Assembly (NCBI GenBank): GCA_002694745.1
Contig: NZMY01000002.1
Location: forward strand, 186,001 to 250,000
Reading direction: 5' to 3'
Length of the DNA: 64,000 nucleotides
From: Croceicoccus sp.
GTDB lineage: Bacteria > Pseudomonadota > Alphaproteobacteria > Sphingomonadales > Sphingomonadaceae
Shown here: in pieces, positions 1 through 64,000 of the stretch
Position numbering within the stretch: position 1 is the first letter of the stretch
Layout of the letters: each line of letters opens with the position of its first letter
The notes under the pieces: model-generated
Databases searched by the model: none
Told to the model about the DNA's origin: nothing
The model's input: the letters and a program-made list of their open reading frames with translations, nothing else
Program-made: the position numbers and the translations under genes

Positions 1-50
1 GAAGCTGACCGAATGACGGTCCGCAATCGAACTCTACGCTGCGAACGCGC

Positions 51-437
51 CTATTCGGCGGAGCCAGCCAGCGGATCCGCGTCGGCGGGCGCAGCCGCAG
101 GTGCGGTATCGGCCGGCGGAACCGCAGCGGGTGCCGCCGGTGCCAGCGGATCGGGCGCTGCGGCCGGTATCGTGCGATCGAGCGACGTGTCGATTTCGCT
201 GCCCTGCGTCGTTTCCACGGCCAGCGCAGCAAGCACGATCGACAGCACCACGAACAGCACGGCAAGGATGCCGGTCGCGCGGGTCATGAAATTGGCCGCG
301 CCGCGTGCGCTCATCAGGCCGGACGGGCTGCCGCCTACGCCAAGACCGCCGCCTTCCGACTGCTGCATCAGGATGGCGCCGACCAGCGCCGCCGCGACAA
401 GCGCCTGAACGATGGTAAGAAACAGGAAAAGCGACAT
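51..437 (-). CDS. secG: Preprotein translocase subunit SecG
   Basis: MSLFLFLTIVQALVAAALVGAILMQQSEGGGLG..., typical SecG N-terminus with GGGLG motif, then an Ala/Pro-rich tail; start moved to the internal ATG of the 51..503 ORF. Confidence 0.9.
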   Translation of the reverse strand: MSLFLFLTIVQALVAAALVGAILMQQSEGGGLGVGGSPSGLMSARGAANFMTRATGILAVLFVVLSIVLAALAVETTQGSEIDTSLDRTIPAAAPDPLAPAAPAAVPPADTAPAAAPADADPLAGSAE

Positions 438-563
438 CGTTTGATCCGGATACTCAGTCAGAAAACAAGGGTGCGAGATCGGGAGCAGCAGGTGCCCATG
501 CAAGGGTGCCGCGCTCCGAAGCCGCGGCCTTTACCGGCCGGGGCGCGATCTGGCAAGTTCGGT

Positions 564-597
564 GCCCTATTGCTCGTCCAGCCCTATTGCTCGTCCA
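564..597. repeat. Perfect 17-bp tandem duplication (GCCCTATTGCTCGTCCA)x2 spanning the tpiA stop
   Basis: Direct reading of the sequence. Confidence 0.95.
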
Positions 598-1333
598 GCG
601 AAGCCGCCGCCGCGATGATCGGCACGAAACCGTCCGCAGTCAGGCTGGCCCCGCCCACCAGCGCGCCGCCCACTTCCGAAGCGGACAGCAACTCGGCGGC
701 GTTCTCGCCCTTTACCGAACCGCCATAGAGGATGCGGATGTCCTGCCCCTCGTCGCCGTAGCGGTCCATCAGGACGGCGCGCAGCCATTTGTGCATGGTG
801 CCAACCTCCTGCACCGCAGGCACGCGCCCGGTGCCGATGGCCCAGATCGGTTCATAGGCGATCGACAGGCGCTGCGGCGAATCGGGAAGGCAATCGGCCA
901 GCTGGCGCGCGACGATCTTCTCAGCCTCACCCGAATCGCGCTGTTCGGCGCTTTCGCCGACGCACAGGATCACGCCCAGATCGATGGCCTGCGCCGCTTC
1001 GGCCTTGGCCCTGACATCGGCATTGGTCTCGCCGTGATCGGCACGGCGCTCGGAATGGCCGACGATGACGAAATCCGCCCCGGCCTCGCGCAGCATGGGC
1101 GCGGAGATGTCGCCCGTGTGTGCACCCTTGTCGGTCCGGTGACAGTTCTGCGCACCGACGCCGATCTGCTTCACGGTTTCGCGCAAGGCCCCGATCAGCG
1201 TGGCAGGCGGCGCAATCGCCACCTCTACCTTGGGCAGGCGGGCAGCCGCCCGGTCAATCGCACGCGCCTCGTTGAGGTCCGCGCGCATGCCGTGCATCTT
1301 CCAGTTTCCGACCACATAGCAACGTTGTGCCAT
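584..1333 (-). CDS. tpiA: Triose-phosphate isomerase
   Basis: VVGNWKMHG, VIVGHSERR, IAYEPIWAIGTG and ILYGGSV motifs. Confidence 0.97.
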   Translation of the reverse strand: MAQRCYVVGNWKMHGMRADLNEARAIDRAAARLPKVEVAIAPPATLIGALRETVKQIGVGAQNCHRTDKGAHTGDISAPMLREAGADFVIVGHSERRADHGETNADVRAKAEAAQAIDLGVILCVGESAEQRDSGEAEKIVARQLADCLPDSPQRLSIAYEPIWAIGTGRVPAVQEVGTMHKWLRAVLMDRYGDEGQDIRILYGGSVKGENAAELLSASEVGGALVGGASLTADGFVPIIAAAASLDEQ

Positions 1334-1370
1334 CGATTACCGTTCGCCCCTCATCGTGAATCGCATTCGC

Positions 1371-1412
1371 CAGCTTTATGACCCAGCTTTATGACATCGT
1401 CAGCTTTATGAC
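1371..1412. repeat. Three direct copies of CAGCTTTATGAC
   Basis: Exact copies at 1371-1382, 1384-1395 and 1401-1412 in the tpiA/ppiD divergent intergenic region. Confidence 0.95.
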
Positions 1413-1650
1413 ATCGCCTGTTCGAAGGAAGGGGCGATAGCCGAGCCAGTCGGCGGCGGCTAGCCCAAGGAGGGGCGTGTGTCAAAACGGTTGGGGACCG
1501 GTCGTGCCCCCTTTGCGGGGACGGTGTTGCAGCGGGGCGAACACCCGCCTAAAGCCGTCCGCCACGACGACGCGTGTCCGGCCTGCACGGGCGCGAGCGC
1601 GTGTCAGGAATGTCGGCCCGGTGGGGCCAAGTCACGGATTGCCAGTCGCC

Positions 1651-3588
1651 ATGATTCAGGGTTTTCGCAAGCTTTTCCAATCGCCGCTCGGCCTTGTGCT
1701 GACGCTGGGCTTCGTGGTGCTGATCGCGCTGGCCTTTGCCAGTGCCGACATCACGGGTTCGGGCTTTGGCGGAATCGCGGGAAGCGAGCGCGTGGCGACC
1801 GTGGGCGACCAGAAGATCACGACCTCGCAGCTGCGCACCACGGTCGGCAGCGCGTTCGAACAGGCGCGCGAGGGCAATCCATCCGCCACGATGGAGGATT
1901 TCCTCGAGGCCGGAGCGATCGACAATATTCTGGACCAGATGATCGACAGGTCCTCGCTGTATGACTTCGGTCTGTCGAACGGGATCAGGATCGGCGAATC
2001 GCTGATCGGCAGCGAACTGGCGCAATTGCCCGCGTTCCAGGGGCCCGACGGGAAGTTCAGCCAGGATCTCTATAATCAGGCAATCTCTCGCCGCGGCCTG
2101 TCCGACCAGATGGTGCGCGAGGATATCGGCATGGGCCTCGTCTCGCGCATGCTGCTGGTTCCCACGACCGTCGGCGACAGGGCGCCAGCAGGAGTCGCCC
2201 GGCGCTATGCGGGGCTGCTCAACGAGACGCGTCATGGCGGCGTCGCACTGATCCCCAGCCCCGCCTTTATCGAGGATACGCCGGTCGCGGACGCCACGCT
2301 GAAAAGCTATCTCGCCTCCAATCGCGAACGCTACATGCTGCCGGAACGCCGGACGATTCGCTATGCGACCTTTGGCGCCGATGCGCTGGGCGCGTCGGCA
2401 GCGGCGACGGATGCCGAGATCGCCGAACGCTTCAACGCCAATGCAAGCCGCTATGCGGCGCGCGAGGAGCGCGAGATTGAGCAGCTTGTCGTACCGACCG
2501 AAGCGGCCGCGAATGCGCTGAAGGCGCAGATCAGCTCTCCTTCGCAGCTTCGCGCCGTGGCGGAGCAGCAGGGGCTTGAAACCAACGCCGTGACCGCGAC
2601 CAGCCGCCAGCAACTGGCGTCGAGTACGACCCCGCAGGTCGCCGCCGCCGTCTATGACGCCGCGCCCGGCAGCATTGTCGGTCCCGTTCGCGGGCCGCTC
2701 GGCTTCTATCTCATCCGTGTCGGCAATGTCAGCTCGGTCCCGGCGCGCAGCCTTGCCGATGTGCGCGGCGAGCTGGCGGAGGAAATTACCGAAGAGAAAA
2801 CCCGTCAGCTGCTGGCCGACCGCGCCTCGCAGATCGAGGAACGCCTTCAGTCGGGCGCAAGTCTCGCCGATGTGGCGAAGTCGGTGAACGCCGATATTTC
2901 CGTCACCCCGCCGCTGCTGGAAGACGGCACCGTATTCGGCGAAGGCGAAGTCGAACCGGCGGAGGCGCGGCTGGCGCAGACCGTGTTTGCGATGCAGGCC
3001 GATGGCGACGCGCAGATCGCGGCCGGCATGGACGGCCAGAGCTATGTGATCTTCGCCCCCGGTGAAGTGACCCGCGCCGCGCCCCCGCCGTTCGACGAAC
3101 TGAAGCCGATCCTGACCCGCGACTACAAGCTTGAGCAGGGGTCGAAGGAAGCGAAGGCCGCTGCCGACAAGGTGCTGGCCGCGATCAAGGGCGGAAAGTC
3201 GCTGAACGAGGCGCTGGCGGCGCTCGACATTCGTACGCCGCCCGTCGATTCGATCGATCTCACCCGCCGCCAGCTCATGGCCCAGCGCCAGCAGCGCGGG
3301 ATCGCGCCGCCGCTTGCGCTCATGTTCACCATGGCCCCCAAGACCGCCAAGAGGCTGGAGGCGCCCAACGGTCTCGGCTGGTTCATCGTCTCGCTCGACC
3401 GTATCGACGTGCCCGAAATTGCCGCCGACGATCCGATCATCGCGCAGACGCAGGGCGAATTGTCGCGCCTTCGCCAGCAGGAGCTGATCGACCAGCTTCG
3501 GCTTGCCATCGGCAAGGAAGTGCCGGTCAAGCGGAACGACAACGCGATCTCGGCGGTGCGCACGCAGCTTGCCCCGCAGTCGAACTGA
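1651..3588 (+). CDS. ppiD: Peptidylprolyl isomerase, SurA/PpiD-like, with N-terminal TM anchor
   Basis: MIQGFRKLFQSPLGLVLTLGFVVLIALAFASADITG TM anchor, SurA_N-like and parvulin-like regions; start moved from the ORF start at 1477. Confidence 0.85.
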   Translation: MIQGFRKLFQSPLGLVLTLGFVVLIALAFASADITGSGFGGIAGSERVATVGDQKITTSQLRTTVGSAFEQAREGNPSATMEDFLEAGAIDNILDQMIDRSSLYDFGLSNGIRIGESLIGSELAQLPAFQGPDGKFSQDLYNQAISRRGLSDQMVREDIGMGLVSRMLLVPTTVGDRAPAGVARRYAGLLNETRHGGVALIPSPAFIEDTPVADATLKSYLASNRERYMLPERRTIRYATFGADALGASAAATDAEIAERFNANASRYAAREEREIEQLVVPTEAAANALKAQISSPSQLRAVAEQQGLETNAVTATSRQQLASSTTPQVAAAVYDAAPGSIVGPVRGPLGFYLIRVGNVSSVPARSLADVRGELAEEITEEKTRQLLADRASQIEERLQSGASLADVAKSVNADISVTPPLLEDGTVFGEGEVEPAEARLAQTVFAMQADGDAQIAAGMDGQSYVIFAPGEVTRAAPPPFDELKPILTRDYKLEQGSKEAKAAADKVLAAIKGGKSLNEALAALDIRTPPVDSIDLTRRQLMAQRQQRGIAPPLALMFTMAPKTAKRLEAPNGLGWFIVSLDRIDVPEIAADDPIIAQTQGELSRLRQQELIDQLRLAIGKEVPVKRNDNAISAVRTQLAPQSN

Positions 3589-5138
3589 TGAATCACGCCA
3601 GCACTTTCGACACCGCCGACACCGATCGTGACGCCCACGCCGCCAGCCAACTGCGCGCCCGACGCGCGGGCGTCGTGTGGCGCAAGGTCATCGCGGATTG
3701 CGAGACGCCGGTCGCGGCGGCGGTCAAGCTGATCGAGCCGGGCCGCGGCGACTTCCTGCTGGAATCGGTCGAAGGCGGCGAGACGCGCGGGCGCTACTCG
3801 CTTGTCGGGCTGGATCCGGACCTCGTGTTCCGCGCAAGGGGCCGCAAGGCGGAGATCAATCGCATCTGGGCCAGCGACCGCGATGCCTTTGCGCCGCTGG
3901 ATGACGAGCCGCTGACCGCACTGCGCAAGCTGGCCGCCGATTGCCGGTTCGAAGTGCCAAAGGAACTGCCCCCCGCACTGTCATGTCTCGTCGGCTATTT
4001 CGGCTACGAGACGATCAGCCTGGTCGAGAATGTCGCCCGTCCCGAGCCCAACCCGCTCGACCTGCCCGACATGATCTTCGCGCGGCCGACGCTGATCCTC
4101 GTCTTTGACCGGCTGAAGGACATGCTGTTCTGCGTCGCGCCGGTCTGGCCGTCGGAAACCGATCCGCAGGACGCCGTCGCGGCGGCCCAGGACCGTATTG
4201 ACGCATGCCTCGCCAAGCTGCAGGGCGCGCGGCTGTCCCCGCCCCCGCAATTGCCCGGGGATGCCGAGGCGGCGCTGACGCCGCAATTGCCTGACGGGCG
4301 CTACCGCGAGATGGTGCTGGCGGCCAAGGAATACATCACCGCGGGCGACATCTTCCAGGTCGTGCTGGCGCAGCGCTTCACCTGCCCGTTCCCGCTGCCG
4401 CCATTGGCGCTCTATCGCTCGCTGCGGCGCGTGAACCCCTCGCCGTTTCTCTATTTCCTCGACCTGCCGGGCTTTGCGCTGATCGGGTCCAGCCCCGAGA
4501 TTCTGGTGCGCGTTCGCGGCGGATCGGCAGACCGTCCGGAGGTCACGATCCGCCCGATCGCCGGCACCCGTCCGCGCGGCAAGGATGCCGACGAGGACCG
4601 CGCCAATCGCGAAAGCCTGCTCGCCGACCCCAAGGAACGCGCCGAGCATTTGATGCTGCTCGACCTTGGCCGCAACGACGTGGGGCGCGTGGCGCGTCCC
4701 GGATCGGTGAAGGTGACGGAAAGCTATACGGTCGAGAATTACAGCCATGTCATGCACATCGTGTCGAACGTGGTGGGCGAACTGGCCGATGGGGCCGATG
4801 CGATCGACGCGATGTTCGCGGGCTTTCTGGCGGGCACGGTCAGCGGTGCGCCCAAGGTGCGCGCCTGCCAGATCATCGCAGAGCTGGAGCCGGAAACGCG
4901 GGGCGCCTATGCGGGCGGCGTGGGCTATTTCGCGCCAGACGGATCGGTGGACAGTTGCATCGTGCTGCGAACAGCGGTGGTCAAGGACGGGGTCATGCAT
5001 GTGCAGGCCGGTGCCGGCATCGTCGCCGATTCCGACCCGGCCTATGAACAGCGCGAATGCGAGGCCAAGGCCAGTGCCTTGCTGGCCGCCGCCAAGGAAG
5101 CGCTGAAACTGGCGGATGAGCCCGGCTATGGGCAATGA
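3588..5138 (+). CDS. trpE: Anthranilate synthase component I
   Basis: Chorismate-binding signatures IRPIAGTRPRG, LLDLGRNDVGRV, GTVSGAPKVRA, YAGGVGYF. Confidence 0.97.
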   Translation: MNHASTFDTADTDRDAHAASQLRARRAGVVWRKVIADCETPVAAAVKLIEPGRGDFLLESVEGGETRGRYSLVGLDPDLVFRARGRKAEINRIWASDRDAFAPLDDEPLTALRKLAADCRFEVPKELPPALSCLVGYFGYETISLVENVARPEPNPLDLPDMIFARPTLILVFDRLKDMLFCVAPVWPSETDPQDAVAAAQDRIDACLAKLQGARLSPPPQLPGDAEAALTPQLPDGRYREMVLAAKEYITAGDIFQVVLAQRFTCPFPLPPLALYRSLRRVNPSPFLYFLDLPGFALIGSSPEILVRVRGGSADRPEVTIRPIAGTRPRGKDADEDRANRESLLADPKERAEHLMLLDLGRNDVGRVARPGSVKVTESYTVENYSHVMHIVSNVVGELADGADAIDAMFAGFLAGTVSGAPKVRACQIIAELEPETRGAYAGGVGYFAPDGSVDSCIVLRTAVVKDGVMHVQAGAGIVADSDPAYEQRECEAKASALLAAAKEALKLADEPGYGQ

Positions 5139-5198
5139 CGCCCCCTACCCCATTCGCCGCCTTGATCTGACCGGCAGAGGCGCGCAAAGGCGGGCATC

Positions 5199-5816
5199 AT
5201 GATCCTTGTCATCGACAATTACGACAGCTTCACCTGGAACCTCGTCCATTATCTGATGGAGATGGGGGCACCCGTGGACGTCGTTCGCAACGATGCGATT
5301 ACGGCGGCAGAGGCATTGCGCAGCGGGGCGAAGGGGTTCCTGATCTCGCCCGGCCCCTGCACGCCCGACGATGCGGGCGTCAGCCTCGATCTGGTCGGCG
5401 CCTGCGCAGAAGCCGGGATGCCGCTGCTGGGCGTGTGTCTGGGCCATCAGTCCATCGGGCAATATTTCGGCGGCCGGGTCGTTCGCGGCGGGCTGATGCA
5501 TGGCAAGACCTCGCCCGTCGATCATGACGGAACGGGCATATTCAAGGGCCTGCCCTCGCCGTTCACGGCCACGCGCTATCATTCTCTGGTGGTCGAGGAT
5601 GTGCCTGATTGTCTGGTGATCAACGCCACAACGCCCCGCCCCGAAGCCGATGGCACCCATGCGATGGGCTTTCGCCATGAAAGCCTGCCGATCCACGGCG
5701 TGCAGTTCCATCCCGAAAGCATCGCCACGCAGCACGGCCATGCGATGCTGGCCAATTTCCTCGCGATTTGCGGGATCGAGGCGAAGCTGCCCGCCGAAAC
5801 GGCCATCGTCGCATGA
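5199..5816 (+). CDS. trpG: Anthranilate synthase component II (glutamine amidotransferase)
   Basis: [42 protein letters not shown]. Confidence 0.96.
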
Positions 5817-6808
5817 TGGCGTCCTCCGGCCTCACGATGGACGAAGCGGAAGCGCTTTTCGGCCAGATGCTCGACGGGGGCATGGCCGATAACGCTATCG
5901 CCGAAGCGCTGGTCGACATGGCGGACCGCGGCGAAACGGCAGAGGAAATCGCAGGCGCGGTGCGCGCCATGCGGGCAAGGATGAAACCGGTGCCTGCCCC
6001 CGCGCTCTCCATCGACGTGTGCGGCACTGGGGGCGACGGGCAGCATTCGCTCAATGTCTCGACCGCCGTGGCGGTGGTGGTGGCGGCATGCGGCGTGCCG
6101 GTGGCAAAACACGGCAATCGCGCGGCCAGCAGCAAGGCTGGCGGCGCCGATACGCTGGAAGGGCTCGGCCTCGATCTCGACCGGGCGGGCGCCATGGCGG
6201 CGCAGACGCTGCCGGACCTGTCCATCGCATTCCTGTTCGCCCAGTCGCATCACCCCGCGCTTGCCCGCATTGCGCCGATCCGCAAGGCTTTGGGGCGCCG
6301 GACCATCTTCAACCTGACCGGACCGCTCGCCAACCCGGCGGGCGTCACCCGTCAGCTGGTGGGCGTGGCCGACCCTGCGCTCGTGCCGCTCTATGCGCGG
6401 GCCATGCGCGACCTTGGGGCCGAACGCGCCCTGGTGGTATCGGGCATGGAAGGGCTGGACGAATTGTCGATCGCCGGGCGAAGCAGGGTGGAAGCGATCG
6501 GTTTCGACTTTCCGGGCGAAGTCCATCCGTCCGATGCAGGGCTTCCCACGCATCCGCTCGACGCGATCAAGGGCGGCGACGCGGCCTATAATGCAGCCGC
6601 CTTGCGCGACTTGTTGACGGGTGCGACGGGCGCTTACCGCGACACCGTCGTCTTTAACGCGGCGGCGGCGCTGATCGTGGCTGGCGAAGCGGCTGACCTG
6701 CGCACCGGCGCGGAAGAAGCGGCCGAAGCCATCGACAAGGGACTTGCCAAGGCATTACTGGATTGCTGGATCGACATGGTGAATTCCGAAGCGAGCAGGT
6801 CGTCATGA
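5813..6808 (+). CDS. trpD: Anthranilate phosphoribosyltransferase
   Basis: [47 protein letters not shown]; start at the ATG overlapping the trpG stop. Confidence 0.96.
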
Positions 6809-7641
6809 GCAACAGGCTGCTCGAAATCTGCGAGGTGAAGCGGGACGAGGTCGCGGCGCGCAAGAAACAGCGTTCGCTGCGCGATCTCGAAGTGCTGGCG
6901 CGCGCGCAGGAAGGTCCGCGCGGCTTTGCCAATCGCCTCGAACAGGCTTCGCGGCGCGGCTTTGGGCTGATTGCAGAAATCAAGAAAGCTTCGCCATCCA
7001 AGGGTCTGATTCGAGAGGATTTCGATCCGCCGGAGCATGCACGTCAATATGCGGCCGGCGGCGCCAGCTGCCTGTCGGTCCTGACCGATGCGCCGCATTT
7101 CCAGGGGCATGAGGATTATCTCGTCGCCGCCCGCGCCGCCTGCACGCTTCCGGTTCTGCGCAAGGATTTCATGGTCGATCCATGGCAAGTGACCGAAGCG
7201 CGCGCGATCGGCGCCGATGCGATCCTGATCATTCTTGCCGCTTTGGACGATACACTCGCGGCAGAGATCGAGGCCGCGGCCATCGACGCGCATATGGACG
7301 TTCTGGTCGAGGTGCATGACGAAGCGGAAATGGCGCGCGCGCATCTGCTGAAATCGCGGCTGATCGGCGTTAATAATCGCGACCTGCGCAGTTTCGTCAC
7401 CGACATCGATGCAACCGCCCGGCTGGCGCCGCTTGCCCCGAGGGATGCGCTGTTGGTGAGCGAAAGCGGCATCGCCAGCCATCAGGACGTGGAGGCCATC
7501 TGCCGATCTTCGGGCGTGCGCTGTTTCCTGGTGGGCGAGAGCCTGATGCGGAAAACCGATGTCGCGGGCGCAACGCGCGACCTGCTGGGCCTTCCGCGAC
7601 TGTCGCGTCAGCCGGGCGGATTGCAGGCCAGCGGCTCCTGA
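6805..7641 (+). CDS. trpC: Indole-3-glycerol phosphate synthase
   Basis: [49 protein letters not shown]; overlaps the trpD stop (ATGA). Confidence 0.96.
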
Positions 7642-8135
7642 TGGCGGACAGGCTGACCCATATCGACGAGGCTGGTAATGCGCGCATGGTCGATGTCGGG
7701 GGCAAGGTTCCGGCCCGGCGCGTCGCGGTGGCCAGCGGCACGATCGCCATGTCCGACCGCGCCTTGCAGGCCATCCGCGAAGGCAGCGTCAAAAAGGGCG
7801 ACGTGCTGGCCACCGCCCGCATAGCCGGGATCATGGCCGCCAAGAAAACCGGTGAACTCGTTCCTCTGTGTCATCCGCTGCCAATCGATGCGGTGAATGT
7901 CGAATTCGCGTTTGAGAACGCGGCCATAACCGCGACGGCAACGGCTTCCATCGAAGCCAAGACGGGCGTGGAAATGGAAGCGATTACAGCCGTTTCCGTC
8001 GCGCTCATCACGATCTATGACATGGCCAAGGCACTGGACAAGGGCATGGTCATCGGCGGGATCCGCCTGATTGCCAAGGATGGCGGCAAGTCCGGACGCT
8101 GGCGCGCCGAGGGTCATGAGGACCTGACGCTTTGA
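7641..8135 (+). CDS. moaC: Cyclic pyranopterin monophosphate synthase MoaC
   Basis: [45 protein letters not shown]. Confidence 0.96.
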
Positions 8136-9340
8136 CCCCCGGCCCGCTGTTGTCGCTTGAGGATGCGCAAAGCAGGCTTCTCGCGCTCGCGCATCCTCTC
8201 CCGGCAACTGATCTTCCGGTTGCCGAGGCATCGGGACGCTGGCTGGCCGGCGACGTCACCGCGCTGCGATCGCAGCCCCCTGATCCCATGTCGGCGATGG
8301 ACGGATACGCGGTGCGGCAGGCGGATATGCCCGGACCGTGGCAGGTCATCGGCGAAAGCGCCGCCGGTCATCCGTTTCAGGGCAAGGTGGGACCGGGTGA
8401 AGCCGTCAGGATCGCGACGGGCGCCGTCCTTCCCGCTGGCGCCGACATGGTGGCGGTGCAGGAAGATTGCCGGCGCGAGAGCGACAGTCTGTTCTTCAAA
8501 GGCGAAGCTCCCGAACCGCTGGGGCGCCACATCCGGCCGCGTGGACTGGATTTCATGGAAGGCGACATCGTTTGCGGTGCCGGCGAGCGTCTGACGCCCG
8601 CCCGGCTTGCGCTCGCGATCTGCGCGGGACACGGCCAATTGCCAGTGCACGTACGGGCAAATGTCGCGATTATCGAAAGCGGCGACGAATTACGGGCCGC
8701 CGGACAGGATCTGCCCCCCGGCGCCATTCCCGCCAGCAATGGCACGATGCTGGGTTCGCTGTTCGCCGATCTCGGCTGCAAAGTCATGCAGACCGGACCG
8801 GTGCCCGACCGGCGCGAGGCCTTGCGGTCGGCTTTCGAAGCCGCCGACGATGCCGATCTGATCGTGACCAGTGGCGGCGCATCGGTGGGCGACCACGATC
8901 TGGTCCTGCCGGTCCTTGAAGAGATGGGCGCTCGGATCGACTTCTGGCGCGTCGCGATCAAGCCGGGGAAGCCCATCCTCGTCGCCAGTCTGGATGGCCG
9001 CATGGTCATCGGCCTGCCCGGCAATCCCGTATCCAGCTTTGTAACGGCGCATCTTTTCGCGCTGCCCTTTGCCCGCGCCTTGATGGGGGCCGCCGCACCC
9101 TTGCCCGCCCTGCAGCCCATGTTTTGCGAGGCCGATCTACCCGCGACCGGGCGCAGGACCGAATTCCTGCGATGCCGATTTACGGACGCAGGCGTGATTC
9201 CGGTCACTGTACAGGACAGTTCGGCCCTCGGCGCACTGGCTGGTGCGGATGCGCTGCTCTTGCGGCCCGCAGGCGCTGCCGCGGTGGCCAAGGGCGATGT
9301 CGTGCAGACCATGCCGTTCGCACCCCGCTATCGAAGTTAA
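8132..9340 (+). CDS. moeA: Molybdopterin molybdenumtransferase
   Basis: [51 protein letters not shown] start. Confidence 0.95.
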
Positions 9341-9389
9341 CCGGGATAAGCGGCAAACGGCTTGACGCTGGGGCAGATGTTGCTTAATT

Positions 9390-9404
9390 GTTCCGCATTC
9401 GTTC
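9390..9404 (+). promoter_or_regulatory. LexA (SOS) operator, GTTC-N7-GTTC
   Basis: gttccgcattcgttc is an exact match to the alphaproteobacterial LexA direct-repeat consensus, 36 bp upstream of the lexA ATG. Confidence 0.85.
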
Positions 9405-9440
9405 GCGCCAACGGGCGCAAAGCGGAACAGGACACGCCCG

Positions 9441-10130
9441 ATGCTTACACGCAAACAGCATGAGTTGCTGCTCTTCATTCAACAGCGGCTGGAAGAATCC
9501 GGCATCTCCCCGTCTTTCGAGGAGATGAAGGAAGCGCTCGACCTGAAGTCGAAGTCGGGCGTGCACCGGCTGATTTCGGCGCTGGAAGAACGGGGTTTCA
9601 TCCGGCGCCTGCCCAATAGGGCGCGCGCGCTGGAGATTATCAGGCAACCCGACGACGTGACCGGCACGGCCAAGTCAGCGCCTGAGCCCAAGGCCGACAA
9701 CGTGGTCGAATTCAAACGCCCCATCCGCACCGCTTCGGCATCGGGCGACGTGATCGAAATTCCGCTGCACGGCCGGATCGCAGCCGGCGTTCCGATCGAG
9801 GCGCTGGAAGATAGCCAGGTCCTGCCGGTTCCCGCCGCTCTTCTGGGCAGCGGTGAGCATTACGCGCTCGAAGTCTCGGGCGACTCGATGGTCGAGGCCG
9901 GGATTTTCGACGGCGATTATGCGCTGGTTCGCCGCACAGACACCGCCCGCGATGGCGAGATCGTGGTCGCGCTGGTCAGGGGTGAGGAAGCGACGCTTAA
10001 ATATCTGCGCCGCATCAACGGTATGGTGCAGCTCGATCCCGCCAATTCCGCGTATGAACCGCAGATCTACGATCCCTCCGAGGTGCAGGTTCAGGGTCGG
10101 CTGGCCGGCTTGCTCCGGCGCTATCATTAG
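9441..10130 (+). CDS. lexA: LexA repressor / S24 autoprotease
   Basis: [55 protein letters not shown]. Confidence 0.97.
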
Positions 10131-10141
10131 AGGTGTGACGC

Positions 10142-12346
10142 CTACCAGCCGTGGCGGTCGCCCTCGGGTCTGACCGCTGCAATCGTGCCGTCGTCCAGAT
10201 CGACTGCGATGCCCCCGCGCCGTGCGAGGAAACTGCCGTCGGCCTTCAGCAGCGCGGGCCGGCAGTCGGCGGGAAGCCGCCTGCTTGAAATGACGATGTC
10301 GGCGCGTGCACAGGCCTTGACGATCGGACCATAGGCAACATCGGCAGGGCGCTGTGCGACGAGCAGGGTCCGACCCTTCGCATCAAGCTGGCAGAAGTCG
10401 CCATTGCAGCGCGCGCCGGGCCACTCGGAAAACTCGCGAAAGCCGGCTTCGGCGGCATTGTCCTGGCCCATCGCCTCGACCATGGCCTCGGCTCCAAAGC
10501 TTGAGCTGTTGCGCAGCAGGAGAACCTCTCCATCATTGGCGACCAGTGCGGCATTTCGTCCCGTTTGCTCGACAATCAGATCGGCCGGACGCGCCAAGAG
10601 GAAGGCCGGCAGGCCGATTGCGATGGGGAGCAGTCCCAAGAGTCTGAGGCGACCTTCCCATAGCGCGATCCAGAAACCTCCGGCCGCGCATACAAGCAAG
10701 GCGGTCAGCGACAGTTGCGGCATCTGCACGACCGCACCGGGAAGGCTCGACGCCCGATGCGCGATGGCGATGATGATATCCAGCGACTTGGCCGACAGCC
10801 ACCACAAGGGCGCGCCCAGCCCGATCAGATCGAACACCAGCCCGCCGATCAGCGCGGGAAGCGTGACCGCCGTCATCAAGGGAATCGCCATGAGATTGGC
10901 GATAGACCCGTAGAGTCCCGACCGCTGGAAATGGAACAGAACGATCGGCATCAATGCCATCTCGACCACGAGCCCGGTGAGGAACAGCAGAACGGCGGCA
11001 TGCAGCCAGCGTTCGACCCAGCCTTCGCCGCGATTTGCACGCAGCCATGCCACGAAACGGCTGTTATGAAACGCGACGATGGCGACCACTGCCGCAAAAC
11101 TGAGCTGGAAAGACGGACCGATTACCGCCTCGGGCCAGAACAGCATGACGGCCATGGCGGCCAGCGCGATCAGCCGCAGGGACAGTGCCTGCCTGCCCAG
11201 CGCAAGCGCGGCGGTCACCAGCAGGGCCGCGAGACATGCGCGTATGGTCGGCAGCGCTGCTCCCGTCAGGAGCGTATAGGCGATACCCGACAGTGCGCCC
11301 GCCCCCGCCGCGACCAGCGGCAGGGGCACGCGAAGGGCGAGCCAAGGCCACAAAGCACCCACCCGCACCACGATCAGCCATGCCATCGCCACGATCGAAG
11401 CCACGTGCAGACCGCTGATGGACAGCATATGCGCAAGACCCGAATCGCGCATCGCCTGCGCGTCATCCTCGGCAATCGCACCGCGATCGCCCGTGATCAG
11501 CGTGGCGGCAATGGCTGCTGAGCCGGCGCTGCCGGACCGGCCCACGGCTTCGCGCACATGCGATGCGATTCCACTGCGCCATCCGGCAGCACCTGCGCCG
11601 CCCGCCGTCATTTGCGGCGGATCCAGAACCGATCCCGACGCCGCGAACCCGTCGAACCATGCTTCCCGCGCAAAGTCATAGCCGCCGGGAACCGCGGCCC
11701 GCTGCGGCGGAACAAGCCGGACTTTCGCCGTGAACTGTGTGCCCGGTTGGAGCCGGTCCTTGTCCAGTTCTTCCGAAATATTGAGCCGCGCGCGAATGGG
11801 CTGCCCGTCGAGCGGATCGCGCGTCGCCACGATGAGCCGCGCGCGCTGGCGCGCCGGTTGCTCCTCGCGCTTCAGAACCCGTGCTTCGACCGTGGCCACG
11901 CGCGGCCCGGCGATGGGCGGCGTACCGACAAGGGTCGACCGCGCCCAGATCAGTGCGATGCCGGCCACCATCACGATCGAAAGCGCAATGACCGCGCTGC
12001 GCAGCAGCCCGTGCCCGCCGCCCGCCGCGTCGTCATCCGGCAAGAGTACCATGGCCAGCCCCGCGGGCATGCCGCAAAGCCCGATCGCGATCAGCCAGTC
12101 CGATGGTCCCGGAAGCAGGAACCACAGCCCGATCCCGGCGATCATCGCCACGGCCAGCCACGGCATGCGCTGAAAGCCCCGCTCGGCCAGGAACGCGTCA
12201 ATTCGCGCCGCGGCACTGGACAAATGCGCCTGCGTCCCCCATTTCCGCAACCGCGAAGGGAGCCGTGAATCGGCAGCCTCTTCGCCCGCTATCGGAACGA
12301 CGGTACTGGCACGGGCCTTCCCCATGGCGCCGCGCAAGTCATTCAT
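10142..12346 (-). CDS. comEC: ComEC/Rec2-family competence/membrane protein
   Basis: [16 protein letters not shown]-type motif, multiple TMs, degenerate beta-lactamase-like C-terminus; start uncertain. Confidence 0.85.
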
Positions 12347-12410
12347 ACAACGTCTTCTCCGGTCCCGGCGGATCGCTCATGGCATGCATAGAAAGAGGAA
12401 GCACGCGCAG

Positions 12411-13925
12411 ATGGCAAGCGGCCAGGCAGATGGAACCGACAGCGGCAACGCAGCAGCGCCCGCGAAAGAGACCGTCGTCACGCGTTTCGCGCCCTCGCCC
12501 ACGGGTTTCCTTCATATCGGCGGCGCACGCACCGCGCTGTTCAACTGGCTGTTCGCGCGCCATCACGGCGGCAAGGCGCTGCTGAGGATCGAGGATACCG
12601 ACAAGGCCCGCTCCACGACCGAAGCGATCGACGCAATCCTCGACGGGCTCGACTGGCTAGGGCTCGATTACGACGAGGCACCGGTGTTCCAGTCCGAACG
12701 CGCCGCGCGCCATGCCGAGGTTGCGAACCGCCTGCTGGACGCAGGCCATGCCTATCGCTGCTATGCGACATCGGAAGAGCTTGAGCAGATGCGCGCCGAG
12801 CAGCGCGCCGCCAAGAAGCCGCTGCGCTACGACGGGCGCTGGCGCGACCGCGATCCTTCCGAAGCGCCCGAAGGCGCGCCCTTTGTCGTGCGTCTGAAGA
12901 CGCCCACAGGCGGATCGATGGTGATCGAGGACAAGGTTCAGGGCCGGGTCGAGGTCAAGAACGCCGAGATCGACGATTACATCCTGCTGCGTTCGGACGG
13001 GTCGCCGACCTATATGCTGGCAGTCGTGGTGGACGATCACGACATGGGCGTGACCCATGTGATCCGCGGCGACGACCATCTGAACAATGCCTTCCGCCAG
13101 CTGCCGATCTATCGCGCCATGCAGGAGATTGAGGGCGGCTGGGACGATCCGGTCTATGCGCATATCCCGCTGATCCACGGCGCGGATGGGGCCAAGCTGT
13201 CCAAGCGTCACGGCGCGATGGGCGTCGATGCCTATCGGGACGAGCTGGGCCTGCTGCCCGAGGCCGTGGCGAACTATCTGCTGCGGCTTGGCTGGGGTCA
13301 TGGCGACCAAGAAAATTTCACCCGCGAAGAGGCGATTGCGCTGTTCGACCTGCCGGCGGTCGGCAAGAGTCCCTCGCGCTTCGACTTCAAGAAGCTGGCG
13401 AACATGAACGGCCAGTACATGCGCGAGGCCGATGATGCGCGCCTCGCCGATCTGGCCGCGCCGCGGATTGCGGCGCTTGAGCCGTCGTTCGATCCGGCAA
13501 GCCATCGCGGCTTGTTGATCGAGGCCATGCCCGCCCTCAAGGCCCGCGCCAAGAACCTTGACGAGCTGGCCGCCGGAGCCTTGTTCCTGTTCCGCCAGAG
13601 GCCATTGCCGATGGACGAGAAGGCGGGCGCACTGCTGCAGGGCGAAGGCGCAGGTGAATTGCTGTCCGACGTCGCCGAGCGACTGGACGCATGCAGCGAA
13701 TGGGCGATCGAACCGCTTGAAGCCGAACTGAAATCCATGGCCGAGGAACGCGAACTTGGCCTTGGCAAGATCGCGCAGCCATTGCGCGCGGCGTTGACCG
13801 GGCAATCGACTTCGCCCGGCATCTTCGACGTATTGGTGCTGCTGGGCCGCGCGGAGAGCCTTGCGCGCATTCGCGAAGGCGCCGCGCGGGCAGCGCTTGA
13901 CGAAAGCGCCGCTGCAGGAAACTAA
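12411..13925 (+). CDS. gltX: Glutamyl-tRNA synthetase
   Basis: [31 protein letters not shown] (KMSKS-type). Confidence 0.97.
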
Positions 13926-13951
13926 GAACTTAGAGCAAGAGGAGTGAGTAA

Positions 13952-15235
13952 GTGGGCGATACGGCGAAACTGACCGCAGGGGGCGGCGATTACGAATTCC
14001 CGGTAAAGAGCGGCACGCTTGGGCCGGATGTCGTCGATATCGGCAAGATGTACGGCAAGACGGGCATGTTCACCTATGACCCCGGCTTCACCTCGACCGC
14101 CAGCTGCGATTCCGGGCTGACGTTCATCGACGGCGAAGAAGGCGTCCTGCTGCACCGCGGCTATCCGATCGGGCAGCTGGCTGAACATTCCAGCTTCATG
14201 GAAGTGTCCTATCTGATGCTGAACGGCGAACTGCCGTCGCAGGACGAGCTGGATCTTTTCACCTATACGATCACGCGGCACACCATGCTGCACGACCAGC
14301 TTCGCCAGTTCTATCAGGGTTTCCGCCGCGATGCGCACCCAATGGCAATCATGTGCGGCGTGGTCGGTGCCTTGTCGGCCTTCTATCACGACAGCACCGA
14401 CATTTCGGACCCCGAGCACCGCAAGATCAGTTCGCACCGTCTGATCGCCAAGATGCCGACCATCGCGGCCATGGCGTACAAATATTCGATCGGCCAGCCG
14501 ATGATGCAGCCGGACAACCGGCTGAGCTACACCGGCAATTTCCTGCGCATGACGTTTGGCGTTCCGGCCGAGGAATATGAAGTCGTGCCGGCTGTCGAAA
14601 AGGCGCTGGACCGCATCTTCATCCTGCATGCCGATCACGAGCAGAACGCATCGACCTCGACCGTGCGTCTTGCGGGTTCGTCGGGTGCCAATCCGTTCGC
14701 CTGCATCGCGGCGGGCATCGCCTGTCTCTGGGGTCCGGCGCACGGCGGCGCGAACGAGGCCGCGCTCAACATGCTTCACGAGATCGGCACCCCGGACAAG
14801 ATCCCGGAATATATCGCGCGCGCCAAGAACAAGGACGATCCGTTCCGCCTGATGGGCTTTGGCCACCGCGTGTACAAGAACTACGATCCGCGCGCGACCG
14901 TGATGCAAAAGACCGTGCGCGAGGTGTTCGACGCGCTGAAGGTCAACGATCCGGTCTTCGAAGTGGCGCTGCAGCTTGAGGAAATGGCGCTGAACGATGA
15001 TTATTTCATCGAGAAGAAGCTGTTCCCCAACGTCGATTTCTATTCGGGCGTGATCCTCTCGGCCATCGGTTTCCCGACCGAGATGTTCACTGCGCTGTTC
15101 GCCCTTGCCCGCACGGTCGGCTGGGTCGCTCAGTGGAACGAGATGATCTCCGATCCCGGCCAGCGCATCGGCCGTCCGCGCCAGCTTTACACCGGGCCGA
15201 CGGAACGCGATTATGTGCCTATCACTCAACGCTAA
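13952..15235 (+). CDS. gltA: Citrate synthase
   Basis: [61 protein letters not shown]. Confidence 0.97.
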
Positions 15236-15265
15236 ATTGGCGCTGATTCGGCAATGAAGGAAATG

Positions 15266-15478
15266 ACGATGCGGAGACTGGCTTTCACCATCCTCGGCAT
15301 CGTCATTTTTCTTTTGGGCGCGTTGTGGACCCTTCAGGGTCTGGGCTTTGTGGCATGGCCGCCCGACAGCTTCATGATCGGAAAACGCCAGTGGGCCTAT
15401 ATCGGCGTGCTGGCCATGGCCGCCGGTGTCATTCTGGTCTGGATTCTGCAAAAGCGCCGCAACGGACGCGGGCGATAG
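15266..15478 (+). CDS. Small membrane protein, unknown function
   Basis: Two predicted TM helices (LAFTILGIVIFLLGALWTLQGLG, GVLAMAAGVILVWILQ); start uncertain between 15254 and 15269. Confidence 0.6.
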   Translation, partial: TMRRLAFTILGIVIFLLGALWTLQGLGFVAWPPDSFMIGKRQWAYIGVLAMAAGVILVWILQKRRNGRGR

Positions 15479-15481
15479 CGA

Positions 15482-16894
15482 TCAGTCGGCGTCGTCGGCC
15501 CCGTTCGCATCTTTCAGTTCCGCAGCCTTCAGCTCCGCAGCCTTCAGGCGCAGCATAAAGCAATTGCCGCCATTTGTGCCGTGTGCGACCGTCAGGCTTC
15601 CGCCCATCGCCTCCGCAAGGCGGCGCGAAATATGCAGGCCAAGACCGCTTCCGCCGTCATCCTCGCGGCCCAGCCTTTCGTATTTGCCGAAGATCGCTTC
15701 CCTTTCGCGCTCTGAAAGAGGCTTGCCCTCGTCGGTCACGCTGATGGTCGCCCATTTGCCCGAGACGGTCGAATCGACGATGATCTCTCCTCCGCGCGGG
15801 CCATAATCGACGGCATTGCCCAGCAGGTTGAGCAGCACCTGCATGCACCAGCGGCGATCGCCCATGGCGGGCAGAGCGTCGTAGGTTATTGTGAAACGCG
15901 CCTGCCTGCGCGCCGCGCGCGTCGTCTGCAGACGGCAGGCGCTTTCGGCCACTTCGCCCAAAACGATGGGCTCCATTTCCGGTTCGGGATCGTCGGCCCC
16001 ATCGGCCAGCGAATGGGCAAGGCTGCGCAGATGCGTTCCCGCATTCACGATATCGCCGGCGTAATTCACATATTCGCGTGCCAGCGGACCCGCCAGCCGG
16101 TCACGCATGATCTCGCCCATCCGGATAATTCGCCTGACCGGCGCATCCAGCGCGGGTGCCAGCTGTTCTGACAATAAAGTTTCGGGAAGCAGATCTTCCT
16201 CGCTGGCGGGGCCGTCGGATACGATTTCCTCGTGCCGGCGGATCAGGATCTGCTGCCCTGCACTGCCACTGGACCCGCCGCTCAGCATAAGGTGCCAGCG
16301 GCGATCCGAACCCTCGATCCCCGCGATGATGCCGCTGCGAATGCCCCATTGCGACTGCAATGCGCCATCGGTCAGGAACAATGTCGACCAGTTCTGGCCG
16401 CGCTGACGCCGCGCCTGCGCCACCAGAGGTGACAATTCGACGCTTTCCGTCTCAAGCGCGACAATGTTCTGCTGCGCGTCCAGCCACAGCACTGCCTCGG
16501 CAAGCAATTGCTCGATCGCCAACCGCGTTTCGGCCGCCTCGTCGCTTTCGGCCGGTGCCGCCCTGCCTTCGGATGGCGAGGCGGTGTCGACGGCGTGCCA
16601 GTCCGACAGGCGGATCGAACAGCCATCCGCGTCCGGTTCGATCTCTGCCCAGCCCGATAGCGTACCGCCGCTGTACGCGATGGTCAGCGGCTGCGCGATC
16701 TTCATTCCATAGCTGCGCGCCTTGCGCACCAGTTTCAGCAGCGCCGATATCGCGATGACGCCAGGCAGATCGCCGCCGCTGGCCCGCTGCAGCGAGGCCA
16801 GCCGGCCATCCGCGCCCACCAGCCGGTCCTGCGCATCGCTGCGCGCGGTCAGGGGAACGGTCGCGCCGGTCGCCGCCAGAGTGCTTTCGGCCAC
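15482..16894 (-). CDS. Histidine-kinase-like protein (HATPase_c) with degenerate H box
   Basis: N-box NLLGNAVDYGPRGG, G2-like GSGLGLHISRRLAEAMGG; H box replaced (PALDAPVRRIIRMGEIMRDRL). Confidence 0.75.
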   Translation of the reverse strand: MAESTLAATGATVPLTARSDAQDRLVGADGRLASLQRASGGDLPGVIAISALLKLVRKARSYGMKIAQPLTIAYSGGTLSGWAEIEPDADGCSIRLSDWHAVDTASPSEGRAAPAESDEAAETRLAIEQLLAEAVLWLDAQQNIVALETESVELSPLVAQARRQRGQNWSTLFLTDGALQSQWGIRSGIIAGIEGSDRRWHLMLSGGSSGSAGQQILIRRHEEIVSDGPASEEDLLPETLLSEQLAPALDAPVRRIIRMGEIMRDRLAGPLAREYVNYAGDIVNAGTHLRSLAHSLADGADDPEPEMEPIVLGEVAESACRLQTTRAARRQARFTITYDALPAMGDRRWCMQVLLNLLGNAVDYGPRGGEIIVDSTVSGKWATISVTDEGKPLSEREREAIFGKYERLGREDDGGSGLGLHISRRLAEAMGGSLTVAHGTNGGNCFMLRLKAAELKAAELKDANGADDAD

Positions 16895-16896
16895 CC

Positions 16897-17865
16897 CTAT
16901 CCCTCCGGATCGTCGCCGGAACCGGTCGGCCCGCCGGTCAGCAGCGCCTGCGCATCGTTGCCGCGAAGCGCCGCGAAATTGTCGGGCAGGGTGATGTCGG
17001 GATGGATCGCAAAGAATTCGCGCTCGATCTCCTTGTCGCCCAGTCCTGCCGCGCGCAGCGACAGGGCCAGCCGGGCCAACTGGCTCTCCCCGGTCGACGA
17101 TGCGACGTCGTCGCGCGATTCGCCTGTCGTCGCGGCCAGCGCCGACAGGAACACCGCCACGCCCGCATGGCTGACCGACAGCGCGGCGAAGGCCCCTGCC
17201 CCCAGCGCGCGGACTAGCCGGTTGGCGACGGCGATTCGCGTCAGCGATTCGTCATATTCCGAACGGATCGCATGTTCGGCGGTGCGCGCATGCTGTTCGA
17301 AGTTCAAATCCCCCGCGACCACGCCGCGCAATGTGTTGATCACCGCGAACAGGACGTCGGCAGGCAGCTCGACCACGGGCAGCGTCATGCGCTGCATGTG
17401 ACGGACGAACCCGGCCTGCCCGGTCAGCAGATCCATCGCGATCGAGCTGGCATTGGGATCGTCCGCGCTGATCAAAGTCTGCAGCAGCGGCGACAGGGCC
17501 GGATCCATGCCCGCCCGCCGCTCAAGGCTTTCGGTCAGTTGCCATTCCATCGCCACGGCATGGAGATGTTCGAGCAGCATCGGCTCGTCGATCAGGGCGC
17601 CCGCCAGCGGTTCGGACAGATGTTCGACCCATTGCTCGGGATTCTTCTCGCCCGCGGCCTCGGCCAGCCTGATCGCCAGCTGGGCCGCGATGTCGTTTGC
17701 AAGGCCGCGCACCCGCGCGACGATCGCGTCCGAGAACATGGCGCGATCCTCGCACCCGATGATATGGCGCAGCACAACGCCGCGCGCGCCCAGCACCCGA
17801 TCTCCGCGCTTCAGTTCGGAGCGCATGGCGGAAGCGATTCCGCCGGTCTTTTCCAGTTCGCCCAT
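16897..17865 (-). CDS. DUF2336-like protein
   Basis: All-helical Ala-rich protein with DVLFAVINTLRG..., resembling alphaproteobacterial DUF2336 proteins. Confidence 0.6.
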   Translation of the reverse strand: MGELEKTGGIASAMRSELKRGDRVLGARGVVLRHIIGCEDRAMFSDAIVARVRGLANDIAAQLAIRLAEAAGEKNPEQWVEHLSEPLAGALIDEPMLLEHLHAVAMEWQLTESLERRAGMDPALSPLLQTLISADDPNASSIAMDLLTGQAGFVRHMQRMTLPVVELPADVLFAVINTLRGVVAGDLNFEQHARTAEHAIRSEYDESLTRIAVANRLVRALGAGAFAALSVSHAGVAVFLSALAATTGESRDDVASSTGESQLARLALSLRAAGLGDKEIEREFFAIHPDITLPDNFAALRGNDAQALLTGGPTGSGDDPEG

Positions 17866-17888
17866 GGGCTTGGCTTATCACCGTGTGG

Positions 17889-19109
17889 TTAAAGGCGCGT
17901 TAGTTTCGTGCGCCCCGTGCCCGTTTGGAACGTAAGCACAATCCAACCCAGCGCAATGGCTCCTGCGAGCAGCATCGAAAGCGTTACCGGCGCTGCCCAG
18001 ATGGCCGATATCGCCAGCGCCAAACACAGCAGGAACCGGTCGTCCAGCCATGGCCGAATCGGTGCATAGGGAAATTCGTGCGTCGCCAGCCTTAGCAGCG
18101 CGACCGCCATCAAGGCCGCGAACCACGCGGGCGGCCTTGCCAGTCCCGGCCCGCCGTTCACCGCGATGACGGCGACCAGCAGGCAATCGAAGGCCAGGAA
18201 CAGCACCGGCCCCATGTCGCGTCCGCGCGGGCGCATGCGCGACTGGCGGCGCACCGCCTGCAGCACCCGGTGCCCGCGCAGCACCATCCAGCTGAGCCCC
18301 ATGAACAGGAACGCCAGCCAGCCCAGCTGAAAACCGGTCGCCGCCAGCGCGCATCCGGCCAGCAAGAGCCCGACGGCACCCACCAGCATGTCACCGTGAT
18401 CCTGCTCCAGGAGGCGGCTGCCGAATTGCTGGGCGGCATGGCCCGCGATACGCGTGCCGACGGTCTGGCCGCTCGCCTCGGCGATGGTGCTGTCGAGGCG
18501 GCGCTTTTCGGCGGCCTGCGCATCGCCCTCGCTGCGGATGAGGTTCCAGCGTCCATCGGACAGCGCGGCGACATCGACGGGATGCGCCTGCAGCCGCGTC
18601 ATCAACGCAATGCGCAGCAGCGAGGACGCGATATCGCAGTCGCGCGGCAATTCGCGCAGCCGTTCGGCCAGCGAGCCGGGAACGATCATGATGCCCGCCC
18701 ACGCATATTCGGCGTCGATCCGCTCGAATCCGGCGGCGAGGCCCTGTTCGACCGGCAATGTCGCGACTCCGCGCCCGCTGCATAGGTCGAGCGCCAGCGT
18801 CGCGTCGGCCATCAGCGAATCGCCGAACACCAGCAGCTCGTCCGCGGCCGTCACCTCGGCGCAGAGGGCGGGCGCGTCCTGTATGATCTTGGCCGGAAGG
18901 CCCGCCACGCGCGCAGCGCCCAGCATCATCTCGACACGGTCGTCGCCCGGATCGCCCAGCACGAGTATGCGCCTGGCCCCGGCGGCGGCGGCGATTTCGA
19001 GCTGGTGCCGCGCCACCGGCTCACCCGCGACGCGCAGCGCGGCGGAAGGGCGATCGCCCCCCTCCACCAGCTCCAGCATTGGAATGACCGCTATGCGCAA
19101 GACCGACAC
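17889..19109 (-). CDS. Nucleotidyltransferase-like N-domain fused to multi-TM C-domain (possibly degenerate IPCT/DIPPS-like)
   Basis: RVAGEPVARHQLEIAAAAGARRILVLGD resembles an NTP-transferase fold; DGRWNLIRSEGDAQAAEKRRLDSTI linker; about 5-6 TM C-terminus lacking the CDP-alcohol phosphotransferase Asp motif. Confidence 0.5.
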   Translation of the reverse strand: MSVLRIAVIPMLELVEGGDRPSAALRVAGEPVARHQLEIAAAAGARRILVLGDPGDDRVEMMLGAARVAGLPAKIIQDAPALCAEVTAADELLVFGDSLMADATLALDLCSGRGVATLPVEQGLAAGFERIDAEYAWAGIMIVPGSLAERLRELPRDCDIASSLLRIALMTRLQAHPVDVAALSDGRWNLIRSEGDAQAAEKRRLDSTIAEASGQTVGTRIAGHAAQQFGSRLLEQDHGDMLVGAVGLLLAGCALAATGFQLGWLAFLFMGLSWMVLRGHRVLQAVRRQSRMRPRGRDMGPVLFLAFDCLLVAVIAVNGGPGLARPPAWFAALMAVALLRLATHEFPYAPIRPWLDDRFLLCLALAISAIWAAPVTLSMLLAGAIALGWIVLTFQTGTGRTKLTRL

Positions 19110-19382
19110 TTCCCCATGCCCGTCCGGCGCGGCGGGCAGAGCCTCTCATGCGGCGTAAGGCCGGTCTTGCGCAAGATGGTGCGCGTCATCTGTGCATAGG
19201 GAGACGGGTTCCGTGCCGGGGCGACCGCGGCCCCGCTGCGTGGCTGCATGCGATGGTGAACGATTATCCACCGATCCTTCCCCATCGCCGCCGCCGGACA
19301 GCCACAAAACCGCGCGTCAGGCCTGTATCGCGCGGCATTCTGTGCTAGACCGCAAGGTTCAGGATCGGGACGGGCAGAGACC

Positions 19383-22300
19383 ATGAACAGACGGCGCAAT
19401 ATCATCCGCTTTGGACAGGAAGATCAATCGGATATGGCCGACAGCGTCGATGCGGCGGAAGATCGCGACAGCACTGCCGACACCTATGGTGAATCGGTCC
19501 GCAGCGACGGCGGCCAGTACGATCTGACCGAAGACATGGCCTATGCCGACCCCGCGTTCGATGCGGAAGAGCCGCGCCGCGCCGGCTGGATCGTTCCCGC
19601 GCTTGCCGTTGCGGCGATTGCCGCGTGGACCGGATTCTTCGCCTATGCGCAATTTATCGGCGGCGCGATGCCGACCGGCTTTGCGGACTGGTCGGCGCTG
19701 ATCGCGCAATGGTCGATGCCGGTCGCCCTGATCGTCGCCCTGTGGATGCTGGCACTGCGCCACAGCCGCGCCGAAGCCGGACGTTTCGCCGATGCCGCCG
19801 CGTCGCTGCGTAACGAATCCATCGCGCTGGAGCGCAGACTGGGCAAGGTGAACGCCGAATTGTCGATCGCGCGCGAATTCCTGACCTCGCAGGGCCGCGA
19901 CCTTGAATCGCTCGGCCGCATCGCCAGCGAGCGCCTGTCGGAAAATGCCGGGCGTCTGCAGGAACTTATCGTACATAATGGAGAGCAGGTCGACCGGCTG
20001 CATGGTGTGTCCGGCGCGGCGCTCGACAATATGGAGAAGCTGCGCGGGCAGCTGCCGGTGCTGACCAATGCGGCGCGCGACCTCGTCAATTCCGTCGGAC
20101 AGGCAGGCGAAGGCGCGCATGGGCAGATCCAGCGGCTAACCGACGGGTTCGGACGGCTGGGTCAGGCGGGCGAAGCCTCGACGCTGAAGGTGGACGAGAT
20201 GCGCGCCCGTGTGAACGAGGCGCTGGCCGAGTTCGAGCGCTGCGCCGATCAGCTTGGCACGATTGCCGCGGACCGTTTCGCCGCGCTCGATGCCGAGGGA
20301 ACGGTTCTGCGCGAACGGCTGGACCAGCAGGAAATCAACGCGCTGGCGAAGGTGCGCGAGCGTGCGGATTCGATGGAGCGCATCATCGACCAGGCGCGCA
20401 ACCGGCTGGCCGAGGCCGAGATAGAGGCAGTGGATGCACTGCGCGAACGCCTGGCAAGCCTCGATAGCGAAAGCGGCGACATCGCGGCACGCGTTGCCCG
20501 CGGCGAGGCGGAGGCGCTTGAGCGGCTGCGCGACCAGTTGGCCACGCTGGGCGAGGAGGCCGAGCGCCTGTTCGGCGGATTCGACCGTTCGGGCGAGAGC
20601 GCGATCGAGGGCTGGCGCAATCGTCTGGGTGCAGTCAACGACGAGGCGGACGCGCTGATGCATCGCTTTGCCGAAGTCGGGTCCGAAGCGGTCGCCGCAT
20701 GGCGCGAACGCATGGCCGAAGGCGGGCGCGAGGCCGCCACCATGTTCTCCGGCCTCGACCGCAAGAGCGAGGAAACGCTGGAGACCGTGGGATCGCGCGT
20801 CTCGCTGCTGTCGCTGGAAATCGGGCGGCTGCATGGCGAATTGCTCCAGCATGGCGAAACGCTGGAGACCGAGATCGCGGGCCGGATCGAACGCAGCGAA
20901 GCGGCGACGCGCACGCTTGCCGATCGCCTGCGCGCCGGTCTTGAGGCACTGGATGGCGAAATCGAGCAGCGCCGTCAGAAGGGCGAGGCCGCGGGCCGTG
21001 CGCTGACCGAAGCGCTGGCGACTCAGCTGGACGACGTCGACGGGCGGATCGAGGAACGCCGCCTCACCTATCTCACCGCGCAGCGCGAATTCGGCGATGC
21101 GGTCACCGGCCAGCTTGCCGATTTCGACGACCAGATCGAAAAGCGCCGTCAGGCCTATCACGACGTTCAGCGCGAATTCGGCGAAGCGATCGCGCAGCAG
21201 TTCGCCGCCATCGAGCAGGGCTTCGAAGAACGCCGCCTGCGCCAGCTTGCCGCGGGCCGCGAGATGAACGAGGCCGCCGCCGAACAGCTCGACGCGATCG
21301 ACCGCAGCTTTGAAGAGCGCCGCGAGGCGCGGATCGCCGCCGGTCAGGAAGTGCTGCAGACGCTGGACGCGCAGCTGGCCGAGATCGATGGCGAGCTGGA
21401 CGAACGCCGCCGCCGGCATCAGGCGACCAGCGAAGCGCTGGCCCGGCATGCCGAGATCATTGCCGGACGCATCGCCGATTTCGGCAAGCGCATGGAACAG
21501 GTCGCAGACACCGGGCGCGAGGCCGAATCGATCGTCGGCGCGAGCCTTGCCGAGCTGGCAGCCAAGCTGGCCGAAAGCCGCGATGCGCTGTCGGGCACCG
21601 ACAAGGCGGTCCTTGCCCTCACCGACAATTCCGTGCGCCTGCTCGAACTGATCGAGGCGAGTTCGCGGCACACCCGCGAGGCTCTGCCTGAATCGCTGGG
21701 CGAGGCGGAAACGCGCCTCACTTCGGTCGCGGAGCGGATGGAAGGCCTGCGTTCTTCGCTGGGCGAAGCGGGTGAGAACAGCAAGGCGCTCGACACCGCG
21801 GTCGAGACGGCGCGCGACAAGACCCGCGCCGCCATTGCCGAGCTTGAGACGCTGCATGACCGCCTGAGTGAACGCGGCAGCGAGCATGCCGCGCAGATCG
21901 CCGAGCTGCGCGATACGCTCGCCCTTGCGCGCAGCGACAGCGAGGCCATGGCCGAAGCCGCCGAGGCGACGCTGGGCGGCGCGATCAGCCGCCTGGCCGA
22001 GGCAAGCCGCGAAGCCGTCGCCAATATCGAGGGCACGTCGTCAGACGCCGTCCGCGCCATCGCCGAAAAGCTGGCGCATGAAAGCGGCATTGTCGTGCGC
22101 GAGGCCGTCGAGGCCAGCACGCGCGAAACGCTGGAATCGCTGGACGCCGCCGTGTCGCGGGCAACGGGTGCGGCGCGCGATGCCGCTGGCGAACTGGAAG
22201 AGCATCTCAACCGCGTTAACGAGATCACAGGCCACCTCGAATACCGGGTCGCCGAAGCGCGCCGACGGGCCGAGGAGGACATCGACGACCATTTCGCGCG

Positions 22301-22658
22301 GCGTGTGTCCCAGATCACCGAATCGCTGAACTCGACCGCAATCGACATCGACAAGGTGCTGTCGACCGATGTCAGCGACAGCGCATGGCAGGCCTATCTG
22401 AAGGGCGAACGCGGCATCTTTACCCGCCGCGCGGTGCGCCTGATCGACGGCGCGGATGCCCGCCTGATCGTCGAGCATTTCGAGGCCGACAGCGAGTTCC
22501 GCGAACACGTCAATCGCTACATCCACGACTTCGAGGCGATGCTGCGCAACCTGCTGTCCACGCGCGAAGGCAATTCGCTGGCCGTGACCGTGCTGTCGAG
22601 CGATATGGGCAAGCTCTATGTCGCGCTTGCCCAGTCCATCGAAAGGCTGCGTCGCTAA
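19383..22658 (+). CDS. Large two-TM coiled-coil protein with 29-residue repeats
   Basis: Two N-terminal TM segments then about 900 aa of charged helix; 14 in-register 29-aa repeats. Confidence 0.85.
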   Translation: MNRRRNIIRFGQEDQSDMADSVDAAEDRDSTADTYGESVRSDGGQYDLTEDMAYADPAFDAEEPRRAGWIVPALAVAAIAAWTGFFAYAQFIGGAMPTGFADWSALIAQWSMPVALIVALWMLALRHSRAEAGRFADAAASLRNESIALERRLGKVNAELSIAREFLTSQGRDLESLGRIASERLSENAGRLQELIVHNGEQVDRLHGVSGAALDNMEKLRGQLPVLTNAARDLVNSVGQAGEGAHGQIQRLTDGFGRLGQAGEASTLKVDEMRARVNEALAEFERCADQLGTIAADRFAALDAEGTVLRERLDQQEINALAKVRERADSMERIIDQARNRLAEAEIEAVDALRERLASLDSESGDIAARVARGEAEALERLRDQLATLGEEAERLFGGFDRSGESAIEGWRNRLGAVNDEADALMHRFAEVGSEAVAAWRERMAEGGREAATMFSGLDRKSEETLETVGSRVSLLSLEIGRLHGELLQHGETLETEIAGRIERSEAATRTLADRLRAGLEALDGEIEQRRQKGEAAGRALTEALATQLDDVDGRIEERRLTYLTAQREFGDAVTGQLADFDDQIEKRRQAYHDVQREFGEAIAQQFAAIEQGFEERRLRQLAAGREMNEAAAEQLDAIDRSFEERREARIAAGQEVLQTLDAQLAEIDGELDERRRRHQATSEALARHAEIIAGRIADFGKRMEQVADTGREAESIVGASLAELAAKLAESRDALSGTDKAVLALTDNSVRLLELIEASSRHTREALPESLGEAETRLTSVAERMEGLRSSLGEAGENSKALDTAVETARDKTRAAIAELETLHDRLSERGSEHAAQIAELRDTLALARSDSEAMAEAAEATLGGAISRLAEASREAVANIEGTSSDAVRAIAEKLAHESGIVVREAVEASTRETLESLDAAVSRATGAARDAAGELEEHLNRVNEITGHLEYRVAEARRRAEEDIDDHFARRVSQITESLNSTAIDIDKVLSTDVSDSAWQAYLKGERGIFTRRAVRLIDGADARLIVEHFEADSEFREHVNRYIHDFEAMLRNLLSTREGNSLAVTVLSSDMGKLYVALAQSIERLRR
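20340..21557 (+). repeat. Fourteen contiguous 87-bp / 29-codon degenerate tandem repeats inside the coiled-coil CDS
   Basis: Translated units of exactly 29 aa without indels, e.g. VDGRIEERRLTYLTAQREFGDAVTGQLAD / FDDQIEKRRQAYHDVQREFGEAIAQQFAA / IEQGFEERRLRQLAAGREMNEAAAEQLDA / IDRSFEERREARIAAGQEVLQTLDAQLAE. Confidence 0.85.
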
Positions 22659-22726
22659 GGCCCGGCAAGCCTAGGTTATTGGCAGGATTGGTGCGCTGCC
22701 AGATAGGGCGACACGGCCCTGCCGCC

Positions 22727-23035
22727 TCAGTTCCCTCCGGTGGTGAGCGTCTGTTCGGCGCTGATGTCCGGGGGAGCGGGGAAGAAGTCGATGTCCTCTG
22801 CCGTGATCCAGCCCTGTTCGTAATTGATGTAGAACAGGACGAACAGCCCCGCCGCCACCAGCGTCGTGCGCCACACGATCCGCCATGGCCTGAAATTGAT
22901 CGGCGCGCTGTCGGCATGGCCGGTTTCAGGCACCGAACCCACATCATGATGGGTGCGGATTCCAAAAGGCATCACCATGAAAGCGCTGAAGATCCACAAC
23001 AGGAAGTAGATCGCGATCGCGGAAGTCCACTGCAT
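22727..23035 (-). CDS. DUF1467-like small membrane protein
   Basis: MQWTSAIAIYFLLWIFSAFMVMPFGIRTHHDVG... two TMs, next to rnj. Confidence 0.75.
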   Translation of the reverse strand: MQWTSAIAIYFLLWIFSAFMVMPFGIRTHHDVGSVPETGHADSAPINFRPWRIVWRTTLVAAGLFVLFYINYEQGWITAEDIDFFPAPPDISAEQTLTTGGN

Positions 23036-23051
23036 GGAAGCGGCGTTAGGC

Positions 23052-24707
23052 TCAGGCCGCGTCCATCGCAAGCACCGCGACCTGCGGGTTCTTTCCCGAC
23101 CAGCGGCGGGCGGCACGGCGCGCCGCAAGGCGGGCCGCCTCGAACACGGCTTCGGGATCGCGGGCGCGGCCTTTCAGCCGTGCGATCGCCGTTTCGACAT
23201 CGCCTTTCGCTTCCTCGAGAAACTCGTCCATGTCCTCGACCAGCGGCAGACCGATGGCGTTGACCATGACCCCCGTGCGCGAACCGGCGGGCGGCAGGAC
23301 CACGGTGACATGGCCGTTCTGCGCGAGGCGGCGGCGCTCCACGATGGAATCGCCGTCAGCAGGCACGATGATATCGCCGTCGAGGACGAGCCGCCCTGCC
23401 CTGCTCTCGCCGATCTTGCCGGGTTTGCCGGGCGCGAGACGGATGATGTCGCCGTTCTTCTGAACCACCTGCCTGGGAATCCCGGCTGCTGCGCCGACAC
23501 GCGCTTGCTCGGCCATGTGGCGCATCTCGCCATGCACGGGGACGAGGATTTCGGGCCGGATCCAGCCGTAGAGCGCCTCGAGTTCCGGCCTGCCGGGATG
23601 GCCCGACACGTGGATCAGTTCCTGCCGATCGGTCACCATCTCGATCCCGCGGCCGGCAAGCTGGTTCATGATCCGTCCGATCGCCAGCTCGTTGCCGGGG
23701 ATCTGGCGGCTGGAGAACAGCACGACGTCGCCTTCGTCCAGATCGATCGGATGCTGTTCCGACGCGATCCGGGCCAGCGCCGCGCGCGGTTCGCCCTGCC
23801 CGCCGGTCGCGATGACAAGAACCTCGCCGCGCGGCAGCGACATGGCCGTGTCGAAATCGACCGTATCGGGAAAGTCCTGCAGATAGCCATTGGACTGCGC
23901 AGCACGAATGATCCGGTCGAGCGAGCGCCCGGCGACGCATAGCTGCCGCCCGGTATCCTTCGCCACCTGCCCCAGCGTGTGCAGACGCGCGACGTTGGAC
24001 GCGAAAGTCGTGACCAGAACGCGCTTGCCCTTGTGGCGGGCGACCTCGGCGTCCAGCCCGGCGCGCACGGCGCCTTCGCTGCCCGAGGCGCTGGAATTGA
24101 ACACATTGGTCGAATCGCACACCAGCGCGAGTACGCCCTGATCTCCGATCTCGGTCAGTTCCTCGGGCGTCGAGGGTTCGCCAATCTGCGGATCCTCGTC
24201 GAGCTTCCAGTCGCCGGTGTGGAAGACGCGGCCGAAGGGCGTCTCGATCAGCACCGCATTACCCTCCGCAATCGAATGGGCCAGCGGGACATAGCGGACC
24301 TGGAACGGCGAGATCGAGCCGCCGGGGCGGAAATTGTCGAGGTGGTCGATGACATGCATCTCCACCTCTTTCTCGATTCCGGCTTCCAGCAGCTTTTCGT
24401 GGACCAGCGACGCGGTGAAAGGCGTCGCATACAGCGGCACGCCGAGATCGGCGGCAAAGTAAGGCACCGCGCCGATGTGATCCTCATGCGCGTGGGTCAG
24501 CACGATGCCGACGAGGTCCTCGGCGCGCTCCTCGATGAAGTCGAGGTCGGCGAAGACGAGGTCGACGCCGGGATAGCCGGGGTCGGCAAAGCTCATGCCT
24601 AGGTCGACCATCAGCCATTTGCCGTCGCAGCCGTAGAGATTGACGTTCATGCCAATCTCGCCCGACCCGCCGAGCGCGAGAAATATCAGTTCGTTTTTAG
24701 GAGTCAT
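23052..24707 (-). CDS. rnj: Ribonuclease J
   Basis: [15 protein letters not shown] metallo-beta-lactamase motif, [34 protein letters not shown]. Confidence 0.95.
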
Positions 24708-25492
24708 CGATTAGGCATATCGGTACGCTCGGCCAGAATTGCGAGGCCCTGCAGAGTCAAATCCACGTCGATATGGTCGAAAATGTCGGTGCCCTCGTCG
24801 AACAGCACGGCAAGACCGCCCGTCGCGATCACCTTTGCGGGCCTGCCGATCTCTTTGCGCAGCCTTTCGACCAGCCCCTCGATCATCGAGACATAGCCCC
24901 AGAACACGCCGATCTGCATCTGGCTTTCGGTATTGCGGCCGATCACGCTGCGATCGCTGCCCGGCGATTCGATGGCGATGCGGGGCAGTTTCGCCGCCGC
25001 GCTGACCAAGGCATCGAGCGACAGATTGATGCCCGGCGCGATGATGCCGCCCTTGTAGGTGCCCGCGAAGTCGATGACGTCGAAGGTCGTGGCGGTGCCG
25101 AAATCGATGATGATCTGGTCGCCCTGCCACATGTCATGCGCGGCGACCATGTTGACCGCCCGGTCCGCGCCCAGCGAATCCGGTTCGTCCACGTCGGCCC
25201 TGATGCCATAGCCGACGGGCGGCTCCCCGGTGAACAGGGGCGTGCCGCCGAAATATTTCTCACCCAGAACGGTAAGATTGTGGCGGGCGCGCGGAACCAC
25301 GGTCGAGACGATCACCCGGTCGACCGCCTTGAAGTCGAGGCCTTCGAGCGCGAAAAGCTGCATCAGCCAGACGGCATATTCGTCCGCAGTGCGCCTTGCG
25401 TCGGTCGCGATGCGCCAGCGCGTGACGGCCTTGCGCCCCTCCATCAGGGCGAAAACGATATTCGTATTGCCGACGTCGCAGGCGAGCAGCAT
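24704..25492 (-). CDS. coaX: Type III pantothenate kinase
   Basis: [51 protein letters not shown]. Confidence 0.95.
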
Positions 25493-26245
25493 TCAGTTTT
25501 CCCCGTTGCGCAGGAGTTCGACCTCGCCCGCGTGAATGGCACGAACGGTGCCGCCCGCCAAGCGCAGCAGCAGCGCACCGTCCGGATCGAGACCGCGATA
25601 TTCGCCCGTCAACCGGTCCTCGCTGGCCGGGTTAACCGCGATCTTCGTGCCGGGTGCGGGACCGCGCGCGACCCAGCGGGCGACCGTTTGCGCCAATCCG
25701 GCCGAGCGCCAAAGCGCGATCTCGGCTTCGAGCGATGCCGCGAGAGCGCGTTCGAAATCCGCGCGCGGCACCTCATGACCAAGAGCCGAAAGGGCGATGG
25801 AGGGACGGTCCGGCAGGTCCGGCGCACTGGCGAGATTGATGCCGATGCCGATGACGACATGGTCGCGCTGTCTTTCGAGCAAGATACCCGCCAGTTTCGC
25901 GCCCTTCGCCAGCAGGTCGTTCGGCCATTTGAGGGCAAGATCGGCCCCGGCGCCTGTGAGCCCCGCGACCGCTTCATATACGGCCACGCCCGTGACCAGC
26001 GCCAGCGTATGGGGCGGCGGATCGCCCGCGCGGATTGCTACGCAGGTCGATCCCATGAAATTGCCCGCACCGTCCTGCCACACCCGGCCGAGCCGCCCGC
26101 GGCCCGCTTCCTGACGCTCGGCGATCAGCCAGTCGCCCTCTCGCAGCTGCTCCCCCCTGGAAAGCCGCGACAGCAGTTCCGCATTGGTCGATCCGATCCG
26201 GTCGACATGCTCGAACCGGCGCCCGGATTGCGGGGGCACCGTCAT
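25493..26245 (-). CDS. birA: Biotin--[acetyl-CoA-carboxylase] ligase
   Basis: STNAELL, AERQEAGRGRLGRVW, LKWPNDLLAKGAKLAGIL, VVIGIGINLA. Confidence 0.92.
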   Translation of the reverse strand: MTVPPQSGRRFEHVDRIGSTNAELLSRLSRGEQLREGDWLIAERQEAGRGRLGRVWQDGAGNFMGSTCVAIRAGDPPPHTLALVTGVAVYEAVAGLTGAGADLALKWPNDLLAKGAKLAGILLERQRDHVVIGIGINLASAPDLPDRPSIALSALGHEVPRADFERALAASLEAEIALWRSAGLAQTVARWVARGPAPGTKIAVNPASEDRLTGEYRGLDPDGALLLRLAGGTVRAIHAGEVELLRNGEN

Positions 26246-26249
26246 GCGG

Positions 26250-27719
26250 TCACCCGATGAAGAACAGTGCCGCCGCCGCCTTGTTCGCCATCGCGCCCAG
26301 CCACGGCGTCAGCACATAGCCCAGCGGCGAGATCAGCAGGCAGGATACGAGCAGGATGATCTGGTGCGACAGCGGCCCGCTTTCCTTTGCGACACGGCCG
26401 CTGGGTTCGTCGAAGAACGCGATCTTGACCACCTTGATATAATAGAACGCGCCGATCACGCTGGCCGCGATGCCGATGGCGGCAAGCGCGATCATATTGG
26501 CATCGACCGCCGCCTGGAACACGACGAACTTGCCCCAGAAGCCGAACAGGGGCGGAATGCCGGCAAGGCTGAACATCACGGCCAGCAGCGCCCAGGCCAT
26601 CGCCGGACGGACCGACGACAGGCCCGACAGATCGGCAATCGCCTCTACCGGGCGGCCATCGACGTCGCGCAGCATCAGCACGACGGTGAAGCCGGCAATG
26701 CTCATCGCCACGTAAATCGCGAGATAGACCAGCATGGCCGAAGCGCCCTCAGGCGTCGCGGCGGCGAGGCCGATCAGCAGGAAGCCGATATTGTTGATCG
26801 ACGAGAATGCGAGCAGCCGCTTGATATTGGCTTGCCCGATCGCGCCCAAGGCGCCGACCACGATGGACGCGAGCGCGACGAAGATCACGATCTGCTGCCA
26901 TGCCCCGACCTGCGCGCCGAATGCGCCCAGCGCCACGCGCATGGTCAGCGCCAGCGCCGCCACCTTGGGCGCCGTGGCAAAGAAGGTGGTGACCGGCGTC
27001 GGCGCACCTTCGTAGACGTCGGGCGTCCACATGTGGAACGGCACCGCGCTGATCTTAAACGCAAGACCCGCCAGAACGAAGACAAGGCCGAAGACCGCGC
27101 CAATGCCGATCTCGCCCGTCATCGCAAGCCGGACGGCGGCAAAATCGGTGCTGCCGGTGAAGCCGTAGGTTAGGCTCATCCCGAACAGGATGATGCCGCT
27201 GGCAAGCGCGCCCAGCACGAAATACTTGAGGCCGGCTTCGGCCGAACGCTCATCCGTGCGCAGAAAAGCCGCCAACACATAGGCCGACAGCGAATTCAGT
27301 TCGAGCCCGATATATAGCGTCAGGAAATCGCCCGCCGACACCATCAGGTTCATGCCAAGCACCGCGAACAACACCAGCACCGGGAACTCAGCCCGCATCG
27401 CGCCATAGCCGTCGAGGAAGCGCGGGGCCACCATCAGCGTCACCGCGGCGGAGAGATAGATCAGCAGCTTGGCAAAGGCCGAAAAGGCGTCGGCATTATA
27501 CTGCCCAAGGAACGCGATCCGGTCGGGGCCTGCCATGCCGCCCGCCAGCGTCGGGATCGCGACCGCGGCGCAGGCCACCAGCGTGGCGACGGCAGCGATC
27601 GAGATGACCCGGCTGCCCTTGTCGCCAAGCCATGCGGCGGCAAGCAGCAGGACAAGGCCTGCAACGGTGAGGATTTCCTCTGCGACGATAAGCGCGAGGG
27701 ATTGCGAGAAATCGGTCAT
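26250..27719 (-). CDS. nuoN: NADH-quinone oxidoreductase subunit N
   Basis: Proton_antipo_M-type 14-TM protein in nuo order; AFKISAVPFHMWTPDVYEGAPTPVTTFF. Confidence 0.95.
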   Translation of the reverse strand: MTDFSQSLALIVAEEILTVAGLVLLLAAAWLGDKGSRVISIAAVATLVACAAVAIPTLAGGMAGPDRIAFLGQYNADAFSAFAKLLIYLSAAVTLMVAPRFLDGYGAMRAEFPVLVLFAVLGMNLMVSAGDFLTLYIGLELNSLSAYVLAAFLRTDERSAEAGLKYFVLGALASGIILFGMSLTYGFTGSTDFAAVRLAMTGEIGIGAVFGLVFVLAGLAFKISAVPFHMWTPDVYEGAPTPVTTFFATAPKVAALALTMRVALGAFGAQVGAWQQIVIFVALASIVVGALGAIGQANIKRLLAFSSINNIGFLLIGLAAATPEGASAMLVYLAIYVAMSIAGFTVVLMLRDVDGRPVEAIADLSGLSSVRPAMAWALLAVMFSLAGIPPLFGFWGKFVVFQAAVDANMIALAAIGIAASVIGAFYYIKVVKIAFFDEPSGRVAKESGPLSHQIILLVSCLLISPLGYVLTPWLGAMANKAAAALFFIG

Positions 27720-29275
27720 CAGTGGGCACCCTCACCCGCGTCATGGTGTTCTTCGGCAGCAGCCGCGGCGGCCGCCTGCTGTTCGGCGCTTGGCATGGCG
27801 AGATGTGCGTCGCCGGCGGGCGCCACGCTTTCAAGCCGCTGGTCCAGCCATTCGATATCGCCGCGCATCGGAGCGAGGAAGCTTTCGGGATAGATGCCCA
27901 TCCACAAAGTCGCGGCGGCAAGCGGCACCATCATCATCCATTCGCGCCCGTCCATGTCGGGCATGGCGGCGGCATCGGCGTTCTTCTGGTCTCCGAATGC
28001 CACACGCCGATAGAGATAGAGCATGTAACCCGCACCGAGGATGATGCCGGTGGTGCAGACCAGCGCGACCCAGCTGGATGCCTGATAGATGCCAGCAAGG
28101 CCTAGGAATTCGCCGATGAAATTGCTGGTGCCCGGCAGGCCGATCGAGGCCATGGTGAACAGCAGGAAAAAGATCGCGTATTTCGGCATGTTGATCGCAA
28201 GACCGCCGTAACGCGAAATCTCACGCGTATGCAGACGGTCGTAGATCACGCCGACACACAGGAACAGCGCGCCCGATACAAGGCCGTGGCCCAGCATCAC
28301 CATCATTGCGCCTTCGAAGCCCTGCACGTTGAACGCGAACAGCGCCGCCGTCACGATCGCCATGTGGGCGACCGAGGAATAGGCGATCAGCTTCTTCATG
28401 TCGTGTTGGACAAGCGCGATCAGGCTGGTGACCACGACCGCGATCATCGACAGCGCGAAGACCAGCCAGGCGAACTGGACGCTCGCCTCGGGGAACATCG
28501 GGATGGCGAAGCGGATGAAGCCATAACCGCCCATTTTCAGCAGCACGCCCGCCAGGATCACCGAGCCCGCGGTCGGCGCCTGCACGTGCGCGTCGGGCAG
28601 CCAGGTGTGCACCGGCCACATCGGCATTTTCACCGCGAAGCTGGCGAAGAAGGCAAGCCACAGCCAAGTCTGCGCCCCGGCCGGGAAGTCATAGGCCATC
28701 AATGTCGGGATGTCGGTGGTGCCGGCCTCGCGGACCATCCAGAACATCGCGATCAGCATCAGCACCGAGCCGATCAGCGTGTACAGGAAGAACTTGTACG
28801 CCGCGTAGATCCGGTTGTCGCCGCCCCAGATGCCTATGATCAGATACATCGGGATCAGCCCGGCTTCGAACATGATGTAGAACAGGAACAGGTCCTGCGC
28901 CGCGAACACGCCGATCATCAGCGTTTCCATGATCAGGAATGCGGCCATGTATTCGCCCACGCGCTTCTGGATCGAATTCCAGCTGGCCCCGATGCAGATC
29001 GGCATCAGGAACACGGTCAGCAGGATCAGCAGCAGCGCGATGCCGTCGATGCCCAGCGCCCAGCTGAAGCCCGCGAAAAGCTCGGCTCGCTCGGTAAATT
29101 GCCACTGCGCGCCGCCCACGTCGAACGCGCCCCACAGGACGATGCCGAAGGCCAGATCGACCAGCGTTGCCGCCAGTGCGATCACCCGCGCCGTCGGTGC
29201 CGATACGAAGAAGCATGCGATGGCGCCGACGAGCGGCACCAGAAGCATGAGCGAAAGGATCGGAAAGCCGTCCAC
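27719..29275 (-). CDS. nuoM: NADH-quinone oxidoreductase subunit M
   Basis: FFASFAVKMPMWPVHTWLPDAHVQAPTAGSVILAGVLLKMGGYG; GTG start assumed. Confidence 0.95.
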   Translation of the reverse strand: MDGFPILSLMLLVPLVGAIACFFVSAPTARVIALAATLVDLAFGIVLWGAFDVGGAQWQFTERAELFAGFSWALGIDGIALLLILLTVFLMPICIGASWNSIQKRVGEYMAAFLIMETLMIGVFAAQDLFLFYIMFEAGLIPMYLIIGIWGGDNRIYAAYKFFLYTLIGSVLMLIAMFWMVREAGTTDIPTLMAYDFPAGAQTWLWLAFFASFAVKMPMWPVHTWLPDAHVQAPTAGSVILAGVLLKMGGYGFIRFAIPMFPEASVQFAWLVFALSMIAVVVTSLIALVQHDMKKLIAYSSVAHMAIVTAALFAFNVQGFEGAMMVMLGHGLVSGALFLCVGVIYDRLHTREISRYGGLAINMPKYAIFFLLFTMASIGLPGTSNFIGEFLGLAGIYQASSWVALVCTTGIILGAGYMLYLYRRVAFGDQKNADAAAMPDMDGREWMMMVPLAAATLWMGIYPESFLAPMRGDIEWLDQRLESVAPAGDAHLAMPSAEQQAAAAAAAEEHHDAGEGAH

Positions 29276-29279
29276 GAAC

Positions 29280-31349
29280 TTACTGCCCCGCCATCGTTGC
29301 AATGACCCAGCTGACCGCGGCGACAAGGCCCAGCAGCATGATCAGAGCATAGGAATAAAGATAACCCGTCTGCACCTTGCTCGCGAAGCGCGAGCTGGCC
29401 GCGACGAGCGACGCCGCACCATTGGGTCCGAAGCGATCGATGATCCCGATATCGCCGATGGTCCAGAACTTGCGTCCCAGCCAGAAGGCGGGCTTCACGA
29501 AGATCGCGTGATACAGCTCGTCGAAATACCACTTGTTCTTGAGGAACTGGTACAGGAAGCCGAACTGGCCCACGAAACGCGCCGGTGCCGAGGTGTCGCG
29601 GATATAATTGTTCCACGCGATGGCCAGCCCGATCAGCATGACCAGTCCCGGCGCGATCTTCACCCAGGCCGGAACCGCATGCATCGCATGGACCAGATGC
29701 TCGTTGTAATAGAGCGAGCCGCCCCAGAACTCCGCACTGTCGAGGAAAGCGTGGCTGAACACCGCGCCCGCGAACACCGCGCCGATCGACAGCACGATGA
29801 GCGGCAGCAGCATGACCGCCGGGCTTTCGTGCGGGTGATAGCCGCCGGTGCCGTCATGCGCATGCGCCGGGTTCGCCGGATGATGCGGGTCGTGGCCTGC
29901 ATCTTCCTGATGCGCGGGATTGTGCTCGTCCGGCTCGTCATGGCCATGGTGGACGGCGTGCTGGATGTGCTCGCTCTCGATCCAGCGCGGCTTGCCCCAG
30001 AAGGTGAGGAACATCAGGCGCCAGCTGTAGAAGCTGGTCAGCAGCGCCGCGAAAATGCCGAGGAAGAAGGCAACCTGCGACAGCTCGGTCCCGCGCGCGA
30101 ACGCGGATTCGAGGATCGCGTCCTTGGAATAGAAGCCCGCGAAACCGACATGCGCGAACCATAGGCCCACACCGGTGATCGCCAGCGTGCCGGCCATCAT
30201 CGCCCAGAAGGTGATCGGGATCTGCTTACGCAGCCCGCCGTAATAGCGCATGTCCTGCTCATGGTGCATCGCATGGATGACCGAGCCCGCACCGAGGAAC
30301 AGCAGCGCCTTGAAGAAGGCGTGGGTGAACAGGTGGAACATCGCTGCGTTATAGGCGCCGACGCCTGCCGCGAAGAACATGTAGCCGAGCTGCGAGCAGG
30401 TCGAATAGGCGATCACGCGCTTGATGTCGGTCTGAGTCGTGCCGACGGTGGCGGCGAAGAAGCAAGTCAGCGCGCCGATCGCGATCACGAAGCCGGAAGC
30501 GACCGGTGCCACCTCGAACATTGGGGAAAGGCGGCACACCATGAACACGCCGGCTGTCACCATGGTCGCCGCGTGGATCAGCGCCGACACGGGGGTCGGG
30601 CCTTCCATCGCGTCGGGCAGCCAGGTGTGCAGGCCAAGCTGCGCAGACTTGCCCATCGCGCCGACGAACAGCAGCAGGCAGAGGATGTCCATCGTGTAGA
30701 GGCGCATACCAAGGAAGGTGATCGTCGAACCCTGCATGCCCGGCGCGGCGGCCAGAATTTCGGAAATCGATGTGGTGTTGAAGACCAGGAACGTGCCGAA
30801 GATGCCCAGCATGAAGCCAAGATCGCCCACACGGTTGACCACGAAGGCCTTGATCGCGGCGGCATTGGCGCTGGGCTTCTTGAACCAGAAACCGATCAGC
30901 AGATAGGACGCAAGACCCACCCCTTCCCAGCCGAAGAACATCTGGACGAGATTGTCCGCCGTCACCAGCATCAGCATGGCGAAGGTGAACAGCGACAGAT
31001 AGGCGAAGAAGCGCGGCTGGTCCGGATCCTCGTCCATGTACCCCCACGAATAGAGGTGCACGAGCGCAGACACGCTGGTGATCACCACCAGCATCACGGC
31101 AGTGAGCGTATCGACGCGTAGCGCCCAGTCAAAGCTCATGTCGCCCGACTGGACCCATTTCAGCACCGGCGCGACATAGGCGCTGGCGCCGCCCGTCATG
31201 AAGGGCACGAAGATCATCCATGCCAGCGCGCAGGACAGGAACAGCGCGCCGGTGGTGATCACTTTCGCCGGAAAGGACCCGATCGAACGATTGCCCAAAC
31301 CGGCAACGATCGCCGCCAGCAGCGGCGCAAAGACGAGTATCTGGATCAT
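29280..31349 (-). CDS. nuoL: NADH-quinone oxidoreductase subunit L
   Basis: [38 protein letters not shown]; contains a His-rich loop. Confidence 0.96.
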
Positions 31350-31360
31350 GGCGGGCGGCC

Positions 31361-31666
31361 TTATCCCTTCATCCGGTGGATGTCGTCCACCGCGATCGTG
31401 CCGCGGCCACGGAAATAGATGACCAGGATCGCAAGCCCGATCGCCGCCTCGCCCGCCGCGACGGTCAGGACGAACATGGCGAAGATCTGGCCGGTCAGGT
31501 CGCTGAGGAAGGCGCTGAAGGCGACGAAATTGATGTTCACCGCCAGCAGGATCAGCTCGATCGCCATCAGGATGACGATCACGTTCTTGCGGTTGAGGAA
31601 GATGCCCAGCACGCCCAGCACGAACAGGATCGAGCTGACGACGACGTAATGTTCGATTCCGATCAC
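31361..31666 (-). CDS. nuoK: NADH-quinone oxidoreductase subunit K
   Basis: [27 protein letters not shown]. Confidence 0.96.
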
Positions 31667-31676
31667 GGCGCCCTCC

Positions 31677-32294
31677 TTACAGTTTCACGCCCGCGCCCAC
31701 TTCGGGACGGGTCTTGACGATGGCTTCTTCCGGACGGCGCTTCACCTGCTTCGAGATGTCCTGGCCGCGCACTTCGGGGCGATGACGCAGGGTCAGCACG
31801 ATGGCGCCGACCATGGCGACCAGAAGGATCACGCCCGCCGCCTCGAACAGGAAGAGATAGCGCGAATAAAGCAGCGCCCCGATGGAAGCGATATTGCTGC
31901 GGTCCAGCACCGGCGCGTTCATGCCGTCGGGCGTCCCCAGTTCCAGCCCGCCCGCGTTATAGGCGACGAGGCCGACGAACAGTTCGACGAACAGCACGAT
32001 AGCGATGGCCACGCCCAGCGGCGCGTTCTTCACGAAGCCGGCGCGCAATTCCGAAAAGTCGATGTCGAGCATCATGACCACGAACAGGAACAGCACGGCC
32101 ACCGCGCCGACATAGACGATGACGAGCAGCATCGCGATGAACTCTGCCCCCACCAGCACCATCAGCGCCGCGGCGTTGAAGAAGGCAAGGATCAGCCACA
32201 GGACCGAATGCACGGGATTCCTCGCCAGAATGACGAAGCAGGCCGATGCAATCACGAGGGCCGCGAAGAGATAGAAGGTGATGGTCTGGATCAT
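31677..32294 (-). CDS. nuoJ: NADH-quinone oxidoreductase subunit J
   Basis: [51 protein letters not shown]. Confidence 0.96.
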
Positions 32295-32321
32295 GGGTTT
32301 TGATGTCCCGCGAGCGCGCCC

Positions 32322-32807
32322 CTAGCGATACGGCGCATCGGCTTCAAGGTTCGCGGCAATCGCCCGCTCCCACTTGTCCCCGTTGGCCAGCAGTTTCGCC
32401 TTGTCGTAAAGCAGTTCTTCACGCGTTTCGGTGGCATATTCGAAATTCGGCCCCTCAACGATGGCATCGACCGGGCAGGCTTCCTGGCAGAAACCGCAAT
32501 AGATGCACTTCGTCATGTCGATGTCATAGCGCGTGGTGCGGCGGCTGCCGTCAGCGCGCGGTTCGGACTCGATGGTGATCGCCTGCGCGGGGCAGACCGC
32601 TTCGCAAAGCTTGCACGCGATGCAGCGCTCTTCCCCGTTGGGATAGCGGCGCAGCGCATGTTCGCCGCGAAAGCGCGGGCTCAGCGGGTTCTTCTCGAAC
32701 GGATAGTTGATCGTCGCCTTGGGCTTGAAGAAATACTTCAGCGTCAGCGTGTGCGCCTTCAGGAATTCCCACAGGGTGAACGATTTTATGAGATGAGCGA
32801 CGCTCAT
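32322..32807 (-). CDS. nuoI: NADH-quinone oxidoreductase subunit I
   Basis: [19 protein letters not shown] and [21 protein letters not shown] 4Fe-4S motifs. Confidence 0.97.
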
Positions 32808-33847
32808 GAATACCTCGTCAGCATAAGCCAGCCGGAAACGAGCACGACGAACAGCAGGCTCATCGGCAGGAAGATCTTCCAGCCAAGACGCATCAGCTGG
32901 TCATAGCGGAAGCGGGGCACGGTGGCCTTTACCCAGCTGAAAATGAAGAAGAAAAACAGGATCTTCAGCAGGAACCAGACGATGCCGGGGATCAGATACA
33001 GCGGCTCCCAGTCGAACGGCGGCAGCCAGCCACCGAAGAACAGGATCGCGTTCAGCGCGCACATCAGCAGCACGTTGGCATATTCGCCCAGCCAGAACAG
33101 CGCGAAGCTCATCGACGAATATTCGGTCTGGTAACCGGCGACCAGCTCGCTCTCCGCCTCGGTCAGGTCGAACGGCGCGCGCGCGGTTTCCGCCATGCCC
33201 GAGATCAGGAACAGCACCCACATCGGGAACAGCAGGAGGTGGAACACGAACCCGTTGACGAAGCCGAGGCCAAAGCCGCGCTGCGCCTCGATCATTTCGG
33301 TCAGATTGTTGGTATTGGCGAACAGGATGACGCAGATCAGGATGAAGCCAATCGAGACCTCATAGGAAATCATCTGAGCGGCAGCACGCATCGCACTGAA
33401 AAACGGATATTTCGAGTTCGACGCCCAGCCCGCGATCACCACGCCGTACACGCCCAGCGAACTGATCGCGAGGATGTAGAGCAGACCGATATTGATGTCC
33501 GCCAGCACCATGCCGGGACCGAACGGCACCACCGCCCATGCCAGTAGCGCCACGGTAAAGGTGATGATCGGCGCGATCAGGAACAGGCCCTTGTTCGCGG
33601 CCGACGGAATGATCGTTTCCTGCAGGAACACCTTCAGACCGTCGGCAAAGCTTTGCAGCAGGCCGAACGGGCCGACCACGTTGGGACCCTTGCGCAGCGC
33701 CATGGCCGCCCAGATCTTACGGTCGGCATAGATGATCATGGCCACGCCCAGCATCAGCGGTAGGGCGATCAGCAGCACGCCTGCGATCGTGGCGAGGAAC
33801 CACGCCCATCCATATTGCATGCCGAGGGATACGAAGAAGTCGGTCAT
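32804..33847 (-). CDS. nuoH: NADH-quinone oxidoreductase subunit H
   Basis: [49 protein letters not shown]-type motif ([23 protein letters not shown]). Confidence 0.96.
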
Positions 33848-35850
33848 GCCGCGGCCTCCGCAACGGTTTCGCCGTGCCACAACTCGGACGAGCAGCGCTG
33901 CATCGTCGGGCTGGCGCGCAGGATCGGGTTGGTGAGATAGGGGTCGGCGATCGGATAATTCTCGATCACGCCCGAAGCATCACCGCCGCCCGCCGGAACC
34001 GACACGCGCAGATCGGCAAGCCCTTCGTGCGCCAGCGCAGGCGTATCCGCGAACATCGCCGCGCGAAGCTGGTCGAAGCCGTCGAAGCCGACCGAAACGC
34101 CCAGCGCATCCGCCAGCGCGCGCAGTATCGTCCAGTCCTCGCGAGCGTCACCCGGGGCAAACACAGCCTTCTCGGACCGTTGTACGCGTCCCTCAATATT
34201 GACGTAAGTGCCAGCCTTCTCGGTATAGGCGGCCGCGGGCAGGATAATGTCGGCGGCATGCGCGCCCTTGTCGCCGTGATGGCCGATATAGACCTTCAGG
34301 GCATCGCCGAACGGCGCATAATCCATCTCGTCCGCGCCCAGCGACAGCAGGACCTTGGGCTTTGCCGCCGCGATGTCCGCCATGCCGCCCTTCTGCGCAA
34401 GGCCGAGCAGCAACCCACCCATGCGCGAGGGCGAGAAATGCAACGCGTTGAAGCCGTTCCAGCCGTCCTTGACGACGTTGAACTCGGCCGCCAGCGCCAG
34501 CGCCTTGCCCAGCGCGCCGCGGCCTAGCGCCGCACCGCCGACGATGATCGCAGGCCGCTCGGCCCCCTTCATCGCGTCGACGACATCGCTGCCCAGCGCG
34601 TTCAGCACAGACAGATCATTGCCAAGGAACGTCGCCGCATAGGTCGTGTCGTATTCGGGACCGACGTGGAAGATCTTCGCGCCGCCCTTGGCCGCCTTGC
34701 GCAGGCGCACATTGAGCAGCGGCGCCTCGTGCCGGATCTGGCTGCCGATCACCAGCACGGCATCGGAATTCTCGATCTCTGCCAGAGTGGTGTTAAAATT
34801 CACCGCCGCGAGGTTCGAGGTGTCGTACACCAGACCGGTCTGGCGCCCCTCGATCAGGGTGGAGCCGCAGGCCTTCAGCAGCGCCTTGGCCGCGAACATC
34901 GTCTCGCAATCGACCAGATCGCCGTAGACGGCGGCGAGGCTACCGCCCGGCTTGGCGGCCTTGATCTTTTTGAACGCCTCGTCCCAGCTCGCCTGTTCCA
35001 GCTTGCCCGCCTTGCGGATCCAGACCTTGTCCAGACGGCGGCGGGTCAGGCCATCGACCGCATAGCGCGACTTGTCGGCGATCCATTCCTCGTTGACGTC
35101 ATCGTTGATGCGCGGCTGGATGCGCAGCACCTCGCGCCCGCGGCTGTCGATGCGGATATTCGCGCCGACCGCATCCATCACGTCGATGCCAAGCGTCTTC
35201 TTCAGCTCCCACGGACGCGCTTCATACGCATAGGGGCGGCTGGTGAGAGCACCCACCGGGCACAGATCGATCACATTGGCCGAAAGCTCGTGCTTGGCGG
35301 CCTTTTCCAGATAGGTCGTGATCTGCATGTTCTCGCCGCGATACAGCGCGCCGATCTCGTCCACGCCTGCGATTTCCTCGCTGAAACGGACGCAGCGGGT
35401 GCAGTGGATGCAGCGGGTCATGATCGTCTTGATCAGCGGGCCCATGTATTTCTCGGTCACCGCGCGCTTGTTCTCGTGATAGCGCGTGGCACCGCGGCCA
35501 TAGGCCATCGCCTGGTCCTGCAGGTCGCATTCGCCGCCCTGGTCGCAGATCGGGCAATCGAGCGGGTGGTTGATGAGGAGGAACTCCATCACCCCTTCGC
35601 GCGCCTTCTTGACCATTTCGCTGTCGGTGCGGATTTCCTGACCATCGGTCGCGGGCAGCGCGCAGCTTGCCTGCGGCTTGGGCGGGCCGGGCTTCACCTC
35701 GACAAGGCACATGCGGCAATTGCCGGCGATCGACAGCCGCTCGTGATAGCAGAAACGCGGGATTTCCTTGCCCGCAAGCTCGCACGCCTGCAGCACGGTC
35801 GCGCCCTGCGGGACCTCGATTTCCTGTCCGTCTACGGTAACCTTGGGCAT
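33844..35850 (-). CDS. nuoG: NADH-quinone oxidoreductase subunit G
   Basis: N-terminal 2Fe-2[37 protein letters not shown]. Confidence 0.96.
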
Positions 35851-37139
35851 TATTCGGCGGCCTCTGCCATGTTTCCTGCTGCCGCGATGCGGCGCTCAAG
35901 CTCGGGGCGGAAGTGTTTGATCAGGCCCTGGATCGGCCATGCGGCCGCGTCGCCAAGCGCGCAGATCGTGTGGCCTTCCACCTGCTTCGTCACCTGGAAC
36001 AGCATGTCGATCTCCTCGACCGCCGCCTCGCCGGTGCGCAGCCGTTCCATCACGCGCCACATCCAGCCGGTGCCTTCGCGGCAGGGCGTGCACTGGCCGC
36101 AGCTTTCATGCTTGTAGAAATAGCTGATGCGGCTGATCGCCTTCACGATGTCGGTGGACTTGTCCATGACGATCACTGCCGCCGTGCCAAGGCCCGAACC
36201 CACGGCCTTCAGCCCGTCGAAATCCATCGGCGCGTCCCAGATCTCGGCCGCGGGCACCAGCGGCACCGACGAACCGCCGGGGATCACCGCCAGCAGATTG
36301 TCCTTGCCGCCGCGAATGCCGCCGCAATGCCGCTCGATCATCTCGCCGAACGGGATCGACATCGCTTCCTCTACCACGCAGGGCTTGTTCACGTGCCCGC
36401 TGATCTGGAACAGCTTGGTGCCCTTGTTGTTCTCTCGCCCGAAGCTTGAGAACCACGCCGCGCCGCGCCGCATGATGGTGGGCGCGACCGCGATCGATTC
36501 GACGTTGTTCACGGTGGTCGGGCAGCCATACAGGCCCGCGCCCGCCGGGAACGGCGGCTTGAGCCGGGGCTGGCCCTTCTTGCCCTCAAGGCTTTCGATC
36601 ATCGCGGTTTCTTCGCCGCAGATATAGGCGCCAGCGCCGCGGTGGACGAAGACGTCGAAATCATAGCCCGAACCGGCGGCGTTCTTGCCGACCAGCCCGG
36701 CGTCATACGCCTCCTGCACGGCGGCGAACAGCACCTCGGCCTCGCGGATATATTCGCCGCGAATGTAGATATAGGCGGCGCGCGCGCGCATCGCGAAACC
36801 GGCGACCAGCGCGCCCTCGATCAGCTTGTGCGGATCGTGGCGGATGATCTCGCGGTCCTTGCACGAGCCCGGTTCGGATTCGTCGGCATTGATGACCAGA
36901 AAGCTGGGACGGCCGTCCGGGCTTTCCTTGGGCATGAACGACCATTTCAGGCCGGTGGGAAAACCCGCCCCGCCGCGTCCGCGCAGTCCAGAGGCCTTGA
37001 TCTCCTCAATGATCGCGTCCTGCCCCTTGGCGAGGATGTCCTTGGTGTTGTCCCAATCTCCGCGCTTTTGCGCAGCGGACAGGTTCCACGGCTGATAGCC
37101 ATAGACGTTCGTGAAGATGCGGTCTTTATCAGCCAGCAT
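35850..37139 (-). CDS. nuoF: NADH-quinone oxidoreductase subunit F
   Basis: [53 protein letters not shown]. Confidence 0.97.
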
Positions 37140-37142
37140 CGG

Positions 37143-37283
37143 TCAAACTCCGAATCCGAATACGAAAATAGCGGCGGCGATCAGGATCGCGACCAGCGCG
37201 ACCGTCTTGACGACGCCCTTGAGGACTTTCCACGCGATAATCAGCCCAAGCAGGGCGACCGCGATGGGGATCAACCCTTCCAT
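37143..37283 (-). CDS. 46-aa single-TM protein in the nuo operon
   Basis: MEGLIPIAVALLGLIIAWKVLKGVVKTVALVAILIAAAIFVFGFGV; ATG overlaps the TGA of the upstream small ORF. Confidence 0.6.
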   Translation of the reverse strand: MEGLIPIAVALLGLIIAWKVLKGVVKTVALVAILIAAAIFVFGFGV

Positions 37284-37450
37284 CACTCGCCATCCTGCTT
37301 CCCGCTTTTGCCGGACAGGACGATAAAAACCACGCCTAATGCAAGGAAGGTCGCGCCCATCGCAGTGTTTTGCGTGGCGAAGAAGATCGCTGCCGCGAAC
37401 AGGAAGCCCGCGCCCGCGAACCGGTAATTGCGTTGTTGCAGCGAGGCCAT
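37283..37450 (-). CDS. 55-aa small membrane protein in the nuo operon (not in the supplied ORF track)
   Basis: Reverse-strand reading gives MASLQQRNYRFAGAGFLFAAAIFFATQNTAMGATFLALGVVFIVLSGKSGKQDGE*, coupled to nuoE and to the 46-aa ORF. Confidence 0.6.
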   Translation of the reverse strand: MASLQQRNYRFAGAGFLFAAAIFFATQNTAMGATFLALGVVFIVLSGKSGKQDGE

Positions 37451-38118
37451 CACCATTCACCCCGATAATCGTGGTTCTCGCCCACCATGGCGGTCAGCGT
37501 GGTCGGTCCGCCCACCGGCTCGACCGTGTGACGATCGGGATCCTGCGTGCCTTCCTTCGGCGTCTCGCCGCGGGCCAGCGCGTCGAGCACCGCATCGAAA
37601 CGCTCACCCGTCAGATCCTCGTAATTGCCGTCGTTGATCTGGACCATCGGCGCGCTGGCGCAATTGCCCATACATTCCACCTCGGTCAGGGTCCACAGGC
37701 CGTCGTCGGTGGTATGGCCCTTGGCCATGCCGCGCGCCTTGCAGCGTTCCATGATCTCGTCGCTGCCGCGCAGCCAGCACGGCGTGGTGCCGCAGACCTG
37801 CACGTGGAATTTCCCCACAGGGACAAGGTTGTACATGGTGTAGAAGGTCGCGACCTCAACCACGCGGATCACCGGCATGTCGAGATAGGCGGCGACATAT
37901 TCCATCACCGGGATCGGCAGCCAGCCCTGCGTGCCAGTATCCTCGCCCACCTGCCGCTGCGCGAAATCGAGCAGCGCCATCACGGCGGATTTCTGCCGGC
38001 CCTCGGGATAGCGGGCGATCGCGGCCTTTGCCTTTGCGTCCCATTCGGGCTTGAACGCAAAGCCGCCCCAGCGGGCGCGCAGTTCGGGCGTATCGGGTTC
38101 GATGTAACGGTCGGCCAT
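37450..38118 (-). CDS. nuoE: NADH-quinone oxidoreductase subunit E
   Basis: VQVCGTTPCWLRG, VECMGNCASAPMVQIND 2Fe-2S motifs. Confidence 0.96.
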   Translation of the reverse strand: MADRYIEPDTPELRARWGGFAFKPEWDAKAKAAIARYPEGRQKSAVMALLDFAQRQVGEDTGTQGWLPIPVMEYVAAYLDMPVIRVVEVATFYTMYNLVPVGKFHVQVCGTTPCWLRGSDEIMERCKARGMAKGHTTDDGLWTLTEVECMGNCASAPMVQINDGNYEDLTGERFDAVLDALARGETPKEGTQDPDRHTVEPVGGPTTLTAMVGENHDYRGEW

Positions 38119-38450
38119 CAGCGGATGAACTCCACCCGAGAGCATTTGTCGCCCTCGAAACTATAGACTGCGAGCACGTCGAACGGCTCGGCATCGGCGC
38201 TGCGCCATACGCGCTCGTGCAAAGTGACAATGTCGCCGAACTGCTTCGCGTCGATTATCTCGGCGCGGTTCTGCGGGAACTCGGCGAACATCGCCTTGAG
38301 CCCGGCGCGGGTGCCTTCGCGGCCTTCGCGTACCACGGCGCCGCGATAGGCCGCCTCGCATGCGTCTTCGGTCATCAGCGCGACATAGGCGTCCGCATCC
38401 TGCGCATTGTAATGCGCGATCATCTGCTTTGCAGTATCCAACCTGGTCAT
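38118..38450 (-). CDS. Nuclear transport factor 2-like (SnoaL-type) protein
   Basis: MTRLDTAKQMIAHYNAQDADAYVALMTEDACEAAYRGAVVREGREGTRAGLKAMFAEFP... typical NTF2-like fold; stop overlaps the nuoE ATG. Confidence 0.75.
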   Translation of the reverse strand: MTRLDTAKQMIAHYNAQDADAYVALMTEDACEAAYRGAVVREGREGTRAGLKAMFAEFPQNRAEIIDAKQFGDIVTLHERVWRSADAEPFDVLAVYSFEGDKCSRVEFIR

Positions 38451-38460
38451 AGTCCCGGTC

Positions 38461-38673
38461 TCAGCCACGCGGACCTCCGCGGCGGCGCTTCCAGTTGCGA
38501 TATTGCGATTGGCCGAACGAGAAGAACTCGAACGCCGCGACGCAGGCGGCCATTTCGGCCAGCCATTCGTTCGTTTCAAAGCCCAGCGCCAGCGAGCCGA
38601 AGAACAGGACGATCAGGGCAAGACCCGTCGCCGATGCCAGCACGCTCATCTGTTCGGAATGCGTCAGCCTCAC
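38461..38673 (-). CDS. 70-aa small membrane protein in the nuo operon
   Basis: [73 protein letters not shown] overlaps the nuoD TGA. Confidence 0.55.
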
Positions 38674-39881
38674 CGGTCGCACTCCCCGAACACCACGTCG
38701 ATGGCGCCAAGAATGGCAGTCGCGTCGGGCAGCATGTGGCCCTTGCACATGAAGTCCATCGCCTGAAGGTGGCTGAACGCGGTCGGGCGGATCTTGCAGC
38801 GATACGGCTTGTTGCTGCCGTCGCTGACCAGATAGACGCCGAATTCGCCCTTGGGGCTCTCGGTCGCTACATAGACCTCGCCCGCGGGCACGTGGAATCC
38901 CTCGGTATAAAGCTTGAAGTGGTGGATCAGCGCTTCCATCGACTGCTTCATCTCGCCGCGCTTGGGCGGAGAAACCTTGCGGTCGTCGGACGCGATCGGC
39001 CCGTCCGGCATTTCGGCAAGGCACTGCTTGATGATGCGCGCCGACTGATAGACTTCCTCAACGCGGACCATGAAGCGATCGTAGCAATCGCCGTTGGTTC
39101 CCACGGGAATCTCGAAATCCATCCGGTCGTAAACGTCATAGGGCTGCGACTTGCGCAGGTCCCAGGCGATGCCGCTGCCGCGGATCATCGGACCGGAGAA
39201 GCCCCACTTCACCGCGTCGTCCTTGCTGACGATGGCGATATCGACATTGCGCTGCTTGAAGATGCGGTTGTCTGTAACCAAGCTCATCGCATCGCCGAAC
39301 AGCTCGGGCAGGCGCGTGTCGACCCAGTCGCCGATATCGGTCAGCAGCTTGAGCGGCACGTCCTGATGCACCCCGCCGGGGCGGAAATACGCGCTGTGCA
39401 TGCGCGCGCCGGACGCGCGTTCGAAGAAATTGAGGCAGTCCTCGCGCAGTTCGAACACCCACAGGTTCGGCGTCATCGCGCCGACATCCATGACATGCGC
39501 GCCGATGTTCAGCATGTGGTTGCAGATGCGCGTCAGCTCCGCGAACAGCACGCGCAGATATCGCGCGCGCAGCGGCACCTCGACGTTCAGCAGCTTTTCG
39601 ATCGCCAGCACATAGCTGTGCTCCATGCACAGCGGCGAGCAATAGTCGAGCCGGTCGAAATAGGGCAGCGCCTGCAGATAGGTCTTGTACTCGATCAGCT
39701 TTTCGGTGCCGCGGTGCAGCAGGCCGACATGCGGATCGACGCGCTCGATGATCTCGCCGTCAAGCTCCATCACCATGCGCAGCACGCCATGCGCCGCCGG
39801 GTGCTGCGGCCCGAAATTGATCGTGTAGTTCGAAATGACGTCGTCGCCGGTGGTCGGCGACTGTTCGAGTTGCAGGCTCAT
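38670..39881 (-). CDS. nuoD: NADH-quinone oxidoreductase subunit D
   Basis: [43 protein letters not shown]. Confidence 0.97.
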
Positions 39882-40774
39882 CGGTCCTTGCCCTTCCCGC
39901 CCTCTGCGTCGGCGTCGGGATCGTTCTTGTCGACTTCGGTCGCGCCCTCGGTATCGGCGGTGCGGCCTTCACGGCGCGGCTGCCCTTCCCGGCTTTCGGT
40001 CGGTTCGGGCGCGTCGGTCGCGGGGCCGCCCTCGTCGAGGTCGGGCGAACCGGGGCTTTCCGTTTCCGCCGCCTTGGCGTCGGTCTTCGCACCCGCGCCC
40101 GTGTCCTTGGGGCTTTCGGTCGTCTTCGGCTCGTCCACCTTGGGAGGAGCGGGATGCTCTGCCGCCTTCTCGTCACCCGGCAGCACGTAATCCGCGCCTT
40201 CCCACGGGCTCATGAAGTCAAAGCTGCGGAAGTCCTGCGCCAGTTCGACCGGCTGATAGACGACGCGCTTCTCATCCTCGGAATAGCGCAGCTCGACATG
40301 GCCGGTCAGCGGGAAGTCCTTGCGAAAAGGATGCCCTTCGAACCCATAGTCGGTGAGGATGCGGCGCAGATCGGTGTTGCCCGCGAACAGCACCCCGTAC
40401 ATATCGAAGACCTCGCGCTCCAGCCATCCGGCGACCGGCCAGATGTCGGTCACGGTCGGCACCGGCTTGGCCTCGTCGGTGCTGGTCTTGACGATGATGC
40501 GGTGGTTCTTCGTGAGCGAGAGGAGGCAATAGCACACCTCGAAACGCTCTGGCCGCGACGGATAGTCGACGCCCGCGATTTCCATCAGCTGCTGGTAATC
40601 GTGATCGTCGCGCAGCACGCGCAGCGCGGCGTTGAGCTGCGAACGCTCGACCACCAGGAACACTTCGCCGTGCTCCTCATGCGCGCTGACCAGCATGGAG
40701 CCGAGCGCGGAAGCGAGCGCGTCCTTCACGCCGGTGTTGGGCGCGAATTTGGGAGCGGAATGAACGACGGCCAT
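39878..40774 (-). CDS. nuoC: NADH-quinone oxidoreductase subunit C with long acidic C-terminal tail
   Basis: [54 protein letters not shown]; start at MAVVHSAP. Confidence 0.95.
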
Positions 40775-41424
40775 CAGCGCCTCACCGTGCCTTCGCGGCG
40801 GATCTTGCGCTGAAGCTGCATCACGCCATACAGCAGCGCCTCTGCGGTCGGGGGACAGCCAGGGACGTAAATGTCGACGGGCACGATCCGGTCGCAGCCA
40901 CGCACCACCGAATAGGAATAGTGGTAATAGCCGCCGCCATTGGCGCACGATCCCATGCTGATCACATATTTGGGATCGGACATCTGGTCATAGACCTTGC
41001 GCAGTGCCGGAGCCATCTTGTTGCACAGCGTCCCCGCCACGATCATCACGTCGGACTGGCGCGGCGAAGCGCGCGGCGCGACGCCGAAACGCTCCATGTC
41101 ATAGCGCGGCATGTTGACGTGGATCATCTCGACCGCGCAGCATGCGAGGCCGAAGGTCATCCACCACAGCGAACCGGTCCGCGCCCACTGGAACAGTTCT
41201 TCCGTGCTGGTCAGCAGGAAGCCCTTGTCGTTGACCTCGGTCGAGAGCGCATTGAAATAGTCGGAATCCGGCTGGCGCAGTTCGCCCGGCTGGGCCGCGG
41301 GATGCAGAGCCGGATTATGCGCCGCGCCCGACACCGTTGTCCCCGGCGGGTTCGGAGTTCGCGGCGTGGTCGCGGCTGCGCGGGCAGCCTCGGCCGGCGA
41401 TACGGATGTGTCGTTCACTCCCAT
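40774..41424 (-). CDS. nuoB: NADH-quinone oxidoreductase subunit B
   Basis: [72 protein letters not shown]. Confidence 0.97.
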
Positions 41425-41789
41425 TCGAGAGCTCCCTTCTTCCAGGCATAGGCAAAGCCGACGATCAGTTCGAACAGGAACACCATCATCGTGATCCAGC
41501 CCGGCCATCCAGTCAGGTCCAGGCTGACCGCCCAGGGAAACAGGAATGCCGCCTCAAGGTCGAAGATGATGAACAGGATCGCCACCAGATAGAATCGCAC
41601 GTCGAACTGGCTGCGCGGATCCTCGAACGCAGGGAAGCCGCACTCGTACTCCGAGAGCTTTTCCGCATCGGGATTATGCGAACCCGTCAGGCGCGACACA
41701 CCCATCGGCAGGAAGACGAACAGGGCGGAAAGCCCCAGCGCGATCACCAGGAAGATGAAGATCGGCAGATATTGTGACAGGTCGACCAA
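41415..41789 (-). CDS. nuoA: NADH-quinone oxidoreductase subunit A
   Basis: [39 protein letters not shown]. Confidence 0.97.
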
Positions 41790-41917
41790 AAGGCCCTCTC
41801 TGGCTGCATGCCGCGATAACGGACTTCAAGCTTTGCGGATACATCGCACCCGCGAAATGCGCCCTAGGCAAGGCCGCGCCGCTGCGCAAGGGGGCTGAAT
41901 GTATGTAGCAGGTCGGC

Positions 41918-42826
41918 TCAGGGTGTCAGAAGTGAAAATCCTGCAAATGTTACGGCAATCGTTGCAACCGAAATCATCGTGCCAAGCGGCAGCGCCCCTG
42001 CGGAATCGTCGCTGCGAAGGGAATTGTCAGGCCCGGATCCTGCGTTGCCGCGGACCATCGACAGCAGGGCAAGCCCGATTCCCAGGACCGCCGCCAGCAA
42101 CAGAATAAAACAAACGCCGGTCGGTCCAACCCATAATCCGGCCGCCCCCATCAGCGGGGGATCGGCGCTTCCCATCCCGTCGCGGCCGCGGATCGCGCGA
42201 AAGGCCAGCGCGGGCGCGGCGAGCAGGACATAACCGAGGCCCCCGCCCGCCAGCTGCCGAAGTACGAGCGTCTCCGCAGGTAGATCATGCGCAATTGCCA
42301 GCAGGGGCAGGATCGCGGCACTGACGGCCAGCAGGGCGATTCCCGTCGGCAGCAGGTGAAAGGCGCGCCAGTCGGACAGGCCAAGCACCAGCAATTGCCA
42401 GCCCAGCAGCGCCGCGACGACCGCCTGCGCCGGCGAGGCCATTGCGAGCCATGCCCCCAATCCGATGCCGGCGCCCAGAATTTCGGCTGCGGGCTGAAGC
42501 CGGTCGATGCGCGAGCCGCAAGTCCTGCATCGCCCCCGCAAGGCAGTGAAGGACAGGATCGGCACCAGATCGATGATCGACAGCGTGCGGCCACAGCCAT
42601 CGCAGCGCGACCGGCCGGTCACCACGCTCTCCCCTCGTCCGATCCGTATAGCGGCTGCGCCCGCAAAGCTGCCGACCACCGCCCCGATCAGGGCCAGCAG
42701 GACGGGCAGCAGCCAGCCGAAGCCCGGGGCCGCGATCAGGGCTCTCCCGGTCCCCAGAGCCGGTTTTCGGGCACCCAGCCTTCCTGCAATGGTCCCTCCC
42801 GCTCGCCAACGGCAAAGCGGCACCAT
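41918..42826 (-). CDS. Prepilin peptidase (A24 / TadV-like)
   Basis: CDGCGRTLSIIDLVPILSFTALRGRCRTCGSRI (GxCxxC-type zinc motif), multi-TM; exact start uncertain. Confidence 0.75.
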   Translation of the reverse strand: MVPLCRWRAGGTIAGRLGARKPALGTGRALIAAPGFGWLLPVLLALIGAVVGSFAGAAAIRIGRGESVVTGRSRCDGCGRTLSIIDLVPILSFTALRGRCRTCGSRIDRLQPAAEILGAGIGLGAWLAMASPAQAVVAALLGWQLLVLGLSDWRAFHLLPTGIALLAVSAAILPLLAIAHDLPAETLVLRQLAGGGLGYVLLAAPALAFRAIRGRDGMGSADPPLMGAAGLWVGPTGVCFILLLAAVLGIGLALLSMVRGNAGSGPDNSLRSDDSAGALPLGTMISVATIAVTFAGFSLLTP

Positions 42827-43269
42827 CCATCCGAACAATCGCCGAGCCAGCCGGTGACGCCGGGCTCGACCTGCCAGAGCAGCTTGGCACCATCGTCCGG
42901 CATGGCGCGCATCATGACATTGTCGTCGCCGGTAACGATGGCGGTCCGCTCTCGGCTGAGGAAGCGGGAGACCAGCCATCCGCGCGTGCCGTCGGGATCC
43001 TCGACCAGCCGCCAGCCCGACAGGCGGCGGACCACTTTCAGCGGCAGGCCCTTGCGCTGATACACCCAGACGATCCGGTAGCTGCCGCCGGGACCCACGC
43101 GCATGTTCGCCTTGTCGGTGGTGAGCGATGCCCAATAGGGCACTTCGTCCGTATCCTGCGCCGCGGCTGGCATCGCCATGAACGCCAGCAGGACGAGCGA
43201 TATCCCCATGACGAGGATGCGCGCCATGCCGGTCGGACGATTGGCCGCTGGTGTCGGGACAGAATGCAT
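42736..43269 (-). CDS. SH3-domain secreted protein
   Basis: Signal peptide plus KANMRVGPGGSYRIVWVYQRKGLPLKVVRRLSGWRLVEDPDGTRGWL. Confidence 0.8.
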   Translation of the reverse strand: MHSVPTPAANRPTGMARILVMGISLVLLAFMAMPAAAQDTDEVPYWASLTTDKANMRVGPGGSYRIVWVYQRKGLPLKVVRRLSGWRLVEDPDGTRGWLVSRFLSRERTAIVTGDDNVMMRAMPDDGAKLLWQVEPGVTGWLGDCSDGWCRFAVGEREGPLQEGWVPENRLWGPGEP

Positions 43270-43322
43270 GTGCAGCGCATAGACCCGCGCGGGTTTCGCG
43301 CCAAGATCCGTTCCCTCGCAAC

Positions 43323-43352
43323 CCACATCGAAAACGGCCACATCGAAAACGG
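43323..43352. repeat. Perfect 15-bp tandem duplication (CCACATCGAAAACGG)x2
   Basis: Direct reading; lies in the SH3-protein/dehydrogenase divergent intergenic region. Confidence 0.95.
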
Positions 43353-43428
43353 ATATCGCGGCGGAACATCCGTTCGCGCGGGCATCTTCTGTTGACCATG
43401 CCCCCCTGCCCGGCGTAGCGCCGCAGCC

Positions 43429-44478
43429 ATGGCAGACAGCATTCCCGAGGCAGCCGATCCGATGTCAGACCCCGCGATTGCAGCCACGAGGCGAATAGAG
43501 GGCAAGCCGCAAGTCTTCGTCACCCGCCGCCTGATGCCGGTCGTCGAACAGCGCATGGGCGAATTGTTCGATGCGCGGCTGAACGGCGACGATCATCCTT
43601 TGTCGCGGGATGAACTGGCCGAGGCGATGGCGACATGCGACGTGCTGGTTCCCACCGTCACCGACGAAATCGACAAGGCGCTGATCGACGTTGCGGGCGA
43701 CCGTCTGCGCCTGATCGCCAATTTCGGTGCCGGAACCGACCACATCGACCTTGCCGCCGCCCGCGCGCGCCGCATAATCGTCACCAATACGCCCAGCGTC
43801 TTTACCGACGACACGGCGGATCTGACGATGGCTCTGCTGATCGGCGTTATGCGCCGCATGCGCGAGGGGACGCGCATCGTGCGCCACGGCGAATGGAAAG
43901 GCTGGGGACCGACCGGCATGCTTGGCCGTTCGCTGGGCGGGAAGACATTGGGCATCATCGGCATGGGGCGCATCGGACAGGCGGTGGCCCACCGCGCCCG
44001 CGCCTTCGGCATGCAGATCATCTATCACAATCGCCGCCGCCTTCCCGAATCGGTCGAACGCATGCTGGGCGCGGAATTTGCCGCCGATGTCGACGATTTG
44101 CTGGCGAAATGCGACATCGCGACCCTGCATTGCCCAAGCACCGCCTCTACCCACCATCTGATCGACGCGCGCCGCATCGCGCTGATGAAGGACGGCGCGG
44201 TGATCGTGAACACGGGCCGCGGCGAGCTGATCGATCAGGAAGCGATGATCGCCGCGCTGGAAAGCGGGCATCTGTGGGGCGCAGGCCTCGACGTCTATCC
44301 GGAAGAGCCGGTGGTCGATCCGCGCCTCATCGCGCACCCCTATGTCATCACCCAGCCCCATATCGGCAGCGCGACCGAGGAAGGCCGCACCGCCGCGGGC
44401 GTGAAGATCATCGCGAATATCCGCAGCTGGGTCGACGGCCACAGCCCGCCCGACCGCGTGATCGAGGGCTATGCCTGA
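43429..44478 (+). CDS. D-isomer-specific 2-hydroxyacid dehydrogenase
   Basis: LGGKTLGIIGMGRIGQAVAHRARAFGMQI, VNTGRGELIDQEAM, GAGLDVYPEEP. Confidence 0.92.
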   Translation: MADSIPEAADPMSDPAIAATRRIEGKPQVFVTRRLMPVVEQRMGELFDARLNGDDHPLSRDELAEAMATCDVLVPTVTDEIDKALIDVAGDRLRLIANFGAGTDHIDLAAARARRIIVTNTPSVFTDDTADLTMALLIGVMRRMREGTRIVRHGEWKGWGPTGMLGRSLGGKTLGIIGMGRIGQAVAHRARAFGMQIIYHNRRRLPESVERMLGAEFAADVDDLLAKCDIATLHCPSTASTHHLIDARRIALMKDGAVIVNTGRGELIDQEAMIAALESGHLWGAGLDVYPEEPVVDPRLIAHPYVITQPHIGSATEEGRTAAGVKIIANIRSWVDGHSPPDRVIEGYA

Positions 44479-44644
44479 CAGGGCCGTGCGCTGAACGGCG
44501 CGCATTGCTGCGGGTCGAATTTTTCCCGATTCCGAACCCGGTTTTCGGCACCGCAAGTCGATTCGCGGCAATCCATCTTGCACCGCGCGGGCAAAACTTT
44601 CACAGGGGCGGCCGGAATTGAACACGAACTGCAAAGGTATTCCC

Positions 44645-45364
44645 ATGCGCCCATCCGGCCGCGCCGCCGATCAAATGCGGACCATCTCGATCGAGACCGG
44701 CTTTACCAGGCATGCCGAGGGATCGGTCCTCGTCAGCTTTGGCGAGACCAAGGTCCTTTGCACCGCCAGCGTCGAGGAGCGCGTGCCGCCCTTCCTGCGC
44801 GGCAAAGGCGAAGGCTGGGTGACGGGCGAATATTCGATGCTGCCCCGCGCCACCCACACCCGCGGCAGCCGCGAGGCGGCCAAGGGCAAGCAGTCGGGCC
44901 GCACGCAGGAAATCCAGCGGCTGATCGGCCGCTCGCTGCGTTCGGTCACCGATATGAAGAAGCTGGGCGAGCGGCAGATCACCCTCGATTGCGACGTGAT
45001 CCAGGCCGATGGCGGCACGCGCACGGCTTCGATCAGCGGCGCGTGGGTCGCGCTGCGTCTGGCGGTTCAGGGCCTGATGAAATCGGGTGCGATCAAGGAC
45101 GATCCGCTGACCCGCAAGGTCGCGGCCGTTTCCTGCGGCATCTATAACGGCACGCCGGTGCTCGACCTCGACTATCTGGAGGATTCCAGCGCCGACGCCG
45201 ATGCCAATTTTGTGCTGATCGAGGGCGGACACATCGCGGAGGTGCAGGCCACCGCCGAAGGCGCGACCTATGACGAGGAACAGCTGCTTCGCCTTCTGCG
45301 CCTCGCCCGCACCGGCTGCGACGAGATCTTCCGCGCACAGGCGGCGGCGGTCGCCGGCGCATGA
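44645..45364 (+). CDS. rph: Ribonuclease PH
   Basis: [73 protein letters not shown]. Confidence 0.97.
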
Positions 45365-45996
45365 ACGAAACGCCTCGCCTCGGTTCCGGTTCACTGGTCA
45401 TCGCCACCCATAATGCGGGCAAGCTGAAAGAGATTTCGGCCCTGCTCGCGCCCTATGGGATGAACTGCCTGTCGGCGGGTTCGCTGGGCCTGCCCGAACC
45501 GGCCGAGACGGGGAAGACCTTTGCCGAAAACGCGCTGATCAAGGCGCGCGCGGCGGCAGAGGCGTCGCAGATCGTGGCGCTGGCGGACGATAGCGGGCTG
45601 TCGGTCGATTCGCTCGGCGGCAGGCCCGGCGTCTACACCGCCGACTGGGCCGAGCGGCAATGGTTCGAAGGCGATCCGGGCCGCGACTGGTACATGGCCA
45701 TGGGCAAGGTTGAAGGCCTTCTGGCGCAGCAGGGTCCGGATGTGGACCGCAGCGCGCACTTCTCGTGCACGCTCGCGATTGCGTGGCCCGATGGACGGCA
45801 TGCCATCTATGAAGGGCGGATCGACGGTTCCCTGACATGGCCGCCGCGCGGCACCTTGGGGTTCGGTTACGATCCCGTGTTCGTACCCACCGGCCGCGAG
45901 CAGACCTTCGCGGAAATCGACCCGGACGAAAAACATGCGATCAGCCACCGTGCCGATGCGTTCAGGAAACTGGTCGCCGAACAGTTCGGCGTCTGA
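45361..45996 (+). CDS. rdgB: XTP/dITP diphosphatase
   Basis: [55 protein letters not shown]. Confidence 0.96.
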
Positions 45997-46172
45997 ATCG
46001 CCTGTTTGCAGGTACTTGGCCATCGCGGGCGACTTTTGAAGGCAGCGATCATCGCGGTCGCTGGTAGCCAAAAGTGCCCTGTCCGATCCTCGCCGGGACC
46101 CGCGCGTTAAGGAAATCTCAATAACCGCACCCGCACTATTCCCGTCAGAAATCTCGTGCTCAGGAGATTTGC

Positions 46173-46532
46173 GTGGGTCGTCACAACATCACTCCAATCA
46201 TCGACCAGCAGGCCATCAAGGCGCGCTGCCGGTATCGCATGGGAACGGGCATGTCGTTCCCCGCCAATCTCGTCGAACTGACGCGCGAAGGCGCGCGGAT
46301 CGAGGGGATTTCCCGCCAACTTGGTCCGCGCGACAGGCTGACGATTTCGTTCGGCGGCCTGTCCGCCATCGACGCCGAAGTGCAATGGATCGAGCGCGGG
46401 CAGTCGGCACATCTGCGCTTTCTCAACCCGCTCTATCCCGCGGTTCATACCTTCGTGATCGCGCGCCTGCGCGGGGCCCATTTCGAAGTGCGCCTGCCCA
46501 AGCCGAAACCGGTCGTACGGGCCTGCTGCTGA
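46173..46532 (+). CDS. PilZ-domain protein
   Basis: ARCRYRMGTGMSFPANLVELTREGARIEG... QWIERGQSAHLRFLNPL; GTG start. Confidence 0.6.
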   Translation: MGRHNITPIIDQQAIKARCRYRMGTGMSFPANLVELTREGARIEGISRQLGPRDRLTISFGGLSAIDAEVQWIERGQSAHLRFLNPLYPAVHTFVIARLRGAHFEVRLPKPKPVVRACC

Positions 46533-46620
46533 CCGTTCGATTGCCTGCCCGGCTGGAACCGCACGACTGCATTTGTTAGGACGCGCCGGTTTTCACAGAT
46601 CGTAAAGGCGGGTCGATCCG

Positions 46621-47352
46621 ATGTGCGTTGCCGCAGTGGCATGGGATTGCCATCCCGATCTCTTGTTGGTCGCAGTCGCCAACCGTGACGAGTTCCACGC
46701 CCGCCCCGCCGTACCCCTGGAGGAATGGAGCGACGATCCCGGCGTACTTGCGGGCCGCGACCTGCGCAGCGGCGGGACCTGGCTGGGCGTATCGCGTCAG
46801 GGGCAGTTCGCACTTCTTACCAATTTTCGCGATCCCGACGGGTTTGCGGAAGGCAGGCCGTCTCGCGGCAGCGTCGTCACCGATCTTCTAAAGGGCCGCG
46901 AACCTGCTGGATTATCGGCAATGAACCCGCTGAACGCGTTTCATGCGACACCGCACGACGCGTATTTCCTGACAAATTACCCCGGCCCGCAATACGCAAA
47001 GCTTGATGGCGGAATCCACGGCCTGTCCAACGGCGCCTTTGACAAACCCTGGCCCAAGACGCGGCAATTGGGGACGGCACTCGGGGCATGGCTGAAGGGC
47101 GAAACCGGTGATGTCGAACCGCTCTTTGCCGCGCTGCGTTCCGAAACACCGCGAGCCGACGAGCCGGCCCCGCTTCATGCGCCGGAACCGGGCTATGCGC
47201 CGATCTTCATTTCCAATCCGACCTATGGAACCCGCTGCAGCACGGTCGTCACCATCGCGCGCGACGGAACCGGCATGATCGCGGAACGCAGCTTCGATCC
47301 GCAAGCGCGGCCCGTGGGCGAGCGCCGCCTTGCCTTTGCCTGGCCGGTCTAG
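46621..47352 (+). CDS. NRDE (TANGO2) family protein
   Basis: MCVAAVAWDCHPDLLLVAVANRDEFHARP, GGTWLGVSRQGQFALLTNFRDP. Confidence 0.92.
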   Translation: MCVAAVAWDCHPDLLLVAVANRDEFHARPAVPLEEWSDDPGVLAGRDLRSGGTWLGVSRQGQFALLTNFRDPDGFAEGRPSRGSVVTDLLKGREPAGLSAMNPLNAFHATPHDAYFLTNYPGPQYAKLDGGIHGLSNGAFDKPWPKTRQLGTALGAWLKGETGDVEPLFAALRSETPRADEPAPLHAPEPGYAPIFISNPTYGTRCSTVVTIARDGTGMIAERSFDPQARPVGERRLAFAWPV

Positions 47353-47353
47353 A

Positions 47354-47932
47354 TTACAGCACCTTCTGCCCCATCGTATTGCCCGCCGGCCAGTACCGGC
47401 AGACCAGCCAGTCCTGCCCGCCGCCCGGCGCGACCGCGCAGCCGACTTTCTGGGTGCCGCGCCAGATCAGCTGCGTGTAATGCCCGACATCGCGCCATTG
47501 TCCGGTGGTGGAGACATCGGGAAAGGTCCCGCGCCGGAAATGGCGCTTTTCGTCGACGAAAGTGCCGATCATCTCCTCCGCGGTGTAATAGCCCTTGGTG
47601 CCGCGCCACAGGTTCTCCCCCGCTCCGCGCCGTGCGGCGTGGTCGGCATGGGTCATGCGCTGCTGGCGGGCGATCTCCTCGGCCCAGTCCTGCGCATCGG
47701 CGGCAAGCTGCGCGTCCCACGCAAGGGGCGGCACGCCGACGCGCCGGCGCTCCTCGTTATGGCGGTCGAGCAATCTTTGTGCGAAACTGCCCGAAGGCAC
47801 GCTGTCGATCCGGGGATATTTGCTGGAATAGCCCCATTGCTGCTGCGCAATTGCGGGCGCCGCCAATGCCGCGGCCAGTGCGCCCATGACCATCACTGCC
47901 GTCGCTGCCTTGTGTTTCATCCATCCGTCCAT
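47354..47932 (-). CDS. CAP (SCP/PR-1) domain secreted protein
   Basis: RLLDRHNEERRRVGVPPLAWDAQLAADAQDWAEEIA, GENLW, GHYTQLIWRGTQKVGCAV, WLVCRYWPAGN. Confidence 0.92.
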   Translation of the reverse strand: MDGWMKHKAATAVMVMGALAAALAAPAIAQQQWGYSSKYPRIDSVPSGSFAQRLLDRHNEERRRVGVPPLAWDAQLAADAQDWAEEIARQQRMTHADHAARRGAGENLWRGTKGYYTAEEMIGTFVDEKRHFRRGTFPDVSTTGQWRDVGHYTQLIWRGTQKVGCAVAPGGGQDWLVCRYWPAGNTMGQKVL

Positions 47933-47992
47933 GTGCACCAATCTTGCCGCCAAGCTTGACTCCGGGCGCTGAACAGGTGCTGAAACGCGGCC

Positions 47993-49147
47993 ATGGCGCT
48001 GGCGCTCTATATCCACTGGCCGTTCTGTCTGAAGAAATGCCCCTATTGCGACTTCAACAGCCATGTCCGCGATGGCGTCGATATGGCTGCGTGGGAAGCC
48101 GCATTGCTGGCCGACATGGCGTTCGAGCGGGCGGCGACCGGACCGGACATGCTGACCTCGATCTTCTTTGGAGGCGTCACACCATCGCTGATGCCGCCCG
48201 CGCTGGTCGAACGGCTGATTGGCGAGGCGACCCGGTTATGGGACGCGGCCCCCGATCTGGAAATCACGCTCGAGGCCAATCCCTCGTCGGTGGAGGCGGC
48301 GGCGTTTGCCGATCTGGCGAAGGCCGGTGTCAATCGCGTGTCGCTGGGCCTGCAAAGCCTCGATGACGAAGCGCTGCGGTTCCTGGGCCGGTTGCACGAC
48401 GCGCGCGAAGGGGTTGCCGCGCTGGAGGTCGCGCAGCGCGCCTTCGATCGGGTCAGCTTCGACCTCATCTATGCGCGGCCCGGCCAGTCCATCGCCGAGT
48501 GGCAGGCCGAACTCTCCCACGCTTTGTCGTTCGGGACCGGTCATCTCTCACTCTACCAGTTGACGATCGAGCCGGGGACGCGTTTCGCCACCGATCACCG
48601 ACTAGGCCGCTTCACCCTGCCCGAGGACGATGTGGCGGCCGAGATCTTCACCCTTACCCGCAGTATGACGGCAGAGGCCGGGCTGCCGGCCTATGAAGTC
48701 AGCAATCACGCGCGGGCCGGGCAGGAAAGCCGCCATAACCTCACCTATTGGCGCTATGGCGATTATGCCGGGATCGGTCCCGGCGCGCATGGCCGGCGGC
48801 GCTCCACCGCGACGCAGCGGCATCGCAAGCCGGAGAACTTCCTCTCGGCCACCGACCGCAACGGGCATGGCACGTCCGAAAGCCGCACCCTCCCCGCAAG
48901 CGAGCAGGCGGCGGAAGCGCTGATGATGGGCCTGCGGCTGGAGGAAGGCGTCGACCCGGGCGCCATGGCACGGCGGTTCGGAATCGATGCGGACGCGTTG
49001 ATCGATGCCGAAAAGGCGCGGCTTTTCGAGGATCTTGGCCTTATCCGCCGTGCCGACGCCAGATTGCATGTAACCGCTTCGGGCATGGTCGTGCTCGATG
49101 CGCTGCTGGGCGAGCTGGTCGGCGGCGCATTGCTGGATGCGGCATGA
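47993..49147 (+). CDS. hemW: Radical SAM heme chaperone HemW
   Basis: ALYIHWPFCLKKCPYCDFNSH, FFGGVTPSLM, RVSLGLQSLDD, YEVSNHARAGQESRHNLTYW. Confidence 0.94.
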   Translation: MALALYIHWPFCLKKCPYCDFNSHVRDGVDMAAWEAALLADMAFERAATGPDMLTSIFFGGVTPSLMPPALVERLIGEATRLWDAAPDLEITLEANPSSVEAAAFADLAKAGVNRVSLGLQSLDDEALRFLGRLHDAREGVAALEVAQRAFDRVSFDLIYARPGQSIAEWQAELSHALSFGTGHLSLYQLTIEPGTRFATDHRLGRFTLPEDDVAAEIFTLTRSMTAEAGLPAYEVSNHARAGQESRHNLTYWRYGDYAGIGPGAHGRRRSTATQRHRKPENFLSATDRNGHGTSESRTLPASEQAAEALMMGLRLEEGVDPGAMARRFGIDADALIDAEKARLFEDLGLIRRADARLHVTASGMVVLDALLGELVGGALLDAA

Positions 49148-50049
49148 ATCTGCGTGCCGACCTGCTGGAGCAGTGGCACGATCACCTCGCGTTCGCTCTT
49201 CGCCGATCGCCCCATACGGTGCGCGCCTATGGCGATGCGGCGCGGCGGTTCCTCGAATGGCTGGGCGACGATGCGGACTGGCGGCGGGTGGCGGGGTGCA
49301 AGGCGGCGGACATGCGGCGTTATCTGGCTTCGCGCCGGGGTGCCGGACTGTCCAACGCTTCGGCAGCGCGCGAATTGTCGGCGCTGAAATCGCTGATCAA
49401 GTTCGCGCTGAGCCAGTCCGGGAACGAGGATCTTGCCCCGCCCCGCCTGCGCGGGCCGCGCGTCGCCAAGGGCCTGCCCCGAGCGGTCACGCCCGACGAA
49501 GCGGTCAATCTTGCCGAGACCGCGGCGGAGAATGCGGATGTCGACTGGATCGGCGCGCGTGATCGGGCGGTGCTGCTGCTGCTCTATGGTGCGGGGCTGC
49601 GCATCGACGAGGCGCTGTCGCTCGATTGCGGAATCCTGCCGATCGGGGAGACGATCACCGTGCTCGGCAAGGGGCGCAAGCAGCGCGTGGCCCCGATCCT
49701 GCCGCTGGTGAAGCAGGCGATAGAGGATTACCTTGCCCGCCTGCCATGGCCGACCGGTCCGCGCGATCCGCTGTTTCGGGGGGCCAAGGGCGGGCGCCTG
49801 TCGCAAGGCATGGTGCAAAAGGCCACGGCCCGCGCCCGCGCCCTGCTGGGCCTGCCGCCGAGCGCGACCCCGCACGCGCTGCGCCACAGTTTCGCCACCC
49901 ATCTGCTCGCGGCCGGCACCGATCTGCGCAGCCTGCAGGAGTTGCTGGGCCATGCCAGCCTGGGATCGACGCAGATCTATACCAAGGTCGATGCGGCGAC
50001 ATTGCTGGACGTCTATCGCGACGCACATCCGCGGGAGCGGGAGGATTAG
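49144..50049 (+). CDS. xerC: Tyrosine recombinase XerC
   Basis: LLLLYGAGLRIDEALSL, VLGKGRKQR, HALRHSFATHLLAAGTDLRSLQELLGHASLGSTQIYTKV (R-K-HxxR-H-Y). Confidence 0.93.
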   Translation: MNLRADLLEQWHDHLAFALRRSPHTVRAYGDAARRFLEWLGDDADWRRVAGCKAADMRRYLASRRGAGLSNASAARELSALKSLIKFALSQSGNEDLAPPRLRGPRVAKGLPRAVTPDEAVNLAETAAENADVDWIGARDRAVLLLLYGAGLRIDEALSLDCGILPIGETITVLGKGRKQRVAPILPLVKQAIEDYLARLPWPTGPRDPLFRGAKGGRLSQGMVQKATARARALLGLPPSATPHALRHSFATHLLAAGTDLRSLQELLGHASLGSTQIYTKVDAATLLDVYRDAHPRERED

Positions 50050-50151
50050 GCCTACCCGAAGCGGCCATCCTGGTGACAGGCTTATCTGGCCTGCTGCGAC
50101 GATCGTGAGGGCGAGATTGACCGGGATCGATACACTCGATAGCTCGTTGAT

Positions 50152-51024
50152 ATGCGCTCAAAATTACTGGCATCCATCGCCGCAATGTCACTTTCGGCCA
50201 ATCCTGCCCACGCGGGTGACGGCGATGTCATCAATTTCGAACCGTCGGTCGCATGGGCCCTCGATTATTCGAAGGACAGCTGCGCGCTTACGCGGGCTTA
50301 CACCGCCAAGGGTGAAAAGCTTTACATGCAGATGCGGCAATATTCTCCCAGCGGATCGATCAACGTCTTATTCTCCGCCGGAAGGAGAACCGGCGGAAAA
50401 GCGCTGAAGTTCCGTTTCGGGGACGAAGGGGATTATATCTCCGATCCTATCGTGCCGATTACATGGGCTCATCTTCCCGGCGGAATGTTCGCCGTCAGAC
50501 AGAGCGAACTCTTGGGCGTGTCTCCTTCCGACGTTCCCGATCGTCAATGGTCCGATGAAGAGCGCGATGCGCTGTTTTCCGGTATCGAAACAATCTCCAT
50601 GGTTACAGCCCGCAACGAAACATGGAACATCCATACGGGCAATCTGGTCGAACCGTTTCGCGCTCTGTCAAAGTGCATGACCGAACTGACATCACACTGG
50701 GATATCGATCACGCAGCGCATGAGAATCTAAGCCGCAAGGCAGATCCAAGAGACTTTCGCAATTTCATCTTAAACCTTCAGACCTATCCCAGGTACGAAC
50801 TCGTCGACGGCCAGGAAGCCATCATCGCGTTTCGCGTGGATGTCGATGCGCAGGGTAATGGCACGGCCTGTCATATCCAGAACGAAACCGACACGCAGCG
50901 GTTCAAGCCCTTTATCTGCAAGCGTGTTCTCGGAGACGGTCTCTATCTGCCTGCCCTGGATTCCGGCGGGAATCCGGTCAAGAGCTATTGGGCAGCCGTC
51001 ATATCGTACAAGCTGGGGAACTGA
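50152..51024 (+). CDS. Putative periplasmic protein with possible TonB_C-like C-terminal domain
   Basis: N-terminal signal-like MRSKLLASIAAMSLSANPAHAG; C-terminal YPRYELVDGQEAIIAFRVDVDAQGNGTACHIQNE...LYLPALDSGGNPVKSYWAAVISYKL resembles TonB_C. Confidence 0.5.
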   Translation: MRSKLLASIAAMSLSANPAHAGDGDVINFEPSVAWALDYSKDSCALTRAYTAKGEKLYMQMRQYSPSGSINVLFSAGRRTGGKALKFRFGDEGDYISDPIVPITWAHLPGGMFAVRQSELLGVSPSDVPDRQWSDEERDALFSGIETISMVTARNETWNIHTGNLVEPFRALSKCMTELTSHWDIDHAAHENLSRKADPRDFRNFILNLQTYPRYELVDGQEAIIAFRVDVDAQGNGTACHIQNETDTQRFKPFICKRVLGDGLYLPALDSGGNPVKSYWAAVISYKLGN

Positions 51025-51037
51025 CCGACGGACGAAC

Positions 51038-51664
51038 TCACGATAGGTCTTCCATCTCGTCCGTTCGCTCCCGCGGCTTCCAGGTCGCCACACGGAAGAC
51101 ATAGCCGACCAGCATCAGGCCGATCAGCACCCAGGTTGCGATGCCGACCCAATATTCAAATTCGGCAAATAGCTTGGCTAGCAGGCTCGCCCCGGCGATC
51201 AGCAGCGCGTTCCAGATCGCGGCGCCGGCGGCGGTGAAGATCAGGAAGCGCCAGACGCCCATATGCGCAAGGCCCGCGGGCAGCGAGACGATGGTGCGCA
51301 TCAGCGGCGAAAAGCGCAGGAAGAACACGACCCACTGGCCATGTTTCTGAAAAAAGCGGCTCGTATCCTCGATGTGCTGCCAGTCCAGCGTCAGCCAGCG
51401 TCCGTGCTTTTCGATGAAGGGTTCCAGCCGCCGATAGCCGTATTTGTGGCCGACCCAGTACCAGACGAAATTGCCCGCCACCGATCCGGCCGTGCCCCAT
51501 ATCAGCAGCGGGACGAACGACATCGACCCGCGCGCAACGAGCAGGCCGCCCACGCCCATGATCACCTCGCTGGGGATGGGCGGGAAGATGTTTTCGATCG
51601 CCATCAGAAAGGCGATGCCGAAATAGCCGCCCCTCTCGATCATGGTGATGATCCAGTCGGTCAT
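51038..51664 (-). CDS. DedA-family membrane protein
   Basis: FLMAIENIFPPIPSEVIMGVGG, GNFVWYWVGHKYGYR, FLRFSPLMRTIVSLPAGLAHM. Confidence 0.93.
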   Translation of the reverse strand: MTDWIITMIERGGYFGIAFLMAIENIFPPIPSEVIMGVGGLLVARGSMSFVPLLIWGTAGSVAGNFVWYWVGHKYGYRRLEPFIEKHGRWLTLDWQHIEDTSRFFQKHGQWVVFFLRFSPLMRTIVSLPAGLAHMGVWRFLIFTAAGAAIWNALLIAGASLLAKLFAEFEYWVGIATWVLIGLMLVGYVFRVATWKPRERTDEMEDLS

Positions 51665-51702
51665 TGCTGCACCAATGCTTGAGCGGGCCGAAGGCTCCGC
51701 AT

Positions 51703-52674
51703 CTATTGGGCCAGCCGTGCCTCTATCGCGTCCCAGATCATCGCCGCCGTATCGGTGCCGTTGAAATTGTCGATCGCGACGATGCCGGTGGGGCTGGTGA
51801 CGTTGATCTCGGTCAGCCACTTGCCGCCGATGACGTCGATGCCCACGAAGACAAGGCCCAGTTTCTTCAGCTGAGGCCCCATCGCGTCGCAGATCTCCTG
51901 CTCGCGCTCGGTCAGCAAGGCGCTTTCGGCATAGCCGCCCTGCGCGAGGTTGGAGCGGAACTCGCCCTCGCCCGGCTTGCGGTTAATCGCGCCCGCGACG
52001 ACGCCGTCGATCAGGACGATGCGCTTGTCGCCCTCGCTCACCTCGGGAAGGAAGGGCTGGACCATAAAGGGTTCGGGCCAGGTATTGTTGAACATCTCGA
52101 CCAGAGCGGACAGATTGCCGCCGTCGGCTTCCACCTTGAACACCGCCTTGCCGCCATTGCCGTGCAGCGGCTTGATGACGACCGCGCCGTGTTCGGCGAT
52201 GAAGCCGCGCACTTCCTCTATCCGCCGGGTGATCAGCGTGGGCGGCATGAAGCGCGCGAAGTCGAGCACATAGACCTTTTCGGGCGCGTTGCGGACCGAG
52301 ACGGGATCGTTCACCACCAACGTCTCGCCCTTCAGCCGCTCAAGCAGCCATGTGCCGGTGAGGTAGCCGATGTCGAAGGGCGGGTCCTGCCGCATCAGCA
52401 CCACGTCGACATCGCTGCCAAGGTCGATGGTGCGATGTTCGCCCATGTCGAAATGGTCGCCCTTCACCTTGCGGACCGTGACCGGCGCGGCCCATGCGGT
52501 GACGCGGCCGCTGCCGCTGCCATCCGAACGCCAGCTGAGCGAGCGCACGTCGTAGTGGAATATTTCGTGCCCGCGATCCTGCGCCGAAAGCATCAGGGCA
52601 AAGCTGGAATCGCCCGCGATATTGATCGATTCCATCGGGTCCATCTGGACGGCGACACGCAAGGGGTTGGGCAC
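51703..52674 (-). CDS. gshB: Glutathione synthetase
   Basis: QMDPMESINIAGDSSFALMLSAQDRGHEIFHY, MRQDPPFDIGYLTGTWLLE, VIKPLHGNGGKAVFKV, LVFVGIDVIGGKWLTEINVTSPTG. Confidence 0.96.
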   Translation of the reverse strand: MPNPLRVAVQMDPMESINIAGDSSFALMLSAQDRGHEIFHYDVRSLSWRSDGSGSGRVTAWAAPVTVRKVKGDHFDMGEHRTIDLGSDVDVVLMRQDPPFDIGYLTGTWLLERLKGETLVVNDPVSVRNAPEKVYVLDFARFMPPTLITRRIEEVRGFIAEHGAVVIKPLHGNGGKAVFKVEADGGNLSALVEMFNNTWPEPFMVQPFLPEVSEGDKRIVLIDGVVAGAINRKPGEGEFRSNLAQGGYAESALLTEREQEICDAMGPQLKKLGLVFVGIDVIGGKWLTEINVTSPTGIVAIDNFNGTDTAAMIWDAIEARLAQ

Positions 52675-52697
52675 GGCGATTCCTTATTTGGCAGGCG

Positions 52698-53063
52698 TCA
52701 GAACTGGCCTGCGTTCTCCAGATGGCGCGGCGGATGGCCGGGCGCAAGCAGCAGCACGTCGATCCGCATGTCGTCCTCCGGACCCAGAAAGCGATGCGCC
52801 TCCGCCTCAGCCGCGGCGCAGACCCGTGCAAGGCGGCGCGCATCGATCGCGGTGTCGAGGCCTGCCGCCGTCTGCCGCCATTTCACTTCGACGAAGGCGA
52901 CGATCCGGCCTTTGCGGGCGACCAGATCGACCTCCCCCGCCGCATTGCGCAGCCTGCGCGCCAGAATGTCCCAGCCGGACGCGTGCAGGAACAGCGCCGC
53001 CTCATCCTCGCCCCGCCGGCCCTGTTTCTCGGCGCGGATGCGGCGGATGGCTTCGGGTTTCAC
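52698..53063 (-). CDS. UPF0102/YraN-family protein
   Basis: GWDILARRLRNAAGEVDLVARKGRIVAFVEVKWRQ. Confidence 0.9.
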   Translation of the reverse strand: MKPEAIRRIRAEKQGRRGEDEAALFLHASGWDILARRLRNAAGEVDLVARKGRIVAFVEVKWRQTAAGLDTAIDARRLARVCAAAEAEAHRFLGPEDDMRIDVLLLAPGHPPRHLENAGQF

Positions 53064-53899
53064 GATTTCAGTTCCAGCGCGCGGGCATAGAGCGCCTTGC
53101 GGTCCAGCCCGTGCGCCTTGGCCAGCCGTGAGGCCGCTTGGCTGGGCTTGTCTGTCTTCAGCGCCTCGACCAGCAGCGCGTCGGCGTCGATGTCGGTTGG
53201 CTGTTCCTCGCCCGGCGGGCCGATCATCAGCACGATTTCACCGCGCGGCGGGTGCGCGGTGTAATGCGTGACCAGTTCCGTGGCCGTGCCACTGCGGCAT
53301 TCCTCGTGCAGCTTGGTGATCTCGCGCCCCACGGCAAGGGTGCGTCCGGGCAATGCCTCTTCGATCGCCTGCAGCGCCGACACCAGCCGGGGCGCGGTTT
53401 CGTAGAAGACGAGCGTAGCGCGAACGCCGCCCAGTTCGGCCAGCACGTCGGCGCGTGCCTTGGCCTTTTGCGGCAGGAAACCGGCGAACAGAAAACGGTC
53501 GGTCGGCAGGCCCGCAATGGAAAGGCCTGCGACCACCGCGCTCGGTCCCGGTACGGCGACGACATTGATGCCCCGCTCGCGCGCCTCGTGAACAAGGCGA
53601 TAGCCAGGGTCCGAGATCAGCGGCGTTCCGGCATCCGACACCAGAGCCACCGCGGCATTGGCGGCAAGATCCAGCAATCCGCCGCGTGCCCGCTCATCCG
53701 CGTGATCGTCGTATCGGATCAGACGCTGCTTCAGGCCGAGATGCTGCATCAGCCTCCCCGTCACCCGCGTATCCTCGCACGCGACCGCTTCTGCGCCGCG
53801 CAATGTCGCGGCGGCGCGCACGGTGATGTCACCAAGATTGCCAATCGGCGTGGCTACAATATAGAGACCCGGTTCGAGGGATTCATCGCGTTGGTCCAT
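53060..53899 (-). CDS. rsmI: 16S rRNA (cytidine(1402)-2'-O)-methyltransferase
   Basis: LYIVATPIGNLGDITVRAAATLRGAEAVACEDTRVTGRLM, LVSDAGTPLISDPGYRLV, VVAVPGPSAVVAGLSIAGLPTDRFLFAGFLP. Confidence 0.95.
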   Translation of the reverse strand: MDQRDESLEPGLYIVATPIGNLGDITVRAAATLRGAEAVACEDTRVTGRLMQHLGLKQRLIRYDDHADERARGGLLDLAANAAVALVSDAGTPLISDPGYRLVHEARERGINVVAVPGPSAVVAGLSIAGLPTDRFLFAGFLPQKAKARADVLAELGGVRATLVFYETAPRLVSALQAIEEALPGRTLAVGREITKLHEECRSGTATELVTHYTAHPPRGEIVLMIGPPGEEQPTDIDADALLVEALKTDKPSQAASRLAKAHGLDRKALYARALELKS

Positions 53900-53938
53900 G
53901 GCCGCGCTGATGCACGCCATACTCTGGGAGATGCAAGC

Positions 53939-55159
53939 ATGAACACGCGGGTCGCACCCATTTCCGCGCCTATCGACGACCGCGCCGCCGCCGGTCACAG
54001 TGCCGCCCGCCGCCGCGCCATCCGGCTGGGCGTGCTCGGCTTTGGCGCTCTGGTCCTCGCGGGCTGTAAGGGGATCATCCCCGATGGCGGCACGCCGCCG
54101 CCTTCCGGTCCCGCGCCGGTCGAGGGGCCTAGTGCCGGCGAATTGCCCGATGTGGACGAAGCGCGCCACCGCGTCGCGCTGCTGGTGCCGATGTCGGGCG
54201 ACAACGCGGCCGTGGGGCAGAGCGTGTCCAATGCCGCGACCATGGCGCTGCTCGACACCAATACGTCGAACATCCGCATCACCAGCTATGACACGGCGCG
54301 CGGGGCCGCCGACGCCGCGCGGCGCGCGGTCGCGGACGGCAACCGGCTGATCCTGGGCCCGCTGCTGGGCGACAATGTCGATGCCGTGAAGGGCGTGGCA
54401 AAGCCCGCGCGTGTGCCGATCGTCAGCTTTTCGAACGACAGCGAGGTTGCGGGCGACGGCGTCTATGTAATGGGACAGGTGCCCGCGCAGTCGATCGAAC
54501 GGACGATGCGCTATGCGCAGCAGAACGGCATCACCCGCTTTGGCGCGCTGGTCCCCAGCGGCGAATATGGCAAGCGCGCGTCGGACGCGATGCTGGCGAC
54601 CGCGCGGCGGACCGGCACGCAAGTCGCCGCGATGGAGACCTATGACCGCGACAATGCCTCTCTGGCGGCGGCGGTGCGGCGGGTGCAGGAAAATGGGGAC
54701 TATCAGGCGATCCTGATTGCCGACGGGGCCCGGATTGCCGTGCGCGCAGGCCCGTTGATCCGCGACGCCGACAAGATGGCAAAGATCCTGGGCACCGAAT
54801 TGTGGAGCGGGGACGCGCAGATCGCGCAGGCGCCTTCGCTGCGCGGCGCATGGTTTTCCGCCGTGTCGGATGCGCGGTTCCAGCGCCTGTCGGATAGCTA
54901 CAAGAGCCGGTTCGGATCGGCGCCCTATCGCGTATCAGCGCTGGGCTATGACGCGGTGCTGCTGACGATCAGGATCGCGCGCGACTGGAATCCGGGCGAT
55001 CCCTTCCCCGTGTCGCAGCTTGACGATCCCAGCGGCTTCCTCGGCCTCGACGGCGCGTTCCGCTTTGACGACGGCGTCGTTCAGCGCGCGTTTGAGGTGC
55101 GTGAGGTCACGGTCAACGGGATGAAGGTTGTCTCGCCCGCGCCAACCAGCTTCGAATAA
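53939..55159 (+). CDS. Penicillin-binding protein activator (LpoA/YraM-like) lipoprotein
   Basis: Lipobox LVLAGC, VALLVPMSGDNAAVGQSVSNAATMAL; synteny with rsmI and yraN. Confidence 0.88.
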   Translation: MNTRVAPISAPIDDRAAAGHSAARRRAIRLGVLGFGALVLAGCKGIIPDGGTPPPSGPAPVEGPSAGELPDVDEARHRVALLVPMSGDNAAVGQSVSNAATMALLDTNTSNIRITSYDTARGAADAARRAVADGNRLILGPLLGDNVDAVKGVAKPARVPIVSFSNDSEVAGDGVYVMGQVPAQSIERTMRYAQQNGITRFGALVPSGEYGKRASDAMLATARRTGTQVAAMETYDRDNASLAAAVRRVQENGDYQAILIADGARIAVRAGPLIRDADKMAKILGTELWSGDAQIAQAPSLRGAWFSAVSDARFQRLSDSYKSRFGSAPYRVSALGYDAVLLTIRIARDWNPGDPFPVSQLDDPSGFLGLDGAFRFDDGVVQRAFEVREVTVNGMKVVSPAPTSFE

Positions 55160-55474
55160 GGCGCATCGGGGGCGGCGTTCGTCAGGGACGCCGCCTCGCG
55201 TTGAGGGTGGGGACAGGAGCGAGGCGGCGCCCCCTTACCGGCTTCCGAGCGGGGGACAGGGAAGCCTGAGGGACGAACCGCTGCGCGTTGCAATGGCCGC
55301 AATCGCGCTGGCCCTGTTCTTATGCCAGCACGTCGCTATTCGATAAAACGCAAAAAAGCTGCCACTCTTATCGACGCTGGCGATCAACCCGGATGGCAGA
55401 CCGGGTGATCGCGACTGCTCATAACTTTCGCGCAAAGCTTGATCGCAGCCCCGTGGGAGGCCTAGCCTTTCGTC

Positions 55475-57496
55475 ATGCCACAGGACAATTCAGAAGACCT
55501 TTTCGACGCCAAGGCGACCGCCGCCGCGAAAAGCTATGACAGCTCCTCGATCGAAGTGCTCGAAGGGCTGGAACCGGTGCGCCGCCGCCCCGGCATGTAT
55601 ATCGGCGGTACGGACGAGCGTGCGCTGCACCATCTGGCCGCCGAGGTTCTCGACAACTCGATGGACGAGGCGGTGGCGGGCCACGCCAACCGGATCGAGG
55701 TCACGCTGGAAAAGGGCGAACCGGGCACGGCGGGCCGCATCACCATATCCGACAACGGGCGCGGCATGCCCATCGACGAGCACTCCAAATATCCCGGCAA
55801 GTCGGCGCTGGAAGTGATCCTGACCACGCTGCATTCGGGCGGCAAGTTCTCGGGCAAGGCCTATGCCACCAGCGGCGGCCTGCACGGCGTGGGCGTGTCG
55901 GTGGTGAACGCGCTGTCGACGCTGACCCGCGTGGAAGTCGCGCGCGACAAGAAGCTGTATGCGCAGGAATTTTCCAAGGGCCATCCCAAGGGGCCGATCG
56001 AACATGTCGGCGCGGCCCCCAACCGGCGCGGTACGACGGTCACCTTTACGCCCGACACCGAGATCTTCGGCGCGCAGAAGTTCAAGCCCGCGCGGCTGTT
56101 CCGCCTCGCCCGGTCCAAGGCCTATCTGTTCGCGGGCGTCGAGATCCGCTGGAAATGCGACCCCGACGTGGCGAGCGAGGATGTCCCGGCCGAGGCGGTG
56201 TTCCAGTTCCCCGGCGGGCTGTCCGACCATCTGAAGGAACAGGTCGGCAGCCGCGAATGCGTGACGACCGAGTTCTTCTCGGGCTCGCAGGATTTTCCCG
56301 CGAACGAAGCGGGCGATCAGCAGGGCCGCGTCGAATGGGCGATCGCATGGCCGCTGTGGTCCGACGGGTCGTACAGCTGGTACTGCAACACCATTCCGAC
56401 GCCCGATGGCGGCACGCACGAACAGGGCCTGCGCGCGGCGCTGACCAAGGGGCTGCGCGGCTTTGCCGAGCTGGTGGGCCAGAAGAAGGCCAAGGACATC
56501 ACCCCCGACGACGTGGTCACGGGCAGCGAGGTGATGCTGTCGGTGTTCATCCGCGATCCGCAGTTCCAGTCGCAGACCAAGGACCGCCTGACCTCGCCCG
56601 AAGCGGCGCGGCTGGTCGAGAATGCGGTCCGCGACCATTTCGACCATTTCCTTGCCGACAACATGGACCGCGGCAAGGCGCTGCTGGGCGCGGTGATGGA
56701 GCGGATGGACGAGCGCCTGCGCAGGAAGCAGGAGCGCGAAATCAAGCGCAAGACCGCGACCAATGCCAAGAAGCTGCGCCTGCCCGGCAAGCTGACCGAT
56801 TGCAGCGGCGAAACCGGGGCGGAGACCGAGTTGTTCATCGTCGAGGGCGATTCGGCAGGCGGCAGCGCCAAGCAGGCGCGCGACCGCAAGACGCAGGCGA
56901 TCCTGCCGATCCGGGGCAAGATCCTGAACGTCGCCAGCGCCAGCGCCGACAAGATCCGCGGCAACCAGGAAATCGCCGACCTGACGCTGGCCATGGGCTG
57001 CGGCATCCGCAAGGACTGCAACCCCGACGATTTGCGCTATGACCGCATCATCATCATGACCGACGCCGATGTCGACGGCGCGCATATCGCGACCCTGCTG
57101 ATGACGTTTTTCTTCCAGGAAATGCCCGAGGTTGTTCGGCGCGGTCATCTGTTCCTGGCCCAGCCGCCGCTGTACCGGCTGACCGCCGGGAAGGAGAGCC
57201 GCTATGCCCGCGACGACGCGCATCGCAAGGAGCTGGAGGAAACCGTCTTCAAGGGCAGGAAGGTCGAGGTTTCGCGCTTCAAGGGACTGGGCGAGATGAA
57301 CCCGCAGCAGCTTCGCGAAACGACGATGAACCCCGAAAGCCGGGGCCTGATCCGCATCACCCTGCCCACCGAATACGAACAGCGCGCGGGCGTGTCGCGG
57401 CTGGTGGACGAGCTGATGGGCCGCAATCCGGAGCATCGGTTCAATTTCATCCAGAACCGTGCGGGTGAACTCGACCGCGACATGATCGACGCGTGA
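55475..57496 (+). CDS. parE: DNA topoisomerase IV subunit B
   Basis: EGLEPVRRRPGMYIGGTDERALHHLAAEVLDNSMDEAVAGHA, YATSGGLHGVGVSVVNALS, ELFIVEGDSAGGSAKQARDRKTQAILPIRGKILNV. Confidence 0.97.
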   Translation: MPQDNSEDLFDAKATAAAKSYDSSSIEVLEGLEPVRRRPGMYIGGTDERALHHLAAEVLDNSMDEAVAGHANRIEVTLEKGEPGTAGRITISDNGRGMPIDEHSKYPGKSALEVILTTLHSGGKFSGKAYATSGGLHGVGVSVVNALSTLTRVEVARDKKLYAQEFSKGHPKGPIEHVGAAPNRRGTTVTFTPDTEIFGAQKFKPARLFRLARSKAYLFAGVEIRWKCDPDVASEDVPAEAVFQFPGGLSDHLKEQVGSRECVTTEFFSGSQDFPANEAGDQQGRVEWAIAWPLWSDGSYSWYCNTIPTPDGGTHEQGLRAALTKGLRGFAELVGQKKAKDITPDDVVTGSEVMLSVFIRDPQFQSQTKDRLTSPEAARLVENAVRDHFDHFLADNMDRGKALLGAVMERMDERLRRKQEREIKRKTATNAKKLRLPGKLTDCSGETGAETELFIVEGDSAGGSAKQARDRKTQAILPIRGKILNVASASADKIRGNQEIADLTLAMGCGIRKDCNPDDLRYDRIIIMTDADVDGAHIATLLMTFFFQEMPEVVRRGHLFLAQPPLYRLTAGKESRYARDDAHRKELEETVFKGRKVEVSRFKGLGEMNPQQLRETTMNPESRGLIRITLPTEYEQRAGVSRLVDELMGRNPEHRFNFIQNRAGELDRDMIDA

Positions 57497-58194
57497 CGGG
57501 CGGCAAAAGCGCTCCAACTACCGAGAACATGCCCGATCCGCTGATCCGGCGGATCCACCTGATCATCGTGGGCGTGATGGAACTCGTCATGGCCGGCGAA
57601 CTCGCCGTGCTGGCGATGGAGCAGCGGTGGATGGGGATCTTCCTTGTCCTGATGCTGATGGCGGTCATCGGCGTCCCCGCCCTGTTTCCCGAAAAGCTGC
57701 CCGTGTTCATTCCGGCGGAAATCCAGGTCTTCGCCGTGCTGTTCATATTCGCCACGCTGTTCCTTGGCGAGGTGCGCGATTATTATGAGCGTTTCTGGTG
57801 GTGGGATCTGGTCCTGCACACCAGTTCGGGGGTTCTGCTGGGCCTGCTGGGTTTTCTGTTCGTCTATATGGTCAATGAAAACGAACTGGTCGACGTGACC
57901 ATGAAACCCAGCTTCGTCGCGCTGTTCGCGTTCTTTTTCGGCGTGGGGATCGGCGCGCTGTGGGAGATTGCCGAATTTGCGGCGGACCGGCTGCTGGGCA
58001 TGAACATGCAGAAACCGATGCTGGGCGATCCGTCAGGGCTGACCGACACAATGTGGGACCTGATCGTCGATACGCTGGGCTCTGCCATCATGGCGCTGGC
58101 CGGGTGGCGATACATGCTCCGCGCACGGCGCGACCGCACGGATTTCTGGCTGCGGCGCTTCGTTCGCCGCTATCCGCGCCTGTTCGGACGCTGA
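57493..58194 (+). CDS. Multi-TM membrane protein (DUF2238/YjdF-like)
   Basis: DLVLHTSSGVLLGLLGF, GALWEIAEFAADRLLGMNMQ...DTMWDLIVDTLGSAIMALAGW; GTG start overlaps the parE stop. Confidence 0.7.
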   Translation: MTGGKSAPTTENMPDPLIRRIHLIIVGVMELVMAGELAVLAMEQRWMGIFLVLMLMAVIGVPALFPEKLPVFIPAEIQVFAVLFIFATLFLGEVRDYYERFWWWDLVLHTSSGVLLGLLGFLFVYMVNENELVDVTMKPSFVALFAFFFGVGIGALWEIAEFAADRLLGMNMQKPMLGDPSGLTDTMWDLIVDTLGSAIMALAGWRYMLRARRDRTDFWLRRFVRRYPRLFGR

Positions 58195-58288
58195 GCCTTA
58201 TCGTCCCGGCGCTTGCCATGCTGCGATGCAATATCTAGCTTGGCCCGCAAAACCGTTCATGCAGTATATTGGCAGGCAGGATATTGGG

Positions 58289-59134
58289 ATGCAGCGCTTT
58301 ACAGGCACCGAAAACTATGTCGCAACGGACGATCTGAAGGTCGCCGTCAATGCCGCCGTGACGCTGCGCCGGCCGCTGTTGGTGAAGGGTGAGCCGGGGA
58401 CCGGCAAGACGGTGCTGGCAAATGAAATCGCCAAGGCCATCGACGCGCCGCTGATCGAATGGGGCGTGAAATCCACGACCAAGGCGCAGCAGGGCCTGTA
58501 CGAATATGACGCGGTCGCCCGTCTGCGCGACGGCCAGCTTGGCGACGAGCGCGTTCACGATATCTCGAACTACATCCGCAAGGGCAAGCTGTGGGAGGCG
58601 TTCACCTCGCCCGAACTGCCCGTGCTGCTGATCGACGAGATCGACAAGGCCGATATCGAGTTTCCGAACGACCTGCTGCAGGAACTCGACCGGATGAATT
58701 TCGACGTCTACGAAACCGGCGAGCGGATCGAGGCGAAGGAGCGGCCCATCGTGGTCATCACCTCGAACAACGAGAAGGATCTGCCTGACGCCTTCCTGCG
58801 CCGCTGCTTCTTCCACTACATCAAGTTCCCCGATCCCGAGACGATGACCGAGATCGTCGAGGTCCATTTCCCCGGCATCCAGCAGCGGCTGGTGTCCAAG
58901 GCGCTGGAGATGTTCTACGAGATCCGCGACGTGCCGGGTCTGAAGAAGAAGCCCAGCACCAGCGAACTGCTCGACTGGCTCAAGCTGTTGCTGGTGGAAG
59001 ACATGCCGCTGGAGACATTGCAGCAAAAGGATCCGACCAAGGCGATTCCGCCATTGCACGGTGCATTGCTGAAAAACGAGCAGGACGTGATGCTGTTCGA
59101 AAGGCTGGCTTTCATGGCGCGGCGGGAACGCTGA
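58289..59134 (+). CDS. MoxR-family AAA ATPase
   Basis: RRPLLVKGEPGTGKTVLANEIAKAI Walker A, PVLLIDEIDKADIEFPNDLLQELDRMNF, SNNEKDLPDAFLRRCFFHYIKFP. Confidence 0.95.
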   Translation: MQRFTGTENYVATDDLKVAVNAAVTLRRPLLVKGEPGTGKTVLANEIAKAIDAPLIEWGVKSTTKAQQGLYEYDAVARLRDGQLGDERVHDISNYIRKGKLWEAFTSPELPVLLIDEIDKADIEFPNDLLQELDRMNFDVYETGERIEAKERPIVVITSNNEKDLPDAFLRRCFFHYIKFPDPETMTEIVEVHFPGIQQRLVSKALEMFYEIRDVPGLKKKPSTSELLDWLKLLLVEDMPLETLQQKDPTKAIPPLHGALLKNEQDVMLFERLAFMARRER

Positions 59135-60742
59135 ATGTCGCAGAATGGGCCTGCGAAAAGCGGAACCGATCGGGTGAAGCACCGACTGCGATCAGCTATC
59201 TACGACCGCTTATCGTCCTATCTGGTATGGCGATACCGTCGCATGGGTATGCGCATTGGCAAGGACTGCAAGATATCCCGCTTCGCGAAGCTTGATCTGA
59301 CATACCCCAAGGGTATCTCGATTGGCGACAACACCGCCATTTCCTTTAGGTTCGCGGTTCTAACCCATGATTTTATCAATGGACGCCACCTTTCTACACG
59401 CATTGGCGATAACTGCTTCGTAGGCGCACATTCGATCATCATGCCTGGCGTCAGCATTGGCGATAACGCGATCGTATCGTCGGGGAGCGTGGTCTACACC
59501 GATGTTCCGCCTAGAACCGTCGTCGCCGGGAATCCGGCGCGCGTCGTCGAAACCGATATCGTCAACGGCCGCTGGTGCATCCGTGATCCGGTCTTTCTGG
59601 CTGAAGAGAACATCTCTTCATCCGCGTCCACTGCCAAGGAACTGGCCGCGATCCCAGCCAGTCCGCCCCCAAGGATGCGTATCGATCAGGATGACCACCT
59701 GTCGTTTCTTGCCGCACGCCTGCCAGACGGCGCTTCTTTCGACACCGACTTCGACGCTCTCGGCATCGACAGCTTTGGAATGATCGCTTTGCGGGCCGAA
59801 GTGGAGGAACGCCTAGGCGAACAAATCGCGGATTCGGACTGGACGAAAGTCGAGCGGCCGTCCGAGATACTCGCTATGCTCGAACGGAAAGCAGGGGCTG
59901 CTTCAAATTCGAGTTCGGGAAATTGGCCGCTTTTGCGAGAATGTCCGATCGGAATGCCGCAGATGGCGATGGGCGGCTTGTCGGAAAGCTGGTTCTTCAA
60001 GGAAATCGGCGATCTGCACTGGTCGGGTCTGACAAGTGCCCTTGGCGTTAACAGCCGTTCGATCACCGGTCAGGATGGAGGCCGATTATACGCGACCTTT
60101 ACGCGGATCGGGTATCGGGCAAGCACATGTCTTGCGAACGTCGAGGAAAATGATGTTCTTCAGCTTGAGGGAGGTCAGACAAGAGTTGGTGCCGGAATTT
60201 TCCTTGCCACTATCGCAGGTAAAGTCGGCTCAACGTCGATCGAGGCATCGCTCATGTCCAGCTTCTCTCAGTTCGGCAAACGCGGAGATGCCCGCACATT
60301 GCAGCGGGGCCAGCCTGACCTGCCTGCCGGATTTCCGATTCCGGCATTGTCCGAGACACCGGAATTCGTACAGGGTTACCGCGATTTGCGGGCGAGCGAA
60401 CCGCCGGACATTCTTTTCGAAACGGAATATCGGCTTGTTCCACAGCATGACATCAACGGTGTCGGCCTGCTTTATTTCGCCGCCTATCCGACAATTTGCG
60501 ACATCTGCCTTGCCCGATACCTGCCCGATGGCGAGATCTGGTCACCGATGGCAAGGGACATCAGCTATTTCGCAAACAGCGGTTCGGACCAGTCGATTAC
60601 CTACCGATTGCATGAGATCCAACGCGATGGCTCCTGCCTGAAAGTGCTTGGCTCGCTCGTTCGGTCGGACGGGAAGACCATGGCCCTGTGCAGTGCCGAA
60701 TATGAATGGCGCGAAACCATGCTAGGCGCCGTGGACGGATAG
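59135..60742 (+). CDS. Trimodular fusion: LbH (hexapeptide) acyltransferase - acyl carrier protein - LnmK-like domain
   Basis: Hexapeptide repeats with VLTHDF (acceptor His) and SIGDNAIVSSGSVVYTDVPPRTVVAGNPARVV; ACP motif FDALGIDSFGMIALRAEVEERLGEQI; C-terminal GLSESWFFKEIGDLHWSGLTSALGV... LYATFTRIGY typical of LnmK-like proteins. Confidence 0.75.
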   Translation: MSQNGPAKSGTDRVKHRLRSAIYDRLSSYLVWRYRRMGMRIGKDCKISRFAKLDLTYPKGISIGDNTAISFRFAVLTHDFINGRHLSTRIGDNCFVGAHSIIMPGVSIGDNAIVSSGSVVYTDVPPRTVVAGNPARVVETDIVNGRWCIRDPVFLAEENISSSASTAKELAAIPASPPPRMRIDQDDHLSFLAARLPDGASFDTDFDALGIDSFGMIALRAEVEERLGEQIADSDWTKVERPSEILAMLERKAGAASNSSSGNWPLLRECPIGMPQMAMGGLSESWFFKEIGDLHWSGLTSALGVNSRSITGQDGGRLYATFTRIGYRASTCLANVEENDVLQLEGGQTRVGAGIFLATIAGKVGSTSIEASLMSSFSQFGKRGDARTLQRGQPDLPAGFPIPALSETPEFVQGYRDLRASEPPDILFETEYRLVPQHDINGVGLLYFAAYPTICDICLARYLPDGEIWSPMARDISYFANSGSDQSITYRLHEIQRDGSCLKVLGSLVRSDGKTMALCSAEYEWRETMLGAVDG

Positions 60743-60747
60743 CTTCT

Positions 60748-61326
60748 TTATTGGTGATTTCTTGCGCCGGCACACACTCCAAGGCCCCCCTTCCCCAGCA
60801 TCTGCAGCACGCCGACCGCGCGGTTGAACGGGATTTCCAGTATCGTCACCCGCTCTACATCGACCCGCACCGAGGCGCCCGAGAACACGGTGGGAGAGCC
60901 GGGCAGGAAAAGCATGGCATGGGTATCGTCCCGCTCGATCTCGAACGCGATTTGGCTGTAATCGTCGAAACGGACCAGCACGGGCGTCATGCCCGGTTCG
61001 CCCTGCGCGCCGCGGGCCGCCGTGCCCAGTGCGACCTTGGCCACCGCATAGGTCGGAATCGCAGCCACCACGAAGCGGTCGAACCGGTCAAGGCGGCCGG
61101 ACAGCGACGTCATGCGGGCGGCAACGCCGGCAAGGATCAACAGCGCCAGAATGGCCATCACCGCGAGGATATTGGCGACCGCCATCTCCCCGATCGTCTC
61201 GTGCGGCAAAAAGCGCCGTGCAGGCCCAGTGACGCGCAGCGCGAATTCGAAAAGCTTGGCGAAAATGATGCCGAGCGCCGCCAGCGGCACGAGCAGAAAG
61301 AGGCCGGCGAGGAGAAGCTTTTTCAT
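60748..61326 (-). CDS. DUF502-family membrane protein
   Basis: RLDRFDRFVVAAIPTYAVAKVALG ... VLVRFDDYSQIAFEIERDD ... VFLPGSPTVFSG-type motif (LFLPGSPTVFSGASVRVDVERV). Confidence 0.75.
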   Translation of the reverse strand: MKKLLLAGLFLLVPLAALGIIFAKLFEFALRVTGPARRFLPHETIGEMAVANILAVMAILALLILAGVAARMTSLSGRLDRFDRFVVAAIPTYAVAKVALGTAARGAQGEPGMTPVLVRFDDYSQIAFEIERDDTHAMLFLPGSPTVFSGASVRVDVERVTILEIPFNRAVGVLQMLGKGGLGVCAGARNHQ

Positions 61327-61528
61327 CGAATGTTCCTTTCGGCCGCGCGGCGGCGCGTTTCAATCCGCGCCAAGTGTGCCACGGCGGCGGCGGCGGGCCA
61401 TCGGGCCTATTACCGATATGCCGAAGCGCCCTGCAGCCAACGCGCGCGGCACGGGCTTTCACAAGCGGGCCGGCTTTGCCTATGATGGCCGCCGACAGCC
61501 GTTCCCCAGCCTTGAGGCCGATCAAACG

Positions 61529-62710
61529 ATGTTTCTGAACTTCCTCGACGAATTGCGCAGCGCGGGCATTCCCGCCAGCCTGAAGGAGCATCTGCTCCTG
61601 CTGGAGGCGCTGGACCGCGAAGTGATCGAGCGCAGGCCCGAGGATTTCTATTATCTCTCGCGCGCGGTCTATGTGAAGGACGAAGGGCTGCTCGACCGGT
61701 TCGATCAGGTGTTTCAGAAGGTCTTCAACGGTGTGCTGTCCGACATGGGCGAGACGCAGGCCGACATCCCCGAGGAATGGCTGCGCGCTGTGGCTGAGAA
61801 ATTCCTGACGCCAGAGGAAATGGCCAAGATCGAGGCGCTGGGCGACTGGGACGAGATCATGGAGACGCTGAAGAAGCGTCTGGAGGAACAGGAAGGCCGT
61901 CATCAGGGCGGCAACAAGTGGATCGGCACCGGCGGGACCAGCCCGTTCGGCCATTCGGGCTATAATCCGGCGGGCGTGCGGATCGGCGGACAATCGAAGC
62001 ACAAGCGCGCGCTCAAGGTCTGGGAAAAGCGCGACTTCGCCAATCTGGACAACACCAAGGAGCTGGGCACGCGCAACATCAAGGTGGCGCTGCGCCGCCT
62101 GCGCCGGTTCGCACGCGAAGGAGCGGCTGAAGAGCTGGACCTCGACGCGACCATCGCGGGCACGGCGCGGCAGGGCTGGCTGGATATCCGCATGCGGCCC
62201 GAACGGCACAATGCGGTGAAGCTGCTGCTGTTTCTCGACGTCGGCGGTTCGATGGACCCGCATGTGAAGCTGGTCGAGGAATTGTTCTCCGCCGCCACGG
62301 GGGAGTTCAAGAACATGGAGTTCTTCTACTTCCACAATTGCCTGTACGATTTCGTCTGGAAGGACAATTCGCGCCGCTGGCAGGACCGCACCCAGACATG
62401 GGACATCCTTCACAAATACGGGCACGACTACAAGGTGATCTTCGTCGGCGATGCGGCGATGAGTCCCTACGAGATCTCGCACCCCGGTGGATCGGTCGAA
62501 TATATGAACGACGAGGCTGGCGCGGTGTGGCTGCAGCGCGTGGCCAACACCTATCCGGCGACAATCTGGCTCAACCCCGAGGCGGAGCGCGTCTGGGACT
62601 ATAGCCAGTCGAACCGCATGATCCGGCAATTGCTGAACGACCGCATGTACCCGCTGACGCTGGGCGGGATCGAGGAGGCGATGCGGCAATTGAGCCGGAA
62701 GCAGGGATGA
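61529..62710 (+). CDS. VWA-domain / CoxE-like protein
   Basis: MFLNFLDELRSAGIPASLKEHLLLLEAL, WEKRDFANLDNTKELGTRNIKVALRRLRRFAREGA, LLLFLDVGGSMDPHVKLVEELFSAA. Confidence 0.9.
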   Translation: MFLNFLDELRSAGIPASLKEHLLLLEALDREVIERRPEDFYYLSRAVYVKDEGLLDRFDQVFQKVFNGVLSDMGETQADIPEEWLRAVAEKFLTPEEMAKIEALGDWDEIMETLKKRLEEQEGRHQGGNKWIGTGGTSPFGHSGYNPAGVRIGGQSKHKRALKVWEKRDFANLDNTKELGTRNIKVALRRLRRFAREGAAEELDLDATIAGTARQGWLDIRMRPERHNAVKLLLFLDVGGSMDPHVKLVEELFSAATGEFKNMEFFYFHNCLYDFVWKDNSRRWQDRTQTWDILHKYGHDYKVIFVGDAAMSPYEISHPGGSVEYMNDEAGAVWLQRVANTYPATIWLNPEAERVWDYSQSNRMIRQLLNDRMYPLTLGGIEEAMRQLSRKQG

Positions 62711-62720
62711 GCGCGAAGCC

Positions 62721-63938
62721 CTAGTAGAGCAGGAAGGGAGCGATCTCTTCGCGCCAGCGCGCTTCGTCGGCGCCCGCTATCTTTTCCAGCTCGGCGGGGG
62801 TCGATGCCGGGTCGTCGACCCATTGGCGCAGCGCCGGACCGCCGTTGATGACATCGATGGCCAGCCGGTCGAATTCGTACTCGTAGGGAAAATCGCGCCA
62901 CAACTCGTAATCCGGATACAGGCGGCGGATCGCCTTGAACGCTAGCGCCTGCAAACGCCACGGGCGGAAGGCGGAATGGTCGTAGAATGCGCCCTCTGCA
63001 TGGATCATCAGGCCCGCGCATAGCTTTCCGGCATGCTTGTGGAACGTCGGCTCGAACCAGCATTCGCGCAGAGCGCAGCCCGCCAGCCATTCGGGCGCGA
63101 ATTGCTGCATGTCGGCCAGTACGGCCTTGGCGTCGATGTCGGGTGCACCGAACAGGACCTCCAGCGGGCGCGTGGTGCCGCGGCCTTCGGACAGGGTCGC
63201 GCCCTCGATCATGACCGTGCCCGCATAGGCGCGAGCCATATTGAGGTTCGCGGCGTTGGGGCTTGGGTTGATCCAGATCCGGTCCGTGGGCCAGCCATGC
63301 CCCTGCGCGGCGTCGGGCTGCCAGCCATCCATCTCGATAACGCGGTATCCGACGTCGAGGCCGAAATGGCGGATAAACCAGTGCCCCATTTCACCCAGGG
63401 TCAGACCGTGGCGCATCACCATCGGGCCTGCGCCGACGAAACTCTCCTGACCGGGCAGAAGCAGCGTGCCTTCCACGGGCCGCCCCGCCGGATTGGGCCG
63501 GTCGAGCACCCAGACTTCCTTGCCCGCTTCGGAAGCAGCCTCAAGCATGTAGAGCAGCGTCGTCACGAAGGTATAGATGCGGCAGCCGAGGTCCTGCAGA
63601 TCGAACAGGAACACGTCGGCGGTCGACATCATCTGGCCGCTGGGCCGCCGTACCTCGCCGTAAAGGCTGAAGACGGGAATGCCATAGGCCGGATCGGTCT
63701 CGTCCGCCGTTTCGACCATATTGTCCTGCTTGTCGCCCTTCAGCCCGTGCTGGGGGCCAAAGGCGGCGGTGATGTCGATATCCTCGCAGGCCATCAGCGC
63801 GTCGAGCGAATGGGTGAGATCGGCCGTCACCGACGCCGGATGCGCGACCAGCGCCACCCGCTTGCCCTTCAGCGGTTCGCGAAGCGCCGGTTCGGCCAGC
63901 AGCCGGTCGATACCGAATTGAACGGAAGGATAGGACAT
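62721..63938 (-). CDS. DUF1343 (YbbC/NamZ-like exo-beta-N-acetylmuramidase family) protein
   Basis: QFGIDRLL, LVAHPASVTADLTHSLDAL, FGPQHGLKGDKQDNM, FDLQDLGCRIYTFVTTLLYMLEAA, NPSPNAANLNMARAYAGTVMIEGATLSEGRGTTRPLEVLFGAPDI. Confidence 0.9.
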   Translation of the reverse strand: MSYPSVQFGIDRLLAEPALREPLKGKRVALVAHPASVTADLTHSLDALMACEDIDITAAFGPQHGLKGDKQDNMVETADETDPAYGIPVFSLYGEVRRPSGQMMSTADVFLFDLQDLGCRIYTFVTTLLYMLEAASEAGKEVWVLDRPNPAGRPVEGTLLLPGQESFVGAGPMVMRHGLTLGEMGHWFIRHFGLDVGYRVIEMDGWQPDAAQGHGWPTDRIWINPSPNAANLNMARAYAGTVMIEGATLSEGRGTTRPLEVLFGAPDIDAKAVLADMQQFAPEWLAGCALRECWFEPTFHKHAGKLCAGLMIHAEGAFYDHSAFRPWRLQALAFKAIRRLYPDYELWRDFPYEYEFDRLAIDVINGGPALRQWVDDPASTPAELEKIAGADEARWREEIAPFLLY

Positions 63939-64000
63939 CAGGCAGGCTCGATCTGGTGCAGGAAGGAATCGGGATGGTGGAAATCGGGCCGCGCCTCTGG
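63938..64000 (-). CDS. C-terminal fragment of an upstream gene truncated by the window edge
   Basis: Reverse strand reads PEARPDFHHPDSFLHQIEPA*, TGA overlapping the ATG of the DUF1343 gene. Confidence 0.5.
   Translation of the reverse strand, partial: PEARPDFHHPDSFLHQIEPA

Follow-up and report, generated by a model that had tools for sequence, protein, structure and literature searches.

The closest described systems are GPR of A. tumefaciens (Atu1348) and RgsE of S. meliloti (SMc00190). GPR is described as a protein with two N-terminal transmembrane (TM) helices, a helical rod that lies in the cytoplasm and a C terminus that is essential (PMC8262873), and it is 42% identical to RgsE (PMC7327166). 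The published RgsE survey covers Rhizobiales, Emcibacterales and Rhodospirillales, with Sphingomonadales not listed (PMC7327166), and RgsE homologues have been reported mainly in Rhizobiales. Earlier papers have called GPR similar or analogous to TipN of Caulobacter crescentus (PMC8546619, PMC13170164); this link is thus not itself new, and what is added here, as far as the literature was searched, is a common domain and the membership of Sphingomonadales, for which the same search returned no localisation or knock-out report on any member. The analysis of a 64,000-nucleotide stretch of Croceicoccus DNA (the window) makes it probable that one of its genes represents, in Croceicoccus, a family of membrane-anchored polar scaffolds spread across the class, to which RgsE/GPR and, most likely, TipN also belong.

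The gene occupies 19383..22658 of the window, on the forward strand like all parts of the protein described below, and encodes a 1091-aa membrane-anchored coiled-coil protein in an open frame under purifying selection. It begins with a short N-terminal motif, MNRRRNIIRFGQ (19383..19418), which, when ortholog N-termini were compared by eye, takes the form R-N-I-(I/V)-x-F-G in Croceicoccus and a looser form in other genera. A hydropathy scan predicts two TM helices at residues 67-89 and 104-125 (19581..19757), beyond which the rod is predicted to be cytoplasmic; the same two-TM N-terminal layout was found in RgsE and in most Caulobacteraceae members. The rod opens with a conserved membrane-proximal coil (residues 130-319, 19770..20339), followed by the repeats, a conserved segment delimited by alignment A3 (residues about 725-780, 21555..21722) that includes ALTDNSVRLLELIEASSRHTREALP, and a distal coil lacking the 29-residue repeat (residues 781-950, 21723..22232). 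The protein ends in a C-terminal domain (residues 974-1091, 22302..22655) that is conserved across the class and is common to S. meliloti RgsE. AlphaFold drew long helices for the whole protein at a pLDDT of 54, which is too low to show the fold. Upstream, window positions 15482-19109 on the reverse strand hold a histidine kinase (HATPase_c) and two proteins lacking a Pfam match, and a similar gene order is annotated in Sphingomonas parapaucimobilis (L162).

The first-pass annotation had described residues 320-725 (nucleotides 20340..21557) as a single array of 14 units of 29 residues, drifting in sequence and free of indels. The period itself stands well above background: BLOSUM autocorrelation over these residues peaks at lags 29 (z 15.1), 58 (z 10.3) and 87 (z 8.9), and the lag-29 signal persists (z = 7.9) against shuffles that preserve the hydrophobic/acidic/basic/polar pattern, while the same autocorrelation gives a weak or absent 29-residue signal in residues 130-319 and 730-1030. 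The single array does not hold. Internal repetition is in phase within units 1-6 (z 4.9) and within units 7-13 (z 7.5), and the two sets are out of register with each other, with offset 0 ranking only 10 of 29 and the best offsets lying at 11 and 18; the unit identity matrix gives the same split. The region is therefore two arrays of the same period abutting at 29-residue spacing, block A with six units (residues 320-493, 20340..20861) and block B with seven units of the IDxxFEERR type (residues 494-696, 20862..21470), and the best count is 6 + 7 = 13 units. In a unit-by-unit comparison the supposed 14th unit (residues 697-725, 21471..21557) scored -0.67 against block B, below the 0.37 to 1.29 of units 7-13, and is thus not a repeat copy. 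Inside either block no indel was found, as had been claimed. In the literature searched, no earlier description of such a 29-residue repeat in a coiled coil turned up.

In a Fourier analysis, the hydrophobic pattern of either block peaks at a period of 3.625 residues per turn, with a power of 22.6 times the mean in block A and 9.5 times in block B, values reached by 0 of 2000 and 5 of 2000 shuffles, respectively. One unit therefore makes exactly eight turns (7+11+11 residues) and, with a helix rise of about 0.148 nm per residue, spans about 4.3 nm. The flanks of the rod have a hydrophobic period of about 3.55 (3.545 in the membrane-proximal coil and 3.56). Since an undistorted helix has about 3.63 residues per turn (PMC9858780), the blocks should be almost straight, which upholds the near-straight geometry proposed at first pass.

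The evolution of the blocks was followed across 14 Croceicoccus genomes, 11 of them in two main clades and three in an outgroup clade. The length from the second TM helix (TM2) to the C-terminal end is 982 residues, or 982 plus -29, +29 or +58 (953, 1011 and 1040), in 11 of the 14. A profile scan of the 11 species counted about three to six units in block A and about seven to ten in block B, with nearly all unit positions at 29-residue spacing; in the outgroup clade the length is 768, shorter by seven units plus 11 residues, and the scan found only about two block-B units. Between-clade alignments place some gaps in odd pieces whose totals are still multiples of 29, and these pieces are read as alignment noise among similar units. 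Species thus differ in unit number and in total length but not in register. The evidence for steps of 29 comes from few events, three net length changes in the 11 species, backed by the unit spacing, and the rule is not absolute outside Croceicoccus, where nearest-neighbour pairs in other genera show rod indels of 29, 58, 18 and 22 residues and also of 20, 37 and 98. Compared with three close relatives, the window gene has a dN/dS of 0.08-0.18 within the blocks, placing the repeats under purifying selection, and of 0.03-0.06 in residues 951-1091. Overall, the initial interpretation survives in part. Growth by unit duplication agrees with rod gains and losses that come as whole 29-residue units, and the comparison of repeat number between related genomes gave differing unit counts with no out-of-phase net change in the 11 species. 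Register is conserved, all differences among the 11 species being multiples of 29, and the near-straight geometry is upheld; selection for one fixed rod length and a single array are not supported by the counts above.

Such steps could also be mechanical, arising by unequal recombination between similar 87-bp copies with no indel-level selection on length or register. Within each of the two main clades, and from one to the other, all length differences do lie inside the repeat blocks, and the longest protein (G011) has the most similar adjacent copies (20 of 29 aa, 76% nucleotide identity). Even so, we regard this neutral origin as doubtful: copies are mostly diverged, with a best adjacent nucleotide identity of 56-76% in the part of the genomes compared, which makes simple slippage a weak cause; the dN/dS values point to constraint; and the 11 species, at an identity of about 60%, show no indel in the non-repeat rod either, which argues that indels are disfavoured generally. 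A second alternative adds selection on total rod length to that on register, so that the rod would act as a ruler by which a polar structure is sized in increments of 4.3 nm. The clade with 6+7 units and the clade with two fewer A units and two more B units share the same commonest length, 982, as a ruler would predict, but the same clades also contain 953, 1011 and 1040, and the outgroup clade 768, and a ruler is accordingly unlikely.

The identity of the gene was approached through its C-terminal end, the last 110-120 residues being the best conserved part of a protein that was matched in 58 of 61 genomes, mostly of related genera of the order. Sampled across the class, the C-terminal profile was found in 58 of 143 genomes. 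The domain has no family in Pfam or NCBIfam and no convincing match among PDB chains, a PDB sequence search with the protein gave nothing significant, and an AlphaFold model of the domain (pLDDT 49) is too low in confidence to show its fold. In S. meliloti, profile A1 matched LZK74_25975 at 100 bits over residues 1972-2088 of 2089 aa; this protein has two N-terminal TM helices and has cytochrome c1, cytochrome b and petA as neighbours. It is treated here as RgsE because its length equals the published 2089 aa (PMC7327166). The deposited record, of 3.7 Mb, annotates this gene (L161:4091-10360) as 'kinesin' and bears the label plasmid pSymB, although its length and its genes point to the chromosome.

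The Caulobacter side was reached with a query that we take to be the C. crescentus PopZ sequence, which picked one family (f70) containing a genome with an 87% identical PopZ. In that family the C-terminal profile gave a weak match (E up to 1) in 23 of 41 genomes. The Caulobacter-like genome with the 87% identical PopZ holds a single family match, of 885 aa with two N-terminal TM helices. This protein is taken as a TipN candidate by size, TM layout and uniqueness only, TipN being reported as 882 aa (PMC13170164). Profile-profile comparison linked the three sets: the Sphingomonadales set matched the RgsE-containing set at 99.9% (E 1e-33) and the Caulobacteraceae set at 97.2% (E 4e-11), and the latter two matched each other at 98.3% (E 2e-14). 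The RgsE/GPR/TipN-type family is defined here by this common C-terminal domain, and the window protein carries the homologous domain at its extreme C-terminal end together with two N-terminal TM helices, as called by hydropathy only. As to a long cytoplasmic rod, which is predicted, its helical periodicity is clear, while the long helices drawn by AlphaFold come at the low pLDDT given above.

A protein of this kind might instead be a generic long coiled coil of ordinary periodicity, like the SMC, tape-measure, kinesin or ZorA proteins, that has nothing to do with polarity. Weak sub-cut-off Pfam and NCBIfam matches to TMP_3, ApoLp-III, ZorA and other coiled-coil models, and the kinesin name in the S. 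meliloti record, are what such a protein would give; we nevertheless judge it very unlikely, as neither an ATPase nor a MotA or motor domain came up in the Pfam and NCBIfam scans, the protein ends in a specific and conserved domain that is matched in RgsE, and SMC arms of the same class behave differently: in eight genomes, six of them also sampled for the family gene, their periods are for the most part multiples of 7, and no comb exceeds 4. Least credible, and close to negligible, is membership in the spirochaete SpiroCoCo/LA_3659 coiled-coil family. NF047516 did reach 40.9 bits against a cut-off of 36, but the score was below the SpiroCoCo_N cut-off, the ortholog at locus L133 has no match, and RgsE is matched elsewhere along its rod; the hit looks like a coiled-coil cross-match. 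Among candidate identities, SpiroCoCo/LA_3659 (NF047514, NF047516) was set aside because the match is not kept at one place in orthologs, and the tape-measure, ApoLp-III, ZorA and kinesin labels were rejected as sub-cut-off matches or automatic annotation. The Pfam scan returned neither an SMC_N match (the ABC-type ATPase head of SMC) nor a DivIVA match, by which SMC and DivIVA-like (Scy/FilP) identities were rejected.

The neighbourhood of the gene was compared by anchoring on the TM2 position of the family gene. A small Hpt-like gene divergently adjoins it in 64 of 72 named Sphingomonadales loci, and a divergent Hpt neighbour is likewise present in S. meliloti (L161:3105-3473, Hpt domain confirmed by Pfam) and at loci L145, L157/L201, L159/L206 and L160. 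The divergent pairing of the two genes extends from Rhizobiales to Sphingomonadales. In Croceicoccus the Hpt gene is missing beside all family-gene copies examined: no Hpt frame was found in the intergenic window positions 19110-19382, where it lies in other genera, and a close Hpt relative is absent from the nine Croceicoccus genomes tested and occurs in three sister genera. For most of the remaining class members tested, the upstream side held no Hpt gene. From gene order, a phosphorelay link is possible.

The period of the rod was surveyed in 50 members from across the class, almost all from different families, with the SMC arms as the control, and a strong tandem comb was found in 42. The best unit among these was 25 residues in 34, 29 in four, 22 in two, and 33 and 18 in one each, all of them sums of 7 and 11. 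The commonest rod form sampled is the 25-residue period of seven turns (L144, L219, L153 and 31 others). In the window's own family 29 is the only strong comb (14 of 78), and elsewhere in the order the unit is mostly 25 (6 of 8). That different lineages have arrived at 25, 29 or 22, each of them made up of 7s and 11s, weighs further against steps set by recombination alone. RgsE shows 11- and 22-residue periods and matches PF01442, the apolipoprotein model, at 257.8 bits in 12 stretches, while the window protein, with its period of 29, had no PF01442 match in the Pfam scan; a GPR/RgsE identity in the narrow sense, which includes PF01442, was for this reason rejected. Our hypothesis is that it is the rod period that draws the apolipoprotein label. 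The best PF01442 matches class-wide include members with an 11-residue period (G130 at locus L145 and G166 at L142), and weaker ones occur elsewhere.

Taken together, we favor the polar scaffold family as the explanation of this gene. The two N-terminal helices would anchor the protein in the inner membrane and send a long helical rod into the cytoplasm, and the conserved C-terminal domain may serve a function common to the family, such as assembly or the binding of partners. Between conserved ends, the 29-residue blocks would form a stretch of the rod that varies in length. Since a unit makes exactly eight turns, gain or loss of whole units would shift the far end by about 4.3 nm while the hydrophobic stripe stays in phase, and other indels would break the bundle and be removed. 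The analysis itself establishes the repeats and their period, the length changes by whole units, the common C-terminal domain and the TM layout; localisation and function, namely the polar location and scaffold role, are inferred from the homologues, and the oligomeric bundle and the selective removal of out-of-phase indels are inferences too. Several points were counted against this explanation: RgsE has a PF01442 match and the window protein has none, the TipN candidate is assigned by size, layout and uniqueness only, both structure models are of low confidence, rod indels of 20, 37 and 98 residues outside Croceicoccus break the rule, and whole-unit indels can arise by recombination between copies without selection. 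A broader and more tentative proposal, which we hold possible rather than probable, is that TipN, GPR/RgsE and the Sphingomonadales proteins form one ancient family whose rods are rebuilt per lineage from a fixed helical quantum (mostly 25, elsewhere 29 or 22), the quantum number tuning scaffold reach in steps of about 4 nm. If this is true, GPR would owe its apolipoprotein label to a period of 11/22 residues and not to descent from lipid carriers. The results also suggest that the Pfam label alone should not be taken to mean that GPR binds lipid. The common, so far unnamed C-terminal domain would unite GPR and TipN, so far only likened to each other, in one family with Sphingomonadales included, and would give structural and interaction studies a defined object. 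Moreover, by gaining and losing whole units the rods offer a natural experiment in how a long helical scaffold can change length without losing register, for which the Croceicoccus species are ready-made length variants of the rod.

In comparison with known systems, RgsE and GPR resemble the window protein in their two N-terminal TM helices, homologous C-terminal domain and very long helical cytoplasmic rod, the last being predicted for the window protein; they differ in length (2089-2115 aa versus 1091) and in combining an 11/22 period with PF01442 where the window protein has 29, and the divergent Hpt neighbour of RgsE in S. meliloti is missing in Croceicoccus. The TipN candidate of the Caulobacter-like genome, at 885 aa, shares the two TM helices and a C-terminal domain, though the latter is much diverged and its rod lacks the 29-residue blocks. 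Scy and FilP of Streptomyces are likewise coiled coils of polar growth and division whose rods have grown by non-heptad (hendecad) repeats (PMC9858780), but they carry an N-terminal DivIVA-like motif, whereas the window protein is TM-anchored and has no DivIVA match. Finally, the arms of SMC proteins also change coil length in preferred, in-phase steps (PMC5344682), with the difference that theirs are heptad-based steps of about 100 aa and those of the window protein are non-heptad steps of 29 aa.
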